A stretch of DNA of 64,000 nt from an uncultured Halobacteriovorax sp. GTDB lineage: Bacteria; Bdellovibrionota; Bacteriovoracia; Bacteriovoracales; Bacteriovoracaceae. The notes under the pieces were generated by a model. That model saw only the letters and a program-made list of their open reading frames with translations, was not told where the DNA came from and made no database searches. The position numbers were made by a program, and so were the translations under genes. The stretch spans positions 1 through 64,000 of the forward strand of contig CAJXVS010000008.1 of the NCBI GenBank assembly GCA_913061265.1, written 5' to 3'. The stretch's first letter is position 1, and each line of letters opens with the position of its first letter. Of this stretch, positions 1-64,000 are shown in pieces.

Positions 1-50
1 TACGAGATCATGCCTAGTCTCGTGGGCTCGGAGATGTGTATAAGAGACAG
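1..50 (+). other. Illumina Nextera i7 adapter (contamination)
   Basis: Bases 1-8 match the tail of the Illumina P7 oligonucleotide, 9-16 (CATGCCTA) match the adapter form of Nextera index N706, and 17-50 match the Nextera read-2 transposon adapter ending in the 19-bp mosaic end AGATGTGTATAAGAGACAG at 32-50. This is library-construction sequence, not genome. A reading frame from base 10 begins MPSLVGSEMCIRDR, a well-known translation artefact of this adapter, and should not be annotated as a protein start. Confidence 0.98.
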
Positions 51-51
51 G

Positions 52-219
52 ATATCTTTTGAGAACGTAGTGACTTCATTGGCCATTAGAGGCTTAGAGA
101 TAAATAAAAGAAAAAGAAGAATCTTTAATAACTGGTTCATTATGGCCTATTCATTTGATCAATCACTTAGTGCTTATCGGCTTCAAATAGCTCCATCTTT
201 AGAGAATCGATGTTCATAA
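52..219 (+). CDS. Possible 3' fragment of a truncated CDS
   Basis: From the end of the adapter, one frame stays open for 55 codons up to a TAA at 217-219. It ends in a plausible but unrecognised sequence (…SLSAYRLQIAPSLENRCS). Because the contig starts at base 51, this could be the end of a gene cut by the contig edge, or chance. No domain is recognisable. The 110 bases that follow hold a two-part inverted repeat (GCGTA 235-239 with TACGC 276-280; GTTTAAG 247-253 with CTTAAAC 265-271) that may act as a terminator or RNA structure. Confidence 0.2.
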   Translation: MSFENVVTSLAIRGLEINKRKRRIFNNWFIMAYSFDQSLSAYRLQIAPSLENRCS

Positions 220-330
220 AACCCCTTCAGTAGGGCGTAGGAGGCAGTTTAAGGCTAAAATAAACTTAAACCCTTTACGCATGCTCCTGCCTATGAGTAA
301 ATATTAAGATAAATCAATAAAGGAATCTTA

Positions 331-915
331 ATGAAACTACTCTTAGTTCTTCTTAGCTTTAGCCTCTCGATCAATGCTCATTCGAAGATCACCGCCACAG
401 TGGTAAAGTTTAAGGGAACTGTCCTTTATAATGGTAAGCAAATAACAAACACTACTTCCCTCGAAGAAAATGGACTTGTTGAAGTAAAAGCAAAGTCCTA
501 CCTCAAATTAAGAGTAACAAAATACAATAGCATCATGGCCCTAAGTGCAAACTCGAAGGTCAGGCTTACTTATCCAAAGAAGTTAGAACGCTCTCCCTTT
601 ATTATCCTCGACGGGCTCATGAGATGGACCACTCAGGGACCCTCTTCTAAGAAAGGTTTTATAAGAACCAAGACCGCCGCTATGGCCGTTCGAGGCACCG
701 ACTTCTTAGTTGTTGTTAGTGAACTTCTCGGTGAGACAGAGATCTACTGCTTTGATGGAAAGGTGGTCTTTGCTAATACTAAGGACACAAAAGATAAGAT
801 CACCGTTAAGGTTAATGACTGGGGTGGAATTGGTGGAAGATTTGGAGAAGGTGTTGGTGACGTCGTTCCTATGACAGTAACCCAGATAGATCACGTCAAA
901 GGCCTACTGAAGTAG
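331..915 (+). CDS. Secreted FecR-domain protein
   Basis: 194-residue exported protein with an N-terminal signal peptide (hydrophobic to about residue 16). The middle, about residues 60-150, has the FecR-like pattern: a GLMRW-type strand followed by FIRTKTAAMAVRGTDF and a later strand FDGKVVFAN. In other proteins FecR domains sit in the periplasm and relay signals to anti-sigma systems, but here there is no FecI or TonB partner nearby, so the role is open. The ATG is preceded by AAAGGA at a good distance. A second, unrelated-length FecR protein is encoded at 27027-28076. The gene appears monocistronic. Confidence 0.7.
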   Translation: MKLLLVLLSFSLSINAHSKITATVVKFKGTVLYNGKQITNTTSLEENGLVEVKAKSYLKLRVTKYNSIMALSANSKVRLTYPKKLERSPFIILDGLMRWTTQGPSSKKGFIRTKTAAMAVRGTDFLVVVSELLGETEIYCFDGKVVFANTKDTKDKITVKVNDWGGIGGRFGEGVGDVVPMTVTQIDHVKGLLK

Positions 916-1001
916 TCGTTATTGTTGATTTATCGTCATAACGAATGAACTTTTTACCAAAATGGCCAAAAGAATCTTCTTAAAAAAGAGATCTCATATA
1001 G

Positions 1002-1023
1002 GTTGATCGCATCGAGGATCAAC
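1002..1023 (+). promoter_or_regulatory. Hairpin overlapping ribosome binding site
   Basis: GTTGATC (1002-1008) and GATCAAC (1017-1023) form a perfect 7-bp stem. The best Shine-Dalgarno match for the ATG at 1026, GAGGA (1014-1018), lies across the loop and stem. Folding would partly hide the ribosome site of the SGNH hydrolase gene. Regulation by this structure is inferred only. Confidence 0.35.
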
Positions 1024-1025
1024 TT

Positions 1026-1814
1026 ATGAAAGTAACAAGAATTAGTGTTTATATCTTTTTAGTCATCATTTCGATTCAAACTGCTATTGCCAAGAAAGTT
1101 GTCTTTCTTGGGGACTCAAACACTGCACTGACTTATCTTAATCCAAAAAATAATCAACAAATAAGAACTGACTATAGATTCACTTCCCTCATTCAAAACC
1201 CTGAAACACCCTATTTTATTCCTGGACTAACTTCAGTTAACTCAGCTGTAGGCGGGGCCACGACAAAAGATTTTTTAAGAACTGGTAAGTATTATTCAAA
1301 CCAGACACACAGAGGTTGGGATAAAACTGGTGATTTCTATGTAATCTGCTTTGGTCTTAACGACGCTCCTGCTAAATTAAATATCTTTCAAAATAACTCT
1401 AGATCCCATCTTCTTAATTTTGAACGTCAAAGTTGGGAGTTAATTAAGCTTATAAAAGCTCATTCACCAAGGGCCAAGATCTTTTTAATGACAAATGTTC
1501 CTGTTAATTTTGAAGGGGGAGATTTTCAATACGATAGAGACTTTATCATCGACAGCTATGATGCCATCTATAGAAAGATGTCTAAGTCAAAGATCCTCAA
1601 TCTTATCGATACTAATAGATTCCTTAAAAATAAGATCTACCAAGGAAATTCAGACCTTCGTATAAGGCGCTATAAGAATCCCGTTCTCAACTCTTCCATG
1701 GACAATTCCCATGAGGCGAGAAGGCTTGGTCGCAGGCTTTGGAGAACTAATATTCATTATAATATCAACGGCTCATCCCTTGTGGCGGAGCTCTTACGAT
1801 ACTCAATTAGATAA
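1026..1814 (+). CDS. Secreted SGNH/GDSL-like hydrolase
   Basis: 262 residues with a signal peptide ending near residue 22 (…QTAIA). Block I of the SGNH family is clear right after it: VVFLGDSNT, with the nucleophile at Ser31. Block III is present as CFGLNDAP. The C-terminal block reads TNIHYNINGS, with His244 in place but Asn242 where the usual catalytic Asp of DxxH stands. The family hydrolyses esters such as acylated sugars or lipids; the substrate here is unknown. It is exported, so it probably acts on the cell's own envelope or on prey or environmental material. The next gene starts 31 bases downstream and may be co-transcribed. Confidence 0.72.
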   Translation: MKVTRISVYIFLVIISIQTAIAKKVVFLGDSNTALTYLNPKNNQQIRTDYRFTSLIQNPETPYFIPGLTSVNSAVGGATTKDFLRTGKYYSNQTHRGWDKTGDFYVICFGLNDAPAKLNIFQNNSRSHLLNFERQSWELIKLIKAHSPRAKIFLMTNVPVNFEGGDFQYDRDFIIDSYDAIYRKMSKSKILNLIDTNRFLKNKIYQGNSDLRIRRYKNPVLNSSMDNSHEARRLGRRLWRTNIHYNINGSSLVAELLRYSIR

Positions 1815-1845
1815 TAGATTTTAATAGATATAAAGGGAGAGCATA

Positions 1846-2751
1846 ATGTTTAGGCCATTATTAACACTGATTTCGATATTCTCAATAAGCACTTCTTATG
1901 CGGAACTAAGAACACTAAACGCTGGTGAAGGTCTCCCCTTAGAGGTTGAAAGATCAGAGGTCGCTGAGGCTTACAGATCAAAGCTGATGCAGGACTTTAA
2001 TATTACAAGGTTCGAAAAATATGGAATAGATCACTTCTCTTATGATGGAAGAACAGGAAAAGAAGGTGGCCTAGGTCTTGGCCTTCTAAAACAAGAAAAC
2101 TGGAATGATAATATCTTTAAGAATATCCTAGGTAAAACAAGTCAAACCGTTATTGACTGGCAAGATGGGCGTACCTTTCTTGACGCCTTAAAAGAGTACT
2201 CTTCAAGAATTGAAAGATATCATATGTATTACGGAGAAAAGAAGTTGAACTGTATTCCAAAGGTCACCATTGCGGCCCATGGTTGGAGGTCAACTCCTGA
2301 TGAACTAGGTTCTGGTGAATTTCATGGTCTTCCGGGTTACACAGGAGAAGATGGAATCTATGCTTCCCCGTCGACCTTAGAATCATATTTCTATAATGAA
2401 GGAGTTATTTCAACTGAATTAAAAGAAGCGGCCATCAATAAGAGTATCAATTTTTGTAACACCTGCCTTATTGAGGTCTATGCTTGTAATATTTCAACTA
2501 AGTTTGCCAATGAACTCGCAAAGGCAAGTCAATGTCAGGTCGTCGTAGCGACAGGAAAGGCCTCTCCTTATTATAGAAGCACAGAGACTAGAGAACTTAA
2601 GAATCAAACCTATTCAGGGGAGCACATCTGGTCAAGTGGTGCAGCTACTTGGAGCGAACGCGGAAGATCAGAATGGTATAGAGCAACACCACAAGGGCGA
2701 GGCATTGAACTTATTAAAGAAAATATTGGTAGTAAGTATATTGCTTTTTAA
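1846..2751 (+). CDS. Secreted protein resembling clan CD cysteine peptidases
   Basis: 301 residues with a signal peptide (cleavage near residue 19). I do not recognise a named family, but the middle has the two hallmarks of clan CD (caspase/gingipain/DUF4347-like) folds: a hydrophobic strand ending in His-Gly (VTIAAHGW, His145) and, 69 residues later, a strand ending in Ala-Cys-Asn (IEVYACN, Cys214), then FANELAKASQCQVVVATG, which resembles the segment after the Cys in DUF4347 proteins. Four further Cys occur. A strong ribosome site (AAAGGGAG) precedes the ATG. It may be an exported peptidase or a dead relative; this is inference from motif spacing. Confidence 0.5.
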   Translation: MFRPLLTLISIFSISTSYAELRTLNAGEGLPLEVERSEVAEAYRSKLMQDFNITRFEKYGIDHFSYDGRTGKEGGLGLGLLKQENWNDNIFKNILGKTSQTVIDWQDGRTFLDALKEYSSRIERYHMYYGEKKLNCIPKVTIAAHGWRSTPDELGSGEFHGLPGYTGEDGIYASPSTLESYFYNEGVISTELKEAAINKSINFCNTCLIEVYACNISTKFANELAKASQCQVVVATGKASPYYRSTETRELKNQTYSGEHIWSSGAATWSERGRSEWYRATPQGRGIELIKENIGSKYIAF

Positions 2752-2765
2752 AATAGGATATTAAA

Positions 2766-2787
2766 CAGGTGACTTAATAGTCACCTG
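2766..2787. terminator. Bidirectional terminator hairpin
   Basis: Perfect 9-bp stem CAGGTGACT/AGTCACCTG with a 4-base loop between the convergent genes ending at 2751 (+) and 2801 (-). T-rich sequence follows on the plus strand and A-rich sequence precedes it. Confidence 0.65.
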
Positions 2788-2800
2788 CCGTTTTGAATCA

Positions 2801-3163
2801 CTATTTAGAGATTGTATAACGAGTTATTTGATTGATTGTGTTTTGACCTCTGCTGTTAGCATAGAAGTAATCAAGCTTAACTCTTGAGTTTACAACTAGT
2901 TCCTCACGCTTAGAGATCTCTAGAACCTTTAAGTCATTATCTAAATGTCTCGCGCAAGCACTAGGAACATGACTTCCTTGATCAGCAAGAACCTTTTTAA
3001 TTTCAACAATAGCAACTAATCTTTGCTCTTGAACTGAATCCCCAAGCTTAGCTAGAGTAGTGATCGTCTTAACTTCTGCTTCAAACTGACATTTTTCGAG
3101 ATAGGATGCCGAGGCTGATGAAGAGATTAGAATTAAGGTTATACAAGTAATGATGGCTTTCAT
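2801..3163 (-). CDS. Small secreted protein, unknown
   Basis: 120 residues. A clear signal peptide (about residues 1-19, ending SSASAS) is followed by a mostly helical, charged mature part with two Cys (CQFEAEV and ACARHL) that could form one disulfide. No family recognised. It lies in a minus-strand run of secreted proteins downstream of 3316-3669 and ends against the shared terminator at 2766-2787. Confidence 0.6.
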   Translation of the reverse strand: MKAIITCITLILISSSASASYLEKCQFEAEVKTITTLAKLGDSVQEQRLVAIVEIKKVLADQGSHVPSACARHLDNDLKVLEISKREELVVNSRVKLDYFYANSRGQNTINQITRYTISK

Positions 3164-3315
3164 ATGATTCTCACTATTAAAGGTTCCTTAGTGCGATATC
3201 AGGGGAAAAACAAGATGCAAAGGAGGGATGGTAATATTATAACCCCCTCCCTCTTCTAAGTGATCGATTTCAGTTTAAATTCGTAGGTCAACTACAAAGA
3301 TTACTTTTAGGAATT

Positions 3316-3669
3316 CTATTTACAGACAAAGTCCTGGCGAAAGAACTCTTCTCCATTAGCTTTGTAATTAAGGAGCATAGACGCTTTGCTGAGGTCCTTA
3401 TTAAAACTAACAACAGTATAAATCTTCTCAGAATCAAGCGAATGCCCATAGACTCTTTCACTTAATTTTTGAAAGCCAGGAAGCTCACCTCTGTAAGATT
3501 CGTACTTAAAGTCCAGGGTTGTGCCATCTTCTTTGATTGAAAGAAAGATATACTCATCATCATAGCCTCCGCCATCAAAGAAACATTCGATACTCTTAAC
3601 TTCACTGGCGTAAACAGAGGGTATTAAAGATATAGCGGCAATTGAAATAAATATTAATAAACTTTTCAT
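3316..3669 (-). CDS. Small secreted protein, unknown
   Basis: 117 residues with a signal peptide (residues 1-21, …PSVYAS) and two Cys in the mature part (ECFFDGG near the N-terminus and the penultimate-residue Cys of FVCK), likely a disulfide closing a small beta-rich domain. A good ribosome site (GGAGAG) precedes the ATG. No family recognised; layout and size resemble the genes at 9188-9568 and 16233-16685. Confidence 0.6.
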   Translation of the reverse strand: MKSLLIFISIAAISLIPSVYASEVKSIECFFDGGGYDDEYIFLSIKEDGTTLDFKYESYRGELPGFQKLSERVYGHSLDSEKIYTVVSFNKDLSKASMLLNYKANGEEFFRQDFVCK

Positions 3670-3779
3670 AGGTGCTCTCCTTTTTAAATTAAAGAGCTTT
3701 TATGCCGAGATATTTAGAATTAAAAGGAGAGGGCCTTACAATCCTCTTCGTAACGACGAACATTTTGAATCAGTCATCC

Positions 3780-5342
3780 TTATTTAAAGAAATTATGAAG
3801 TTCATAGGCCCTACGTGAAACGGATTCAGGAGAATCAGGGTCTATTTTGTTATTAGGAGCATAACGATTTACCCACATATCGTAGATTAAGTTATAAGTG
3901 GACTCTTTAAGTTCACTAACCATAAAGTTAGTACCCTGACTGGCTTCGTCCATTTTCTTAAGGTCATTTTTCAGAAGATCCTTATTCTTATTCAAGATTG
4001 AAACTGCCGCTTCTCCATCTTTTTCAAAGTATAAATGATAATAGACATTTGCCAGGATTTCTCCTGATAAACTGCCATCCTCAGGCCTTTTTGCTTTTGC
4101 CTCTTCTAACAATAATTGATCTTCTTTTGAGATTACCTTGTTTCTATTTTCGACAATTAAAGCAAGATGATAACCAATCGGGTTAAAGAGGTTGGAGCTT
4201 ATCTTGGCTAAGTTGGCCATGCCACTCATGCTCTTTGGGTTTTCCTTTAGGAAATTGATTGATACTTCTTGCCCTAAGTCTTCGTTATAGGTGAGTTTTG
4301 AGAAATTCACCATATCTTCTAAGTATTTTTTTCCAGAAGCATTCTTATAATCACCCGTGCAAATCTTACAAGCTGCCTTCTTTCCCTCGTCTCCCCCATA
4401 ATCATCAAAACAACAAGCACCACAAGTATAGGCATACTCAACGCCATGCCCATGCAAGTAACCAAGATTATGAATCTGCTCGTGGAAAATGGTCTTCTTT
4501 ATACCTTCAATTTCTTCTTTGGTCGCAGCCTTTTTATTTTCAGGATATTTTGGATTTAGAGAAATAAAAGGATGACTAATACCTAGGCCTTTAATTTCAT
4601 CTTTCTCTGAGGTTGAAGCATGTGCACGTGTTCCTGTCCAGCTATAATCATCCTCAGAACATATTAGAGAGACTTTCTTTTGAGATAATATTTTTTCAAT
4701 GTCACGGTAGTTTCTTGCCGCTCCAGATATTCCCTCTGTGTTAGAAGATTCCTTTGCTAACTTAGAGAGACACTTAAGCCCTCTTTCTATCGAGTCCTTA
4801 ACAATGCCAGGGAATCCTACTCCCCATTTACTGATACAGGACTTATCTATATTATGCCCAAAATCTGTCGGTAAGAGCCCTTCACTTAATTCCGCAGCAG
4901 CCTTAAACGCCGTCTCACTTACTTCATTAAGAATTGGGAGGCTATTTAACTCCTCGCTGCAGTTATCTTGTTTTTGAATAGAGTTTTTTGTTTTAAAAAA
5001 GTTAATGTCAAAAAGGCCATCACCCGTTGAATCTCTTTTGGTCTGAATTCTGGTCTTTCCTTTGCCTAAGAATTTATAAAGGACGACTCGGTCAAATTTC
5101 CCATTTCGATTAGTGTCCTGCTTTTCAATCTTATAAAATATTAGATCGTTATAAAGCGTAACAAAATCAATCTTAGAGTCACTATTTCTATCTTCTTCTA
5201 ATTTAATTAACTTCTTACCCTCATAGTATTCAAACCTATCTTTAACTCCATCTTTATTAAGATCAAAACTTAAAACTCTAGGGGCCGCAACCAAAAGATC
5301 CGCAAACATAAGAAAAATACAAAAGGTAAAGAGTTTCATCAT
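3780..5342 (-). CDS. Secreted metzincin-like zinc metalloprotease with calcium-type loops
   Basis: 520 residues with signal peptide (to about residue 19). Residues about 25-115 contain repeated Asp/Asn loops of the form DLNKDGVKD, DRNSDSKID, DTNRNGKFD and DSTGDGLFD, the spacing seen in calcium-binding EF-hand/thrombospondin-type-3 loops. Further on, HEQIHNLGYLH fits the metzincin motif HExxHxxGxxH: His287, Glu288, His291 and His297 would bind zinc and catalyse peptide hydrolysis. A Cys cluster (CGACC … CKIC) follows directly. No Met-turn could be assigned with certainty. Two start Met codons are adjacent. The gene stands alone, 110 bases from the next minus-strand gene. Confidence 0.62.
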   Translation of the reverse strand: MMKLFTFCIFLMFADLLVAAPRVLSFDLNKDGVKDRFEYYEGKKLIKLEEDRNSDSKIDFVTLYNDLIFYKIEKQDTNRNGKFDRVVLYKFLGKGKTRIQTKRDSTGDGLFDINFFKTKNSIQKQDNCSEELNSLPILNEVSETAFKAAAELSEGLLPTDFGHNIDKSCISKWGVGFPGIVKDSIERGLKCLSKLAKESSNTEGISGAARNYRDIEKILSQKKVSLICSEDDYSWTGTRAHASTSEKDEIKGLGISHPFISLNPKYPENKKAATKEEIEGIKKTIFHEQIHNLGYLHGHGVEYAYTCGACCFDDYGGDEGKKAACKICTGDYKNASGKKYLEDMVNFSKLTYNEDLGQEVSINFLKENPKSMSGMANLAKISSNLFNPIGYHLALIVENRNKVISKEDQLLLEEAKAKRPEDGSLSGEILANVYYHLYFEKDGEAAVSILNKNKDLLKNDLKKMDEASQGTNFMVSELKESTYNLIYDMWVNRYAPNNKIDPDSPESVSRRAYELHNFFK

Positions 5343-5520
5343 AATAGTGACTTCTTTTCGGTAGTTATCTCTTCATTATAAATGAAGATCTTCTACTGTT
5401 CTAAAGTAAGTCGTAAGTGTACGAATAATCGGTTACTTAACAATGAATTTATCATATTTACAGGAGTTCTAGGTGCCTAAAGAATGTGCTGTGACCACTT
5501 CTTTTTAGAGTAAAAATAAA

Positions 5521-5548
5521 AGCACCCCTTTTTTATTTATAGGGTGCT
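5521..5548 (-). terminator. Rho-independent terminator
   Basis: AGCACCC (5521-5527) pairs with GGGTGCT (5542-5548); on the minus strand the stem is followed by TTTATTTTTA. It sits just after the stop of the 1160-residue gene at 5557. Confidence 0.7.
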
Positions 5549-5556
5549 AAGAGAAA

Positions 5557-8500
5557 TTATAAACTCGGAGCTACTGCTTCTACATCTATAAAGTGCTTAA
5601 GATAATGTGAGCGCTTAAATTTTTGTAGAAAGCTTGGCCCTTGATACTTACCAAGAGGTTTTCCGTAAAGGTCCATCTCTTTAGTAAAACTCATAGGAAC
5701 AGTATACTTATTCACGTTACTTAGTTTGGTATAGATAAAGTATTGCTTCTTAGAGATATACTTTCTTAGAGAGCTCATCTTTTTGTTTCTTTTACCAATG
5801 GCCCGTTCAATAAGACCGATATAAGCTGCCATAATATCTTTTACGATTGGCTTTAAACCCTCTTTACTTGCGCCAGATAATCTTTTTTCTAATGCCTCAA
5901 TTTGAGCCGACTCTTCTTGACAAGTTTTCTTGCATCTTTTGCTGGCAGTAAACTTCTCAACAAACTTCTCTAATCCTTTTTTGCTAATTTGCCAGTACTG
6001 AGTCGTCGTTAAAGGTGAATAGTACTTAACTTCTTTTGGAATCTGAAAATTGAAGTAATCATCTTCCCCTACTAGTTTGGAGAAATAATCAAGATGCTCT
6101 TTTTTCAATTCTTTCTTCGTAGCGTGATTATCATTCTTAATAACAGTAATATTTAAAACCATATCATCAATTGATTTTTCATCTTTACTAAGAACCAACT
6201 CTAAAGAGGTCCCCATCACCTTTGATTCATTAATACGGGTTCCTGCAAAGTCTACGGCAAAGCCTATGGCACCAAAGTCAAAGTCTTCGATATAGAACTT
6301 CCCAAAGTCTCTTGTTGTTGACTTGTATTGCCTAGCTACATAAGCTTTTCTACTTAGCTTCTTTTTAACATCAGACTTAACATCATATTCGATAAAATCT
6401 GATGTTGAATACTTTGACCACCAAAACAACCCAGCATGCCAGTTCTTCACTTTAGATTTAATATCAATCTGTACATTCTTTGAGTATTTTCTAATCTTCT
6501 TAAAGTCGCCCTTTTCAAAGGCCACTCTAAAAGCATTGTTGAGATCAACTTCATTAATCCCTTCATCAAGATCATCTAATCTAACCCTGTTTAGTTCGAA
6601 CTGCTCCATTCTTTTTGTCTTAGAAGCGCCGAGACCAAGTTTTAAGATGGCCTTAATATCAAATCCTGTTCTCCAGCTACCAGATTTTACCCTGCTGCTA
6701 GAGAGTTCTATATGATCATCAGACTTCGTTAAGAGAACTTCTGAAAGCTTAGATTTGCTATGACCTAGAATACTCAGGTTAACTGAAGCGTAATCAGTTA
6801 CATCGGCTTTAAAAGATCCGATATCAAAGGAGTGCTTCTTAGAGAGTTTTACTTGCTCACCTTTTTTAAGGTTCTTAGCAATAGAAGAAAGCCTTCTTGG
6901 GTCAAAGGTCTTAAAAAAGTCAGCTTTAAAGGCCTCTTTAACTGTGTCGTAGGTATGATAATGAGTGAATTCATACTCATACTTATAATTAAGAGGAAGA
7001 GTAATCCCCACATCTTGATTTAAGATACTTCCATTAAGGCTTCCAACAGGAATACTTAAGGTATAAGTATCAATGACGAGGATCCTTCTTTGACTCTTTG
7101 ATTTGTTCTTATTGACATCAAAAGTTCGCTTCTTTTTATACTTAACATCAAAATCTAGTACCCCTTCTCCGAGACTAAAGGTCGTACTAACAACACCTAA
7201 TTGACTAAGGCTTAACTCTGTTGCTCCATTAACAATAAGGTTAGCAACAGTAGCTCCTGCAATACCAAGCCCTTCGTGCCATAGACCAAAGTAGGCTACA
7301 TGAGAAATATTTGAATTATCTTCTTGATCTATCGAAGCCTGGATCTTCCCTTTTTTATTTACGTACTTAGGAAACTCTTTATGAATCTCATCATAACTCT
7401 CAGTTTCAATAAGACCTATTTCTTCTTTTAAACGAAAGGCCTCAATATAGTTATTGATTCTATCAGCTACCTTCTTACCGTAAAGTCTTGCAACGGGCTC
7501 AGGGTAACCAGCATTGATGGCCATTTGATAAATCTTAGGTGAAGTTAACTTTCTAGCTCTTCTAATCCACCATCTCGCATCAGCGTATGTTGTTTGTTCA
7601 AAGTTCTTATAACCATAACTATTCATCCACCTTACGGTGACTGAGTTCTTACGGTCATGGGTTGTATCAGTGACATAGTCATTAACTGAAGAGAGGTTAT
7701 CATAGACTAAGTATGACCCCATCGAATAACCAAGATCAGAAAGAAAGATCATCGGCCGCCATGGACTATCTGGAGTATCTCTAAAGATATCAGCTCTTGT
7801 TTGCCTACTTTTAGCATCATTAAGACTTAATAAGGCGCCACTCATAACCATGGCCCGGTACTCTCTTCTATTGTCATAACCATTTTGGCCTGTTCTATAA
7901 GGCCCCATTTTTCTATAGTAATCTTTAGTAGGATAGGCCTCTAAAGCAATATACCTAAGAATGACTGAGTTCTCTTCAGCATTATAAGAAGATACAAAGT
8001 TTGAAATATCCGTCATTCCACCACCATGATTCTTATCAAGGTGAGAGAGAAACTCTTCGTAAGTTGTCTTTCCTAATTTTAACTTTACGTGTTTTCTAAA
8101 TACAGTAGGCGTCGCATGATAACCAAGGGAGCGAAAGAGTAAGCTTCCAAGAGTTCCTGAATGAATCTCTTTAGACATTCTTATGGTAACGTCTACTTCT
8201 TCTTTTTTGGAATTTAACCAATAGGCCTTCATCTTAATAGTACCATCGGCCATTCTCTTATAATGAAGAACCTGCTCTTGATCCTTTGGTTGAAAAAGAA
8301 CATGTCCCTTCCAAGTTTCATCATTTGGATCAAAGTCTTCAACATTGTTCTTTTCCCAAAAGGCACTTGAACCTGGATCAATAGTAGAGATATCAACGCC
8401 TGATTTCTCTAAGTCCTTTATTTCCCCTTGAGTCATAAAACCCTCTCCACTTGGAGAAGGAAGATTAGAGGCTTCGTCTTTATTAGTATTCTTTCTTTTG

Positions 8501-9039
8501 AACTTATAGAATAACTTAGAAATCTTTCGAATATCGTCAATCATTGCACGGTCAACATCTTCTTGAAAATAAGTATCAATCAATGAAAGATAGATTCCAT
8601 ATTTGGCGATCTGGTTCTTCATAGCGGGGTCATTAACGCTTCCCCCATCAAGAGTATAATCTTTAACTTTATCAAGGATTAATAAGGCCTCATCAAAGGC
8701 AAGCAAAGTTCTTCTATTGGAAGTAATCCTCTTTTTAGCTTTTTTCTTGGCCTGCTTAGCAGTTAAGTGATGATCTTCAATCGATCTGATATAAAGATTT
8801 TGATAAACATCATTTTCATATTGGGCCATCTTCGCTTTTAAGAAAACCATCTTAGAATAAAGCTTAACGTAATCAATATCACCATCAGTAAGAAGGCTAT
8901 CTTCTATCTTCTTCTCTAATTCATCGCTATGACTCTTGGTTCCGAGTTCACCTTCACCATAAAGGTAGGGAACTTCTGCGAAAGCATTGGAAGTTAGGAG
9001 CAAAGTAGCGATAAAGCTAACAAGTAATTGAAGTTTCAT
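5557..9039 (-). CDS. Very large secreted protein with weak kinase-fold motifs
   Basis: 1160 residues, signal peptide to about residue 21 (…SNAFA). No named family recognised. Residues about 230-520 carry a pattern reminiscent of atypical kinase folds: a basic beta-rich start (IKMKAYWL … VTIRMSKE), then GSLLFRSLGYHATPTV, then LLSLNDAKSRQ (Asp408, Lys410; Gln413 where an Asn is usual) and IFLSDLGYSMGS (Asp435). The rest is beta-rich with many Lys and looks like a repetitive membrane- or surface-associated part; two Cys pairs lie near residues 1030-1050 (KRCKKTCQE). Kinase activity is a guess. It has its own terminator and appears monocistronic. Confidence 0.5.
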   Translation of the reverse strand: MKLQLLVSFIATLLLTSNAFAEVPYLYGEGELGTKSHSDELEKKIEDSLLTDGDIDYVKLYSKMVFLKAKMAQYENDVYQNLYIRSIEDHHLTAKQAKKKAKKRITSNRRTLLAFDEALLILDKVKDYTLDGGSVNDPAMKNQIAKYGIYLSLIDTYFQEDVDRAMIDDIRKISKLFYKFKRKNTNKDEASNLPSPSGEGFMTQGEIKDLEKSGVDISTIDPGSSAFWEKNNVEDFDPNDETWKGHVLFQPKDQEQVLHYKRMADGTIKMKAYWLNSKKEEVDVTIRMSKEIHSGTLGSLLFRSLGYHATPTVFRKHVKLKLGKTTYEEFLSHLDKNHGGGMTDISNFVSSYNAEENSVILRYIALEAYPTKDYYRKMGPYRTGQNGYDNRREYRAMVMSGALLSLNDAKSRQTRADIFRDTPDSPWRPMIFLSDLGYSMGSYLVYDNLSSVNDYVTDTTHDRKNSVTVRWMNSYGYKNFEQTTYADARWWIRRARKLTSPKIYQMAINAGYPEPVARLYGKKVADRINNYIEAFRLKEEIGLIETESYDEIHKEFPKYVNKKGKIQASIDQEDNSNISHVAYFGLWHEGLGIAGATVANLIVNGATELSLSQLGVVSTTFSLGEGVLDFDVKYKKKRTFDVNKNKSKSQRRILVIDTYTLSIPVGSLNGSILNQDVGITLPLNYKYEYEFTHYHTYDTVKEAFKADFFKTFDPRRLSSIAKNLKKGEQVKLSKKHSFDIGSFKADVTDYASVNLSILGHSKSKLSEVLLTKSDDHIELSSSRVKSGSWRTGFDIKAILKLGLGASKTKRMEQFELNRVRLDDLDEGINEVDLNNAFRVAFEKGDFKKIRKYSKNVQIDIKSKVKNWHAGLFWWSKYSTSDFIEYDVKSDVKKKLSRKAYVARQYKSTTRDFGKFYIEDFDFGAIGFAVDFAGTRINESKVMGTSLELVLSKDEKSIDDMVLNITVIKNDNHATKKELKKEHLDYFSKLVGEDDYFNFQIPKEVKYYSPLTTTQYWQISKKGLEKFVEKFTASKRCKKTCQEESAQIEALEKRLSGASKEGLKPIVKDIMAAYIGLIERAIGKRNKKMSSLRKYISKKQYFIYTKLSNVNKYTVPMSFTKEMDLYGKPLGKYQGPSFLQKFKRSHYLKHFIDVEAVAPSL

Positions 9040-9187
9040 AGTTATTTCCGTTACTAATGGGTGTATGGCTTATGTTGCAATTTATGTGCCTAAAAATTCG
9101 TTCCGATAACACTTAGAAGGTCATCTAAGCGTTTTAACTGTCTAAACTTTGTACACTCGAAGGAAAAGAAATCAGCCGTTTTTTCTT

Positions 9188-9568
9188 CTATTTTCGAAAG
9201 TCATAGTGAATATAAGAGAGATTTGAGCAATAGAAACTCTGCCCTTCTTCAACAGAAACAACACGTAATTCATGATCCGAATTAAAAGTAAAACTAAAGT
9301 TAACAGAGCCAAAACTTAGAGGTGAACTTGATTTTTCAATAGACTTAAAAGAGGTTGATCTTGACCAGATCTCTCTCATTTCATTGGGGTAGAAACCACC
9401 GTCTGGAACAATATTCTTTGACTCTCTATTATCATCTACAATAGACATTTGATTATCACTTAGTTCTACGTAACAAGTACCGTGATCGTTTGTTCCGCGA
9501 AACTGGCTAGTTCTTGCAAAGGCCTGCGACATCATTATTATTGATATTCCTAAAATTAAAACTTTCAT
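9188..9568 (-). CDS. Small secreted protein, unknown
   Basis: 126 residues with a signal peptide (residues 1-18, …QAFA). The mature part has two Cys (GTCYVEL and FYCSNL) that could form a disulfide around a beta-rich domain. No family recognised. The ATG has a GGAG ribosome site about 8 bases upstream. Nothing obvious in the 290 bases up to the next gene at 9860: they are AT-rich, without an open frame or strong hairpin. Confidence 0.58.
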   Translation of the reverse strand: MKVLILGISIIMMSQAFARTSQFRGTNDHGTCYVELSDNQMSIVDDNRESKNIVPDGGFYPNEMREIWSRSTSFKSIEKSSSPLSFGSVNFSFTFNSDHELRVVSVEEGQSFYCSNLSYIHYDFRK

Positions 9569-9859
9569 TTCAAACTCCTACTATTTAAAGGGAAAAGGAT
9601 AAGCTTTATGCTTATTAACTCTTAATTTAAGTAAGATTATCAAAGAGCAAAAAAAGATGAAGACCAAAGTTCTGACAGTTTTAGAGAATAAACACTTAAG
9701 TAGAGTCCGGGATCCTTAGTATTCTTCTCTAATAAGCATGATACAAGTCCGGCTACCTTCTAAAAAAGAATTGTGACCATTCTGCTTCCTTTTTTCAATT
9801 ACGTTTTGCAAAAGCAATTCCAACAAATTCATTTATATTGGTAATTGATAATATACTGA

Positions 9860-10189
9860 TCATCTATTTCTATCGGTTAAAAATCGATATACTAGAAGAG
9901 TTAACATCCAATTAATAATAATCGAAAAGCTGTATGCCAAATTATCTAGAGGGCCTAGGCAAAGCATACTTGGATTTATTAAAGAAGGAATGTGTTTAAG
10001 CCATCCTTCAAAAAGATCCAAGAAGGCCAAGCTCCACGGAAAGCCAAAAATGAAGCTAAAAAAGATTAGATGCGGAGAAGAGTCACAGGAATTCGAAATG
10101 CCTACAGAATAAGTAAATATATAGATGACAATACATCCTATAAGAAAAATATTAAAAAGTTGTTTATCTTCTTTATCTTCATCCATCAT
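9860..10189 (-). CDS. Small integral membrane protein, unknown
   Basis: 109 residues with three hydrophobic segments (about 12-30, 40-58 and 84-102), preceded by an acidic N-terminus (MMDEDKEDK). No family recognised. It lies 100 bases downstream of the larger membrane protein at 10290-11120 on the same strand and may be co-transcribed with it. Confidence 0.55.
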   Translation of the reverse strand: MMDEDKEDKQLFNIFLIGCIVIYIFTYSVGISNSCDSSPHLIFFSFIFGFPWSLAFLDLFEGWLKHIPSLINPSMLCLGPLDNLAYSFSIIINWMLTLLVYRFLTDRNR

Positions 10190-10289
10190 TTATTCCCTTA
10201 ACTTTATTACTTTGAAAGTTAGATAAGATTCACTTATTTTAAAATAAAATTCATGGCACGTTTTGTTCTATCTGTATTCTTATTACCAA

Positions 10290-11120
10290 TCAATCTCGAA
10301 GGCCTTCCTTCTTAGTTCTCTCATCCTTCCCTTCGTGAATATAAACGAAAAAAATTAAAAGAAGGAATAGCCCGAGAATAGGGAAATAGAGAATAATGAT
10401 CAGAGGTGCTGTTAGAATTTCAAGAGGGCGAGGAAACTTCTCTATCTCTTTATAATTGTAGTCAAAATGTTTATCATACCTTAAAAGCTGCCAATCACTG
10501 ATATACAGCTTTCCGTTTTTTAAAACATTTTTGTGTTTTCGCGCTCCGACAGTATCTAAAAAACGATAATAACCAACGCGAAAATCCAGATTTTGTTCAT
10601 TAAACTTAGTATAATTAATGATCTCTTGGGCTAAGCCTACATTATCAAGATCTAACTCCAAATCAAAACTAACTCCCATTATATCTGGATTGCCCATTTT
10701 TATACTTCTAGTAATTTTAAATTTACTTCCCTTTTTTAAAATAAACTCTCGGCAAGGACTTTGCTTATAACGTTTAGCATCCCTCTTTTCACAATCGTGG
10801 AAATTAATAGAGTAAGGCCTAAATGCTGAACTCGAAATCGTCGTATCTTTTAAAACTATAATTTCCTCGCCTACAATTGGATAAACAAAAGAAAATCGAC
10901 TTCTATCTCCAACTCTCATTGTAATAAAGATCGAAAAAATGATTAACCCAAAAAAGAAATATAGATTGGGTTTCTTAAAACCTGAATACATCCTTCCAAG
11001 CCCGTAGATAATGAAAGGTATCCCTAAATAGGGGCCACTAAAGCCGTCATTTAAAGCTGAGGCTAAAATCATCAAGTACGAGATACAAGTCAAAAAAAAT
11101 ACTCCAATATCTTTATCCAT
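10290..11120 (-). CDS. Membrane protein with central soluble domain, unknown
   Basis: 276 residues. Two or three hydrophobic segments at the N-terminus (to about residue 67) and one near the C-terminus (about 235-262, LEILTAPLIIILYFPILGL) bracket a soluble domain of about 165 residues with a CREF/CEKR Cys pair. Topology suggests the middle faces the periplasm. No family recognised. Codon and base composition are a little more AT-rich than the housekeeping genes, as in the neighbouring accessory genes. Confidence 0.55.
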   Translation of the reverse strand: MDKDIGVFFLTCISYLMILASALNDGFSGPYLGIPFIIYGLGRMYSGFKKPNLYFFFGLIIFSIFITMRVGDRSRFSFVYPIVGEEIIVLKDTTISSSAFRPYSINFHDCEKRDAKRYKQSPCREFILKKGSKFKITRSIKMGNPDIMGVSFDLELDLDNVGLAQEIINYTKFNEQNLDFRVGYYRFLDTVGARKHKNVLKNGKLYISDWQLLRYDKHFDYNYKEIEKFPRPLEILTAPLIIILYFPILGLFLLLIFFVYIHEGKDERTKKEGLRD

Positions 11121-11529
11121 TCTTTAATTATAGCTCTGTTAAATATATCTAAACTCAATATGGTCGACACAATTATACTGATTCTGTCTAAGTCACGTTA
11201 AAAATTAGCAATATTAATAAGTTAAGAGTAGTAATGAAGAGTCCTATCTATTCTCTAACTCTAGCTTTGGAGATAACCCCAAATTCATTGGCTAAACCAT
11301 ACTGTGAATATTGGGCATTACCTTGATAATAAAACTTTAGTTGGCACATATTCCTAGTTTTTAAGTTTCTAGGTTTGAGCGTTATTTCGTATGGTTATGA
11401 TGCTCTAGAAATAGGGTTAGGTGTAGGTTTCGACAAAGCTGAGGGTTTTAAGTAGTCTACTGTGGATAATTACATTTTTTTAGACACTAAGTTAGCTATA
11501 TGTGAGTTTACACGAGGGAAGGAAGAAGA
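11121..11529. other. Gene-free stretch containing one copy of a direct repeat
   Basis: 409 bases without a convincing reading frame. It holds the left copy (11277-11325) of a diverged repeat whose other copy is at 12725-12773, and AT-rich sequence that probably carries the promoters of the divergent genes on either side. Confidence 0.5.
11277..11325 (+). repeat. Left copy of diverged direct repeat
   Basis: About 36 of 49 bases match 12725-12773 when read by eye, including the shared core ATTGGGCATTA and ATACTG. The two copies flank the CotH-like gene in the same orientation. Confidence 0.5.
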
Positions 11530-12642
11530 GTGGGTAAGATAACATTTTTATTATTCATGATAGCTTTTCATGTAAATGCATCAGAAGTGATTCAGCTTAA
11601 GTTAAAAGGTGACTTTACAAAATCTTGGGAGAATCGTGATAAAAAGACTCGTACTTATCATCCAGCGGTCCTTTCTTTTGAACAAAAGCTAGTAGAAGTT
11701 AAAATGAAAATTAGAGGTAACCATAGAGCAGGTTTAAGTCGAGGGGGCTCTTCAGATGGACCACTTCTTCCGAATTGTGATTACCCACCGCTTAAATTTA
11801 AATTCATTAATGATTTCATCTTCCTTAAGAAGGGCAGTGGGGTAAAATTCGTTAGTCACTGCAATGACTTTGAAAATAACCTCGATCAAATGCCAGAATA
11901 TGGTATACTTGGTGGAAATAACTATCTACTCAGAGAGTTTTACACTTACAAGATTCAAAATATCCTAATGGATCTTTCATATTATTCTAGTCTTGCTATG
12001 ATTGATTTTATAAATACTGGAGATCAATCAACACACCAAGATGTAAATCGCTATGGATTCTTTTTAGAAAGGAGTAAGGATCTTGGAAGAAGGTTGGAGC
12101 TTCGATATATAGACGATGCCAAAAACATTAATCCCGATAACTTTTCTCAAACAGACTTTCTAAAAGCAAAAATCTTTAACTGGCTTATAGGTAATTCTGA
12201 CGAGGGAATCGGAAACCCATCTAACGACCATCAATTTCATAATTATAAGATTTATAAAAACAAAAATAATAAATTCCTCCCTCTTCCTTATGATTTTAAC
12301 CAAACAAGAATTGCAGACCTTTTTTTAAATCCTTATCTGATCTTTTGGGGTCACGGTTACGTATGCTCTTTAATAGATAAAAAACTTATCCAGGCTATCT
12401 TTAAAGACTTTTATGAAAAGAAAGAAGATATCTTAAAACTTATAAATCGGTCTCTCTTAAGTTATGATGACGCTTCTTTCTTTAGAAAATTTTTCAAGGT
12501 AAAGTTTGATTATATAAATGAAAAACTTCTTTCTAAAGACCTTGAACTAAAAATAGAAAGAAGGAATGATCTTGTGCTACAACCGGATGGATCTCATGCT
12601 GAGGTACCATCAAAATATTTTTGCTCAATTTCAATCAAGTAA
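11530..12642 (+). CDS. Secreted CotH-like (kinase-fold) protein
   Basis: 370 residues starting at GTG, preceded by the ribosome site GGAAGGAAG; a short signal peptide (ITFLLFMIAFHVNA) supports this start. The layout matches the CotH kinase family: an early KMKIRGNHRAG strand, then LREFYTYKIQNILM, then NWLIGNSDE (Asp224), NYKIYKN (Asn238 just before) and LPYDFNQTR (Asp255), equivalent to the family's catalytic Asp, metal-binding Asn and Asp. CotH of Bacillus spores phosphorylates coat proteins; here the protein would act outside the cytoplasm on unknown targets. It is isolated between gene-free flanks carrying a direct repeat, hinting at acquisition. Confidence 0.6.
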   Translation: MGKITFLLFMIAFHVNASEVIQLKLKGDFTKSWENRDKKTRTYHPAVLSFEQKLVEVKMKIRGNHRAGLSRGGSSDGPLLPNCDYPPLKFKFINDFIFLKKGSGVKFVSHCNDFENNLDQMPEYGILGGNNYLLREFYTYKIQNILMDLSYYSSLAMIDFINTGDQSTHQDVNRYGFFLERSKDLGRRLELRYIDDAKNINPDNFSQTDFLKAKIFNWLIGNSDEGIGNPSNDHQFHNYKIYKNKNNKFLPLPYDFNQTRIADLFLNPYLIFWGHGYVCSLIDKKLIQAIFKDFYEKKEDILKLINRSLLSYDDASFFRKFFKVKFDYINEKLLSKDLELKIERRNDLVLQPDGSHAEVPSKYFCSISIK

Positions 12643-12651
12643 CTAACTTGG

Positions 12652-12672
12652 CCCCAGTTTAGAAAACTGGGG
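12652..12672 (+). terminator. Terminator of CotH-like gene
   Basis: Perfect 9-bp stem CCCCAGTTT/AAACTGGGG with a 3-base loop, 10 bases after the stop codon; followed by ATTTCTAT. Confidence 0.6.
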
Positions 12673-12984
12673 ATTTCTATACACTTAAAGCTCTATTTAC
12701 TAGAGCAAAACTACCCTAAATAACTCCCAAACTAATTCCCTACAAAATACTGCAAGTATTGGGCATTATTTTGTGTTCCCGAAGGTATAAGATGTCTCGG
12801 GCATGATAATACTACTTATCGGTGCCGCCCCTCGGAAGTCGTCCGAGTGAAAAAGACCCCTCTCATTAGGGTATGGTCTAACCTTTATGTTAAAAATCTT
12901 TCACTTTATGTTCTATAGAGTTTTTCAATGCAGCGTTTATTTATTAGGTCCTGTTTAATAAAAAAGCACGATGAGACTTTCCTC
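12673..12984. other. Gene-free stretch with repeat copy and hairpin-rich segment
   Basis: No reading frame is convincing. It holds the right copy of the direct repeat (12725-12773) and then, at about 12778-12890, an unusually GC-rich, hairpin-rich segment: CCCGA/TCGGG, CTCGGA/TCCGAG and AGACC/GGTCT stems follow each other. It may encode a structured RNA or be remnant sequence. Confidence 0.4.
12725..12773 (+). repeat. Right copy of diverged direct repeat
   Basis: Partner of 11277-11325 (about 36 of 49 bases identical), same orientation, on the far side of the CotH-like gene. Confidence 0.5.
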
Positions 12985-13152
12985 TTAGAAACCAAGGATC
13001 ACTCCCCTAAACTTAAACAAAACCAGTAATCCAACAACCAGTATTAATAAAACGGGAACAAAGGTCCACCAGAGAGCTCTAACCGTCTCCTTTAAATCCT
13101 TTCTTAGTTCTTCTTTAGACTCGGGGCCGAATTGAATTTTGCCGTCTTTCAT
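12985..13152 (-). CDS. Small single-pass membrane protein (55 residues)
   Basis: An ATG at 13152 opens 55 codons ending in TAA (12985-12987). The product begins MKDGKIQFGPESKEELRKD, then has one strongly hydrophobic segment at about residues 28-48 (WWTFVPVLLILVVGLLVLF) and a short basic tail. The amphipathic-then-membrane layout and coherent codon use suggest a real microprotein, but the ribosome site is weak. The frame is closed by a TAG two codons upstream of the ATG, so no longer form exists. Function unknown. Confidence 0.55.
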   Translation of the reverse strand: MKDGKIQFGPESKEELRKDLKETVRALWWTFVPVLLILVVGLLVLFKFRGVILGF

Positions 13153-13395
13153 ACACTATTTTAACATGGGATTAAGCCACTTTTAAAACACCTCTCTTTC
13201 CCCACCAGTTACCAGCAGTCGTCAAATGAAGGGTTTATAAGAAGTTTTTGTGCTTAGAGGTTATTTCAAATTCTCTAAGCCCAAACTAAGCACATTTTAA
13301 GCACAAAATAGGATGGTGACGGCAACTGGAGGCAAACTGCTTTTCTAAAAACCTTGATTAACCTAAGTAAAACCAACTTTAGAAAACAACTAGAT
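13153..13395. other. Gene-free stretch before the tRNA-Cys terminator
   Basis: No convincing reading frame. It contains a 7-bp inverted repeat CTTAGAG/CTCTAAG at about 13254-13281 and repeated GTGCTTA/TAAGCAC words. Nothing else recognised. Confidence 0.35.
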
Positions 13396-13400
13396 AAAAA

Positions 13401-13434
13401 AAAAGCCACTAGATCTTGCGATTAGTGGCTTTTT
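13401..13434 (-). terminator. Terminator of tRNA-Cys
   Basis: AAAAGCCACTA (13401-13411) pairs with TAGTGGCTTTT (13423-13433); on the minus strand the stem runs into a run of T (complement of A at 13396-13404). It starts a few bases after the tRNA 3' end. Confidence 0.8.
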
Positions 13435-13437
13435 AAA

Positions 13438-13515
13438 TGGAGGAGACGGCCGGATTTGAACCGGCGGCTTTACAGTTTTGCAAACTGTCCCCTTGGACCA
13501 CTCGAGCACGTCTCC
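13438..13515 (-). tRNA. tRNA-Cys (GCA)
   Basis: The minus strand folds as a cloverleaf: acceptor GGAGACG/CGTCTCC, anticodon stem ACAGT/ACTGT around loop TTGCAAA (anticodon GCA), T-stem GCCGG/CCGGC with loop TTCAAAT. The discriminator base is U, as expected for Cys, and CCA is encoded at 13440-13438. It has its own likely promoter and a terminator. Confidence 0.95.
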
Positions 13516-13548
13516 TCAGACTTATGAATTGCTTCACAAGGGAGTCTT

Positions 13549-13577
13549 AATTTAATGCATTCGGGATAAAGTTTCAA
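13549..13577 (-). promoter_or_regulatory. Likely sigma70 promoter of tRNA-Cys
   Basis: On the minus strand TTGAAA (13577-13572) and TAAATT (13554-13549) are separated by exactly 17 bases, followed by the tRNA about 33 bases downstream. Fit to consensus is fair. Confidence 0.45.
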
Positions 13578-13643
13578 CGACTTACTATTCAAAATAAGGC
13601 CTTTTGTGTTTCGTGTCATTAGTTTTTTAGTCAGATTTCGAGC

Positions 13644-14621
13644 TTAGAGCCCCATGCAGCTGGCCTGAAGGGCAAAGTCTTTGTTCTGGATTTTCTTAGA
13701 GCCTGAAACGGCGCCTTCGAAAAGGACGGTTTCTTTGATTAATTCAGCGCCGTTTTCTTTGAACCATGGGCTGCCGTGTTTCTCATATCCCTCTTTTACC
13801 TGAACTCTTAAGTATCCTGTTGAGATGATGACCGGAGCTACGAAGCGAGTAAGTTTTCCTTCCGCTTTTAGGGGAAGAAGTTTTGCGTTGATATCATATT
13901 TGTTTCCACTAATACTTGCGGTGTAGATACTAAAGTCTGATTTATCTATAAAGGTGATGCTGCAATGAACTTTAGAGGCCTTAATATCTTCATTAGCATT
14001 AGTAACTAAAGACGAGCTTAAGTTATAACGGCCTTTTTCAATTCCAAGAATACCTAGGTACTCGTGAAAGACAATATTGAGCCTTTCAGTGTTGTTTAGT
14101 TTCTCCCATCTTGATTGATTCACATGTATTTCTAAAATAGAGGGATAGTTCTTAGCAACGAAGCCTTTTTCTTTTGGGCAGCGGTAGTCGCCCATTTTAG
14201 AACAGAGCTTATAATCGATAAAGTATATTTTGGTATGCCTTGTGGCCTCGATAAATTGATCTAAATCAAAGTTCTCAAAATCTTTATTACTTGTGAAGAC
14301 AAGGGACTTCTGAGATTCGATCTGAGAGATGATCTCTTCAGAGATTCTCGCGAAACTAAGGGCCTCTTCGTCTCCGCCGTTGCCTTCTCTTCCTAAAGAA
14401 ATAGAAAGCTCTTCTACCTCTTTATCAAACTTCGCCGGTTTTTCTTTATCAATAAGCTCTCTTCTTTCAGGAATTTTAAGACCGTTCAATATTTTAAGGG
14501 TGATCTCAAGCTCAATTGATTCTTTTGTTATGGGTTTTTTCATCAATTCAACCAGGTAAGTTTTTTCTTGAGCAAAAAGAGAACTACTAAGGCACAAAAG
14601 AATTAATATTTTAAATAGCAT
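13644..14621 (-). CDS. Secreted protein co-encoded with a TIGR02147-type regulator
   Basis: 325 residues with a short signal peptide (ILILLCLSSSLFA). The N-terminal third is charged; the middle contains WEKLNNTERLNIVFHEYLGILGIEKGRY, where VFHEYLG has a partial HE metalloprotease-like look but no second His, so I do not call a protease. Cys are at CSKMGDYRCP, HCSITF and the C-terminal CMGL. The start overlaps the stop of the upstream regulator by 11 bases, so the two are translationally coupled and probably act together. Function unknown. Confidence 0.6.
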   Translation of the reverse strand: MLFKILILLCLSSSLFAQEKTYLVELMKKPITKESIELEITLKILNGLKIPERRELIDKEKPAKFDKEVEELSISLGREGNGGDEEALSFARISEEIISQIESQKSLVFTSNKDFENFDLDQFIEATRHTKIYFIDYKLCSKMGDYRCPKEKGFVAKNYPSILEIHVNQSRWEKLNNTERLNIVFHEYLGILGIEKGRYNLSSSLVTNANEDIKASKVHCSITFIDKSDFSIYTASISGNKYDINAKLLPLKAEGKLTRFVAPVIISTGYLRVQVKEGYEKHGSPWFKENGAELIKETVLFEGAVSGSKKIQNKDFALQASCMGL

Positions 14622-15423
14622 CTTGCACCTCTTCTTTTTGACTCTCTACAAGGGGGAAAAGTGAAACACCTAATTGGTAGAGGCAATCGACTTCGTTTGT
14701 CTCTTCTAAAAAAGCACATAGCTTTCTTCTAAATTCTTTGATGATTGGTTTGGCGGCCTTAACCTTATCAATTGAAGTCGCCATCATAATAGATGACTGA
14801 TCTCTTCTTTCTATGTTCGTATTTCTGAGGGCGTCTTTTGAGAGGTCAATTAAGGTTTCTTGATAAAGCTTATTCGCTATTGAGACTTCTCCATTTTCTA
14901 GAACGTGGGAGCTTAGACCGTTTGTTGAATCTATCCACTCTCCTTTACTGTTAATGACTAATAACTCAGTTTTTACCAGGCGAGAAATAAGCATTTTAAC
15001 TTCGCTCTCAGTAATACCTAATTTTTCACCCATCCAGGCCTCTGAGTTTTGAAAGTCTGAGAAGTTTAAGAGCTCTAAAAAGGCGTAGTGCCTCCAATCT
15101 TTTATGATTTCAAAATGAGATTGTTTTAAAATGGTATGGCCCTCTCTAGCTTTTTTAAGCCTAAAGCTTCTCACAGTATTTTCTTCTTCAAGCTTTATTA
15201 AAGAAGCGCTAATGAGGGCCTTATCAACAATAAGCTTGTCTTTAACGGAGAGGAAAAGATCAAGTGAGACTTCTCTTTTACCACTAAGAATTTTAGAGAG
15301 AAGAGAGCTGTCTATCCCAAGAAATAGAGCATAGGCGCGCATAGAGAAGCTTTTGTTCTTTATTTTTCTAAGCTCAAAGTCTTGACTTAAAACTTCGTTT
15401 AAAAGGGATAGATCTGTTTTCAT
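14611..15423 (-). CDS. TIGR02147/DUF4423-type putative transcriptional regulator
   Basis: 270 residues. The N-terminus fits the TIGR02147 family pattern: a hydrophobic start, then FELRKIKNKSFSMRAYALFL, then a helix-turn-helix-like segment SSLLSKILSGKREVSLDL at about residues 34-52. The rest is helical and matches the DUF4423 layout with a winged-helix-like stretch (ESEVKMLISRLVKTELLV at about 135-152). The family is abundant in Bdellovibrionota and Fibrobacter and is thought to bind DNA. It overlaps the secreted-protein gene downstream by 11 bases, so it probably controls its own operon or an envelope process. Confidence 0.75.
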   Translation of the reverse strand: MKTDLSLLNEVLSQDFELRKIKNKSFSMRAYALFLGIDSSLLSKILSGKREVSLDLFLSVKDKLIVDKALISASLIKLEEENTVRSFRLKKAREGHTILKQSHFEIIKDWRHYAFLELLNFSDFQNSEAWMGEKLGITESEVKMLISRLVKTELLVINSKGEWIDSTNGLSSHVLENGEVSIANKLYQETLIDLSKDALRNTNIERRDQSSIMMATSIDKVKAAKPIIKEFRRKLCAFLEETNEVDCLYQLGVSLFPLVESQKEEVQDAI

Positions 15424-15655
15424 ACCTCTTTATTTTAGAGGGATTTTAGGCCTAAAAGGGTTTCGTTGAAAAAAAGTAAGCCCCTGTAAACATTTAAGAC
15501 AGTCTAGTTTATTCAATGAAAACAGTTACTTGCTACTATGAATTTTTCACCCGTGGACAAATACCTGTCCTCACATATTGAATGTAACCCATTGCAGCAT
15601 TTCAAATTTCTGTTAATTTCACCCCACACGAAACTTGAAAACAAAAGGAATCAAC

Positions 15656-16204
15656 ATGAAAACAATTCTAACAATAGCAGCTCTTTCAATCGGCCTTAAC
15701 GCCAATGCCAATCTTCCTAGTACTCCTGAAAACTATATGATCTGTCAGGTTGAATTAACTAAAGAGGGTAAGACTTTATCAAGTCATCAAATTACAACCT
15801 TTCACCCTAGCAGATCAGTTTATCAAGTAGGTCCTAGGACTTATCACTACTCTGCGACAGCGGCTTCAAACTGTGTCTCTCAACCTTTTAATAAAAAATA
15901 TAATAAAGAACACCTCTATAGAGAGAAAAGAACGAAGAGCTATATTGATCTTTGTTATGTCATCTCTAATGGAGTGGAGGAAGGTAGAGATGGAACAGCT
16001 GACTTCTACTTGGCGAGAAGGTCAATAAAGGAAATCTTTAAGTTTGATTATTTAAATAGAACTAATCCATTAAAAGTAACAGGAACTGATGTTAATGATC
16101 AAATCATTGGAGATTACGAGGTTAAAGCAAACTGCGAAAACAAGATGCTCTCCCCTCTAGATTCACTTTGGACGAAGATTAAAAAAGAAAGACTTGGACT
16201 TTAA
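15656..16204 (+). CDS. Secreted protein, unknown
   Basis: The ATG at 15656 is chosen over an upstream TTG in frame because it has AAAGGA at the right distance and directly starts a signal peptide (MKTILTIAALSIGLNANA). The mature protein, about 160 residues, has four Cys (MICQVEL, SNCVSQP, DLCYVIS, ANCENKM), probably two disulfides, and is beta-rich. No family recognised. The next gene follows after 28 bases on the same strand and has the same layout, so the two likely form an operon ending at the terminator at 16701. Confidence 0.62.
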   Translation: MKTILTIAALSIGLNANANLPSTPENYMICQVELTKEGKTLSSHQITTFHPSRSVYQVGPRTYHYSATAASNCVSQPFNKKYNKEHLYREKRTKSYIDLCYVISNGVEEGRDGTADFYLARRSIKEIFKFDYLNRTNPLKVTGTDVNDQIIGDYEVKANCENKMLSPLDSLWTKIKKERLGL

Positions 16205-16232
16205 TAACTAACTATCTTTAAAGGAGATAAAC

Positions 16233-16685
16233 ATGAAAACATTATTATTAATAACTATTTTACTTGGATCACTAAACGCATTTGCTAAGACAAATAAATC
16301 AATTGAAGGAGTGATCAGACAGGTTTCCTGTAACCGCCCAACGGGACTTGGAATCTTTGAATTACAAACAAGAAAAGGAAAAACCATAACGAACACTTGG
16401 TACAAGGTTGAATCTAAAGCGCTTTGTTCTGATACTTCCGATCACAGGCTCTTTCTTTTTGATACTTCAAAGCTAGCTGGTATTGGCGCTGATAACACAA
16501 TGAACAGAGACCTTAGCATTAGTAAGCTTATCTTTGATGATCAAGGCATGGTTATTGATATAGAAAAGGTTGGATCTGTTGATGTTCTTAAGTTTTCTAA
16601 GAAAGTTAAACGCTACAAGAACGTAGGAGTTCATGAGGCGAACGCCTGGTTCTTTCAAATGGCCCATGGAATTAATATTAACTAA
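16233..16685 (+). CDS. Secreted protein, unknown
   Basis: 150 residues with a signal peptide (residues 1-18, …LNAFA) and a strong ribosome site AAAGGAG. Two Cys (VSCNRP and ALCSDT) in a beta-rich mature part. No family recognised. Second gene of a two-gene unit with 15656-16204. Confidence 0.6.
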   Translation: MKTLLLITILLGSLNAFAKTNKSIEGVIRQVSCNRPTGLGIFELQTRKGKTITNTWYKVESKALCSDTSDHRLFLFDTSKLAGIGADNTMNRDLSISKLIFDDQGMVIDIEKVGSVDVLKFSKKVKRYKNVGVHEANAWFFQMAHGININ

Positions 16686-16693
16686 GAGTGCAT

Positions 16694-16724
16694 AAAAAAA
16701 GGGAGCAACTAGGCTCCCTTTTTT
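16694..16724. terminator. Bidirectional terminator
   Basis: GGGAGC (16701-16706) pairs with GCTCCC (16713-16718), flanked by A7 on the left and T6 on the right, so it can stop transcription from both sides: the secreted-protein gene (+) and the HU/IHF gene (-). Confidence 0.85.
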
Positions 16725-16745
16725 ATTTATATAAATATTTTAATT

Positions 16746-17051
16746 CTAAGCTTCTCTAATAACGTATTTGTCTTTACCAGCATCCACCATTTCTTTCAGC
16801 TCTTTCCCAACCTTAAAGAAAGGAACTTTCTTAGGTGGTACCTTAACGACTTTACCCGTCTTAGGGTTTCGTCCTTCGTAGGCCTTGTAGTTTCTGTTGG
16901 CGAAAGATCCAAATCCTCTGATTTCAATTCTTTCGTCTTCATATAGAGTTTTAATACAGCTATCAAAACAAATATTAACTACAGTCTCAGCTTGCTTATG
17001 GGTGATGTTTGCTTGCTTTTCTAGAGCTGCAATCAAATCGGCCTTTGTCAT
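16746..17051 (-). CDS. HU/IHF-family DNA-bending protein
   Basis: 101 residues from the ATG at 17051, chosen over an upstream TTG because GAGGAGAG precedes it and MTKADLIAALEKQ is the usual family start. The signature IRGFGSFANRNYKAYEGRNP and the following KTGKVVKVPPKKVPFFKVG, which form the DNA-embracing beta arms, are intact. The protein dimerises and bends DNA in nucleoid structure, transcription and recombination. The GFGSF variant and length lie between HU and IHF, and which one it is cannot be settled by eye. Single gene with its own terminator. Confidence 0.95.
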   Translation of the reverse strand: MTKADLIAALEKQANITHKQAETVVNICFDSCIKTLYEDERIEIRGFGSFANRNYKAYEGRNPKTGKVVKVPPKKVPFFKVGKELKEMVDAGKDKYVIREA

Positions 17052-17379
17052 ATCTCTCTCCTCTATGGATGTAATACTATCAGTAAGTTGTACTAGCCTT
17101 CTCGGTAGACTCGCCAAATAACTAAAGGGTTAAGTGCCTATTATTTCTTAAATAATAACACAAGTTCGCGATATCCTTGCATGGCACCATTTTGAGGCAG
17201 GTTTTCAGTTGTGAATTTACCTTCAAAACTCCTTAAGTATCTATTATTACAAGGTTTATGTCTAGGTTAGGGCGATTCCACCTTTATAAAGGCTATTCGC
17301 GATAAAATAGAGGCAGTAGGCAAGAAATGCCTAAAGAGCATGGGAATAACTGACGAAAAGCTTATAGGTAGAAAAAAAT

Positions 17380-19080
17380 ATGAAGCAACATGAATTAAGA
17401 GATTTACAAGGATTAGGACTAAAGAGGCTTGCCTCTTTATTGGCCCTCCTTTGTCTTTTAACTTCATGTATTAGCGATGGGGGAAGAAAGGGCCGCGCTC
17501 TTATAAAAGACTTCTCAATCGAAACTGATGGCGGCTCCGCTAATTGTACAGGGGCCTATAGAGTTTCTGATGCTTCTTGCTTAAGCGCCTGCCCAGCTGA
17601 CGTAACTCACGCTGCAACTGATGCTGAGCTTACCACTACAATTAGCGAAGTTGAAAATAGCACCAGCTTAACTGATGAAAGTAAGGCTCAGGTCTTAGCA
17701 GAGATTGAAGCTGCGCAATTTGTTTGCCTTGAAGGTTCTGGCATTATCCGTCCTGTGAATTCGGTTTTTGTTAAAAAAGATTTTTGTTCTTGTATTGGAA
17801 ATAAGAGAGACATTGTTAATAATTGTGATCAGTTTTGTTCTGGAAAGAATGCTGCTGATCAAGCGGCGACTTTATATGGCTCTGTTACAGTGGGTCCTGA
17901 TGTTGAGCTTAACCCGGCGCTTGGAACACTAGCTAACTGGTGTACTGTTGAGATCAACGAAGAAACCGGTCCTAGTTGTGTTCTTGAAGTTGATGATGGA
18001 AGTTCTAAAGAGTTCTTAACGATCAATATTCCTCAAGGGTCAAATACCTTTACAGTAAATATTGGGTCACTTGAAACGAACAAAGTTTATATTGCTAAGA
18101 TTGTTGAAAATGGATCAGGATCTAATGCTAGCTCTGATACTTTTCAACTTTACCGTATTCCTCAAGACGACGGATCAACGACGAATAACTCACCACTGAA
18201 GATCATGCCTTCATCTTTATACACATGTATCTTTAGAGATGGGACTCAAGGAAATGATAATAATTTTGAAAATGCGGCAAGAGTTCATTATATGTTTGCC
18301 TCAAACGCAACCCCACCGCCAATGCCTGCTAATAATACTTTTGATATCTGTCATGATGTAAATACTAATGGAGCTATCGACTCTCCTCTCTACCCGAGAT
18401 TAGAGCTTGTGCCACAGCACCTTGCCCTATGGGACTTTAGTGATATTCGTTTTGCTGATGCTAACGCAGACGGAAACCCTGATATCAATAAGCTTTTAGA
18501 AGATAGGCTTCTTAATGAATATAACGAAGTCAGAACTGTAGGTCTTTTTGGCCTTCTGCCATGGCCTAACTTCCCTCTAGCAACAACTAACCCTAACTTA
18601 GGTTTTATCATGCAGGCCTTTATTAACCCTCAATCAGGACGTGGATTTTGCCCTGGTCAAGAGGAGTATAACGGCTCAACTGGGGATAACCTCTTTAGAG
18701 TCTTAAAAGAAGTTGTCGGTGTTGATACAGAGGGTCTGTTCATGTCCGAGCGAGAGCCCATTGTTATTCCTAACGGAGATGGCACCTTTAACTTAGCCCC
18801 AAATGATTTTCTTATGATCAGAGAAGGACAGTTAAAGAAGATTTGGTTTTATTTTGAAAACAATCAACACTTTGTTCCTGATGAAATAACTTCAGCTTCA
18901 AAGACAGTTCACTTTTACTGGCCACCAGATGAAGTGAATCCTTATGTTAAGAAGTCTTCTCAGAGAACGTATACGATTCGTGCTCCTGAAGATCTCGGTC
19001 AAGGGGGAGCAACCTCTGGGCTTAATACTTCTATTAGACCACCTGATAAACGTTTTGCCTGTATTCCTAGCGTTGATTAA
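17380..19080 (+). CDS. Large lipoprotein, unknown
   Basis: 566 residues. A lipobox LTSC places the lipidated Cys at residue 30 after a long hydrophobic stretch, so it is a membrane-anchored periplasmic or surface protein. The first third is Cys-rich (CTGAYRVSDASCLSACP; FCSCIGNKRD; NNCDQFC), the rest Asn/Asp/Gly-rich and beta-like. No family recognised. The stop TAA (19078-19080) overlaps the stop of the convergent gene at 19077 in a shared TTAA, without a terminator between them. Confidence 0.68.
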   Translation: MKQHELRDLQGLGLKRLASLLALLCLLTSCISDGGRKGRALIKDFSIETDGGSANCTGAYRVSDASCLSACPADVTHAATDAELTTTISEVENSTSLTDESKAQVLAEIEAAQFVCLEGSGIIRPVNSVFVKKDFCSCIGNKRDIVNNCDQFCSGKNAADQAATLYGSVTVGPDVELNPALGTLANWCTVEINEETGPSCVLEVDDGSSKEFLTINIPQGSNTFTVNIGSLETNKVYIAKIVENGSGSNASSDTFQLYRIPQDDGSTTNNSPLKIMPSSLYTCIFRDGTQGNDNNFENAARVHYMFASNATPPPMPANNTFDICHDVNTNGAIDSPLYPRLELVPQHLALWDFSDIRFADANADGNPDINKLLEDRLLNEYNEVRTVGLFGLLPWPNFPLATTNPNLGFIMQAFINPQSGRGFCPGQEEYNGSTGDNLFRVLKEVVGVDTEGLFMSEREPIVIPNGDGTFNLAPNDFLMIREGQLKKIWFYFENNQHFVPDEITSASKTVHFYWPPDEVNPYVKKSSQRTYTIRAPEDLGQGGATSGLNTSIRPPDKRFACIPSVD

Positions 19081-19934
19081 GAATAAGTTTTCTGAATGAC
19101 GGCCCAGATAGGCTTAATCTCTGAAGAAAAGAAGAACCAGATCACCCATAATTTAATCACACTAAAGAGAATAAATTGGCGAAAACCTTTTGAAAAAGCC
19201 TCTGCAGCTGAATAATTCATCTTTTTTCTATGCGCCTTTAAACGCCATCCTATAAACATCAAGAAGATATTGACACCGGCGAAAGTGAGCAAGCGCTTAC
19301 GGTCCTTAACGATACCAAAGAACTTACTAGTGGCCTCCTCATCTCTTAAAAAATGAGTCAAGAACTCATGGGACTTAGGCACCATCTTAAAGAGAGGGGC
19401 TGCTTTAGACTTATCAACTTGAGTTCGTATATTCTCTAAGGCAGTTTCATAAGGTACCGAACTAAGTCCTTTAGTGACTGCCTTAAGCTTCTCAGCAAGA
19501 AGGTCACTAGTACCTCCCATAAGCTTCATAACGTCCTTATTGGGCAGCTTAGAGAGGGCATTCTTCATCATCTCATTGGTCTCTTCAGTACTAAGCTCCC
19601 CAGCTTCCATCTTTCTAAAGCCTTCAGGGTCAATCTTTCTCAAGGACTCAAGCATCGTCCCAATATCATTTTTAGAGATGCCTTTTTCTTTCAATTCTTT
19701 ATTTAATTTAGCATTTCCACCGGGAAGTGGGTCTTCTTCAAGAACTGCTTCTTGATCAAGGCCTAACTCTTCTGATGTTGAGACATCTGATTCAAGAGAC
19801 TCAATATCTAGGCCGGCATCGTCTTGAGAAAAAACTGGCCCTCCAAGAAGGAGGACCAGAATAAGAACTGTGAAAATTTTATTTTGATTATGCACTAACG
19901 GCTGAACTTGATTTACCTGCATTGAGGCGATCAA
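19077..19934 (-). CDS. Membrane protein downstream of secF, unknown
   Basis: Up to 285 residues; the start is uncertain. The longest frame overlaps secF by 47 bases; a GTG at 19895 (VHNQNKIF) would leave an 8-base overlap and put the signal-like segment IFTVLILVLLLGGPVF near the N-terminus, which I find more likely. After an acidic, helical region of about 150 residues come two hydrophobic segments (about 219-236 and 253-275 of the long form). It is the last gene of the queA-tgt-yajC-tatA-secD-secF unit, so a role in export or membrane biogenesis is possible. Family not recognised. Confidence 0.6.
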   Translation of the reverse strand: MIASMQVNQVQPLVHNQNKIFTVLILVLLLGGPVFSQDDAGLDIESLESDVSTSEELGLDQEAVLEEDPLPGGNAKLNKELKEKGISKNDIGTMLESLRKIDPEGFRKMEAGELSTEETNEMMKNALSKLPNKDVMKLMGGTSDLLAEKLKAVTKGLSSVPYETALENIRTQVDKSKAAPLFKMVPKSHEFLTHFLRDEEATSKFFGIVKDRKRLLTFAGVNIFLMFIGWRLKAHRKKMNYSAAEAFSKGFRQFILFSVIKLWVIWFFFSSEIKPIWAVIQKTYS

Positions 19935-20811
19935 AGAAAAGCGTTACAGGAGCTGCAATAAAGATTGAACTATAAGTACCAACGAAAACACCTAGTGAGA
20001 TAGCAAAGAAGAAATCCTTAATCGCTCCACCACCAAAGATGAACATAGTAACTGAGATAAAGAGAGTCGTTCCTGAAGTAAGAATAGTACGAGAAAGTGT
20101 CTCATTAGCAGCATTATTAATATGCTCACCAAGATCGCGTCCTGCGTGTTTCTCTTCGTGTTCTCTCACTCTATCGTAGATAACAACCGTATCATTCACC
20201 GAGTAACCAATAACAGCAAGAAGCGCCGCCACTGTTTGAAGAGTAAACTCTGTCCCAGTAAAAGCGAAGATTCCTAGAATAATAGTGACGTCATGAAAGA
20301 GAGCCACAATAGCTCCTGGAGAATACTTAAAATCAAAACGAAGACCAATATAGATCATAATGGCAATCAGTGCCCAAAGCATGGCCTGGAATCCAGAGAT
20401 TCTTAAGTTTGCTCCGGCTTTTGGACCAACAATATCAACCTTTCTGATATTGAGACCTTCATTCTTGTAAGTCGTGTTTAAAAGAAGAGACATCTTCTCA
20501 GTCACTTCATTTAAGTTTTCATCTGAGGCCTGAACCTTAATAAGGTACTCATTATCAGCTTTCTCACCAATGGTTTGAACCAAGGCACCTTTAAATCCGT
20601 TCTTAACTAAGGTTGTACGGATAGCATCAAGATTCATCTGCTGCGCAAACTTAACCTGAACTTCCGCTCCCCCTCTAAAGTCGACCCCGTACTTCATCTT
20701 TGAGAATAGTCCAAAGAGACTAAGACAAACCAAGATGAGTGAGACGACAGCCGTCTTTGGGAACTTCGAGATGAAGTTTATATTTATATCGTGTCTAATT
20801 ACTTCCATCAT
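19888..20811 (-). CDS. secF: Protein translocase subunit SecF
   Basis: 307 residues. Family hallmarks: the first membrane segment, KYGVDFRGGAEVQVKF periplasmic start, and the C-terminal five-helix block with ALLAVIGYSVNDTVVIYDRVREHEE, the conserved SecF/RND segment. SecF works with SecD and YajC in the inner membrane, using the proton gradient to pull exported proteins into the periplasm. It follows secD by 16 bases and is followed by an overlapping membrane-protein gene. Two Met codons are adjacent at the start. Confidence 0.97.
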   Translation of the reverse strand: MMEVIRHDININFISKFPKTAVVSLILVCLSLFGLFSKMKYGVDFRGGAEVQVKFAQQMNLDAIRTTLVKNGFKGALVQTIGEKADNEYLIKVQASDENLNEVTEKMSLLLNTTYKNEGLNIRKVDIVGPKAGANLRISGFQAMLWALIAIMIYIGLRFDFKYSPGAIVALFHDVTIILGIFAFTGTEFTLQTVAALLAVIGYSVNDTVVIYDRVREHEEKHAGRDLGEHINNAANETLSRTILTSGTTLFISVTMFIFGGGAIKDFFFAISLGVFVGTYSSIFIAAPVTLFFDRLNAGKSSSAVSA

Positions 20812-20827
20812 AAAAATAATCCTTTTC

Positions 20828-22534
20828 CTAAATTGAAAGGTCCTGACCTTCTACTTTGTTCATATAAAATTCAAATAAAAGCTTCCCTACAAAGTAGGCT
20901 GAATAAACAGTGGCCACAATTCCGATAAGGAGTGTGACGGCGAAACCTCTAATTGGACCAGTACCAAAATTTAAGAGACAAATACCAGCTAAGGCAGTTG
21001 TAATGTTTGCATCAACAATCGTTAAAAAGGCTGACTCAAATCCACTCTCAACGGCCTTGTAATTTCCAACGCCCTTTCGAATCTCTTCTCGAATCCTTTC
21101 ATAGATAATAATATTTGCATCCACGGCCATACCAACTGTAAGAGCGATACCAGCAATACCAGGAAGAGTAAGAGTTGCCTCTAGTCCTACCAAACAAGCG
21201 AGGATAAAAAGAATATTCAATGAGAGGGTCATCATAGCGATTCCACCGGCCATCTTGTAATAGATGAGGATGAAAAGGAAGACCACGATACAACCGATGA
21301 TTGAAGCGTAACGAGCTTTAACAATTGAATCTTGACCAAGGGAAGGCCCGACTGATCTTTGTTCTTGAAAATCAAGCTGCACAGGAAGAGCACCAGCTCT
21401 AAGAACTAAGGCAAGATCTCGCGCTTCTCGCATAGATTGATCAAAGCCTCCACGGCCAAGAGTAATCTGAGCACGACCACCACCGATCTTCTCATTAATA
21501 TTTGGAGCTGAATAAACATTACCGTCTAAGACAATGGCCATTCTCTTCCCAACATTATCACCAGTTAGTTGTTCAAAAAGTTTCGCCCCTTGGGACTTAA
21601 ACTCTAGAGAAACATAAGGCTCATTCTTTTGTTGATCAATCTGAACTCTAGCATCTTGAAGCTCATCCCCAGTTAACTTTGGGTTTGATTCAATTAAGTA
21701 GGGAATTTGAGCTTCAGTTTCATTGTTAAACTTTGAAACTCTTTTTTCAAAAGCTAATTCAAATCCAGGAGGAAACTTAGATCTTAAGTGATCGTTAAGT
21801 TTTGCTATATAAAGAGAGAACCTCTCCCCTTTCTTATAAACAATTCCAGCAGCAGTAGCTTCGTCGATCCAGCCCTGAACAGTAGCTCCGGAGACTTCGT
21901 CGTTAACCATCTTAAAAGAAAGCTTGGCCGTCTTACCGATAAGCTCTTTAGCTCTATCAATGTCTTTTACACCAGGAAGCTGAACGATGATTCTATCGTT
22001 ACCTTGAGAAATAATTTCTGGTTCAGTTACACCAAACTCATCAATTCTATTTCGAATAACTTCAATTGATTTTGAAACAGACTGTTCTTCAATTTGAGTC
22101 TTAGCAACTGTTGCCATACCAAATTGTAGAGTCGCCCCTTCTTCAGATGTTAGTCTTAGGTAACTTCCAAAGTATTGCCTGATTCTGTCTTTTGCTTTTG
22201 AAGCATCTGCAGGGTTTGTTAAGATAATAGAATGTCTCGGATCTGAGATTTCTGTTTTATCAACAACTCCAACCTTAGCTCCAATACCATCATCATTGAG
22301 AACAAACTCAATCCTTCTGGCGTAGCCTTTGATCTCATCAAGGTAGACCTTGTTAAAATCAATTCCTAAGATCATATAGAGTCCACCCTGAAGGTCGAGT
22401 CCTAGATTAATCTTAGATTTAACGGGATAATTACTCTCTTCCCCAAAATTCATTGCTGTTGGGATAACAACCACAATAGACATGACTGTTACAATTAAGA
22501 GAAAGGTAAATCGATACCACCAACTTCTTTTCAT
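20828..22534 (-). CDS. secD: Protein translocase subunit SecD
   Basis: 568 residues. N-terminal membrane segment, then NLGLDLQGGLYMILG, the P1 periplasmic region with IRNRIDEFGVTEPEI and IIVQLPGVKDIDRAKELIG, and a C-terminal six-helix RND block with GMAVDANIIIYERIREE. These are diagnostic for SecD. It lies between tatA and secF; the normal yajC-secD-secF order is kept with tatA inserted. Confidence 0.97.
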   Translation of the reverse strand: MKRSWWYRFTFLLIVTVMSIVVVIPTAMNFGEESNYPVKSKINLGLDLQGGLYMILGIDFNKVYLDEIKGYARRIEFVLNDDGIGAKVGVVDKTEISDPRHSIILTNPADASKAKDRIRQYFGSYLRLTSEEGATLQFGMATVAKTQIEEQSVSKSIEVIRNRIDEFGVTEPEIISQGNDRIIVQLPGVKDIDRAKELIGKTAKLSFKMVNDEVSGATVQGWIDEATAAGIVYKKGERFSLYIAKLNDHLRSKFPPGFELAFEKRVSKFNNETEAQIPYLIESNPKLTGDELQDARVQIDQQKNEPYVSLEFKSQGAKLFEQLTGDNVGKRMAIVLDGNVYSAPNINEKIGGGRAQITLGRGGFDQSMREARDLALVLRAGALPVQLDFQEQRSVGPSLGQDSIVKARYASIIGCIVVFLFILIYYKMAGGIAMMTLSLNILFILACLVGLEATLTLPGIAGIALTVGMAVDANIIIYERIREEIRKGVGNYKAVESGFESAFLTIVDANITTALAGICLLNFGTGPIRGFAVTLLIGIVATVYSAYFVGKLLFEFYMNKVEGQDLSI

Positions 22535-22612
22535 TTAAAATTCCTTCTTTATAGATGAAGGCTATTATAAGGCAGAAGGGCTTAGTTTTAAAAGACTTAA
22601 GTTTTTAGAATC

Positions 22613-22894
22613 TTAAGAGAGTTTTTCTGGGTCGGCTTTTTGTTCTACTGCGTCAGTTGTGACGCCAGTGATCTTCTGGTCCGCTTCTTCTTTTTTCTTC
22701 TTCTCGATTAACTCATCAAGCTTTGCGTCTTCGACTTCTTCATTTACTTGAGTCATTAGATCATCTTTCGCTTTTTGAAACTCGCGAAGACCCTTGCCGA
22801 GCCCTTTAGCGAGCTCGGGAAGTTTTTTAGGCCCAATAAATATCAGTGCTAAAATGAGAATAACAACGACTTCTGTTGCGCCTAGTCCAAACAT
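22613..22894 (-). CDS. tatA: Twin-arginine translocase protein TatA/TatB family
   Basis: 93 residues: FGLGATEVVVILILALIFIG membrane segment, then GPKKLPELAKGLGKGLREFQKA amphipathic helix and a charged tail, exactly the TatA/TatB plan. The hydrophobic-hinge (GPKKLPEL) cannot by itself tell TatA from TatB. TatA-type proteins form the pore that exports folded proteins, such as the Tat-type small subunit encoded at 62118. The ATG shares one base with the yajC stop (TAATG), so the two are coupled. No tatC is in the window. Confidence 0.9.
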   Translation of the reverse strand: MFGLGATEVVVILILALIFIGPKKLPELAKGLGKGLREFQKAKDDLMTQVNEEVEDAKLDELIEKKKKEEADQKITGVTTDAVEQKADPEKLS

Positions 22895-23232
22895 TATTTT
22901 TCCTTTTTCTCTTCGTAGATCATGCTGGCCTTACCGCCGGCTTGTGAACGAAGAACTTTTAATTTGTTTCCACCTTCAGTTTCTAACGTAATTATTTTAT
23001 CTGTTAGTCCGTGAATAGTTCCGATGATACCTGATTTCGTAAAGATTTCATCACCTTTAGTTAAAGAATCAAGCATTACTTGTTCTTCTTGAAGCTTCTT
23101 CTTTTGAGGACGAATCATGAGGAAATAGAAAATGATGAAGATAATAACAAAGGGTGCGAACTGTGCCATAGCGGCTGGTTGTCCGGCTGCACCGGCTTCT
23201 TGAGCATATGCTGTTGAAAATAAAAAATCCAT
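22894..23232 (-). CDS. yajC: Preprotein translocase accessory protein YajC
   Basis: 112 residues with one N-terminal membrane segment (FAPFVIIFIIFYFLMIRPQKKK) and the family signature IRPQKKKLQEEQVMLDSLTKGDEIFTKSGIIG, split here only for length. YajC binds SecDF in the inner membrane. It sits 15 bases after tgt, as in many Gram-negative genomes. Confidence 0.95.
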   Translation of the reverse strand: MDFLFSTAYAQEAGAAGQPAAMAQFAPFVIIFIIFYFLMIRPQKKKLQEEQVMLDSLTKGDEIFTKSGIIGTIHGLTDKIITLETEGGNKLKVLRSQAGGKASMIYEEKKEK

Positions 23233-23246
23233 TCTGTCTCCGAGAT

Positions 23247-24362
23247 TTAACTTATTTGATTAGCTGTGTAGCGTTTATAAAATGACTCATAAAAGACGTC
23301 AAACTTACCTTCTAAAATTGCTTCCCTTGCTCTTCGCGTTAATTCGATAAAAAAGTAGAGATTGTGGTAAGTCATGAGAAGTCCAGCCGTATACTCTCCA
23401 ACATTAAATAAATGACGCAAATAGGCACGGCTATACCTTTTAGTCAGAGGGCAATTAAGTTCAGGGTCAATGCCCTTTGGGTCCTCTTTATATCTTTCAT
23501 TCTTTATATTCATGGGGCCATCAAAGGTAAAGACTTGCCCGTTTCTAGCGTTACGGCTGGGTAGAACGCAGTCAAACATATCAATCCCTGCGCGGATTCC
23601 GTTTAAAATATCAAGGGGCTTCCCGACTCCCATCAAATAGCGAGGCTTATGGGCCGGCATTTTTGGTGTAAAATCATTAAGGAACTCAACCATCTCTTCA
23701 TTTTTTTCACCAACGCTTAGTCCACCTAGAGCAAGACCAGGAAAGTCTAATTCCTCTAAGCGCTCTAAGCATTCCATTCTAATATCTTGATGAAGCCCAC
23801 CTTGAACGATCCCAAAAAGATTTTGATGCGGCTTTAATTCATAGTCTTTGCAACGCTTGGCCCATCTCACCGTAAGCTCCATTGATTTATGAAGCGCTTC
23901 CTTAGTCGCCGGTAGTGCTGGGCACTCATCGAAGACCATGACAATATCAGAGCCTAAGGCCTTCTGAATCTCCATAGACTTCTCTGGTGTAAACATATGA
24001 TAGCTGCCATCAATATGAGACTTAAACTTAACTCCCTCTTCAGTGACTTTATTTAAATCACTTAAAGAGAAAACCTGAAAGCCCCCTGAGTCCGTAAGGA
24101 TTGGGCCACTCCAGTCCATAAAACCATGAAGCCCACCACCGACTTTCTCGATCAGTTCATGACCTGGTCTTAAGTAGAGATGATAAGTATTGCCTAGAAT
24201 GATCTGGGCCTTCATCGACTCTATATGAGAAGTCTCTAAGGTTTTAATGGCCCCTCTTGTGCCAACGGGCATAAAGATAGGTGTTTGAATATCACCATGG
24301 GCCGTCTTAATAGTCCCGGCCCTAGCATTTTGAGACGTTCCCTCTAAAGTAAAAAAACTCAT
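23247..24362 (-). CDS. tgt: tRNA-guanine transglycosylase with degenerate zinc site
   Basis: 371 residues from the ATG at 24362, which overlaps the queA stop as ATGA; an upstream TTG in frame is less likely. The enzyme swaps guanine-34 for preQ1 in tRNAs with GUN anticodons. Active-site motifs are intact: LTDSGGFQVFSL, VFDECPA, GGLSVGE and FDCVLPSRNARNG. The zinc motif CxCxxC of the family is altered: positions 302, 304 and 307 read Leu, Cys, Thr (ELNCPLTKRYSRAYL), with the following His kept (MTYHNL). The protein is otherwise normal in length, so zinc may be lost or replaced. Confidence 0.95.
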   Translation of the reverse strand: MSFFTLEGTSQNARAGTIKTAHGDIQTPIFMPVGTRGAIKTLETSHIESMKAQIILGNTYHLYLRPGHELIEKVGGGLHGFMDWSGPILTDSGGFQVFSLSDLNKVTEEGVKFKSHIDGSYHMFTPEKSMEIQKALGSDIVMVFDECPALPATKEALHKSMELTVRWAKRCKDYELKPHQNLFGIVQGGLHQDIRMECLERLEELDFPGLALGGLSVGEKNEEMVEFLNDFTPKMPAHKPRYLMGVGKPLDILNGIRAGIDMFDCVLPSRNARNGQVFTFDGPMNIKNERYKEDPKGIDPELNCPLTKRYSRAYLRHLFNVGEYTAGLLMTYHNLYFFIELTRRAREAILEGKFDVFYESFYKRYTANQIS

Positions 24363-25408
24363 GACCAACGTCCCTTTCTTTTTATCAGCATTGCATCCCC
24401 ATAACTAAAGAAGCGGTATTTAAAATCTATCGCCTCTTTATATAACTCTAAAGTCTTCTCTCTTCCAACTAGTGCGCTCACAAGCATAATCAATGAGCTC
24501 TTAGGAAGATGAAAGTTTGTAATCATTCCGTCTATTGATAGCACTTTCTTACCTGGATAGAGGAAGATATCGGTTTCATAGATTTGATCTGCCACTAAGT
24601 CACTAGGCATAGATTCTAAGACACGAAGGCTAGTCGTTCCCACACAGATTAACTTAGTAGCCTTTTTAATTAATTCTAAATTCTCAGCATCAACAAAGTA
24701 CTTTTCACTATGCATCTTATGTTCACCTATCTCTTCGGTTTTAACCGGAAGGAAGGTTCCAAGGCCCACATGTAAAGTAACATAGGCGATTTCGATTTTT
24801 TTATCTTTTAAACGCTTTATTAATTCAGGCGTAAAATGAAGCCCCGCTGTAGGAGCTGCCACTGAACCTAGCTCTTTTGCATAGATGGTTTGATAAGTAC
24901 TCTTATCTAGTTCATCAGAGAGACCACCTCTAATATAGGGAGGAAGAGGGACGATCCCAATCTTCTCTACGACCTCTTTAGCACTAAAATCAGAGAACAT
25001 AACTTCAAAGGTTCCCTCTAAAACTTTAGAGATGGTGCAGCTTAATCCCTTTTCAAAAAGGATCTTATCCCCCACTCGTTTCTTAGAACTGCTCTTTAGT
25101 AAAGCTGGATAGGCGCCATTATTTGCATCGAGGCTTAGGATAAAGACTTCAACCTTAGCTCCGGTTTCCTTTTTCCCAAAGAGCCTACATGGATAGACCT
25201 TTGATCTATTCAAGACCAAGGTACTTCCCTCTGGGAGCTCTTCGACTATCTTAGTAAAGCTAGCGTGATCAACTCTTTGTGTTTCTTCATTATAGATAAG
25301 AAGTTTAGAAGACTCTCTATCAGTAACCGGACGCTCTGCGACAAGTTCTGTCGGTAACTCGTAATCATAAGAGCTTAGCTTTAAATCTTCTTCATTATAT
25401 GTCATCAT
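24359..25408 (-). CDS. queA: S-adenosylmethionine:tRNA ribosyltransferase-isomerase
   Basis: 349 residues. Family features: SSYDYELPTELVAERPV start, LVLNRSKVYPCRLFG, VAAPTAGLHFTPELI, THVGLGTF-type segment (VTLHVGLGTFLPV) and FNLP-like NFHLPKSSLIMLVSAL. QueA turns preQ1-tRNA into epoxyqueuosine-tRNA. It heads the operon with tgt, yajC, tatA, secD and secF. Only six bases separate its ATG from the start of the divergent gene at 25415, so its promoter must lie inside that gene. Confidence 0.96.
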   Translation of the reverse strand: MMTYNEEDLKLSSYDYELPTELVAERPVTDRESSKLLIYNEETQRVDHASFTKIVEELPEGSTLVLNRSKVYPCRLFGKKETGAKVEVFILSLDANNGAYPALLKSSSKKRVGDKILFEKGLSCTISKVLEGTFEVMFSDFSAKEVVEKIGIVPLPPYIRGGLSDELDKSTYQTIYAKELGSVAAPTAGLHFTPELIKRLKDKKIEIAYVTLHVGLGTFLPVKTEEIGEHKMHSEKYFVDAENLELIKKATKLICVGTTSLRVLESMPSDLVADQIYETDIFLYPGKKVLSIDGMITNFHLPKSSLIMLVSALVGREKTLELYKEAIDFKYRFFSYGDAMLIKRKGRWS

Positions 25409-25414
25409 TTAAGA

Positions 25415-25717
25415 GTGTTTGTACCCAATCTGAATACTATTCGACAAGCGGCCCTCCTCCTTTTTTTAGGATCTTTAGGAGCGCAGGCCAATGAAACAAG
25501 CCTCTATGATGAGCTCAGCTTTTTAGAAGAGGCTTCAAAGACCGTGGAAGTTAACCTTCCTGGTGAGAATGAGATCAAACCCAAGGTAGAATGGATTGTT
25601 GATGAGGTCTCAACCGGTCAAGCTGGTATCTTAAAGAAAGAATTACCAAAACCACTAGCACCTTTTAATGGCGCAGTTCATAAAGACAAAAAAAAGCTTA
25701 GATATCGTTCCCGTTAA
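25415..25717 (+). CDS. Small secreted protein, unknown
   Basis: 100 residues from GTG. It has a likely signal peptide (TIRQAALLLFLGSLGAQA) and an acidic mature part ending in a basic tail (KDKKKLRYRSR). No Cys, no family recognised. The start lies six bases from queA on the other strand, so the two divergent genes have interlocking promoters or the true start is elsewhere; no other start codon would keep the signal peptide. It is followed after 26 bases by 25744 on the same strand. Confidence 0.5.
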   Translation: MFVPNLNTIRQAALLLFLGSLGAQANETSLYDELSFLEEASKTVEVNLPGENEIKPKVEWIVDEVSTGQAGILKKELPKPLAPFNGAVHKDKKKLRYRSR

Positions 25718-25743
25718 CCTGAGCTTTTGTTACACTTTCCCCT

Positions 25744-27030
25744 ATGAAAATTCACGCCTCAATCCTCTTTGTATTTGTACTAGTCATTTCTGCCTTTTCA
25801 TCCAAAAGTTTGGCCGGCGATAGTGCCTTTAGCGTCTCTTTTGGCCCAGTTCAAATAGGTGACTCCAGAGTCCCACTAGAACTTAATGATTTTAAGGTGG
25901 AAAAAGAATTTAAAAGCCCTTTTGTAAAATCAAACCTCATCAAGGGTTCTGTCCAATGGATAAGAAGTAGCAGCAACCTTCTTACTCCAAGGGCCCGTAT
26001 GGGGATTCATATCTTGAAGAACCAAAACAATATCCATATTGAGTTTGGTGGAAAAAACGTCATCCCTCAAAAAAGAGGCAAGTATCTTTATACTGAATTA
26101 TTTGTGAACCTTTTTGACCCAGGAGTTATTAAGATCGTTCAAAGTAATACGGTCATCGAAAAGCTTCATACCTTTTCTGAGATCATCGACAAGAAGAAGA
26201 ACACTAAGTTAATCGATTATAGCTGTGTAAGATATGGACTAAATATAAAAGGTCTTGATGATGTTTATATGAGCGTTGGTTGCCGCTTGGAGAGAGTTGG
26301 TACTTGGGGATACGAAAAGCCCTTCTTAGAGGTTACTTTCTCTGCCACTAATATTTCTCTTATCAATGGAAAGAAACCGCCTTTTACTACCTTTATAAAA
26401 GATAACTCTCCTGTCTCTTTTAAGGTTGTAGATCAAGAAGGTAAACATAGGTCAGTTCAATTAGAGGCCAGGTTACCTAAAAGATTAAACAGAGTGAAGA
26501 CCGCTTTTGGCTTTGGTCCTGCCGGGCTTTACGGAGAATCGGTCATTAAAAAAGATGACTGGAAGATCGCTCCAGTTCTCTACCTTTATGGAAAACTAGA
26601 GCTGACCCGCCACACCAGCGTAAGAGTCTTTGATGCCCTGGCCTACAACAAGACCATCTTTAATAATTCTGGATTCTATTTTGCCTATCAATTAGCAGAC
26701 GCTCTTGATGGGCGCCTTGAGATCGTTCCCCTTTTAGGGGCGCAAGGACTTTATTTCAAGCAAGGTGATGGACTCTCTGAAGCGCAAAATAAAGTTATCT
26801 TCCCTCAAGGAGCTGAAATCAATTATAAGAATGCTTTTGGAGTAGAGAATTACCTTATAAGCTTTGGAATCTTCCTCTCTACTCAAAGTGACGTAGAATA
26901 CACGAATACTTGGGTGCGATGGGGAAAAGGTCCTTTTTGGGAGTTTAATTATATTACTTGGGGGCAAAATGGATATGTCTCTAAGATGGCGGGTCTCTCT
27001 ATAGGCCTTCCACTTATGAACTTCTTTTAA
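25744..27030 (+). CDS. Probable outer-membrane beta-barrel protein, unknown
   Basis: 428 residues with a signal peptide (to about residue 24, …KSLAG). Residues 25-250 are mixed; the C-terminal 180 residues are rich in alternating aromatic strands (KIAPVLYLYGKLELT, SGFYFAYQLADAL, VRWGKGPFWEFNYITWG) and the chain ends in Phe (LPLMNFF), both typical of outer-membrane barrels. The stop overlaps that of the convergent FecR gene in a shared TTAA. No named family recognised. Confidence 0.6.
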   Translation: MKIHASILFVFVLVISAFSSKSLAGDSAFSVSFGPVQIGDSRVPLELNDFKVEKEFKSPFVKSNLIKGSVQWIRSSSNLLTPRARMGIHILKNQNNIHIEFGGKNVIPQKRGKYLYTELFVNLFDPGVIKIVQSNTVIEKLHTFSEIIDKKKNTKLIDYSCVRYGLNIKGLDDVYMSVGCRLERVGTWGYEKPFLEVTFSATNISLINGKKPPFTTFIKDNSPVSFKVVDQEGKHRSVQLEARLPKRLNRVKTAFGFGPAGLYGESVIKKDDWKIAPVLYLYGKLELTRHTSVRVFDALAYNKTIFNNSGFYFAYQLADALDGRLEIVPLLGAQGLYFKQGDGLSEAQNKVIFPQGAEINYKNAFGVENYLISFGIFLSTQSDVEYTNTWVRWGKGPFWEFNYITWGQNGYVSKMAGLSIGLPLMNFF

Positions 27031-28076
27031 TCTTCACCTATTGAATCAAGAAGCGCCTGCTTCTTTCTTTGCTCGTCTTCGAAGTTCTTTACATCAGAGC
27101 CGACTTCATTGATCTTCGAAACAGGGCTTGCCTTCTTAAAAGTGCTAACCCCTTTTTCCGCAATAGCTCCTCCAACTTCAAGAACCTTTCCCATCACTGA
27201 CTTGATCATACCGCCGGTTTTTGTTTTACCAGCGGCTTCGCCTACATTTTCACTTATCTGAGAGATCGTTTTCCTTTGCATCTTAGAGCGCTTACTTTTC
27301 CACTCATCTTTTATAAGATTGCTGGCCTTTGGATCATAAAGATCGATTCCACTTCCCTTTGATAGTTTACTCCAGTTAATCTTCTCTACCCATTTATCTT
27401 CGGTGACCGTTTCAATCATGCCATCATTTTTTATTAAGGTCCCTTGTTCTTGCATAACAAATGTAGACTTTTTAGGGTCTATACCAAAGACCTTAACAAT
27501 TCCTTCTCTTACTGCTAACTGAGAGCGTCCCTTAGTCTTGTTGTGTAAGTAAAGAAACTGAGTTCCTCTTATTTGTAATTTTGATACGGGGGATGTGATC
27601 TCTAAGAAGTGGCTCTTTCCTTGGTTAACAAAGTCTACCAGGAGAGCTCCTTTTTTAAGATCGAAGATATTGTACTGCATATTAATATCAGAGCGTTCGC
27701 GGCTTTGAATTTTAGTGATCTTAAATTCAGAACCAGAGAAGACCTTGATGGTTGAATTATTAGCAAAGCTTAATATAGCGACACTTTTTTTATGAGTAAT
27801 GATTTCATCTTTAAAACCGAGGACCATTCCTTTTCTTACATCAACACTAATTCCCTTTTTTATTACCTCTACCGACCCTGTAAAATTGCGAAGGATGACT
27901 TTTCTTTCCTGGGATATTTTAAAGGCCGTATTTCGAACCGGAGCCTCTTTCGCCTCAGCTATCTTGGCCTTAGGAGAAGCTTTTCCTTTAAACATCTGTC
28001 CTGGGCGCATGCGAATCATCATGCCTGTATAAACAATCATGATGAAAGAAATAAGATAGAAGAGTTTTTTAATCAT
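27027..28076 (-). CDS. Membrane-anchored FecR-domain protein
   Basis: 349 residues: one N-terminal membrane segment (about 4-21) and then a FecR-type domain at about 60-210, with DVRKGMVLGFKDEIIT, AILSFANNSTIKVFSGSEFKI, LKKGALLVDF and LQIRGTQFLYLH followed by LAVREGIVKV. FecR domains usually sense or transmit periplasmic signals. The C-terminal third is basic and helical. No sigma factor is adjacent, so the partner is unknown. Its stop overlaps the convergent gene's stop. Confidence 0.72.
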   Translation of the reverse strand: MIKKLFYLISFIMIVYTGMMIRMRPGQMFKGKASPKAKIAEAKEAPVRNTAFKISQERKVILRNFTGSVEVIKKGISVDVRKGMVLGFKDEIITHKKSVAILSFANNSTIKVFSGSEFKITKIQSRERSDINMQYNIFDLKKGALLVDFVNQGKSHFLEITSPVSKLQIRGTQFLYLHNKTKGRSQLAVREGIVKVFGIDPKKSTFVMQEQGTLIKNDGMIETVTEDKWVEKINWSKLSKGSGIDLYDPKASNLIKDEWKSKRSKMQRKTISQISENVGEAAGKTKTGGMIKSVMGKVLEVGGAIAEKGVSTFKKASPVSKINEVGSDVKNFEDEQRKKQALLDSIGED

Positions 28077-28123
28077 TCCCCACTATTATAAGAGATGTAG
28101 AGAAATTTTATAGAGGAAAAATA

Positions 28124-28396
28124 CTATCTTTTATAAAGGGAGAACGCCAAGATCGGATCAAGTTTTTTAATCAACTTTTCAAGGTTTAAGACTAACTCAT
28201 CAATAAAGCTCTTTAAGACCATAAAGCCTGAGTAGCTTGTTACGTTGTTCAAGAGATCTTGTAAGATTCCCTCAAGTATAGAGATAACAGGAGCAAGGCC
28301 CAATTTCTTAACAAGAGCATCAAAGAGGTTTGTAGCTTCTTCAACATCTTGTCCTTTATTAGTCACAACAAATAAGGGGTTCTTAGTTTTAGTGTT
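28124..28396 (-). CDS. Small protein coupled to ParA-like ATPase
   Basis: 90 residues from ATG 28396 (MNTKTKNPLFVV), which overlaps the parA-like stop by 8 bases; a longer in-frame start would reach further into that gene and is less likely. The chain is helical and hydrophobic in places (LVKKLGLAPVISILEGILQDLL) without a clear membrane segment. It is the natural candidate for a partner or cargo adaptor of the ATPase. No family recognised; it does not look like ParB. Confidence 0.55.
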   Translation of the reverse strand, partial: NTKTKNPLFVVTNKGQDVEEATNLFDALVKKLGLAPVISILEGILQDLLNNVTSYSGFMVLKSFIDELVLNLEKLIKKLDPILAFSLYKR

Positions 28397-29258
28397 CATA
28401 CTGCTCGTTCCATTTTGTGATAATCCCTGCAAGCCCACTAAAACGTTTTTGAAGGGGTAGGTATTCTTTAGACTTATAAGAAAAAACCGATTTCTTCTGG
28501 GCCTGGCTTTTTACTAATTGGGCACGGTTGAAAAAAGGATCAACCGTCAAAGCATGTTCTCTCTCTTCTGTGATCACTTTTAAATCTTTAGATTCTTGCT
28601 TGCGCCTTAGATCAACCATATTTGGTATATGAGCTAAGACATCAGGGGCCCTAGTAATTCCCATTTCACTAACATCACCTAAGACATCATAAAAATGAGC
28701 AAGACCTTTTCTTGAAAACTCATCCGCTTTAAAAGGAATCATTACCCCTTGACTAGCGCAGAGAATATTCACTACAAGTAGACCTAGTGTAGGGGGACAA
28801 TCAACAATTATATAATCATATCTCTTTAAAAGATCGTTCTTTTCTAGGAATGTTTTTAGGATCAATTGCCTAGGAGAATTTATCCCTGCAACTGAAAGTT
28901 CAAAACCACTTAACTCTTGCCCGGCCGGGAGAAGATCAACCCCCTTATCTTTTATTAAAACATCATCAACTAAAGAGCCAACATGAAGGGCCTTAAGCTC
29001 TCGAATACTATTGATAAGGAGATGATGGATATGGGTTTCGCCTGTTTTTTCCGCATCAAAAAGAAGGGAGAGGTTGGCCTGAGGGTCAAGATCGAGGCAG
29101 AGAACCTTATGCCCTTCTTCAGCTAAGGCAAAGGCAGTATTATAGGCCATAGTCGTCTTCCCAACGCCACCCTTTTGATTAAGAAAAGAGATAACCTTCC
29201 CTTTAGGTAAATCATCAGCATGAGGTTGTTCTTTAAACTTTGAAAAAAATGAAGCCAT
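28389..29258 (-). CDS. ParA/MinD-family ATPase
   Basis: 289 residues. Deviant Walker A at about residues 27-36 (LNQKGGVGKTTMAYN) with the signature Lys, Walker A' (VLCLDLDPQANLSLLF) and Walker B (DYIIVDCPPTLGLLV) are complete. Such ATPases form gradients on the nucleoid or membrane to place DNA, chemoreceptor arrays or other cargo. No parB and no parS-like sites were seen nearby; instead a 90-residue protein overlaps its 3' end. An orphan, cargo-positioning role is therefore more likely than plasmid-type partition. Confidence 0.9.
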   Translation of the reverse strand: MASFFSKFKEQPHADDLPKGKVISFLNQKGGVGKTTMAYNTAFALAEEGHKVLCLDLDPQANLSLLFDAEKTGETHIHHLLINSIRELKALHVGSLVDDVLIKDKGVDLLPAGQELSGFELSVAGINSPRQLILKTFLEKNDLLKRYDYIIVDCPPTLGLLVVNILCASQGVMIPFKADEFSRKGLAHFYDVLGDVSEMGITRAPDVLAHIPNMVDLRRKQESKDLKVITEEREHALTVDPFFNRAQLVKSQAQKKSVFSYKSKEYLPLQKRFSGLAGIITKWNEQYEH

Positions 29259-29373
29259 GGCCTTTTCCTTTAAGTATTCGAATAAGAAAATAGTAACAAG
29301 AGCTGACTCAGGGGAAAAGTTTACTTTTTATGAATGTAAAGGAATCAAGACCTTAGTCGATAGAAACGACGCG

Positions 29374-32300
29374 TTATTCTGAGTAACCCGTGACTGGGGC
29401 AACACATCTAAAGCCTACATCGATCATGGTGTCTTTCTTATCTGTTTCCGTGAAGTTAGTTTGCCCAGCCGCTGATTGGACCGTACTAGCATTTCCACTA
29501 ACAATGGCAAAAGCGAAGGTACTGGCCACTCCATCATTATTGATAGCGCTTACTATATCTCTTGGAACAGAAGTTACATTCCCTGCAGTATCTCTAAGAG
29601 TCACTTGAATTTGACCTGTAACGGCGTTAGCTGACACAACTTCCGCTGCTGTATTAGCAGAGAGGTTAATAAACTCTAGATTAGGAGTTACTCCTGTTCC
29701 AACTTGAACAATAGTAACGTCTCCTACGGTTAAATAACTTCTAGCAGAATCCGTACAAGGAAGAAGCTCTAAGGCATAGACACCAGCTCCAGTGCCATCT
29801 AAGTAAGATCCCCCAGTGGCCATGCCACCACAACCAGTTGCCTCTGCGGCAATAGTAGCAGAATCAAAGTTAACAATATCATCTCTTAGCTGAGTCGAAG
29901 TGATCCCTGAAGTTGGCCCGATTTCAAAGAGAAAGTCTAAGATATTGGAAGCCGAAAAGTTTGAATTAAAGTCAGTCACTACAGGTAGTCCCATGGGTAT
30001 CACGAAGCGACCTGCGCTGTTTCTTTCATCCTCTAAGGCCCAAGAATCGATTCCACCATCACAAGCATCATCAGAATTTGAATCCACACAAGGGCCTATA
30101 GCACCATCTAATAAGTATTTTTTAAACCACTGATCAGAGCCATCACCGTAGCGCATGTCTGTCCCTGTAGTAGCAAGGGCACTTGTGTCTCCAGTGATCT
30201 GCGCTTCACAAAAAGAAGCTCCATAGCGGTCCCCTGCATTTAATAAGGTCACATCTGACCAAGTCGTAAGACCGTCAGTATTCACATAGCAAGTAGCGCC
30301 GTCTAAATAATAAGTTCCAATGGCCGCAGTAAAAGTCGCTGAAGGATCACCCCCGCCTGTACACTGGCTATTAGCAGTATTACACCCCGTTCTTGAATAA
30401 GGACAAGTGCTATGACAATTGAATCTTTCGTTAGTCCACTCAGCAACATTCCCGACATGATCTTGAACACCAAAGCGAGACTTACAAGTATTGGTTTGAT
30501 TACTACCGGTCATCATACTTCTGATATTAGAAGTTGCTGTCCCAGGCAGAGAATAAAAAGTATTAGAATCAGGCACTGCTACATCAGAATAAGTAGCAGC
30601 GAAACCATTCGCTTGAGAACTATTACACTTAGCAGAACTATTAAGAGAAAGACCTGTTTCGATAGTTGTTAGATTAGCGTCAGTATTATTATCTGTATCC
30701 CAAAGGCTATAGGCCATTTGCTCTTTTCTAGATGGAAGAGTCTTAGAAATGGCTGCAGGAGCGGCAAACCCAATTGAACCTGTCTGGCTCCACGTTTGGT
30801 TTGAGCAAAAAGTATTACTATTAGTTTGAGAAATATTTACTAAGGGAGGAAGATGACCTTTTATATAGCCAGCAATGGCACTTGCTCCAGTTACTTCTGC
30901 CCAATTCCCTGCTCCAGTTCCCGTTGCTGCATAACACTTTCCATTTGATCTTGAATAATAAATATCTCCTATAGCAGTGGCTAAAATACCGGTGTCAGTT
31001 ATAGGATCATTAATCCCAATACAACTTCCATCTGCCGTTCCGCTACATGTAGGCGCTCCTGAGTAATCACAACCGGCTTCAAAGCGGTCAACAATAAGAT
31101 CTTGCCCGATATCGTAGAAGTTTCCACCAGGAACACCGCCACTATCTCCAGGACCTTCATAAGAACATCTATAGTTATTATTGGGATCAATAGAAGTCGA
31201 ATTCATAAGCGTACATATTGAACTATTCACCATCCATCTGTGGACGAAAACCGTATTATCAGGCGGAGAGAGAACTCTTAAGAGCTTAAAGACTTCATCA
31301 GTATTAGTTGATATGCCTTGAATGATAGGCCTTACTTCGTAGTAATAAACTGTATTTGGAATTGGTGGATAAATTGAATTGATTGCGTTATCCGTAAAGG
31401 TCGTTGTAGAAGAAGAAATTGTATTTCTATTAATAGGAGCATTGTAATTAAATTGGTCACTCTCCAACCTTCTAAAGACCTGGTGCTCTGAAATAGATTC
31501 ACTAGCAGGAATAGGATCGAAGGCTTCCCACTCGATAGTGATCTCACCAGCTGCGTTATAAACAACCCAGTTACTATTAGTAGCGGCCGTTGATCTATAA
31601 CAAGTTGAATTGGTTTCATCAAAATAGAATTGGTTTCTATCTGTTGCCGTATAGGTTCCGTTTGGATCGGCCGTACCGATACAACTTGCCCCTAAAGCAT
31701 TACAATCCGTTATAAGATAACTAGGCGTGACCGCGCAATAAGTATTAAGTGCTGTCCAAGTCGTTCCTGCTGCTGCTGCCTTATAACACTGATTATTAGC
31801 TGAATCGTAATAAAGAACATTAGCAGCATCAGCTGTCACAACACCATTTGGTGTAGAGGTCCCTTTACAGATTCCCCCTGCCCCACATTTATCAACATTG
31901 AATGAGCAGACAAAGTTTTCATCCCCTGTGACTGCGCTATCTTCAATAAACTGATCAAACTTATTAAACTTAGGCCCCTCTGCTGTAATATTCTTCCAAC
32001 CATTATGAATGGCAGAAAAACCGTTCACTGTAAAAGCAAATTGATAACTAGCACTGGCACCACTTAAATCTTCAGTCGTAATTGTAATATTCGCAGTCCC
32101 TGTCACACCAATTTGCGGCGTAATGTCTAAACGAAAGGTCTCTTCCCCTTCACTTGTTGCGCCTCCAAAAGCGACACCTGGCATGGCACCAACTGTTTGA
32201 AGCACATTATTAAAATAAGGGCGAACACTTCCGCTTGGAACTAAGATCACATTATCTGAAACAATAGAAGTAACACCGATCGTATCAGTGTCTTCTGAGC

Positions 32301-34392
32301 CTGCTCCACCTTCATCTATTCCAATATTATCTATTATAAAGGTGCCTTCACCTTCGTTAACTAATACGTCTTGAATAAAAGAGCCACTTTGTAGCTCCCA
32401 GGCTGAAACACTCGTTGATTTCCAGCAAACCCCTTCTGCCTTATTAAAAAAGACGATAGGTTTGCTAGCCGTGTGAGTTGTAGGTGAAATTGAAAGGTCA
32501 TCTGGATTTGAATCAGCAAGACAGCCAAGACCACCACAGGCGTTGAGATCATTATAGTTACTATAATTACAGATCACCGGATTATCATTAGTTGCTGTAA
32601 TACTTATATAAACGGTCCGGGTCTGAGAAGTGCCCGATCCGTCAGTTGCCGTATAAGTAAATGAATCAGCATATCCAGCAGCTCCATCAACTCTTGCAAT
32701 TGCTCCGATAGTCGAAACATTCCCAGGAGTCGCCGTAACCGAAATTAATTGTGAAGCAATACTATGAGCAGCAAGAGCTGTTGTAATATCTGTTGCTGCT
32801 GTAGTGCCTGCTTGATCGACATAGATAGTAATACTGTCAGCGCTAGGATCAACAATGATCTGAGGATCATTACCAATATTAAAACCTGCTGCTATCGTTA
32901 TAGTCGTTGTATTAAAAGAAGTTCCAGGAACAAGAGATGCAAATGAAATCTCTCCGGCCAACGTCCAAGTGGCCGCTGCTGGAGTTCCTGTATTTTGAAG
33001 GTTTCCACTAGTAGGCGTATAGGTACAACCAGTTTTAGTAAAGCTTGATCCCGCGTCCATACAAGAGGCTAAGCTTCCAGCTGTTGGAGCAGTAACGATT
33101 GCGTAAGTAACAGAGCCAGGAATTTCATCCCAAGCGTCAGGGATAGTTAGAGCCTGAGCTCCAGCAACATGAGTTGCCCCAGCGGCTTCTGCAAAGGTTA
33201 CACCTACGGCCGAATAGGCAACAGGAGCATCGTTCACATCAGTGATGGGTACATTAAAGGTTTGTTGATTTGAAGTAACCACTTCAGTTGTATCATTCAC
33301 ATAATAAGCAACTAAGGGTCCAGCACTAGCGTTAGCTGAAGAGTCTGTATTTTGCTTTGGTAAAACTGCCACTTCACAAGTTCCAGCACCAGTGACTGCA
33401 TTGACTTCACAAGTACAAGCACTGGTTTGAAAAAAGTCACCACCAGTAACTGAGTCAGGATTTACAACACAATTATAAACATCTGGTAATGAAAAGTGAG
33501 CCGTGTCTGGTTCAGAAAAAGCGAGCTGACTTGTTGAAGAGGCTGAAGAAAAGGTTGCTGCCGTATCTTCAGTTAAGGCCAGCGAGAATGTTCCTGCTGT
33601 TGTACTTGCTATAGGATTATCATCAAAGATTACACCTTGATTAAAAGTAACTGTAATATCTTCAGTCGCCCCAAGTGAATCAGAAACACGAATGACCATT
33701 TGATCACTAGTTAAAAATTCTTCGTTTAAAGCTGGAGTATAATCAAGGGTTCCCGTTGATGTTAATGCGTAAGTTAAATGTTTTGTTGGTGGCGTGATAA
33801 CTGAATAAGTAAGAGGCGTATTGTTCTCACTTGGCGCTCCTCCTAAAGAATCATCAACAGATGCTGAAACAGCAACATTCACTGAAGCAATCGCCGTATC
33901 TTCATTTACAGTTATAGCAAAGTTAGCAACTGTTGGCTTATCATTGATCGAAGCTACCGTGACTGAAACATATTGGGTAGCACTTGTTCCATCATCATCT
34001 TGAATAGTATAGAAAAAGTCAGCTGCTCCATTAAAGTTAGCATCTGGTGTAAGGTTGATTGAACATGCCCCGCCCGTACAATTACAAAGTGGCAGAACTG
34101 TAAAAAGATTGGCATCTAGAGAAGAGACAGTGCAAGTAAAAGCTAAGTCACTATTAATATCAGTATAAGTAAGAGCAACACTAGTCGTTCCTGAATCTTC
34201 AAGAAGAGAAAGTGCTGTCAGCGTTGGTGTTGGAGCCTGTTGAGTAACAATGGCGCCTTGACATGATCTCGAAGGAGTATCAAATGTTTGCCCAGCCGCG
34301 CAGTCAGGCTTCTCCGTTTTCTTAGAAGCGCCACCAAGGCAGCCCACCAAGAAAACCAACATGAATATGGTTATGTATCCTATTTTCTTCAT
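29374..34392 (-). CDS. Giant lipoprotein: cadherin-like repeats plus FGE-like C-terminal domain with Cys modules
   Basis: 1672 residues. Lipobox LVGC gives a lipidated Cys18. Residues about 45-600 hold cadherin-like/Ig-like repeats (VNEDTAIASVNV; ASINDKPTVANF; ITATNDNPVI; DINDAPV-type linkers). The C-terminal 600 residues fit the formylglycine-generating-enzyme/sulfatase-modifying-factor fold: FDRFEAGC-like start, KTLPSRKEQMAYSLWD, SRFGVQDHVGNVAEWT, ATGGSYLDG and the ending VGFRCVAPV. Five copies of a Cys module (…C.G…P…YY…CY…W) lie at about residues 607-669, 827-884, 887-945, 1107-1167 and 1325-1381; the last two sit inside the FGE region. Catalytic Cys pairs of true FGE could not be assigned. 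Probably a surface adhesin. Confidence 0.7.
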   Translation of the reverse strand: MKKIGYITIFMLVFLVGCLGGASKKTEKPDCAAGQTFDTPSRSCQGAIVTQQAPTPTLTALSLLEDSGTTSVALTYTDINSDLAFTCTVSSLDANLFTVLPLCNCTGGACSINLTPDANFNGAADFFYTIQDDDGTSATQYVSVTVASINDKPTVANFAITVNEDTAIASVNVAVSASVDDSLGGAPSENNTPLTYSVITPPTKHLTYALTSTGTLDYTPALNEEFLTSDQMVIRVSDSLGATEDITVTFNQGVIFDDNPIASTTAGTFSLALTEDTAATFSSASSTSQLAFSEPDTAHFSLPDVYNCVVNPDSVTGGDFFQTSACTCEVNAVTGAGTCEVAVLPKQNTDSSANASAGPLVAYYVNDTTEVVTSNQQTFNVPITDVNDAPVAYSAVGVTFAEAAGATHVAGAQALTIPDAWDEIPGSVTYAIVTAPTAGSLASCMDAGSSFTKTGCTYTPTSGNLQNTGTPAAATWTLAGEISFASLVPGTSFNTTTITIAAGFNIGNDPQIIVDPSADSITIYVDQAGTTAATDITTALAAHSIASQLISVTATPGNVSTIGAIARVDGAAGYADSFTYTATDGSGTSQTRTVYISITATNDNPVICNYSNYNDLNACGGLGCLADSNPDDLSISPTTHTASKPIVFFNKAEGVCWKSTSVSAWELQSGSFIQDVLVNEGEGTFIIDNIGIDEGGAGSEDTDTIGVTSIVSDNVILVPSGSVRPYFNNVLQTVGAMPGVAFGGATSEGEETFRLDITPQIGVTGTANITITTEDLSGASASYQFAFTVNGFSAIHNGWKNITAEGPKFNKFDQFIEDSAVTGDENFVCSFNVDKCGAGGICKGTSTPNGVVTADAANVLYYDSANNQCYKAAAAGTTWTALNTYCAVTPSYLITDCNALGASCIGTADPNGTYTATDRNQFYFDETNSTCYRSTAATNSNWVVYNAAGEITIEWEAFDPIPASESISEHQVFRRLESDQFNYNAPINRNTISSSTTTFTDNAINSIYPPIPNTVYYYEVRPIIQGISTNTDEVFKLLRVLSPPDNTVFVHRWMVNSSICTLMNSTSIDPNNNYRCSYEGPGDSGGVPGGNFYDIGQDLIVDRFEAGCDYSGAPTCSGTADGSCIGINDPITDTGILATAIGDIYYSRSNGKCYAATGTGAGNWAEVTGASAIAGYIKGHLPPLVNISQTNSNTFCSNQTWSQTGSIGFAAPAAISKTLPSRKEQMAYSLWDTDNNTDANLTTIETGLSLNSSAKCNSSQANGFAATYSDVAVPDSNTFYSLPGTATSNIRSMMTGSNQTNTCKSRFGVQDHVGNVAEWTNERFNCHSTCPYSRTGCNTANSQCTGGGDPSATFTAAIGTYYLDGATCYVNTDGLTTWSDVTLLNAGDRYGASFCEAQITGDTSALATTGTDMRYGDGSDQWFKKYLLDGAIGPCVDSNSDDACDGGIDSWALEDERNSAGRFVIPMGLPVVTDFNSNFSASNILDFLFEIGPTSGITSTQLRDDIVNFDSATIAAEATGCGGMATGGSYLDGTGAGVYALELLPCTDSARSYLTVGDVTIVQVGTGVTPNLEFINLSANTAAEVVSANAVTGQIQVTLRDTAGNVTSVPRDIVSAINNDGVASTFAFAIVSGNASTVQSAAGQTNFTETDKKDTMIDVGFRCVAPVTGYSE

Positions 34393-34626
34393 CTAACCTT
34401 TAAGTCGAGAATCCCACATCCTCGTCTCTCCTTTTCGCCCATTTAGAGGCCTAACTTTAATAAAACCCTCTATAGTGATATTTTCCCCCTAAAGGCGGTC
34501 AAGGAATCTTCATATGTACTTTTTGGAATAATTTCGGATGGTTACTTAGGTATTGCCTAGAAACGGAGTCATTCTAAGTTCTGAGAATCTAGCATTTATT
34601 TTTGGCTAAAAGACCAAAATTGGCCA

Positions 34627-36711
34627 TTATCGTCCAATGACATTAATTGACCAATTAACTAATGTACCAACTTGAAGAGCAGCGGAATCTAGATCGACGT
34701 CTCCAGTTTCACTACCAAGACCATCAATTATTTTAATGGTCCAATTCCCATTTGAGTTTTCACCATAAAAAGAATTTGAAAGAAAGACTGACTCCGTATA
34801 ATCGTCAATCCAATCTGGAGTAGCTCCATCAAGACCAATCAGAAGCGAGTTGTTTACATTCATGATTATGCTTTTTGTTCCTGCTGGAGAAGTAAGCTCT
34901 ATTCCTAAGTCCCCAGGTCTTGGGTGTGTGATATTTAATTTAATTTGAACCGCTTCAATTGTATAAGACGAAGCCACGCTAATAGTATTGCTTAAACCGT
35001 CTTTGTTATTGTCTGGAATAATAGTTCCGACAGCAGTAGTTGAAGTTGTTAAACTAGCATCTGTTTCTTGAATCGCGGCCCATGAATTGGCACTATAAAG
35101 TTTTGCCATAGACACGGCGGCATCAGCATCAACTTGCCCAAATCCATAATGATTATGAAAACTATAACCTGCAGAATTGGTCACCCAGCCCTGCGCGTAG
35201 ACATGACCTTCGAGTGTAGCATTTGTAATAGTAGCGTAAGGCCCATTGTCAAAATCGAGACTAGAATCAACTAAAATATTACTTGAAAGAGCATCAATCT
35301 TTGAAGAAGTGCTTGCTAAGATATGCTTAACATCACGCCAAGTAAGATTCGGGTTAGCACTTAACATAAGTGCGGCAACTCCGCTAACCACAGGGGCCGC
35401 TGAAGAAGTTCCATTAAATTGATGAGTATAATCACAATTTGTATTTCCGTCTCCTCCTGAAATAAAGGGAACTCCGGCCACTCCAAATCTTGAATAACCA
35501 TCACTACAACCAGCTGTATCAGTCGTCATCATAGCAGGAGTTTCTGTTCCATACTCTCCGCCTGGGGCAGAGACCCATAGGTTACTGCCGTGAGAAGAAT
35601 AAGAAGATTTTATCCCAAGAGCATTCGTCGCCCCAACAGAAAGGATCCATGGAACTTCACTTCCCTTACCTAGATTTGAATTATGAGAAAAACAAAAATA
35701 ACCAATAAATGTACCAGCGTATGAGAAGTCGCATTCTTGAAAAGAATTACCTGCACTTTTAATATAAAGGCTTCCCTTTGATCCTCGCTGACTTGTTACG
35801 CCGTACTTTAACTGATCCACATAAGTTGAATCAGTGGCAAGTTTCATAGGGACAAATCCAGATCCATAACTATAATTATAAATATCAAAATCATCAGAGG
35901 CCTGATCAATCTGAACCGCTGTGGATTGAGTTACATTATCACCAAGATAATTAAGACCTGCCACCTTAGCCTCTGGAGCAACTCCTCTTGAACCAATTCC
36001 ATTCCATCCTGTAGCTGCAATAAGACCTGCAACTGAGGTTCCATGATCCCCTCCAGGACTAACTCCTGGGTCACCGTAATAAGGTGCTGCTAGGGCATAG
36101 TCTTTAGATCTTGGAGTAAGCACATTGGCAAAAAGATCGAGATGATCAATATCAAGGCCAGTATCACTGACTGCAATACTAACTCCATTGCCTAGGTCAC
36201 CATTGATTATTGACGTCTCAATATTAATATCATTTCCAGTTGTTCCACCTGTAATTGAAAAATTCTTTTGTCCATCGTTTCTTAAGTGCCATGCATGTTC
36301 TTTTAATGGATCTCCATAAACTTGCAGGGAAAAAGGTCCTAGCTGAGTAAATTTATTATCACGCGAGGCCCTTATATAAATATTATTAACATTTTCACTA
36401 TTACGGGGGATGCCACTTATAACTCCTGTCGAAGTGCTTATACTTAGCCAACTTGGTAAGTTACTAGCAGAAAAAGAAAGCCCTGTGGTCAATACTGTTG
36501 GGGACCAAGAGTAATACTCATCTTGCCTCACAATCACAGTAGGCGCTCCACTTATAAAGGGAGTCGAGTTCGGAACAAAGGTTACAGTCGCTCCAGCTTT
36601 TTGTTTCCCAGAGTCAGTCTTCTCCCCAGGAGTTGGAACGCAAGAGATCATTGTTAAGAGACTTAACATAAGAGTTAACTTGAATGGTCTTAGCTTTCGC
36701 ATCATCTTCAT
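34627..36711 (-). CDS. Kexin/furin-like subtilase lipoprotein with P-domain
   Basis: 694 residues. Lipobox MISC (Cys24). Residues about 50-130 form a putative Ig-like domain (SASNLPSWLSIS…GVISGIP). Then KEHAWHLRNDGQKN, the usual kexin/furin entry, and a complete S8 triad: Asp183 (AVSDTGLDIDH), His223 (GGDHGTSVAGLIAA), Ser436 (FNGTSSAAPVVSG). The last 110 residues match a proprotein-convertase P-domain (ITHPRPGDLGIELTSPAGT…WTIKIIDG). No I9-type propeptide is present in this chain. A separate propeptide-like protein is encoded 93 bases upstream on the same strand. It would cut proteins after basic residues at the cell surface or in the periplasm. Confidence 0.9.
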   Translation of the reverse strand: MKMMRKLRPFKLTLMLSLLTMISCVPTPGEKTDSGKQKAGATVTFVPNSTPFISGAPTVIVRQDEYYSWSPTVLTTGLSFSASNLPSWLSISTSTGVISGIPRNSENVNNIYIRASRDNKFTQLGPFSLQVYGDPLKEHAWHLRNDGQKNFSITGGTTGNDINIETSIINGDLGNGVSIAVSDTGLDIDHLDLFANVLTPRSKDYALAAPYYGDPGVSPGGDHGTSVAGLIAATGWNGIGSRGVAPEAKVAGLNYLGDNVTQSTAVQIDQASDDFDIYNYSYGSGFVPMKLATDSTYVDQLKYGVTSQRGSKGSLYIKSAGNSFQECDFSYAGTFIGYFCFSHNSNLGKGSEVPWILSVGATNALGIKSSYSSHGSNLWVSAPGGEYGTETPAMMTTDTAGCSDGYSRFGVAGVPFISGGDGNTNCDYTHQFNGTSSAAPVVSGVAALMLSANPNLTWRDVKHILASTSSKIDALSSNILVDSSLDFDNGPYATITNATLEGHVYAQGWVTNSAGYSFHNHYGFGQVDADAAVSMAKLYSANSWAAIQETDASLTTSTTAVGTIIPDNNKDGLSNTISVASSYTIEAVQIKLNITHPRPGDLGIELTSPAGTKSIIMNVNNSLLIGLDGATPDWIDDYTESVFLSNSFYGENSNGNWTIKIIDGLGSETGDVDLDSAALQVGTLVNWSINVIGR

Positions 36712-36804
36712 TATAACTGACCTTTACACTCTCCTTAACGGAAATAAAGGAGATTACTTGAGCTTTTAAATCTAAATGATTGAAAATAGAACGTGAAAGG
36801 ATGA

Positions 36805-37527
36805 TTATTTAGTGACAGGAGGATTCTCTAGGATTTCTAGCTCTACTCTCTCTACCCGTGGGTCATCTTTTAATACCTCTAAGATTAAGGGAGCCTTCTG
36901 TGTGTCGTCAGTCTTTAGAAGACTTAACCTAATACCAGGAAAGTTTCCTTCGAGGGTAAGACCATATTCAGATTGAAGGCCTCTCCAAGAATCATGATCA
37001 TGAAGCTTTACCTTAAAAACCCCAGTCAAGATGGCGAGCTGCCTTGTCTTCGAATTATGTAAAACAAGAGCGTCACCTTTCTCAGGTTCCTCTTTTACAA
37101 ATATCTTTCCAAATTTCTTATCGACTATTTGTGAATCATCAAAACGGTGACTCTCTGAGACCGGAACAACCTTTATATTACTTACGACACCATAGGAGTT
37201 TGATCCAGAGTTAATACTCGAAGTCGGGTGAATGATCACTCCAGAATTTGCTCTTGGTTTTAATTCTTTCATCACTAAAGGTGTATCAAAGTGTAACTTT
37301 TTAAACCCCTTATTAACCTTGACCTTTACTTTTGCCGCAGGAAACCTCTTAGAGCGATAAGGCTTTCGAGAGGACTTTTCAATCTCTTCATCCTCCTTCT
37401 CTATGACTGAAGGAGAGGTTACATCCTCTTGATACTTGTTCCAAGACAAGACCCAGATAGAGGTCAAAACCCCCAAACCTCCCACTGCTATGGCAATCCG
37501 CTTTTTCATACTAATATCATCGGTCAT
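36805..37527 (-). CDS. Membrane-anchored protein with propeptide/external-chaperone-like C-terminus
   Basis: 240 residues; start at 37527 or at the sixth codon after it (MKKRIAIAVGG). One N-terminal membrane anchor (about 9-27) is followed by a basic linker and a globular part. The C-terminal 75 residues (TGVFKVKLHDHDSWRGLQ, then YGLTLEGNFPGIRLSLLK, then VLKDDPRVERVELEI) have the shape of a subtilase propeptide: a strand, a helix, YGL, and the closing DPRVxxVELE. It sits immediately upstream of the subtilase that lacks such a propeptide, as in the Aeromonas sobria protease/ORF2 chaperone pair. Function as folding chaperone or inhibitor is inferred. Confidence 0.55.
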   Translation of the reverse strand: MTDDISMKKRIAIAVGGLGVLTSIWVLSWNKYQEDVTSPSVIEKEDEEIEKSSRKPYRSKRFPAAKVKVKVNKGFKKLHFDTPLVMKELKPRANSGVIIHPTSSINSGSNSYGVVSNIKVVPVSESHRFDDSQIVDKKFGKIFVKEEPEKGDALVLHNSKTRQLAILTGVFKVKLHDHDSWRGLQSEYGLTLEGNFPGIRLSLLKTDDTQKAPLILEVLKDDPRVERVELEILENPPVTK

Positions 37528-37599
37528 TTCATTCTATGGCCTAAGGGGAAAGCCTTAACCCCTTAAAAATTTAAGGACAAGCTTTGCTATAATATTATT

Positions 37600-38490
37600 G
37601 TGAGAGAGAAAATCGTCTATTTAGTTCTATTTATAATCTTTGCCTTAACCAATGCGGCTCAGGCCGCTGACAAATTAGTTATCATCCAAACTGTTTCAAC
37701 TTCTAAGAAGACCTTTGTTATTAGAAAAGGATTTCTAGACGGGATCGCTATAGGTCAAGAGTCCCTCTTCACAATCAGGAGTTCGGGAGTCGTCGCTACA
37801 GCGACAGAAGTCAACCGAACCATGTCTATCTGGGAAGTAAATGATAAACGAGGCGGCGTAGCTTTTGAAAAAGGAGAATACGTCACCTTTACAAACTCCA
37901 TAGAGAACCTAATCTTAGAATTACCAAGACTAGAGAAGTTTGCTGAAAAAGGCCTACAATTTAAGAGTAAATCTTTTTGGATCGCTAGAGGAAATCTTAG
38001 TTATGCTCTTAGTGATACAGTATCTTCAACAGAAGCTGAGACCTCTTCAACAAGGTCAGGTTATCAATTAGAAGTCCTCTATGTTCTCAATTTTGATCGA
38101 AGCTGGGAATTTGGGCTTGGCATAAGAAGAGATTCTGAAGTTCAGAAGGTCTCAGAACCAGTACTTGATGTGCCCTCCACTAGGCTTCTTGGAGTTGGTG
38201 AATTAACTTTTAAATTTAACGAAGACGATTCAACTAAGAATTATTTTTATGTAGGAGCAGGTCTTGGTTACGGTCTCTCTTCTACCACTGTCGATGAAGC
38301 AGTCAGCACCGGAACGGCGTTTGTTCTTCCTACCTTAAGGTTTGGATTTTCTAAGTATATCAGTAACAGTAAGTGGGTTCTTCTTGAAGGAGCTGTTGAG
38401 TCTATTGGAATCACAGAGAGTTTTGCTGATGGTATTGAACAAACAACAACTGTCCTAAATTCTAAGTTCTCAATCGGAGTAAAATTCTAA
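37600..38490 (+). CDS. Probable outer-membrane barrel protein, unknown
   Basis: 296 residues from GTG; signal peptide to about residue 22 (…NAAQAA). The first 110 residues look like a small soluble domain (KTFVIRKGFLDGIAIGQESLF). The rest shows alternating strands with Gly/aromatic pairs (SWEFGLGIRRDSE, YFYVGAGLGYGLSS, RFGFSKYI) and ends in Phe (SKFSIGVKF), the mark of an eight-strand-type outer-membrane barrel. The stop overlaps the stop of the convergent oxygenase gene. Confidence 0.65.
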   Translation: MREKIVYLVLFIIFALTNAAQAADKLVIIQTVSTSKKTFVIRKGFLDGIAIGQESLFTIRSSGVVATATEVNRTMSIWEVNDKRGGVAFEKGEYVTFTNSIENLILELPRLEKFAEKGLQFKSKSFWIARGNLSYALSDTVSSTEAETSSTRSGYQLEVLYVLNFDRSWEFGLGIRRDSEVQKVSEPVLDVPSTRLLGVGELTFKFNEDDSTKNYFYVGAGLGYGLSSTTVDEAVSTGTAFVLPTLRFGFSKYISNSKWVLLEGAVESIGITESFADGIEQTTTVLNSKFSIGVKF

Positions 38491-39425
38491 TAAAGACCGA
38501 TTTCTTCAAGCCTTTGAATTAAAAACTTTGAGGCCGTAATATCCTCATACTTCGCCCCTTCCCCAATACAAGAATCAAGACAAGAGATCATAGCATCATC
38601 ATGGGGGTGAACAAAAAATGGCATAGAATAACGAGTTGAATTTGACTCACTTGGATTCACTACCCTATGTGTTGTTGAAGGTAAGATATCATTGGTTAAA
38701 CGGCTCATCATGTCCCCAGTATCCACAACGATTTGTCCTGGTTCTGTTTTAACTGAAAGCCACTTTCCATCACGGTCTAAAAGCTCAAGGCCTCCATCAG
38801 TAGCGCCAACAAGCAAAGTGATTAAATTTATATCTTCATGAGCGCCCGCTCTTACTGAATTTTCTGTATCTTCACCTTTTGTAGGTGGGTAATGGATTGT
38901 CCTTAGGACTGTATTTCCATCATGGATCATTTCTTTGAAGAAGTTCTCCTTTGCTCCAAGTCCAGCTCCAATGGCCTCTAAAAGTAGCACTGCGGTTTGA
39001 TCCATAGAATCATAAAGCTCTAAAAAGACTTCTTTGAAATTAAGAACTTCTTTAGGCCAAAGATTCTCTGGGTAGCGGCCTTTATAAGGACTGTCATTTA
39101 TAAGCTCACGCCCCACATGCCAAAATTCCTTTAGATCTGGATGAGTTGAGTCTTTAGCATGCTCCTTCTTAAAAGGAGTATAGCCACGTTGCCCACCAGG
39201 AACACCACCATAAAGATTCTTGGTATCACTCGGTAATTGAAAAAATTGATGAACGAGATCATAGGCCTTTGAAACTTTTAAAGCATCAACAGTATGATCC
39301 ACAAGAATAATAAAACCATATTCTTTAAGACCTTCAAAAAGATCTGTTACGAATTGATTTCTCACCTCAGGGCTACCATTAACGTAGCTTAGTAAACTTA
39401 GTTCGGGCACTTGCCTATTACTCAT
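38487..39425 (-). CDS. 2-oxoglutarate/Fe(II) oxygenase, isopenicillin-N-synthase-like
   Basis: 312 residues. N-terminal DIOX_N region with GLKEYGFIILVDHTV, then the double-stranded beta-helix. Iron ligands are His196 and Asp198 (GAHEDINLITLL) and His253 (STTHRVVNP); RYSMPFFVHP supplies the Arg-x-Ser that binds 2-oxoglutarate. The family oxidises small molecules (gibberellins, penicillin rings, ethylene formation); the substrate here is unknown. It ends a run of genes beginning at glpX, separated from yggS by 64 bases. Confidence 0.92.
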   Translation of the reverse strand: MSNRQVPELSLLSYVNGSPEVRNQFVTDLFEGLKEYGFIILVDHTVDALKVSKAYDLVHQFFQLPSDTKNLYGGVPGGQRGYTPFKKEHAKDSTHPDLKEFWHVGRELINDSPYKGRYPENLWPKEVLNFKEVFLELYDSMDQTAVLLLEAIGAGLGAKENFFKEMIHDGNTVLRTIHYPPTKGEDTENSVRAGAHEDINLITLLVGATDGGLELLDRDGKWLSVKTEPGQIVVDTGDMMSRLTNDILPSTTHRVVNPSESNSTRYSMPFFVHPHDDAMISCLDSCIGEGAKYEDITASKFLIQRLEEIGLY

Positions 39426-39489
39426 ATAAACCTCTAAGCCTCAGAATGAAGAAACATCGCTGATTCGTCAAACCAAGTGGTAATTTTTA

Positions 39490-40191
39490 CTAATCTCTAG
39501 GGTCTTCGGGCTTGAAGATGGATGTACCAATCCTGACAAAGTCCGTGCCTTCTTCAATGGCCATAGAGTAATCTTGGCTCATGCCCATGGAGAGCTTTAA
39601 ATCAGGTAGTTCAAAGTCCCTCTTAAGAGTACTTCTTACGGCATTTAAGCGTTTAAAACAAAGCCTAGCATCCTCTTCAAAGTTATCAGTCCTATACTTA
39701 CCCATAGTCATTAAACCTAATAAGTAGAACTTTGAATCAAGGTGCTGAGAGATTAAATTAGCGGCTGCTGCGAGTTCATCATAATTCTTGATACAAAAGC
39801 CACTCTTCTCAGCCTCTTCGCTAGTGTTAACTTGCAAGAAGAATCCTACTCTCTGGGAGCTTATCTGATCGACTCTTTTGTATAGATGTTCAAGCAGCTT
39901 TAATGAATCAACAGAATGAATGTATTTTAATCGGGGAATTTTGAATAGGCGGTTGATCTTATTAGATTGAAGCTTACCAATAAAATGCCAATTCAAATCT
40001 AGGTCTTCTAGTTCAATTGATTTTTCTTCTAAGGACTCGACTCTATTTTCTCCAAAGTCTACCTGCCCTTCTTCAAAGGCAAAGCGGATACTTTCACTAT
40101 CGGTATTCTTAGAAACCGCCACGAGATTAGTCTCTCTAATCTCACGCTTTAGAAGTTGAAGGCGGATCTTTAAAAGCTCACGCCTCTCCAT
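39490..40191 (-). CDS. YggS/PLPBP-family pyridoxal-phosphate homeostasis protein
   Basis: 233 residues. Signature features: NLVAVSKN with the PLP-binding Lys, VDFGENRVESLEEK, LNWHFIGKLQSNK, IHSVDS, and MGMSQDYSMAIEEGTDFVRIGTSIF. The protein is a single-domain TIM barrel that buffers PLP in the cytosol; it has no known enzymatic activity. Overlaps the upstream 109-residue gene by 14 bases. Confidence 0.95.
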   Translation of the reverse strand: MERRELLKIRLQLLKREIRETNLVAVSKNTDSESIRFAFEEGQVDFGENRVESLEEKSIELEDLDLNWHFIGKLQSNKINRLFKIPRLKYIHSVDSLKLLEHLYKRVDQISSQRVGFFLQVNTSEEAEKSGFCIKNYDELAAAANLISQHLDSKFYLLGLMTMGKYRTDNFEEDARLCFKRLNAVRSTLKRDFELPDLKLSMGMSQDYSMAIEEGTDFVRIGTSIFKPEDPRD

Positions 40192-40507
40192 CTTCTGCTT
40201 CGCCCTTTTTCTTAAAACTTAAGTTAGCTTTGACTTCAATATCGTAGCCATCAAGTAAAGTCTCTAGCATTTGCTTAGGGTCAACCTTACTTAGATGCTT
40301 GCGTACCTCTTCTTGAATTCCAGCTGAGAACTCAGTGCGAGCCCCTTTGGCATTTTCGATGAGGCCCGTGACTATTTCTTTAGGAAGAGGAAGATCTTTT
40401 ACAATTCCTCTTACCGCTTCTTCAGTCATAAAAGCCGCGCCAACACCAATGGAGACGACTTTTTTAATAACGTCCCCTAAGCCTTCTTTTTCATCTTTTT
40501 TAGTCAT
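40178..40507 (-). CDS. Small helical protein, unknown
   Basis: 109 residues, no signal peptide. The sequence is helical with a hydrophobic, Ala/Gly-rich patch (VVSIGVGAAFMTEEAVRGIV) and a charged tail (FKKKGEAEDGEA); it faintly recalls phasin-like granule or scaffold proteins, but I would not name it. Overlaps yggS by 14 bases and follows the SRPBCC gene by five bases, so the three are translated together. Confidence 0.6.
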   Translation of the reverse strand: MTKKDEKEGLGDVIKKVVSIGVGAAFMTEEAVRGIVKDLPLPKEIVTGLIENAKGARTEFSAGIQEEVRKHLSKVDPKQMLETLLDGYDIEVKANLSFKKKGEAEDGEA

Positions 40508-40512
40508 GGCCT

Positions 40513-40938
40513 CTACCTACTCTTAGCTCGGTTTTTATATTGAGTGATCATATTGGGTAAATTCTTACTGGTTAAATTATCGACAATCTTTTTAGGAGCA
40601 AATCCTTTGATATCAACTTCAAGTGAATACTCAACATCTGTTGTTCCATCGCCATTATCTTTTAGAATCCAGCTACCTTGATTCATTTTGAATAGGTCTC
40701 CAGATTCGAAGCTCCAAGAAACTTTATTAGGAGCCTCATGCTTCATTGTTAAAATGTACTTGAATTTTTTGATAAGATTCAGACCATATTCAACTCTAGC
40801 TCCTGCTTCATTCTGCTCTAAGATATTTACACTTGAGCAGCCATCAACAAATTCAGGGTAAGATGCATAGTCTATTATGGTGTCGTAAATTTTTTGAATA
40901 TCTACGTCAAAGGTTTCTTTTCTAGTTGCTTGAGCCAT
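40513..40938 (-). CDS. SRPBCC-family (COQ10/polyketide-cyclase-like) protein
   Basis: 141 residues matching the START-like SRPBCC fold: KETFDVDIQKIYDTIIDYASYPEFVDGC, then VEYGLNLIKKFKYILTM, SWSFESGDLFKMNQGSWIL and the closing long helix. Relatives bind ubiquinone or other hydrophobic ligands. GGAGG ribosome site. It lies just after the glpX hairpin. Confidence 0.82.
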   Translation of the reverse strand: MAQATRKETFDVDIQKIYDTIIDYASYPEFVDGCSSVNILEQNEAGARVEYGLNLIKKFKYILTMKHEAPNKVSWSFESGDLFKMNQGSWILKDNGDGTTDVEYSLEVDIKGFAPKKIVDNLTSKNLPNMITQYKNRAKSR

Positions 40939-40958
40939 TCCATTGCCTCCTTAAATAT

Positions 40959-40984
40959 AAGCCTAGGATTTAGTACCTAGGCTT
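40959..40984 (-). terminator. Hairpin overlapping the glpX stop codon
   Basis: Perfect 9-bp stem AAGCCTAGG/CCTAGGCTT whose loop carries the glpX stop (TAA, 40972-40970). On the minus strand it is followed by ATATTTAAGG, too few T for a strong terminator; it may be an attenuator or mRNA 3'-end stabiliser between glpX and the downstream genes. Confidence 0.45.
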
Positions 40985-41923
40985 TGTGTCAAAACGGTGA
41001 TCGGCTTGTATATGTCTAATTGTACCTGATTTTGATCTCATCACAATAGAATGAGTAACAGCACCCCAAGATCTAAACTTTACACCCTTTAAGAATGTTC
41101 CATCTGTTACGCCAGTAGCGACGAACATAACATCTCCAGAGGCGAGGTCTTCAATATTATAAACTTTATCAAAATCAGTGATTCCCATTTTTGTAGCGCG
41201 GGCCCTTTCTTCATCATGGCGAAACTTTAAGATGCCTTGAAAGTCTCCCCCCATACAACGAAGGGCAGCTGCTGCGATCACACCTTCAGGTGCTCCACCA
41301 GTACCGATCATAAGATCAACACCACTATCAGGCTCACAACAAGCAAGTGCACCAGCAACGTCACCGTCACCGATAAGTCTAATCCTAGCTCCAGCTTTTC
41401 TCACTTCTTCAATAAGACCTGCATGCCTATCTCTATCTAAGATGATGCAAGTTAAGTCTTGAACTCGGCATCGTTTAACTTCAGCTAGTCTTCTTAAGTT
41501 CTCTTCAGCAGACTCATTGATATCAATAACGCCTTTTCCTTCAGGACCACAGGCAATCTTTTGCATATAGGTATCAGGGGCATTAAGAAAACCACCCCTT
41601 TCGGCAATGGCCATAACTGAACAAGAGTTAGAGGCACCAACAGCGCAAACTGTAGTTCCTTCTAATGGGTCTAAGGCGATATCAAGTTCAGGCCCGTTTC
41701 CTGATCCAACTTCTTCACCAATATAAAGCATAGGAGCTTCGTCTCTCTCACCTTCACCAATAGTAACGACACCTTTACAGTCAATGGAATCAAGCATGGT
41801 TCTCATTGCGTCAACAGCGGCTTGGTCAGCGGCTTTTTCATCGCCTCTCCCCATCCAGCGGGCGCTAGAGACAGCGGCCATTTCGGTTACGCGAACAAAT
41901 TCAAGGGCTAAGTTACGATTCAT
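40970..41923 (-). CDS. glpX: Fructose-1,6-bisphosphatase class II
   Basis: 317 residues. Signature motifs of GlpX: RWMGRGDEKAADQAAVDAMR, VVTIGEGERDEAPMLYIGEE, LDIALDPLEGT, MIGTGGAPEGVIAAAALRCMGG and FVATGVTDGTFLKGV. Metal-binding Asp/Glu and Gly-rich loops are intact. Dephosphorylates fructose-1,6-bisphosphate in gluconeogenesis, in line with an amino-acid-eating predator. Confidence 0.97.
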   Translation of the reverse strand: MNRNLALEFVRVTEMAAVSSARWMGRGDEKAADQAAVDAMRTMLDSIDCKGVVTIGEGERDEAPMLYIGEEVGSGNGPELDIALDPLEGTTVCAVGASNSCSVMAIAERGGFLNAPDTYMQKIACGPEGKGVIDINESAEENLRRLAEVKRCRVQDLTCIILDRDRHAGLIEEVRKAGARIRLIGDGDVAGALACCEPDSGVDLMIGTGGAPEGVIAAAALRCMGGDFQGILKFRHDEERARATKMGITDFDKVYNIEDLASGDVMFVATGVTDGTFLKGVKFRSWGAVTHSIVMRSKSGTIRHIQADHRFDTKPRY

Positions 41924-41991
41924 AGTTTCTCCAGATAATTCTAAGTACCTAGGAACTATAGAGGCTATTGCATCAACTGAAAAGATTTTGT

Positions 41992-42711
41992 CTAAGAGCC
42001 TATCTTTCTTACAAGAAAATCCGTCACCGTGTCCGGAAGATAGTCTTCAGGCAGGTTATTTATAATGCGGCCAGCAAATTTAACCTTCTCTTCGTCGCAA
42101 TTTGAATCGATTTCGAAGGTAAACTCATCTTCATTATTTAAAGGCGTCTCAACATCTTTCCTGCCAAGGACATTTCCAGTTCGGAGCCCTCTGCCATCTT
42201 CCCATTCAACAAATGAGTCCATAAGGATGACCTGAAATTTTGAGATATCATGGTCATTATGTTCCCAAACAAAGACTTCAAAAGGGCCATCTGCTCGCAG
42301 CCAATACTTAAGGTTATTGGGCATCTCAATATCAAGACCGCTTGAATGAACTGGGCGCATACCGGCGACTATATTATCTACGCTTAAGAAGTTAGGGATC
42401 GTCTCTTTACTTAGGCTTTCGTCAAAGGCGATGCCGAGTCTTTGTCCTTCGACCCACTTGATACTCCCTTTAATAGTAATAGAAGCTCCACGCCAATGAA
42501 GCTCTCCATTGATAGTATCTTTAGGCTTAAAGTCACAACCCCCATCTTTTAGTGAGATCTGCATTCCCGTAAAACTTATATTCTGTACTTGAAAGACATG
42601 ATCCTTACCCCCAACAGCTTTAAAAGTTAAATAGGTAAACGGAAAGCGGGGAAAGACCCTCTTTTCAGTTTCTTTAAATTCAGTTTTGATGAGATTAAGA
42701 TGACCTTCCAT
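41992..42711 (-). CDS. PilZ-domain protein
   Basis: 239 residues. The N-terminal 95 residues are a PilZ domain with both c-di-GMP contacts kept: the RxxxR motif in EKRVFPRFPF and NISFTG for [D/N]xSxxG, followed by GSIKWVEGQRLGIAFDE. The C-terminal 140 residues (from about MPNNLKYWLRADG) form an unrecognised domain. It should bind the messenger c-di-GMP and affect motility, predation or surface behaviour. Monocistronic, divergent from pgsA. Confidence 0.88.
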   Translation of the reverse strand: MEGHLNLIKTEFKETEKRVFPRFPFTYLTFKAVGGKDHVFQVQNISFTGMQISLKDGGCDFKPKDTINGELHWRGASITIKGSIKWVEGQRLGIAFDESLSKETIPNFLSVDNIVAGMRPVHSSGLDIEMPNNLKYWLRADGPFEVFVWEHNDHDISKFQVILMDSFVEWEDGRGLRTGNVLGRKDVETPLNNEDEFTFEIDSNCDEEKVKFAGRIINNLPEDYLPDTVTDFLVRKIGS

Positions 42712-42834
42712 ATTCTTTCCTTTATTTGTGCTTCTTTATTTTAACCTATGACGCGGATCCATTTTAGGTGGTAAAAATAGCTCTAAAGTGCTAAAACTTG
42801 ATTGTTCTAATTAGTTTTATGGGAATGCTGCTGC

Positions 42835-43479
42835 ATGGAAGAATCAGGCCATATGGACCAAAAAGGCGCCGGAGAATGGGAGATTGATAACCTTCCTAAT
42901 AGGTTAACCTTTTTTAGAGTCATCTTAATTCCAATTATTATTGGAAGTCTTTATCTCAACCTTCTTGATTTTCCTTGGCTTGATGGCCTTAAGAAGACCT
43001 TTGGCTACGTAGCCGCATGGACCTTTGTTGCTGCCAGTGTAACTGATTTCTTTGATGGCTATATCGCTAGAAAAAGAAATATCGTAACAGTCTTTGGTTC
43101 ATTCTTAGATCCTATTGCGGATAAGTTCCTCATCGTAAGTTCATTAATTGTTTTACAAAAATTAGATAGAATTCCTGTCTTGATCGTCATCATCTTAGTT
43201 TTAAGAGAGATCTACATCACAGCTCTTAGGCTTCTCGCCAATGAGAAAGGCCTTAAAGTTCCCGTTGGACAATTAGGGAAACTAAAGACCGCTACACAGA
43301 TGGTAGGTATTCCCTTACTCATGGCCTATGACAGACCTTGGGGAATTCCAATGATCCCAATGGGAAATGCTCTTATCTATTTAGCCTCTATCGTTTCAAC
43401 TTACTCAGCACTTGAGTATTCTATGGGGCTTCTTAAAAAGTTTAAGCAGAAAAAGGAAGAAAGCCGACGTGGAAGATAG
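42835..43479 (+). CDS. pgsA: CDP-diacylglycerol-glycerol-3-phosphate phosphatidyltransferase
   Basis: 214 residues, four membrane segments. The family motif DGx2ARx8Gx3Dx3D is complete: FFDGYIARKRN, then VFGSFLDPIADK. Forms phosphatidylglycerolphosphate at the inner membrane. The start could also be the internal Met seven codons in. It overlaps serB by 11 bases. Confidence 0.93.
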   Translation: MEESGHMDQKGAGEWEIDNLPNRLTFFRVILIPIIIGSLYLNLLDFPWLDGLKKTFGYVAAWTFVAASVTDFFDGYIARKRNIVTVFGSFLDPIADKFLIVSSLIVLQKLDRIPVLIVIILVLREIYITALRLLANEKGLKVPVGQLGKLKTATQMVGIPLLMAYDRPWGIPMIPMGNALIYLASIVSTYSALEYSMGLLKKFKQKKEESRRGR

Positions 43480-44659
43480 CCAATATATTTTAATCACAGT
43501 TGCAGGCCCTGATAGTCCCGGTATTACGAGCATGCTCATGGATACCATCACCGCTAGCGGAGACGCTTTAGCAGATATGGGTCAGGCCGTGACTCATGGA
43601 CTTCTTTCTCTTAGTATTCTTATCGAAGTAAAAAATAGAGACGCTGATGGTAACCCTGTTGTCTTAAAAGAGATGCTCTTTAAGACTTCTCAAAAAGGGC
43701 TTAACTTAACTTTCCAGCCAGTACAGGCCTTAAAAGAGACCACTGACTCTTCAGAGAAATATATCTTAAATTGTGTCTCAACTAAACGAATCAGCGCAGA
43801 GTTCCTTCGAGATGTCTCAAGAAGACTTGCCGATCATAATATCAATATTGTTCGTATTGATAATATGGAACCAGGTAGCTTTAAAGTCATGGAGATTACG
43901 ACCTCCATTCCAGATGGCCTAGACTTTAAATCAATAAAAGAAAATCTTTATACCCTCTCTACAGAACATAGCCTCGATGTAGCTTTTCTTCGCGACAATG
44001 TTTTTAGAAGATCTAAAAGACTTATCGTCTTTGATATGGACTCTACCCTTATTCAAACTGAAGTCATCGATGAGATGGCCGATGCCCATGGAGTAGGAGA
44101 AGAGGTTCGCGCAGTTACTGAAAGGGCCATGAATGGAGAGCTTGATTTTGATGAATCATTAGAGCTTCGAGTTTCAAAACTTAAAGGACTTAAAGTCTCA
44201 CAGATGCAAGAGATCCTAGAGGGCCTTCCCTTTACTAAGGGCTGTGAAGAGTTCATTAGAACAGTTAAATCCTTAGGCTATAGAGTTGCAATTATCTCCG
44301 GTGGCTTTAGTTTTTTCGCTGAGGCCTTAAAAGAAAAACTAGGCATCGACTACGCTTTTGCCAATGAGCTTGAGATTGTTAATGGTGAATTAACAGGTAG
44401 AGTTGAAGGACAAATTGTAAACGCCCAACAAAAGGCTTTTCTTCTAAAAGTCTTGGCCCAGCAAGAAAAGATCTCTCTAGATCAGGTCGTTGCTATCGGT
44501 GATGGCGCTAACGACTTACCAATGCTGGCAACGGCCGGTCTCGGCATTGCTTATCATGCCAAAGACATAGTCAGAAAGACTGCAGAACAACATATGAGTC
44601 ATGGCCCCATGACGACAATTCTTTACTTCTTAGGAATTCCTAGCTCTTCGATAATTTAG
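43469..44659 (+). CDS. serB: Phosphoserine phosphatase with N-terminal ACT domains
   Basis: 396 residues from a GTG that overlaps the pgsA stop, with AAAAGGAAG upstream; the longer frame would overlap pgsA by 68 bases. Residues 1-160 contain two ACT-like units (ILITVAGPDSPGITSML; KYILNCVSTKRISAEFL), which bind amino acids and give feedback control. The phosphatase part has DMDSTLIQTEVIDEMA (catalytic Asp), IISGGFSFF and VVAIGDGANDLPML. It removes phosphate from phosphoserine in serine synthesis. Confidence 0.94.
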   Translation: MEDSQYILITVAGPDSPGITSMLMDTITASGDALADMGQAVTHGLLSLSILIEVKNRDADGNPVVLKEMLFKTSQKGLNLTFQPVQALKETTDSSEKYILNCVSTKRISAEFLRDVSRRLADHNINIVRIDNMEPGSFKVMEITTSIPDGLDFKSIKENLYTLSTEHSLDVAFLRDNVFRRSKRLIVFDMDSTLIQTEVIDEMADAHGVGEEVRAVTERAMNGELDFDESLELRVSKLKGLKVSQMQEILEGLPFTKGCEEFIRTVKSLGYRVAIISGGFSFFAEALKEKLGIDYAFANELEIVNGELTGRVEGQIVNAQQKAFLLKVLAQQEKISLDQVVAIGDGANDLPMLATAGLGIAYHAKDIVRKTAEQHMSHGPMTTILYFLGIPSSSII

Positions 44660-44699
44660 GAAGCTTTGCATTCTTATAAGATTAGGATAGATTTCTGCC

Positions 44700-45041
44700 A
44701 TGAGAGAACTTCTTCAATCTAAGATTCATAAGGCCACCATCACTGAAGCTAACCTCTCCTATATAGGATCTGTCACTATAGACACCGACCTTTTAGATAG
44801 GATAGACCTGTGGCCAGGGCAAAAGGTATTAATAGTCTCTAATACTTCTGGCGCTCGTCTTGAGACTTATGTCATTGCAGGGAACCGTGGAACAGGTCAG
44901 GTTTGTATCAATGGAGCGGCAGCCCATCTTATCAAGCAAGGTGAAGAAGTTATCATCATTGGTTTTCAAGTCAGTGATAAACCAATTGAACCTAAGTGCA
45001 TTCTTGTTGATGAGAATAATAGATTCGTAAAATATCTTTAA
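44700..45041 (+). CDS. panD: Aspartate 1-decarboxylase
   Basis: 113 residues. Self-cleaving pro-enzyme; SYIGSVTID contains the Gly23-Ser24 site that yields the pyruvoyl cofactor. RLETYVIAGNRGTGQVCINGAAA and EEVIIIGF are typical. Makes beta-alanine for coenzyme A. Its stop abuts the stop of the convergent gene with no space. Confidence 0.96.
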   Translation: MRELLQSKIHKATITEANLSYIGSVTIDTDLLDRIDLWPGQKVLIVSNTSGARLETYVIAGNRGTGQVCINGAAAHLIKQGEEVIIIGFQVSDKPIEPKCILVDENNRFVKYL

Positions 45042-45794
45042 TTACTTATTATATTTTTTAACCGTAGGTTCAACTTCAAAGTGCTTTCCGCATTTTCCAG
45101 TAGCGCTTTCTACGGCACGCTTTACACATTGCTGATACTTTCTAAGGTACTCACTAGCATCAACGCCTTCTTTAACAATCTCATCTTCATCAAGCTTACA
45201 TTTACTGGCAATATTCTCTGAGCAATCAAGCATAAGCCTGCCTTCGCTAGGAGATCCTTTAACCGATGATTTAGTTTTTACGACGGGAGCTTTACAAAAA
45301 GCAGGTGCTTTAGCTTTAAAGCGGGCATCGCATTCGGGGTCTATCTCATTGCCGCATTCTTTTTTTCTTAAAGAATAACACTGATCATAGGCCTTTGCTT
45401 CTTTTGAATTAGCCCCTTCCATAAATTCTTTTCCACAAGCAGCGCTCATCTCTTTGCCAAATTTAGAAGCGCACTGACTAAGGCTTAAGCCTGAACTTCC
45501 ACAAAACTTAGTCTGAGCCCCTTCGCAACTTAGCTTACTTTTCTTTTTAGACAGAGCTGGTTTAAACATCTCTCTACTATAAGTGAACTTATCAGCGTGC
45601 ACTTTTCCGCAGGCCTTAACAAAGGCATCATACTTCGCTTTCACACAAGCACCGATAGTCAGTCCTCCTGCGCTACAGGTTGTGTATTTAAAATAATCAC
45701 ATTCAGAAAGAGATTCTAATTGGTCGGCATCAAGGTCAGCGGCGCTCAAGTTAATACTAAAAAGACTTACTAAAACGATTAAGACTAGCTTCAT
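45042..45794 (-). CDS. Secreted protein of four Cx7C/Cx11C cysteine repeats
   Basis: 250 residues, signal peptide (…NLSAA). The mature part is four tandem units, each with the spacing C-x7-C-x(7 to 21)-C-x11-C: two are close copies (…CxxxxxxxC[SG]xxGLxxxxC…ACGK), the third is shortened, the fourth has a long insert. Helical segments between the Cys suggest disulfide-stapled hairpins, as in twin-CxnC proteins. No family recognised. It needs an oxidising periplasm or surface. Strong TACTCCT-complement ribosome site. Confidence 0.68.
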   Translation of the reverse strand: MKLVLIVLVSLFSINLSAADLDADQLESLSECDYFKYTTCSAGGLTIGACVKAKYDAFVKACGKVHADKFTYSREMFKPALSKKKSKLSCEGAQTKFCGSSGLSLSQCASKFGKEMSAACGKEFMEGANSKEAKAYDQCYSLRKKECGNEIDPECDARFKAKAPAFCKAPVVKTKSSVKGSPSEGRLMLDCSENIASKCKLDEDEIVKEGVDASEYLRKYQQCVKRAVESATGKCGKHFEVEPTVKKYNK

Positions 45795-46061
45795 ACATAC
45801 TCCTACTATTGAAAAATTAATCCAACCTGATTTCTAGCCTTTATCATAAACCAAAAACCCCTCGACCACTAAATAGGGCGGTCAAAAAATCTCTTCCTAA
45901 ATGATTTAAAGAGAGTCACAAACAAGCTATCTACTTGATTTTAATGGCTTTTAAGCTAAAATAATCAAAATAAGTTTATTTTTTTTAAGGAAAAGCTTCT
46001 GTGCAGTGTATTTGGCCTTAAAATATTAGCTAGTAAGGTATTAAAAATTTAGGAGAAGGTC

Positions 46062-49000
46062 ATGAAATCGTGGTCATGGTTAAAAAAGGCAACCCATATC
46101 TATGTTCTAAACTTAGTTTTAGTGGTGACTCAGATGACGGCGATTGGAGGTATTCTTCCTTCAACAGCCTTCTCGGATATTGGAAAACCTAAAGAAACAA
46201 AATCCTCACTTTCAGATGATGCCTGGATGCCACCAGGTTTTACTGTGGAAGATTTTAGAACAGTAGAACAAGTTAATAAATCAGCTAAGAAGAACATACA
46301 AACTGAAGACAATAGAAACAATGGAAAGGTATTTGTTGAGCACGATGTTTCAACTTCACAAGTTTGTAGAACTCAAGGGGCTAACAAGAATAGAAGAATG
46401 AATGACATTACAAAGTACCGCTCTATCGTTGGTGCTCAAGGCTTTGATGAAATTTGTAATTTAAGACAAAGACTCAATGGCCTAACTGGTGGCCCTGCTA
46501 TCACTTGTGGTCAAGGCTTAGAACTTGTTGGGAAGAGTTCAGAGATAAGTGACGAAGGATCTTCTCTTGCATTAGCTGAAGATAAGTATAAAGACGATGC
46601 TGGCGGGCAGGTTGCTCACTTAGATGATGAGGGTGTTGAAAATAGCAGGATTGAATTAAAGGCTAAGAAAGAAGCTGATCAAAAAGAAGTGACTAGGCTT
46701 AGGGCCTTAGTTCCAGATAAAAGAAGAGAGTACGAGGCCGCAAGTAATCTTTGCCAAGAAAGAACCCTTGGATGTAACCGGGAACAAAGAGCTAAGATAG
46801 AAAGACTAAAAGGTGAATACTATGCTTCAGTTGCTGGTCTTGAGAGAGCGGAGAAGTCATTAAAGAAATCCACAAAAGATTATAATAATATTGGTCAGGC
46901 CCTGAGATCAGAGCAAGGTGAAATTGCTGCTGCGGGCGCTGATATTGATGCTAATAGAGAGAATAAAAAAGAAGCTGACGCTCTCTCCTCTGCTGGTGAG
47001 GGTGAAAACGGAGCTCTTCAAGGTCCCGTTTATGATACTAATGAACAATTAAAAGACGCTATTGACCGCTATACTTCAAATGCTTCATCTTTTGCTGAAG
47101 AAAAGATCGCCGAGACGGCAAGACTAGAGTTTGCTAATAAAAATGGTGGTGATTATGAGTTCTATGAGATGGCACTAAAAGATTTAGATGGTGCATCAAG
47201 TGGCGGTAAACAGGCCCTTTCAAATCTAGATGTTATGGCCATGGCCTCTGCGGCCACTACAAAAGTTAAGTGTGATCCAAAAAGGCGCCATGATTCTAAG
47301 GCCTATCATATCTTTAGAGCGGCATCTGCTACTTATATTGCAGCCACGATTGGGGATCAAGCTTCTTATACAAAACTAAAAGGTTGTATAGAAGATGAAG
47401 TCTTTAACGAAGAAAATAAAAAGGAAGACTCTCAGTTTGAAACAGTTTCTAAGGCCTTGAACTCTCATACTCAAATGGTAGATTCAATGTGCTTAACTGT
47501 TAACCCTGATCCGAATAATATCCCTGAGATTAATGGCACGGCTATTTTAACCAGAGAAAGAGTAGAGAATCTAAAGAAGATCTGTGATGCCTCTGCCGGT
47601 GTTAGCTGCGCCCCTGGGCAAGAAACGGGCTGCGCTCCAAGATCTAGAGAAACAGCATTAGAGATGTACGAGACAGCTCTTATGTTAGCTCAACATGAAC
47701 TGACCGATAAAAGACAATTGGTCATGACAGCTGAGATGAATGTTAAAAAAGGAAAAAAAGGGATTAGAGACGCAATTGTTGGCTTGGCCGTCTCTTCTGC
47801 TCTTCAGATCTTTCATACTGCCTTGGCGATTACTTTTACATCCATTGGTGTTTCCTTAATGGCCTCACTCTGTTCTTGTGGGCAACCATTTCTTGCTAAA
47901 GCAAAAGCGGAGTATATAGAAGCTGGCATTCGTTATGCTGCTTTTATCTATTTTGGCTATGAGTTAATTAAATGGACCAACTTTACAAAGAAATGGAAAA
48001 GAAAACGCGAAGAGGCCAGAGAGCATACTCATCTTGCCTGTAATTTTGACGAGTCAAAGGCCGCTGAGTCTAATCAAGTTTCTTATGCAGAAAACACAAA
48101 GAAGAAAGCTAAAGAAGCATTTGAAAAAGCTGAAGAAAAGGTTAGAAAACAAATTGGCGATCAAAACTTAGGCGCTCTTGGTGGTAAGACTGGTTTTGTT
48201 ATGCCTAAAGGATTAGGGCGTAATCTTCAAAGGTATGCGGTTCAAACCTATCTAAAGAAATACTTTAAGGCCGTTGGTAAATCTGCCTTTGACCTGGTCT
48301 TCCCGGCTGCTCTGGCCACTGATAATCTTGATACGGGTTCTAATACTGAAACTGCAACAGTTTCTGGTGGAAGCACAGTGAGATCCGCGAATGCCTTAGG
48401 CATGGCCATTGGATCTTCCTCTTTTTATCAATTCGTTATTAAGCAAAATCAAGACTGGCAAGTTCAGACCTACGACGCCTCTACAGATAGTAACTCTGGT
48501 TACAGAAAAAATGATAACCCTGTTCTTTATTGTGCAGAAAAAGGTGGAACCTCTGGATGTATTAAAGACATTCTTGAGGATAAAACTTTTGCTAGCGGTA
48601 AGTACCGTCAAGAAACAAGTAACCTACCTGTAGCGGGAATGCCAACTCCAGAGACGAGAGTTAAATACATGATGGCAGCTACTGAACTTGTAAGAGAAAA
48701 TATAAGCGGAACTTTAGGTCTTTTAGACCAGGCCGTAGGTCAACGTGAAAAGTATGTGATGCTTATTAATAAAATGAGAGAACAAATGAATATTAAAGAT
48801 AAAGGGCTCGCCGTCCAAATTGAAAAGAAACAAGTTTCCTCAGCCGTTAGCTGTATGAAAAAAGGCGCCGGTGGAACTCTAGAAGTCGATGCCACTTGTC
48901 GCTGCCAAAAAACAAATACCTGTGCAAAACTTCAGTACCCAGAGCTTGGAGAATTTGCTCCAGGAGTTTTAGCTGATAGTGAAGAGGCGATTAAAGGCGT

Positions 49001-49703
49001 GACTGATAAGGCCCTAAGTGGAAAACTTGACAAGGCCAATGTAGAAACCGGTAACCTCTCAGGAAATAAAGATGCCGTCAGAAGACGAATCACAAGAAAC
49101 TTTGCTGACCTCAATAAAGATCAGGAAAAAGGCGGACAAGGCAGGATTGATTTCTCTAAGAAGGCTAAGAACTTAATCGTAGAGGGAAGAAAAAGAGCCT
49201 ATAAGAAATATGCTAATCTTTTCCCTGCCAACGTTAAACAAGAAAAATACCGTGGTGGCCTTTCAAATTACTATAACGATATGAACCTAGGTACTAAAGG
49301 AACAGGATCATCAAGTAACCAACCTGCCCTAGCAGCTATTGGAGATACTAAAGGAAGTAAAGGCGTAGCCGCTGGACTTGATTCTGGTTCAAAAGGAACA
49401 ATTAATAAAAACAAGGACCTCTTTAATTTTGATTTTGAGTATGGAGATGACTCAGATCTAACGGCAGCACAAAGAAAGGCCCTTGAAGATCAACGGGCCT
49501 TAGCCGCTCTTGAAGCAAGTAATCAAAAGAACTCTAGTTCTAAACGTTACAAGCATCAAAGAAATTTAAAGCTAGCAGGAGAGGGAAATAGCGACAATAA
49601 TGGCATTAACAAAGATACCAAGAAGAATATCTTCACCATTATCTCAAGCCGTTATAAAAAATCTGCTTTTCCAATCTTTCTTGAGGAGCAATTTATCCGC
49701 TAG
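46062..49703 (+). CDS. Very large membrane/periplasmic protein with coiled coil, unknown
   Basis: 1213 residues; ribosome site TAGGAG. An N-terminal hydrophobic segment (about 13-36) acts as signal or anchor. Residues 200-300 are strongly helical and Lys/Glu-rich (likely coiled coil: VTRLRALVPDKRREYEAASN). Two membrane segments lie near residues 565-610 and 620-645 (LQIFHTALAITFTSIGVSLM; IRYAAFIYFGYELIKW). Cys pairs occur throughout (CSCGQ, CRCQKTNTC). Large and lineage-restricted in look; no family recognised. A hairpin spans its stop codon. Confidence 0.62.
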   Translation: MKSWSWLKKATHIYVLNLVLVVTQMTAIGGILPSTAFSDIGKPKETKSSLSDDAWMPPGFTVEDFRTVEQVNKSAKKNIQTEDNRNNGKVFVEHDVSTSQVCRTQGANKNRRMNDITKYRSIVGAQGFDEICNLRQRLNGLTGGPAITCGQGLELVGKSSEISDEGSSLALAEDKYKDDAGGQVAHLDDEGVENSRIELKAKKEADQKEVTRLRALVPDKRREYEAASNLCQERTLGCNREQRAKIERLKGEYYASVAGLERAEKSLKKSTKDYNNIGQALRSEQGEIAAAGADIDANRENKKEADALSSAGEGENGALQGPVYDTNEQLKDAIDRYTSNASSFAEEKIAETARLEFANKNGGDYEFYEMALKDLDGASSGGKQALSNLDVMAMASAATTKVKCDPKRRHDSKAYHIFRAASATYIAATIGDQASYTKLKGCIEDEVFNEENKKEDSQFETVSKALNSHTQMVDSMCLTVNPDPNNIPEINGTAILTRERVENLKKICDASAGVSCAPGQETGCAPRSRETALEMYETALMLAQHELTDKRQLVMTAEMNVKKGKKGIRDAIVGLAVSSALQIFHTALAITFTSIGVSLMASLCSCGQPFLAKAKAEYIEAGIRYAAFIYFGYELIKWTNFTKKWKRKREEAREHTHLACNFDESKAAESNQVSYAENTKKKAKEAFEKAEEKVRKQIGDQNLGALGGKTGFVMPKGLGRNLQRYAVQTYLKKYFKAVGKSAFDLVFPAALATDNLDTGSNTETATVSGGSTVRSANALGMAIGSSSFYQFVIKQNQDWQVQTYDASTDSNSGYRKNDNPVLYCAEKGGTSGCIKDILEDKTFASGKYRQETSNLPVAGMPTPETRVKYMMAATELVRENISGTLGLLDQAVGQREKYVMLINKMREQMNIKDKGLAVQIEKKQVSSAVSCMKKGAGGTLEVDATCRCQKTNTCAKLQYPELGEFAPGVLADSEEAIKGVTDKALSGKLDKANVETGNLSGNKDAVRRRITRNFADLNKDQEKGGQGRIDFSKKAKNLIVEGRKRAYKKYANLFPANVKQEKYRGGLSNYYNDMNLGTKGTGSSSNQPALAAIGDTKGSKGVAAGLDSGSKGTINKNKDLFNFDFEYGDDSDLTAAQRKALEDQRALAALEASNQKNSSSKRYKHQRNLKLAGEGNSDNNGINKDTKKNIFTIISSRYKKSAFPIFLEEQFIR

Positions 49704-49720
49704 CGGCACAGGGCCGCTAG
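49700..49720 (+). terminator. Hairpin spanning the stop codon of the 1213-residue gene
   Basis: CTAGCGGC (49700-49707, containing the TAG stop at 49701-49703) pairs with GCCGCTAG (49713-49720). It is GC-rich in an AT-rich region; only TTCTGTT follows, so it may be a weak terminator. Confidence 0.5.
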
Positions 49721-49738
49721 TTCTGTTAGAATTGAGAG

Positions 49739-50311
49739 ATGAATTTGAGAGTAAAACTACGTAAGAATCAATCTTCCTTTCCAAGCGAGTTATTCTTAGA
49801 AAAAGAATTAACAAGCTTAGAGTTTATCTCTGAAGGAATTGACTCACTCCCAAAAGAATGGTCATCGCTTGAAAATTTAGAGTCTTTGACTTTACAAGTG
49901 GCCAATGTCTTAAATATTCCAAAAGAAATCTTCGAACTACCAAAACTTAAAATCTTGAAGATTAAAAACGGTTGCTTAAAGAACCTCCCTAAAGACTTAG
50001 TGCCTTCTAAAGCGCTTCAAAACCTTCAATTGACCAATAATAAGCTTATAGAGCTTCCCTCATGGATTGGAAGTATTGACCAACTTGAGGTACTTGATCT
50101 TTCAGGAAACTCTTTAGAGGCTCTACCTAATAGCTTTAAGAGCCTCTCAAGACTGAAGAGATTAAACCTAGATAGAAATGAATTCCAACATATGCCCTTA
50201 GAGTTAAAAGAGCTTAAATCACTTCTTCATCTCTCCCTTGATAATAACAAGTGGCTCGATGAGGAAAAAGAATTGATCTTTAAAACCTTTAAGATTTGGT
50301 TCTCTAGCTAG
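49739..50311 (+). CDS. Leucine-rich repeat protein
   Basis: 190 residues without signal peptide. About six LRR units of the bacterial 23-residue type run from residue 30 to 175: LESLTLQVANVLNIPKEI, LKILKIKNGCLKNLPKDL, LQNLQLTNNKLIELPSWI, LEVLDLSGNSLEALPNSF, LKRLNLDRNEFQHMPLEL, LLHLSLDNN. Such curved solenoids bind proteins, so a cytosolic scaffold role is likely. The stop overlaps that of the convergent gene in a shared CTAG. Confidence 0.85.
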   Translation: MNLRVKLRKNQSSFPSELFLEKELTSLEFISEGIDSLPKEWSSLENLESLTLQVANVLNIPKEIFELPKLKILKIKNGCLKNLPKDLVPSKALQNLQLTNNKLIELPSWIGSIDQLEVLDLSGNSLEALPNSFKSLSRLKRLNLDRNEFQHMPLELKELKSLLHLSLDNNKWLDEEKELIFKTFKIWFSS

Positions 50312-50661
50312 ACTCTAATTCGTGAGTTTGCTCTTCTTAACCTATCTAATAAAGTATGAACGAGGGCTTTATACCAGGCCGGTAAAGCGTTCAGAGTCTT
50401 TTCAAACTTTTCACTAGGAATGCAGGTTAGCTCACAATCAGAGATGGCCTTTACACTAGCAGATCGAGGCTCTTTATCGAGAAAGCTCATCTCTCCAACA
50501 ACTTCACCTGAATAGATGGTTCCGATCTGAATAGTTGCATCACCTTTACGTTTGAAAACCGCCATAGTTCCTGATTTTAGAAAATACATTTGAGTTGATT
50601 CTTCACCTTCACGAATTAAATATTCTTCTGGTTCAAGTTTTAGAGAATCTGCCTCAGCCAT
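50308..50661 (-). CDS. Cyclic-nucleotide-binding-domain protein
   Basis: 117 residues comprising a single cNMP-binding domain: EEYLIREGEESTQMYFLKSG, IGTIYSGEVVGEMSFLD (phosphate-binding cassette position), EPRSASVKAISDCELTCI and a C-terminal helix. The cassette has PRSASV with its Arg, so cAMP or cGMP could bind. No output domain is attached; it may be a modulator or a small sensor. Confidence 0.85.
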   Translation of the reverse strand: MAEADSLKLEPEEYLIREGEESTQMYFLKSGTMAVFKRKGDATIQIGTIYSGEVVGEMSFLDKEPRSASVKAISDCELTCIPSEKFEKTLNALPAWYKALVHTLLDRLRRANSRIRV

Positions 50662-50773
50662 TTCAACTCCTTAAAAGGTGATTACATTATTATTATACTT
50701 CTAGTTGAAAAAATTTTGAAGGAAATTCGGTCCCTCATAGGCAGGAACCGAATCGATCAACTATAAAGGCTTC

Positions 50774-53137
50774 TTAAAAATCAATACTCTTATGTTCAGT
50801 ATTCCAAGCGCCTTTAATAGTCCCTTCATCAAGACTTCCCTCGAGAAGCTTCCGGCTTAGGGGCCTTGTTACTAATCTATTAAAAACCGACTTAAGTGGT
50901 CGCGCTCCATAACGCTGATCTACTCCGCGCTCGCTTATTTGCACAAGAGACTCTTCATCTAAAGTCAAAATAAGTTTCTTAGAGCTAAGTCTTTCATTAA
51001 GCTTCTCTAGCTCTTTGTTCACTAAGCTATGAATGACTGATCCTTCAAGGGGGTTAAAGCTTAAGATTCCATCAAGACGACCTAAGACTTCAGGCTTAAA
51101 GTCCCCTTCTAGATCAACACTATTAGTTGTTAAAAGAATAATAGTATTCTTAAAATCTATAGTCCTGCCTTTATTGTCAGTTAACCTTCCATCATCAAGA
51201 ATTTGAAGAAGAATATCCGAAAAGTCTTTATGCGCCTTTTCTACTTCATCAAAGAGGATGACTGAATAAGGTTTTCTTCTAACCGCTTCAGTTAAGACTC
51301 CCCCTTCGTCGTAGCCAATATAGCCGGCTGGCGCTCCGATAAGTTTTGAAACTGAATGCTTCTCAGAGAACTCAGAGAGGTCAAATCTTAAAAGGTTAGC
51401 TTCAGTATCAAAGAGAAATTCACTTAAGGCCTTAGCTGTTTCAGTTTTCCCAACCCCAGAAGGTCCTTTTAAAAGAAAACTTCCAAGCGGTCGGGTTTCA
51501 TCTGAGAGCCCAGCGTGAGAGGAAATCAGAGTCTCCGCTATCTCGTGCAGTGAGCTTTCTTGTCCAAACACTCTTTGCTTTAGGGCCTCTTCGAGTTTCA
51601 AGATATTATCTTGCTTGCTCTTAAGAATCTTCTCAACCGGAATTCCTTTTTGCCTTGAAATAACAGAGGCGATATCCTTAGAGGTTAAGATCCAATCATG
51701 TGTGGTTCCCGCTAATTGATTCTCAAGTTCTGGTATTACACTGTATTTTAACTTACCGGCAGTTTCATAATCTTGAGACCGCTCTGATTGATCTAATTCA
51801 AATTTATATTTTTCAAGCTGATTCTTGAGCTCACTTAGTTTTTTAACGGAGAGGACTTCTTTTTCCCAAACCGCTTTTTCTTCAAGGAATCTTTTCTCTA
51901 GAACCGAAATGTCTTTGATGACCTCTTCATCGTTAGCGTTAACTTGCGAGTAAATCTTCTTTGTTCGGATCTCTCCTTCGAGTTCAACTAGTTTTGCTGG
52001 CATGGCCTCTGCAGAGAGCTTTAAAGCGCTTGAAGACTCATCAACAAGGTCAATGGCCTTATCTGGTAAGTTCTTATCAGTGATATATTGATCAGAGAGG
52101 ATAACCGAACTAAAGATGGCCTCATCAGAGATCTTAATTCCATGATGAATCTCTAATTTTTCTCTAATACCCATTAAGATTTCAATGGCATCTTCTTTAC
52201 TTGGCTCGTTCACAGGAACAGAGCGAAACCTACGATCAAGGGCCGAGTCACCTAAGATGAATTTTTGATATTCTTCTGGGGTAGTAGCTCCAACACAGTT
52301 TAACTCCCCTCTAGCAAGAGCAGGCTTTAAGAGGTTGGCCGCGTCCATAGCGCCATCAGTCTTACCAGCGCCCACAAGCTGATGAATTTCATCAATAAAA
52401 AGAATAACTTCAGATCCCTTTTGTTTAACAAATTTTAGAAGCGCCTGAAGCCTCTCTTCAAACTCTCCACGAAACTTAGTTCCTGCCATGAGAGATCCCA
52501 TATCTAGGGAGTAGACTACCTTTCCTAATAAAACATCAGGAACGGATTCTTTTACGATGGCCTCTGCTAATCCTTCTACGATAGCGGTCTTACCAACACC
52601 AGCAGGTCCTACTAAGACCGGATTGTTCTTAGAGCGCCTGCCTAGGATTTCCATGACGGCTCGTATCTCTTTACTTCTTCCTATGACAGGGTCGAGCTTA
52701 CCGGCCAGGGCCAGCTCGTTGAGGTTAGTTAGGAAGCTAGGAACTTCAAGTTCTTCTTCATCATCTATATTAAAAGATTCATAATCGATATCGAGGCTTG
52801 GAAAGATCTGTGGCAAGAACCTTAATAAATCTCTTTCCGTAATATCACTCCTACCCGCTTGGATAGCGTGAGAGGAAGAAAAGGTAAGCCACTCACTTAG
52901 CTTTGAGTCTGGCCTAATATTTTGCATGTCTATCTTTGACGAAGCTGTTGGAACCTCATTTATAAGATCCTCAACTTCTGAGAGATGCTTCTTTAATTCT
53001 TTTGAACTAAAAGTGGCTGGGTTTTTAATAAGACCAAATAATAAGTGCGCCGAAGTAAGTTCCGTATTTTTACGCTTTTGAAGCTCAGCTTGAGCAATAC
53101 TTAGGGATCCCTCTGTGACTACGTCGAAATTATTCAT
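50774..53137 (-). CDS. clpB: ClpB-like class I AAA+ disaggregase
   Basis: 787 residues. N-domain (about 1-140), first AAA module with Walker [10 protein letters not shown] (about 176-184) and [15 protein letters not shown], a middle helical domain ([22 protein letters not shown]), second AAA module with Walker [10 protein letters not shown] (about 558-566) and [10 protein letters not shown]. The middle domain and the absence of a ClpP-docking IGF/L loop favour ClpB over ClpA/ClpC, but the chain is about 70 residues shorter than E. coli ClpB. It threads aggregated proteins back to solution. A sigma32-like promoter precedes it. Confidence 0.85.
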
Positions 53138-53210
53138 AACACCTCCAATAAACTCAGTACTTACAGATACTTGGCGCGTTAAGAGCGACGAGCCTCTATT
53201 TCTATCTATA

Positions 53211-53238
53211 AGATGGTGTCATACAAAATTTTGTCAAG
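53211..53238 (-). promoter_or_regulatory. Sigma32 (heat-shock)-like promoter of clpB
   Basis: On the minus strand CTTGACA (53238-53232) and CACCATCT (53218-53211) are 13 bases apart, against the E. coli consensus CTTGAAA and CCCCATNT: one mismatch in each box. Location and the downstream chaperone gene agree with heat-shock control. Confidence 0.5.
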
Positions 53239-53259
53239 AACCCTTCGCCATATTAATAT
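53231..53259 (+). promoter_or_regulatory. Likely sigma70 promoter of the MscS-like gene
   Basis: TTGTCA (53231-53236) and TAATAT (53254-53259) with a 17-base spacer, 27 bases before the ATG at 53287. Its -35 box shares bases with the -35 box of the divergent heat-shock-like promoter. Confidence 0.45.
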
Positions 53260-53286
53260 AGGCACAAAACTTAACTTAGGTTTATT

Positions 53287-54873
53287 ATGCGCAAATTTAT
53301 TGTTCTCGCTTTCTTTATTTTATCTCTTCCTGTTTTTGCAGATTACCCTCAGGCCAATTTTGGGAACCCTCAAGAGACCATGAATTATTTCTTAAAAACC
53401 ATGAAGGGTTATAAGCTAGGAGACACAGCTGCTATAAGCCTTGCTGTAAAAGCTCTTGATACTTCAAAGCTAGACCCAGCGACAAAAGAAGCTTCTTCAG
53501 AATTAGCAGCTACGCGCTTAATCGATACTCTCGATAGACTAGAGTATATAGACATAAAGAACATTCCTTCCGCTCCAGATTCAGAAACTTGGATTTATAA
53601 AAAGCAATCGGTTTCAATTGAAGGTGTTTATCATAATGTAGAAATCGCAATTGGATTAAAAGATAAGAAGTGGCTCTTCACCTCTAAGACGGTCTCTAGT
53701 ATCAGCTTCTTTCAAGAAAGCTTAAAGGGTCAAAAGATTGTTGGTGGCGTTACAGGCCTTAGCAATTGGAAAACAAAGTTAAAATCACGTATGCCAAAGT
53801 GGACAGGTCATAGGGCCTTTCTTCTCCTTAATGGTCAATGGCTAGGAATCTTCTTAATCCTTTTTCTTAGCTTAATCATAGAGAAGATTACTCGCTTTAT
53901 AATAGGCAGCTACTTAACAAGTTTCCTCGTTAAGAAAGATATTAAGTTTGAAAAAGAAAAAGAACGCCACTTTACCTTCCCTCTAGGAGTTATGACCTAT
54001 TCAGGTTTTTGGACCTTATCAGTTAGGCTCTTAGAGTTTCAAGATGGAGAACTCTCCACCTTTTTAAGGGGTGGTTATGTTGTCTTCACGATAGCTTGCG
54101 TCTTCGCAGCTTATAGAATTGTTGATGTCCTAGGAGTTTGGCTCCTAGAGAAAGCAGAGAGCACTGAGAACAAGTATGACGATATCTTAGTTCCTCTTAT
54201 CTCAAAGACTTCTAAGTTCTTTGTCTTTTGTATTGGCATCATCTTCATTGGAGACTCTCTTACTCTTGATATGAAGAGCATTATTGCTGGGATGGGGATT
54301 GGTGGACTGGCCTTTGCTTTTGCCGCTAAAGATACTATCGCTAATATCTTTGGCTCTCTTACTGTGCTTCTAGATAAGCCTTTTCAAATTGGAGATTTAA
54401 TCAATATTGGTGGCAATATTGAAGGCGTAGTTGAGCAAGTAGGGATTCGCTCTACTAGAGTTAGAACTCTTTATGATTCACTCATCACAGTTCCTAATGG
54501 AACTCTTACTAGCTCACATATTGATAACTGGGGTAGGCGAAATAATAGGCGTTGGAAAACAACTCTAGGCGTTCAGTATGATACTTCTCCAGAGAAAATA
54601 GACGCTTTTTGTGAAGGTATTCGTGAACTAGTAAGGAATAATGAATATATAAGGCAGGATAATTTTAGAGTCTATTTTAATGCTTTCTCTGCAAGCTCAT
54701 TAGATATTCTCATTTATCTTTTTTGGCAGGTGCCGGGCTGGGATGCGGAGCTTGTTCAGAAGCATAAAATTTCAATAGAGATCTTAGAGCTAGCTGAGAA
54801 AATGGGTGTTAATTTTGCTTTCCCAACTCAGACTCTTCATGTTTTTAATGAGGACAACTCTAAGAGCCTGTAA
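53287..54873 (+). CDS. MscS-family mechanosensitive channel
   Basis: 528 residues. Signal peptide (…LPVFA) and a periplasmic N-domain of about 160 residues, then membrane helices from about 185. The pore-lining region and beta domain match MscS: GMGIGGLAFAFAAKDTIANI, FGSLTVLLDKPFQIGDLINI, EGVVEQVGIRSTRVRTLYDS and VPNGTL. It opens on hypo-osmotic shock to release solutes. Its 3' end overlaps the convergent response-regulator gene by 14 bases. Confidence 0.93.
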   Translation: MRKFIVLAFFILSLPVFADYPQANFGNPQETMNYFLKTMKGYKLGDTAAISLAVKALDTSKLDPATKEASSELAATRLIDTLDRLEYIDIKNIPSAPDSETWIYKKQSVSIEGVYHNVEIAIGLKDKKWLFTSKTVSSISFFQESLKGQKIVGGVTGLSNWKTKLKSRMPKWTGHRAFLLLNGQWLGIFLILFLSLIIEKITRFIIGSYLTSFLVKKDIKFEKEKERHFTFPLGVMTYSGFWTLSVRLLEFQDGELSTFLRGGYVVFTIACVFAAYRIVDVLGVWLLEKAESTENKYDDILVPLISKTSKFFVFCIGIIFIGDSLTLDMKSIIAGMGIGGLAFAFAAKDTIANIFGSLTVLLDKPFQIGDLINIGGNIEGVVEQVGIRSTRVRTLYDSLITVPNGTLTSSHIDNWGRRNNRRWKTTLGVQYDTSPEKIDAFCEGIRELVRNNEYIRQDNFRVYFNAFSASSLDILIYLFWQVPGWDAELVQKHKISIEILELAEKMGVNFAFPTQTLHVFNEDNSKSL

Positions 54874-55300
54874 ATAAATCGGGAGCAGTTACTTTAAGGA
54901 TCTTCTTAGCCTTTTCGTTAAACTGCTCTTTAGTAAAGGGCTTTACTAAAAAGTTCTTTACACCATTTTCTATGGCGTCACCTAGAAAACCTTTGTTTAT
55001 CTGTCCGGAAGTTACACATACAGCATCTACTGTATTTGGGCCTTTATGAGTCTTTAACTCTCTTATGATTTCTTCACCACTTTTCTTGGGCATATTTATA
55101 TCAAGAAGGATAAGAGAAAAGGACTGATTCTTTAACTTAGTCGCTCCAATAGAACCATCTTTAGCCGTAATAATATTTCTAAAACAGCCAAGCTCTTCAC
55201 AGAACATCTCAAGAAGATCGATAACAGATTGTTCATCATCTATAATGATAACATCCTCTTTTGACTTCATTAATTTAGATTCTAAAAAATCATCTTCCAT
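54860..55300 (-). CDS. CheY-like response regulator (receiver only)
   Basis: 146 residues: acidic pocket IIIDDEQSV, phosphoacceptor Asp67 (LILLDINMP), and Lys120 (FLVKPF). No output domain. No histidine kinase is in the window. The start lies two bases after the upstream stop, so it is translated together with the 473-residue gene at 55303 and may regulate or be regulated with it. Confidence 0.92.
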   Translation of the reverse strand: MEDDFLESKLMKSKEDVIIIDDEQSVIDLLEMFCEELGCFRNIITAKDGSIGATKLKNQSFSLILLDINMPKKSGEEIIRELKTHKGPNTVDAVCVTSGQINKGFLGDAIENGVKNFLVKPFTKEQFNEKAKKILKVTAPDLFTGS

Positions 55301-55302
55301 AA

Positions 55303-56724
55303 TTAAATCTCACACTTAACGCCAAAGAGGCAATTCTCTTTAACGGCTTTGGCCACAGATTCAGGAACCATCTCTTCCCAACCTGCTGCATCTTCAAGAA
55401 TCATCTTCATAACAGTCCGAGACCAAATATGGTGAACAGACTTATCAAAATTTTCAATATCAATGATTTTCTTTTTTTCTTTTAAATATTCAATTAGCTT
55501 ATGCATGGATTTATCAACACCAGCGTCTTTTGAATGCAGGGTCTCCCCGCTCTTATCATCCACACTCGGGTAAATATAAAGAGAAGTTCTATGCCCTAAT
55601 AGTTTTCCAACTGCGCCAAGTAAACCATCCTCTTCATCTAAGTACTTAGTCTCATCAAAGATTTCCTCTAGGTTATAAAAGCCTAAAACAAAAGAGACCC
55701 TTTTTCTATTTTTAGTAGAAAGGTAGGCGTTTAGATCGTGATAACCTTCGAAGCTTGAAATTAAAACATCGTGACCTAAAGTATTGATCAGATCCACTCG
55801 GGCCAAGAAGTCTTCACCATCCACTTCGCCTCGATCAAGAAGCTTATGCATACTGATCTCGGGAATAACTAAGATATTATCTTCTTCTTCTTTTCCTAAT
55901 TCTTTTTTAAACTTCTCTTCCCCAGTTTTAAGCATATCTAGGTTAACGAGAGTCGGCGGTCTATAACTACCACGGCAGACCAAGACATTCTTTTTATAAA
56001 GAGCGTCTCCTGCTAGAAGAACTTTTCCCTTATTATCAAATAAAACCGCTGAACAAAGTTTATGCTTAACTAGTTCAAGGCTTAAAAGCCTACTGTCAAT
56101 ATTATCAAAGGCAGGTCCACTCACACGAATAAGATCGATCTCAAGTCTATCTTTACCTAAGTTCTCTATAAGGCTTTCAACCAATTCTGTTTTATCTCCT
56201 AAGCGAAAATAGCAAGCGTGAACTAAGTTAACGCCTAAATCACCGAGTAGGTCTTGTTGTTGAAAGTTTGTTTGATCGAGCATGCGGATATGAATCACAA
56301 GTTGACTAGGTTTAGCCCCTTTTACATGTTGAAACTTTACCCCTAACCAGCCATGGCAATCAGTTCCGCCTTTATAACTTTTAGCGGCGACCGTATCAGC
56401 AAAAACAAAATAACGAGTATCAACAGATCTTACTTCAGAGAGTCTTTCACAAAGAAGCTCATGCTCTCGATCAAGCATTGTATTGACTCTCTCTTCACTG
56501 ACATACCTTCCGCTCTTTCCATAAATAATATCACTCACTGTCATGTCATACGCAGACATAGACTTAGCAATGGTTCCAGCAGCGCCACCGGCCTTAAAGA
56601 AATTTCGAGCCACTTCTTGACCAGCTCCGATTTCAGCAAAGCTGCCATAGATATTTTCATCTAGGTTGATGGCCAAAGCTTTTTGATTTGTTGTTAAATT
56701 TTCTAATAGAGGGTTAGCACCCAT
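55303..56724 (-). CDS. Conserved protein of unknown function
   Basis: 473 residues from ATG 56724, supported by AAGGTG upstream; a longer TTG start is less likely. No signal peptide. The start NLTTNQKALAINLDENIYGSFAEI and GAGQEVARNFFKAGGAAGTIAKSMSAYDM are highly patterned, typical of a conserved bacterial family whose function I cannot state. It is not a membrane protein despite the automatic label 'TonB-dependent receptor' that I recall being attached to relatives. Co-translated with a receiver protein downstream. Confidence 0.65.
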   Translation of the reverse strand: MGANPLLENLTTNQKALAINLDENIYGSFAEIGAGQEVARNFFKAGGAAGTIAKSMSAYDMTVSDIIYGKSGRYVSEERVNTMLDREHELLCERLSEVRSVDTRYFVFADTVAAKSYKGGTDCHGWLGVKFQHVKGAKPSQLVIHIRMLDQTNFQQQDLLGDLGVNLVHACYFRLGDKTELVESLIENLGKDRLEIDLIRVSGPAFDNIDSRLLSLELVKHKLCSAVLFDNKGKVLLAGDALYKKNVLVCRGSYRPPTLVNLDMLKTGEEKFKKELGKEEEDNILVIPEISMHKLLDRGEVDGEDFLARVDLINTLGHDVLISSFEGYHDLNAYLSTKNRKRVSFVLGFYNLEEIFDETKYLDEEDGLLGAVGKLLGHRTSLYIYPSVDDKSGETLHSKDAGVDKSMHKLIEYLKEKKKIIDIENFDKSVHHIWSRTVMKMILEDAAGWEEMVPESVAKAVKENCLFGVKCEI

Positions 56725-56801
56725 ATGAATCACCTTTTCATTTTCAATTATTAAGTTTATTTTACTACAAGTTATAGAAATTAAACGGATAGGCAAATAT
56801 T

Positions 56802-57101
56802 ATGTCATGTTTTAAAGCTCACCTCTTCATTTGCACCAAGTGTCAGTATAAAGACAGTGACACAGCCCTTTGCCCAGAGGATACGGCCAAGAAGTTTAGA
56901 AAATCCGTCAAAGACCTAGCGCGAATAAACTTTCAAAAAGATCAGGTAAGAATCAATGCTAGTGGTTGTCTTGACCGCTGCGAAGAAGGTATTTCAGCTG
57001 TGCTTTACCCGAGTGCAGAATGGTTCAAGGACCTTCGCCCTGGGGATGAGGAAGCATTGATCAATTCCATTGCTAAAACCCTCTCTAGCCCGGAAAAATA
57101 G
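56802..57101 (+). CDS. (2Fe-2S) ferredoxin, thioredoxin-like fold
   Basis: 99 residues. HLFICTKCQYKD with Cys at the start, ALCPED, and then NASGCLDRCEEGISAVLYP, the second Cys pair of thioredoxin-like ferredoxins related to NuoE. It would carry one 2Fe-2S cluster and pass electrons; partner unknown. Divergent from the 473-residue gene with 77 bases between starts. Confidence 0.85.
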   Translation: MSCFKAHLFICTKCQYKDSDTALCPEDTAKKFRKSVKDLARINFQKDQVRINASGCLDRCEEGISAVLYPSAEWFKDLRPGDEEALINSIAKTLSSPEK

Positions 57102-57225
57102 GCAACTTTTTTTTAACCTCTACAAAATATCAATAGGTTACAACTTAACTTCTCCCTACTTTCATCCGATAGGGAATATACGCTATAATAGTAGAGAATC
57201 TCTCAACACTAAGCGGGAGTAGAGT

Positions 57226-57342
57226 ATGGAACAAATTATAATCGTTATTGCTGCTGGGATCCTTCTGGGAATGGCCGTTGAGGCTAAAGCTAGGATGGAA
57301 AAGAAGAAAAAGAAAGTCCCTGTTCGCGTCGAAAAGAACTAA
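57226..57342 (+). CDS. Small membrane protein (38 residues)
   Basis: ATG 57226 is preceded by GCGGGAG at the right distance. The product, MEQIIIVIAAGILLGMAVEAK followed by a Lys/Arg-rich tail, has one membrane segment with a basic cytosolic end. Too short for most gene finders; ribosome site and membrane-plus-basic layout make it credible. Function unknown. Confidence 0.55.
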   Translation: MEQIIIVIAAGILLGMAVEAKARMEKKKKKVPVRVEKN

Positions 57343-57446
57343 GAATCCCCTTTTAGCGCCATTCTAAGCTAATTAAGTAGCTATTACACACTGCGTTGCA
57401 AACAACCACTATTCTTGATATTTTAGCCTCGAAACACGAGGAAATT

Positions 57447-58430
57447 ATGAAAAGAATATTGGCAACAATTGCGATCATCTCAATGGGCTTTGGACTCAAG
57501 GTTCAGGCTAACTCCTTAATGGGTCCTATGGTTACGTCCATGATTCCTCCAGGGACAGACATTATCTATGGAACGGATGACCGATACGAAGTTGACGATT
57601 ATCCAAGTAATTCATTTAAAGAGATGGCCAAAAGCGTGGCAGGAATGGTTAAAAGCCGCCACCTTAGTGATGATATTGGCGACCCTACCCTAATGAATTT
57701 TGTTAAAAGAACAGCTGAAGATAAATTTGAACTTTGTGAAGAAGAGCCTTTTGCCAAACAATACACTCTTCCTATCTGCAGTGGTTTCTTAATCGCTCCT
57801 GATACCCTAGTGACCGCTGGTCATTGCATCGAAGATCAATCAGATTGTGATAACTTCAAGTGGGTCTTTGAATATAAGAAAGGCGCCACAAAGATTAAAA
57901 AAGAAAATGTTTTTAGTTGTAAAAAGATTCATGAGAGAGTTTTAAGCGAGTCTCGTTTTAAGTTAAAAGACTATGCCGTAATTCAACTTGATCGCCCAGC
58001 AACGGGAAGAACTCCATTAAAGTTTAGAAGAAATAAAAAAGCCAGAGTGGGAACTAAGCTAGTTGTCATAGGTCACCCTTCAGGACTGCCAATGAAGATC
58101 ACTGATAATGGTAAAATTCAAAGGTTAAATAAAACAGAAATCAAAAGACCAATCTCTTCACTCTTTAAGAGAAGATATTATTTTAACGCTAACCTTGATA
58201 CTTACTCAGGTAATTCAGGAAGTCCGGTCTTTAATAGAAAAACAAAACTTGTTGAAGGAATTCTCGTTCAGGGTGGAGATGATTATGTACGAAACATTGA
58301 TATGTTTTGTAACGAATCTAATCGTCTTTCTGATTCACGTTGGGTCTCTGAAGAGTCAGTCTTTAGAATCACCAAAGTCCCTTTTATAAAGGACATTCAG
58401 AACAAATACTTAAAAAGTCTTAAGAAGTAA
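57447..58430 (+). CDS. Secreted trypsin-like serine protease
   Basis: 327 residues from ATG 57447 (signal peptide MKRILATIAIISMGFGLKVQA, with AGGAA upstream). S1 triad: His126 (LVTAGHC), Asp175 (LKDYAVIQL), Ser259 (SGNSGSPVF). The three motif blocks and Cys pairs (SGFLIAP; CEEEP; CSG) are intact, so it should be active. It would be exported and digest proteins outside, fitting a predatory or degradative lifestyle. Followed by a strong terminator. Confidence 0.9.
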   Translation: MKRILATIAIISMGFGLKVQANSLMGPMVTSMIPPGTDIIYGTDDRYEVDDYPSNSFKEMAKSVAGMVKSRHLSDDIGDPTLMNFVKRTAEDKFELCEEEPFAKQYTLPICSGFLIAPDTLVTAGHCIEDQSDCDNFKWVFEYKKGATKIKKENVFSCKKIHERVLSESRFKLKDYAVIQLDRPATGRTPLKFRRNKKARVGTKLVVIGHPSGLPMKITDNGKIQRLNKTEIKRPISSLFKRRYYFNANLDTYSGNSGSPVFNRKTKLVEGILVQGGDDYVRNIDMFCNESNRLSDSRWVSEESVFRITKVPFIKDIQNKYLKSLKK

Positions 58431-58435
58431 GAAAT

Positions 58436-58462
58436 ATTGGCAGAGGGTTTTGCTCTGCCAAT
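58436..58462 (+). terminator. Terminator of the trypsin-like gene
   Basis: Perfect 10-bp stem ATTGGCAGAG/CTCTGCCAAT with a 7-base loop, five bases after the stop; followed by AATTTGT. Confidence 0.65.
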
Positions 58463-58578
58463 AATTTGTCCTCAAAGTTATAATCAACAAAATTGTTACT
58501 GTATAAGTTTCCTCCTTGTGTCAAAGGCCTATACCCCTTAGATTAGGTTAATAAGCGCTAATAAATTATGGAGGATTT

Positions 58579-59229
58579 ATGAACTTTTCAATCTTGAGAC
58601 GTATTAGTTACCTGGCCGCCGCTGGCCTAATCTTTTTCTCTGCCTCGTGTGGAGACAACCAAAGAGATAATTTGAAAATCGAAGGTATCGATGGACCGAC
58701 TATCACTTTAATTCAAGACCAGATCTTAATCACAACAGTATTTGAAAACATTCAAATCGACGGTGGTCTTAGATATGTTCTACCAAAATTTGAAAACAGT
58801 TATGTAGAAGTTGGACCAGATTTAAATTCAAACGGAACTTTAATGGCCGTTAGTGTTTCTATCTCTGATCTTCTAGGAGATCTTGCAGATACGCTTGATC
58901 CTCAAACTCTTCCTGGTGGACGTGCTCTTCCTGGAGTTAGTGGTGGATCACTTCCTGCTCTTGCTTTTACTATCAAGAAGTGGAACAACATGACAATTTA
59001 CTTAGGTAAAGAAGTCTTTGGTATCTTCTACCCATTTGGTCTAGATATTGATGGAGCGATTGCTACTTTTAGATTCTATATCGGTGATAAGAAATCTGGG
59101 AATATCTCTCTAGTAGGAAAAGATAATGACGGTGAAAATGCTGGTGTTCTTCTTCTTCTAGAAATGGACGCTACAACAAGAAAGCGTCTTAAGAAACAAG
59201 CGAGAAAGTTTGGATCTTATATTAACTAA
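58579..59229 (+). CDS. Small lipoprotein, unknown
   Basis: 216 residues; lipobox SASC places the lipidated Cys at residue 24, preceded by a hydrophobic stretch. Ribosome site GGAGG. The mature part is beta-rich with no Cys other than the lipid one, ending in a basic helix (TRKRLKKQARKFGS). No family recognised. Ends at a bidirectional terminator. Confidence 0.65.
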   Translation: MNFSILRRISYLAAAGLIFFSASCGDNQRDNLKIEGIDGPTITLIQDQILITTVFENIQIDGGLRYVLPKFENSYVEVGPDLNSNGTLMAVSVSISDLLGDLADTLDPQTLPGGRALPGVSGGSLPALAFTIKKWNNMTIYLGKEVFGIFYPFGLDIDGAIATFRFYIGDKKSGNISLVGKDNDGENAGVLLLLEMDATTRKRLKKQARKFGSYIN

Positions 59230-59253
59230 TTCTTTTTAAAACTTAGATAAACT

Positions 59254-59284
59254 AAAGGCCTTCACTTAGAAGGCCTTTTTTTTA
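59254..59284. terminator. Bidirectional terminator
   Basis: AAAGGCCTTC (59254-59263) pairs with GAAGGCCTTT (59269-59278), followed by a run of T. It separates the lipoprotein gene from the convergent methyltransferase gene, whose stop lies inside the T tract. Confidence 0.8.
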
Positions 59285-60100
59285 TATACGGGCGCGGGCC
59301 TGCATGGCCGTATAATGAAAGACAGCATTAGGATCTCGGCTTACAGCTTTTAATTCCTTTCTCACTTCATCAACCAGTTCTTGATCAACCTTCGATGCTT
59401 CCACTAATTCTTCAGCCCCGCTTAAAAGCAGTTCAGACCAAAAGTCGATCATCTCTTTTCTGCGATCAGGCGCTCTATTATCATAGTGAAGAACCTTAAG
59501 GTTGGTTTGGATATCTTTAAAGCCTACTGAGAGAAGCATATTACCAAGCTTTGCACCGATAAAAGGATCTCCTCCGATTTCATATTGATGATCATTAAAG
59601 GCCATCCAGTACTTCCATACATTTGGGCTATAAGGCTCTAGGAAGAAGCTAGAGTTCATCACCTCAGTCACCATGACATGACCACCAGGTCTTAAGACTC
59701 TCCTTACTTCAGAGAGAACCGTCTCAGGGCTTGGGACATGCTCTAAGATCCAACAAAGAAAGGCTCCGTCAAATTCATCCGACTCAAACTCTAAGTCCTC
59801 TGCATTTCCCTGAGATAATTCAAAGCGCCCTTTAGCATAGCTAAGTTCACTAAGAGTCTTAGTGGCCGCTTCTAATTGCGCTTCACTAAGATCAACTCCA
59901 GTTAATTTTATCTTAGGGTGTCTTCTTAAAAGGATCTCTGATTGAGCACCAACTCCACAGCCAACTTCAATGATCTTCTTACAGCGAGAAAAATCTACAT
60001 CTTCGTAAATAGTTTGCTCTAAGAACTCCGCTTGTCTTTTTAGACGGGCCTGCTCAATAGGAGAGAAACCGTGTAGGTAAGGAAATTGTCCTTCGCTCAT
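59282..60100 (-). CDS. Class I SAM-dependent methyltransferase
   Basis: 272 residues. Motif I IIEVGCGVGAQSEILL, the acidic GVDLSEAQLEAA loop, motif IV FDGAFLCWILEHVPSP and VLRPGGHVMVTEVMN are all present, giving a Rossmann-like SAM site. Substrate unknown. The ATG overlaps the SufE stop (ATGA), so it is translated with it. Confidence 0.88.
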   Translation of the reverse strand: MSEGQFPYLHGFSPIEQARLKRQAEFLEQTIYEDVDFSRCKKIIEVGCGVGAQSEILLRRHPKIKLTGVDLSEAQLEAATKTLSELSYAKGRFELSQGNAEDLEFESDEFDGAFLCWILEHVPSPETVLSEVRRVLRPGGHVMVTEVMNSSFFLEPYSPNVWKYWMAFNDHQYEIGGDPFIGAKLGNMLLSVGFKDIQTNLKVLHYDNRAPDRRKEMIDFWSELLLSGAEELVEASKVDQELVDEVRKELKAVSRDPNAVFHYTAMQARARI

Positions 60101-60531
60101 GCTAACCCCATCTTTATCTTTGCTTGTAGACCTAAGGCGTACATTGAAATTTGCTTTAACATTGAGCTTAGTCCATTGGCGCGGCTCATGGAAAGATGCT
60201 GACGAAGACCTATCTCATCTAAGAAATCTGGTTTAACGGCCAAAACTTCTTCGGGTGTTGATTGAGAATAGACTCTAACAAGAAGAGCAATGATCCCTTT
60301 CACAATCGAGGCATCACTATCAGCATGATAGATAATCTTTCCATCAACAAGTTCAGGAAAAAGCCAGACCTGACTTTGACAGCCACGGACCTTATTATCT
60401 TCGGCGCGGTACTTCTCTGGCATTGCCTCTAAGCTTTTGCCCATCTTAATAATATGGGCGTATCTGTCTTCCCAACTTGAAAAGCTAGCAAACTCAGTCT
60501 TTATTTCTTCTACTCGATTTAAGATTTCCAT
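60097..60531 (-). CDS. sufE: SufE/CsdE-family cysteine-desulfurase activator
   Basis: 144 residues. DNKVRGCQSQVWLFPEL holds the sulfur-accepting Cys51, then DSDASIVKGIIALLVRVYSQST and SMSRANGLSSMLKQI are typical. SufE takes persulfide sulfur from SufS for Fe-S cluster assembly. No sufS or sufBCD is nearby. Part of the minus-strand run 63908-59282. Confidence 0.93.
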   Translation of the reverse strand: MEILNRVEEIKTEFASFSSWEDRYAHIIKMGKSLEAMPEKYRAEDNKVRGCQSQVWLFPELVDGKIIYHADSDASIVKGIIALLVRVYSQSTPEEVLAVKPDFLDEIGLRQHLSMSRANGLSSMLKQISMYALGLQAKIKMGLA

Positions 60532-60561
60532 GAGGCGAATATAGCAAAATTTTAGGGCAAA

Positions 60562-62121
60562 CTAAAGGGCTTTCATGGCCATGGAATTCCTTAGGCTAAA
60601 GGCCAAAATGCTCTCCATCGGGTTTGTGGCTACGCTGGTGGGAAAGATAGATCCGTCCATAATATAGAGGTTCTCTACCTGATGATGCCTTCCATAGGAA
60701 TTGACGACAGATGTTTTAGGATCCTCCCCCATAGGCGCGCCGCCCATCACATGGGCGCTGACTAGTTTTGCTTTTAAGATCTCTAAAGGAAGATTTAAGA
60801 TGCCGTGCTTGGCCTCTTTCCATGAAGAGTAAAAAGGAGCTTCCCTATGAATAGGCCAAACCTTTTTAGCTCCCGCTGCAAATTGAATCTCCGCGCTAGC
60901 AAGCCAAGCGTCCTGAACGCCCTTCCAAAGATAAGGGGTCATCTTATAATCAAGCCCTGGGCTACCGTCTTCTTTTAAATAAACTTCGCCCCCGATAGAT
61001 TCATCATGGAAACCGTCCCGTAGTAAGGCCAAGATGGCCTGAAATTTTGGGTACTCTTTCATGATGGCCTGATGTTTTTCACCGTGCTTTTCAATAACGG
61101 TTGCCAGGATAACTGGATGAATGGGGCCAACTTCTAACTTAAATCCCATTCTCTCACTAAGGGGTCTTGAGTCTAGAAAATGATCGCTATAGATGCTTTG
61201 AGGGGCTCCTTGCCATGCTTCTACTTCTTCGTTCATCAAAGCGCCGCTTAAACAAACCGGGTGGATGGTTGTTCTTTTACCAACTAATGAATGAGGATCA
61301 ACGGCCTCGCTTCGTTTAAGCAGAGCCGGAGTGCCAATGGCCCCGCCAGCAAGGATAAACCTTCTGGCCTTTATCTTAAAGATTAACTTAGGATTCATCT
61401 TGGGCCTCAAGTGAACTTCTTTTGCCAGTCCTTTTTCAAAGACAATCTTTTCACAATAAAAAGAAGGAGCTAATGTTGCCCCGGAACGTAAGGCTTCTGG
61501 AATAAGAGAGACTAAAGTGGATTGTTTGGCCCCAACAGGACAACCAGTTCCGCAGTAACCTAAGTTATGACAGTCTTTTACATTTCTTTTTATCATTCCT
61601 TGAGAGAGGCCTAATTTTGAGAGTCCCCTTCCGAGCACTTCGTTATTTTCATTAGGGGGAACTTCCCAGTCTTTAATACCAAGCTTCTTTTCAACAACTT
61701 CGAAATAAGGCTTCATTAAATCGGGATCTATTCCCTTTACTCCATGAGCATCTCTCCACCAGTTAAGTGTTCTATCAGGTGTGCGAAAAGAGCTAGTCCA
61801 ATTAATAGTAGTACCACCGCCTACATTCTTTCCTTGCAGGATCTTGATCCCTTTATCTTTAGTCAGCCTGGCGGCCGATTCTTGATAAAGCTTTGGATAA
61901 GCAGTGGACTCTTTCATATCAAACTCATGAGTCAGCATTAAAGGCCCTTCTTCAACAAGAAGAACCGATTGCCCTTTCTCGCTTAGGACTTTTGCCGCCA
62001 TTGCGCCACCTGCTCCGCTTCCGATAATGACAACATCATAATGATCAACAAAGCCTTTCTTTAATAAGGCTCCATCCCAGATCTTAAAGTTCTCTGTTAA
62101 AAAAGGATCTTTAAAACTCAT
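60562..62121 (-). CDS. GMC-family FAD oxidoreductase
   Basis: 519 residues. FAD-binding YDVVIIGSGAGGAMAAKVL, GGTTINWT (adenine/FAD contact), a Cys-rich insert (DCHNLGYCGTGCPVGAKQST) typical of the alcohol/choline dehydrogenase-like branch, and the C-terminal VSAHVMGG plus SVATNPMESILAF. Oxidises an unknown alcohol or sugar and passes electrons on. It overlaps the small-subunit gene by ATGA. No signal peptide is seen; the small subunit could carry it out through Tat. Confidence 0.92.
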   Translation of the reverse strand: MSFKDPFLTENFKIWDGALLKKGFVDHYDVVIIGSGAGGAMAAKVLSEKGQSVLLVEEGPLMLTHEFDMKESTAYPKLYQESAARLTKDKGIKILQGKNVGGGTTINWTSSFRTPDRTLNWWRDAHGVKGIDPDLMKPYFEVVEKKLGIKDWEVPPNENNEVLGRGLSKLGLSQGMIKRNVKDCHNLGYCGTGCPVGAKQSTLVSLIPEALRSGATLAPSFYCEKIVFEKGLAKEVHLRPKMNPKLIFKIKARRFILAGGAIGTPALLKRSEAVDPHSLVGKRTTIHPVCLSGALMNEEVEAWQGAPQSIYSDHFLDSRPLSERMGFKLEVGPIHPVILATVIEKHGEKHQAIMKEYPKFQAILALLRDGFHDESIGGEVYLKEDGSPGLDYKMTPYLWKGVQDAWLASAEIQFAAGAKKVWPIHREAPFYSSWKEAKHGILNLPLEILKAKLVSAHVMGGAPMGEDPKTSVVNSYGRHHQVENLYIMDGSIFPTSVATNPMESILAFSLRNSMAMKAL

Positions 62122-62633
62122 AGTGATTCTTCCCTATCAAGCACTGGAGGACCGGGATAACCAATTGTGGGCCATGACCTCTCCATAGAGTAGTAGCTAG
62201 CATTAACGAGCTCACAAAGAGCGCTATAGGCCGAGCGGTAAAGTTCTAAGTTATGATGACTCCAGCTCACTAGGAGAGCGTCAATCTCTTCAAAGCTAGC
62301 TTCACTCCAGGGAGAATTTCTTCCTGTGCTCCATCTAAGAGGACGCCACTTAAAAAGAAGGAGCAACTCTCCTACCTCTCCTTGAACCGATGGACTAAGT
62401 CCTTTGATGGCCGCTTCAATATTTTGAAGGACCTCAGGAATTTCATTCTGATTTAATTCAGTGCCATCTAAGATGACCGGAATAAAGGCCTTAAGTGTGG
62501 CAGCGTCAGACTTATCTAAGATCTTAAACCCGGGCATTGCTTCAAAGTCTAAGGACTTACTAATTGAAAAGGCTCCGCCTAATAAAAAAGCAGCGCTAAA
62601 ACCAAGCTTAAAGAACGTTCTTCTATAGATCAT
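62118..62633 (-). CDS. Tat-exported gluconate-2-dehydrogenase-subunit-3-like small subunit
   Basis: 171 residues from ATG 62633 (a longer TTG start exists). MIYRRTFFKLGFSAAFLLGG has Arg4-Arg5 in a Tat-like signal. The mature part resembles small subunits that sit next to GMC dehydrogenases (LKAFIPVILDGTEL). It overlaps GMC (ATGA) and the C39-like gene (11 bases), so all three are made together. The pairing suggests a two-subunit periplasmic dehydrogenase exported folded. Confidence 0.72.
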   Translation of the reverse strand: MIYRRTFFKLGFSAAFLLGGAFSISKSLDFEAMPGFKILDKSDAATLKAFIPVILDGTELNQNEIPEVLQNIEAAIKGLSPSVQGEVGELLLLFKWRPLRWSTGRNSPWSEASFEEIDALLVSWSHHNLELYRSAYSALCELVNASYYSMERSWPTIGYPGPPVLDREESL

Positions 62634-63387
62634 TTTCTTCAATCCAATAAAAAGCGGGATTGGCCTTTACTAATTCACTAATACTACAGCGTACATGTCC
62701 CTTATCTGAATCTGGGTGATTTCTTCTTTGATGAACCTCTGGGCCTGTTGAAGTATTCGCATCTAGCTCTTTCCAACCAGAGAGAAGATCAACGGTTTTC
62801 TTTTTCTCGTTCATTCCTACTAAGACCACATAATGCCAACCACCAGATTTATTATCTTTAGAATTAAGGCAAGCGGGAATATTATGAATCAAAGAGATGA
62901 CGGGAATATCTTTTTCTAAGAGCTTCTTTAAGTGAGATATCTTTTTAGAGGATCCTGTCTTTGCCTTAAGTCTTTTAACCACTAACTTTCTAGAATCTTT
63001 TTGATTCGATTTCTCGACAAAACTTTTTAATCCTTTCACCATAAAGTTAGGAAGAGTAAAGCTTTGGTTGTAGCGCTTCTTATCTGGAGCTTTTGCTTTT
63101 GCTGGCGCTTTTTGCGTCCATGAAGCTTTATAGAATTCCTTGATCGTCTTATCTGGGTGAACACTTCCATCAAAGCTATCTTCGCTCATGATCTCAAAGT
63201 CTTTTTGTCCCTGCCAATAACTTAAGAGCATGGCCGCAGCGATAGGGCCACAGCCCTCGAAGCGTTTTACACTGCCCCCTCTAGGGTCATCAATAACTCT
63301 TTGTTCTATTGATTTTACAAAGGGGATATAACTTGAAAATGCAGAGCTTGATATAATCAAGGCTCCTAATAGGATTATGGTTTTCAT
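62623..63387 (-). CDS. Secreted C39-like (papain-fold) protein
   Basis: 254 residues with a signal peptide (…SSAFSS). EGCGPIAAAMLLSYW supplies the nucleophile Cys46 in the C39 peptidase pattern, and GGWHYVVLVG the His185, with an Asp about 14 residues later (KTVDLLSGW). Family members cleave Gly-Gly leaders or act as generic thiol proteases; substrate unknown. It lies at the head of an overlapping gene set with the Tat subunit and GMC oxidoreductase. Confidence 0.78.
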   Translation of the reverse strand: MKTIILLGALIISSSAFSSYIPFVKSIEQRVIDDPRGGSVKRFEGCGPIAAAMLLSYWQGQKDFEIMSEDSFDGSVHPDKTIKEFYKASWTQKAPAKAKAPDKKRYNQSFTLPNFMVKGLKSFVEKSNQKDSRKLVVKRLKAKTGSSKKISHLKKLLEKDIPVISLIHNIPACLNSKDNKSGGWHYVVLVGMNEKKKTVDLLSGWKELDANTSTGPEVHQRRNHPDSDKGHVRCSISELVKANPAFYWIEENDL

Positions 63388-63419
63388 AACTTTATTATGA
63401 ACAAGAGCCTATCAATTGA

Positions 63420-63911
63420 CTAGTTTTGAGAGGCTCCATCACCTTGGCGTTGACGCCTCTTCTTTCTTCGTTCGATCCGGGCCTTTCTTTTCTCTGCCTT
63501 AGACATGTTTGACCTCTTTTGTCGCCTTTTTAGTCGGCGCTCTGCCTTTCTCTTCTTCATCTTTTTGAAGCGTTTCTTTTTCTCTTCGGGTGAGAGGCCT
63601 TTGAATTTTTCAAAACGCTTTAAGAGTTTAGCTTTTTTCTCGGGACTGAGGTTTTTGAATTTTTTATGATTCTTTCTTATTCTTGTTTTTTTATCAGAAG
63701 ATAAACCATCAAATTTTTTGAACCTCTTTTGAAGCCTGTCTTTCTTCTCTTTAGGAAGCTTCTTCCATTTGCGGTAAAACTTTCTTATCTTTTGTCTCTC
63801 GCCTTTAGAGAGGTCTTTCCATTTTTTCTCACTAGCTACTTCTGCGAAACCAAGAGTAGAAACAGCAAAAAAGAGAGTTAAAAATATGATAAAGGTTTTA
63901 ATCCCTCTCAT
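63420..63911 (-). CDS. DUF3106-like basic repeat protein
   Basis: 163 residues with a signal peptide (…STLGFAE). Five tandem 18-residue units follow, each starting with an aromatic and LS/LP (WKDLSKGERQK, WKKLPKEKKDR, FDGLSSDKKTR, FKNLSPEKKAK, FKGLSPEEKKK), then a Lys/Arg-rich tail with no acidic relief. DUF3106 proteins have this plan; the function is not known. The start overlaps the preceding gene's stop by ATGA. Exported, strongly positive, so it probably binds nucleic acid, lipopolysaccharide or peptidoglycan. Confidence 0.78.
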   Translation of the reverse strand: MRGIKTFIIFLTLFFAVSTLGFAEVASEKKWKDLSKGERQKIRKFYRKWKKLPKEKKDRLQKRFKKFDGLSSDKKTRIRKNHKKFKNLSPEKKAKLLKRFEKFKGLSPEEKKKRFKKMKKRKAERRLKRRQKRSNMSKAEKRKARIERRKKRRQRQGDGASQN

Positions 63912-64000
63912 TTTCTCTCCTCAGTTTGAATATTAACGGCATTTTCTATTTCCATTCTATCTAAGTCCTCTAAGTCAACATCATCTTCTAATAACTCTAA
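63908..64000 (-). CDS. 3' end of a CDS cut by the window edge
   Basis: The minus strand is open from the window end to a TGA at 63910-63908, giving 30 residues: LELLEDDVDLEDLDRMEIEN and a short tail. It overlaps the DUF3106-like ATG as ATGA, the usual mark of translational coupling in this genome. Very acidic; family not recognisable from this fragment. Confidence 0.7.
   Translation of the reverse strand, partial: LELLEDDVDLEDLDRMEIENAVNIQTEERK

Follow-up and report, generated by a model that had tools for sequence, protein, structure and literature searches.

Genome and gene layout

The window, which is the whole stretch of DNA analysed (64,000 nucleotides; contig CAJXVS010000008.1, positions 1 to 64,000 of the forward strand), comes from an uncultured Halobacteriovorax sp. 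whose genome, 3.97 Mb in 12 contigs, groups with Halobacteriovorax. Within it two genes lie in tandem on the minus strand. The upstream gene (36805–37527) specifies a 240 amino acid protein, here called the partner, whose start may be Met7 at 37509; its product is a candidate membrane-anchored external chaperone, or propeptide, of the ORF2 type. The downstream gene (34627–36711) specifies a 694 amino acid kexin-type subtilase, a putative lipoprotein resembling the Aeromonas sobria serine protease (ASP). The two share one reading frame and are separated by 93 bases (36712–36804), the distance given in an earlier note on this DNA. In a scan of GTDB species genomes the closest homologues, 64–65% identical, came from Halobacteriovorax and from Bacteriovoracaceae MAGs. 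A scan for promoters and terminators returned sites no more numerous than in shuffled sequences.

On either side lie genes of other kinds. The product of the next gene downstream (29374–34392, minus strand), 1672 amino acids long, is a putative lipoprotein in which cadherin/Ig-like repeats and a weak match to FGE-sulfatase are found. At 37600–38490 on the plus strand, divergent from the partner gene and 72 bases from it, is a gene whose 296 amino acid product has a signal peptide and matches no Pfam model.

The protease

Pfam analysis of the protease revealed a Peptidase_S8 domain (9e-42; residues 174–511, 35179–36192) with the triad D183, H223 and S436, a P-domain (P_proprotein, 9e-17; residues 585–672, 34696–34959) and an N-terminal Ig-like He_PIG domain (residues 61–131, 36319–36531). 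The last of these occupies the site where an I9 propeptide would otherwise be, and Pfam detected no I9 domain in the protein. Residues 1–24 (36640–36711) form a predicted lipoprotein signal peptide with Cys24 as the lipobox cysteine; this residue and the three of the triad are invariant among 20 aligned homologues. The reading of the protease in the earlier note, a subtilase with this triad and a P-domain and without an I9 propeptide, is thus confirmed. Across the family a lipobox-like Cys is present in 62 of the 70 proteases having a readable start.

The best solved relative is ASP itself (3hjr/3wqb, E ~1e-88), followed by kexin and furin, so that in triad, P-domain, closest relative and lack of I9 the enzyme is of the ASP type. 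The predicted fold, taken from the protease part of the fused AlphaFold model described below, gave Z scores of 42.0 to furin and 38.7 to ASP. Protease lengths at homologous loci vary by up to a thousand residues. In the homologue of a Halobacteriovoraceae MAG (L166, 3869–8761), which has 1630 amino acids, RCC1 repeats are arrayed at the C-terminus.

The partner protein

The AlphaFold2 model of the partner (mean pLDDT 84) consists of a single N-terminal helix (residues 4–36), a disordered stretch and a confident domain (approximately 100–238, mostly >93). Following an N-terminal KKR, residues ~8–28 (37444–37506) make up a hydrophobic segment which is kept in relatives and probably serves as a signal anchor; no signal peptidase I site is evident in the sequence of the anchor helix. 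Next comes a Lys/Pro-rich linker (residues ~29–99, 37231–37443) of low confidence (pLDDT 47–74) that is not conserved, then the ORF2/I9-like domain (residues ~100–231, 36835–37230; pLDDT >93), and lastly a tail of nine residues, ILENPPVTK (residues 232–240, 36808–36834).

The predicted domain ends in an I9-like order of strands and helices. When compared with the PDB using Foldseek, its first-ranked match was chain 3wqb_B, which is ORF2 in its complex with ASP, with an E value of only 4.9e-3. VIA-align gave the same chain a Z score of 9.2 (97 of 99 residues aligned, rmsd 2.7 Å), the sole chain above Z 8, and paired partner residue 240 with the last aligned residue of ORF2. Lower ranks were mostly held by the prodomains of PC1 (Z 7.8), fervidolysin (7.4), subtilisin (pro-subtilisin E, 7.1) and furin, mixed with other ferredoxin-like folds. 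The earlier note had seen an I9-like sequence in the last 75 residues; the predicted fold agrees with this, and the folded domain is longer than supposed, extending over residues ~100–240.

The Pfam model ORF_2_N (PF18492) matches partner residues 150–235 (E 2.2e-5) at 25.0 bits, under its curated cut-off of 29.2. Among 23 aligned relatives of the partner it matched 12, and the subtilase prodomain model matched two. ORF2 was found by fold comparison and Pfam alone; searching the PDB with the partner, either as a single sequence or as a profile, missed it. Since the gammaproteobacterial relatives pass the ORF_2_N cut-off and also match the profile of the window family, homology to ORF2 holds through intermediates. 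No match was found in PHROGs. On its modelled structure, the partner is an ORF2-fold protein and a relative of the external chaperone of ASP, and the likeness to the Aeromonas system, first suggested for the protease and its neighbour from the letters of the DNA, extends to both proteins.

Co-occurrence and gene order

A genome survey for co-occurrence had been proposed as a check, and its outcome favours the pairing. Of 143 related genomes, 26 yielded partners when searched with a single sequence, nearly all of them adjoining an ASP-like protease. With a first profile a linked partner was found for 47 of 65 protease matches in these sampled genomes, and with a better one for 57, six of the others lying at truncated contig ends. 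The apparent class of 18 proteases out of 65 without a partner was discarded, since it had arisen from the sensitivity of the profile and from the ends of contigs. A separate scan of GTDB species genomes showed a linked partner at 75 of 80 loci (73 automatically; L178 and L181 by eye); three of the remaining five loci are truncated, and two, L136 and L179, are unlinked. L136 corresponds to genome G016, in which the partner gene (G016:C16:12801-13502) and the protease gene (G016:C30:5421-7151) occupy separate contigs and are not neighbours. Proteases with no linked partner also include G055:C187, for which none was found in the genome survey, and L179. Because the partner adjoins the protease in dozens of genomes, the pairing is not due to chance.

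The two genes are mostly co-directional, and upstream, downstream and convergent orders all occur. At least six changes of gene order can be placed on the protease tree, and the pairing outlasts such changes. Many pairs overlap by 4 bases, which suggests coupled translation.

Layout classes were assigned by eye. A partner gene downstream of the protease, with a cleavable-looking signal peptide, is found at L147, L159, L163, L177, L188, L191, L192, L193 and L195, a group made up of the gammaproteobacterial and some other loci. Most Bdellovibrionota have an uncleaved-looking partner anchor, most often encoded by the upstream gene. Of the 58 partners outside the downstream group, 55 possess a strong hydrophobic segment at the N-terminus, and the distance from this segment to the domain has a median of 72 residues. 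Judged from sequence, the anchored chaperone appears to be largely peculiar to the Bdellovibrionota. Its lipoprotein client is not, since a lipobox-like Cys is present in 7 of the 9 downstream-group proteases, whose chaperones look soluble.

The C-terminal tail

The stretch after a conserved Glu/Asp column is exactly nine residues long in 71 of 72 non-redundant partners (66 by profile alignment, plus five whose ends were mis-aligned but are easily read by eye). E or D also occupies position -10 from the C-terminus in 69 of them. Of the 72 partners, 63 end in K, R, H, N or Q, compared with a background of 26%, and none ends in D or E; the enrichment has p ~4e-28, uncorrected for relatedness. 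The window partner, ending in PPVTK, shares with the ORF2 family a last residue resembling a P1 residue. ORF2 touches the catalytic Ser336 of ASP with its C-terminal Lys, and its tail is thought to keep the enzyme inhibited (PMC5638518). Docking of this type demands a tail of fixed length and a substrate-like last residue, and the partner tails therefore fit the expectation. By analogy, the tail is predicted to enter the active site of the protease with Lys240 as P1.

Docking was modelled with AlphaFold as a fused chain composed of partner residues 98–240, the intergenic codons (stops as Gly) and the protease. The alignment included nine other natural in-frame read-throughs, giving about ten paired rows. 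With this shallow pairing, and a low-confidence linker that still contained the lipoprotein signal peptide, the model did not show a pro-subtilisin-like pose for the partner domain; the proenzyme chains 3whi_A and 1r6v span both of its parts only at ~17.6 Å rmsd. Co-variation between the last partner residue and the S1-pocket columns of the protease gave no clear signal and is confounded by ancestry.

Comparison with known systems

ASP is likewise a kexin-like S8 protease with a P-domain and without a propeptide, and an adjacent gene encodes its small I9-like chaperone, ORF2, whose short C-terminal tail also ends in Lys (QPK in ORF2, VTK in the window partner). The system has been published, with operons in Vibrio, Shewanella, Chromobacterium and Pseudoalteromonas, and the ORF2 gene lies downstream of asp (PMC5638518). 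In the window, by contrast, the chaperone gene is upstream and its product combines a membrane anchor at the N-terminus with a linker of ~70 residues; the protease bears a lipobox and, in its N-terminal part, an Ig-like domain. The earlier note regarded an upstream, tethered partner and a lipoprotein protease as a new arrangement. This layout does differ from the published ORF2; it is not a one-off, being the usual one in Bdellovibrionota.

The lipase foldases Lif/LipH have the same order of parts, namely an N-terminal transmembrane helix, an unstructured linker and a periplasmic chaperone domain, in an operon with the client (PMC13381987); for the partner these are predicted from sequence. 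Their client is a lipase and their domain is all-helical, whereas the partner has a predicted I9-like alpha/beta domain, a protease as client and no lipase-chaperone match in Pfam. The partner may work like a Lif, then, and by its modelled fold is not one. CpaB is again a membrane-anchored periplasmic chaperone dedicated to the protease of a neighbouring gene (PMC4713064), but its domain is predicted to be SRPBCC-like and its client, CpaA, is a metalloprotease secreted by the type II system. I9 propeptides and stand-alone I9 inhibitors (the furin and PC1 prodomains, pro-subtilisin, POIA1) have the fold in common with the partner. The propeptides, however, are synthesized in cis and then removed by cleavage, whereas the window partner comes from a gene of its own, whose stop codon fixes the free C-terminus. 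In the open-access literature, which was the scope of our search, no description of a membrane-anchored form was found.

Proposed mechanism and alternatives

We consider it probable, with good though not complete confidence, that the upstream gene supplies the propeptide of the protease as a separate, membrane-tethered steric chaperone and temporary inhibitor, which is left behind when the protease departs. The proposal starts from the gene pair, the domains, the predicted fold, the co-occurrence and the fixed tail. Direct binding, the role in folding, the topology, the order of steps and the release would follow from the examples of ASP/ORF2 and of the anchored foldases Lif/LipH and CpaB. The N-terminal helix would hold the partner in the inner membrane, with the ORF2/I9-type domain on its flexible linker in the periplasm. 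The protease would leave Sec and be lipidated at Cys24 in the same membrane, unable to reach its native fold alone, much as nascent ASP requires ORF2 to become active and mature (PMC5638518). The partner domain would then bind the catalytic domain and assist its folding, and the encoded tail would insert into the substrate cleft as a product of cleavage does; the enzyme would thus fold in an inhibited state. As the lipoprotein moves to the outer membrane or the surface, the tethered chaperone would stay or be degraded, and the protease would become active away from the inner membrane. The control of surface proteolysis by this arrangement, suggested in the earlier note, is likewise an inference.

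That the partner is instead a permanent membrane-tethered inhibitor, shielding the cell envelope and dispensable for folding, seems unlikely to us. A fixed, product-like tail would suit an inhibitor as well as a chaperone, the anchor would keep it where protection is needed, and mature ASP too is inhibited by ORF2, with an IC50 of 84 nM; yet ASP does not mature without ORF2, the closest relative to have been studied (PMC5638518). The protease, moreover, is without a propeptide domain of its own. The I9-type prodomains of subtilases normally drive folding too, which also speaks against an inhibitor alone. Very improbable, in our estimation, is a protein working mainly as a transport chaperone for export of the protease in the manner of CpaB and CpaA, its ORF2-like fold being a docking module only. 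The layout is indeed that of type II secretion chaperones, with an adjacent gene, an N-terminal transmembrane helix and a periplasmic C-terminal domain (PMC4713064), and the genome contains four secretin-domain matches, but it has no match to GspN (PF01203), and the clients resemble lipoproteins rather than soluble secreted effectors. A part in transport would not exclude one in folding. Hardly credible is the idea that the two genes are neighbours for some other reason and their products do not interact: the fused AlphaFold model, it is true, gave no docked pose, but the linkage in 57 of 65 cases spans many genera and several gene orders, and the partner has the predicted fold of the ASP chaperone.

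If the tethered-chaperone scheme is correct, having the propeptide in its own gene and on a membrane tether would separate folding, inhibition and release in space. For a bacterium this would be a testable means of silencing a potent surface protease for as long as the enzyme is on the inner membrane. Steric foldases have been described as falling into two classes only, one serving lipases and the other serving proteases secreted by the type II system (PMC13381987). The chances are about even that the membrane-anchored steric foldases, so far represented by Lif and CpaB, have a third class in the Bdellovibrionota, with an ORF2/I9 fold, lipoprotein proteases as clients, chaperone and client tethered to one membrane during folding, a product-like lock at the encoded C-terminus and activation by leaving the inner membrane. 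With this family ASP/ORF2, a system of a few gammaproteobacterial genera, is extended to a large group with predatory bacteria among its members, and about 70 natural protease/chaperone pairs become available for the study of subtilase folding in trans.

A second gene pair

Genomes having two proteases usually carry two partners. The source genome encodes a second ASP-like protease, 51% identical to the first, with its own upstream chaperone gene (G000:C1, about 627958–630393; L059, 7959–10394). The frame of this second chaperone gene is shifted at a run of ten A residues, which places the anchor half and the ORF2-type half (ending in GGPRAK) in different frames. Phase variation, slippage or an assembly error may account for the shift; the homologous gene of a congener (L137) is intact and has no A run.
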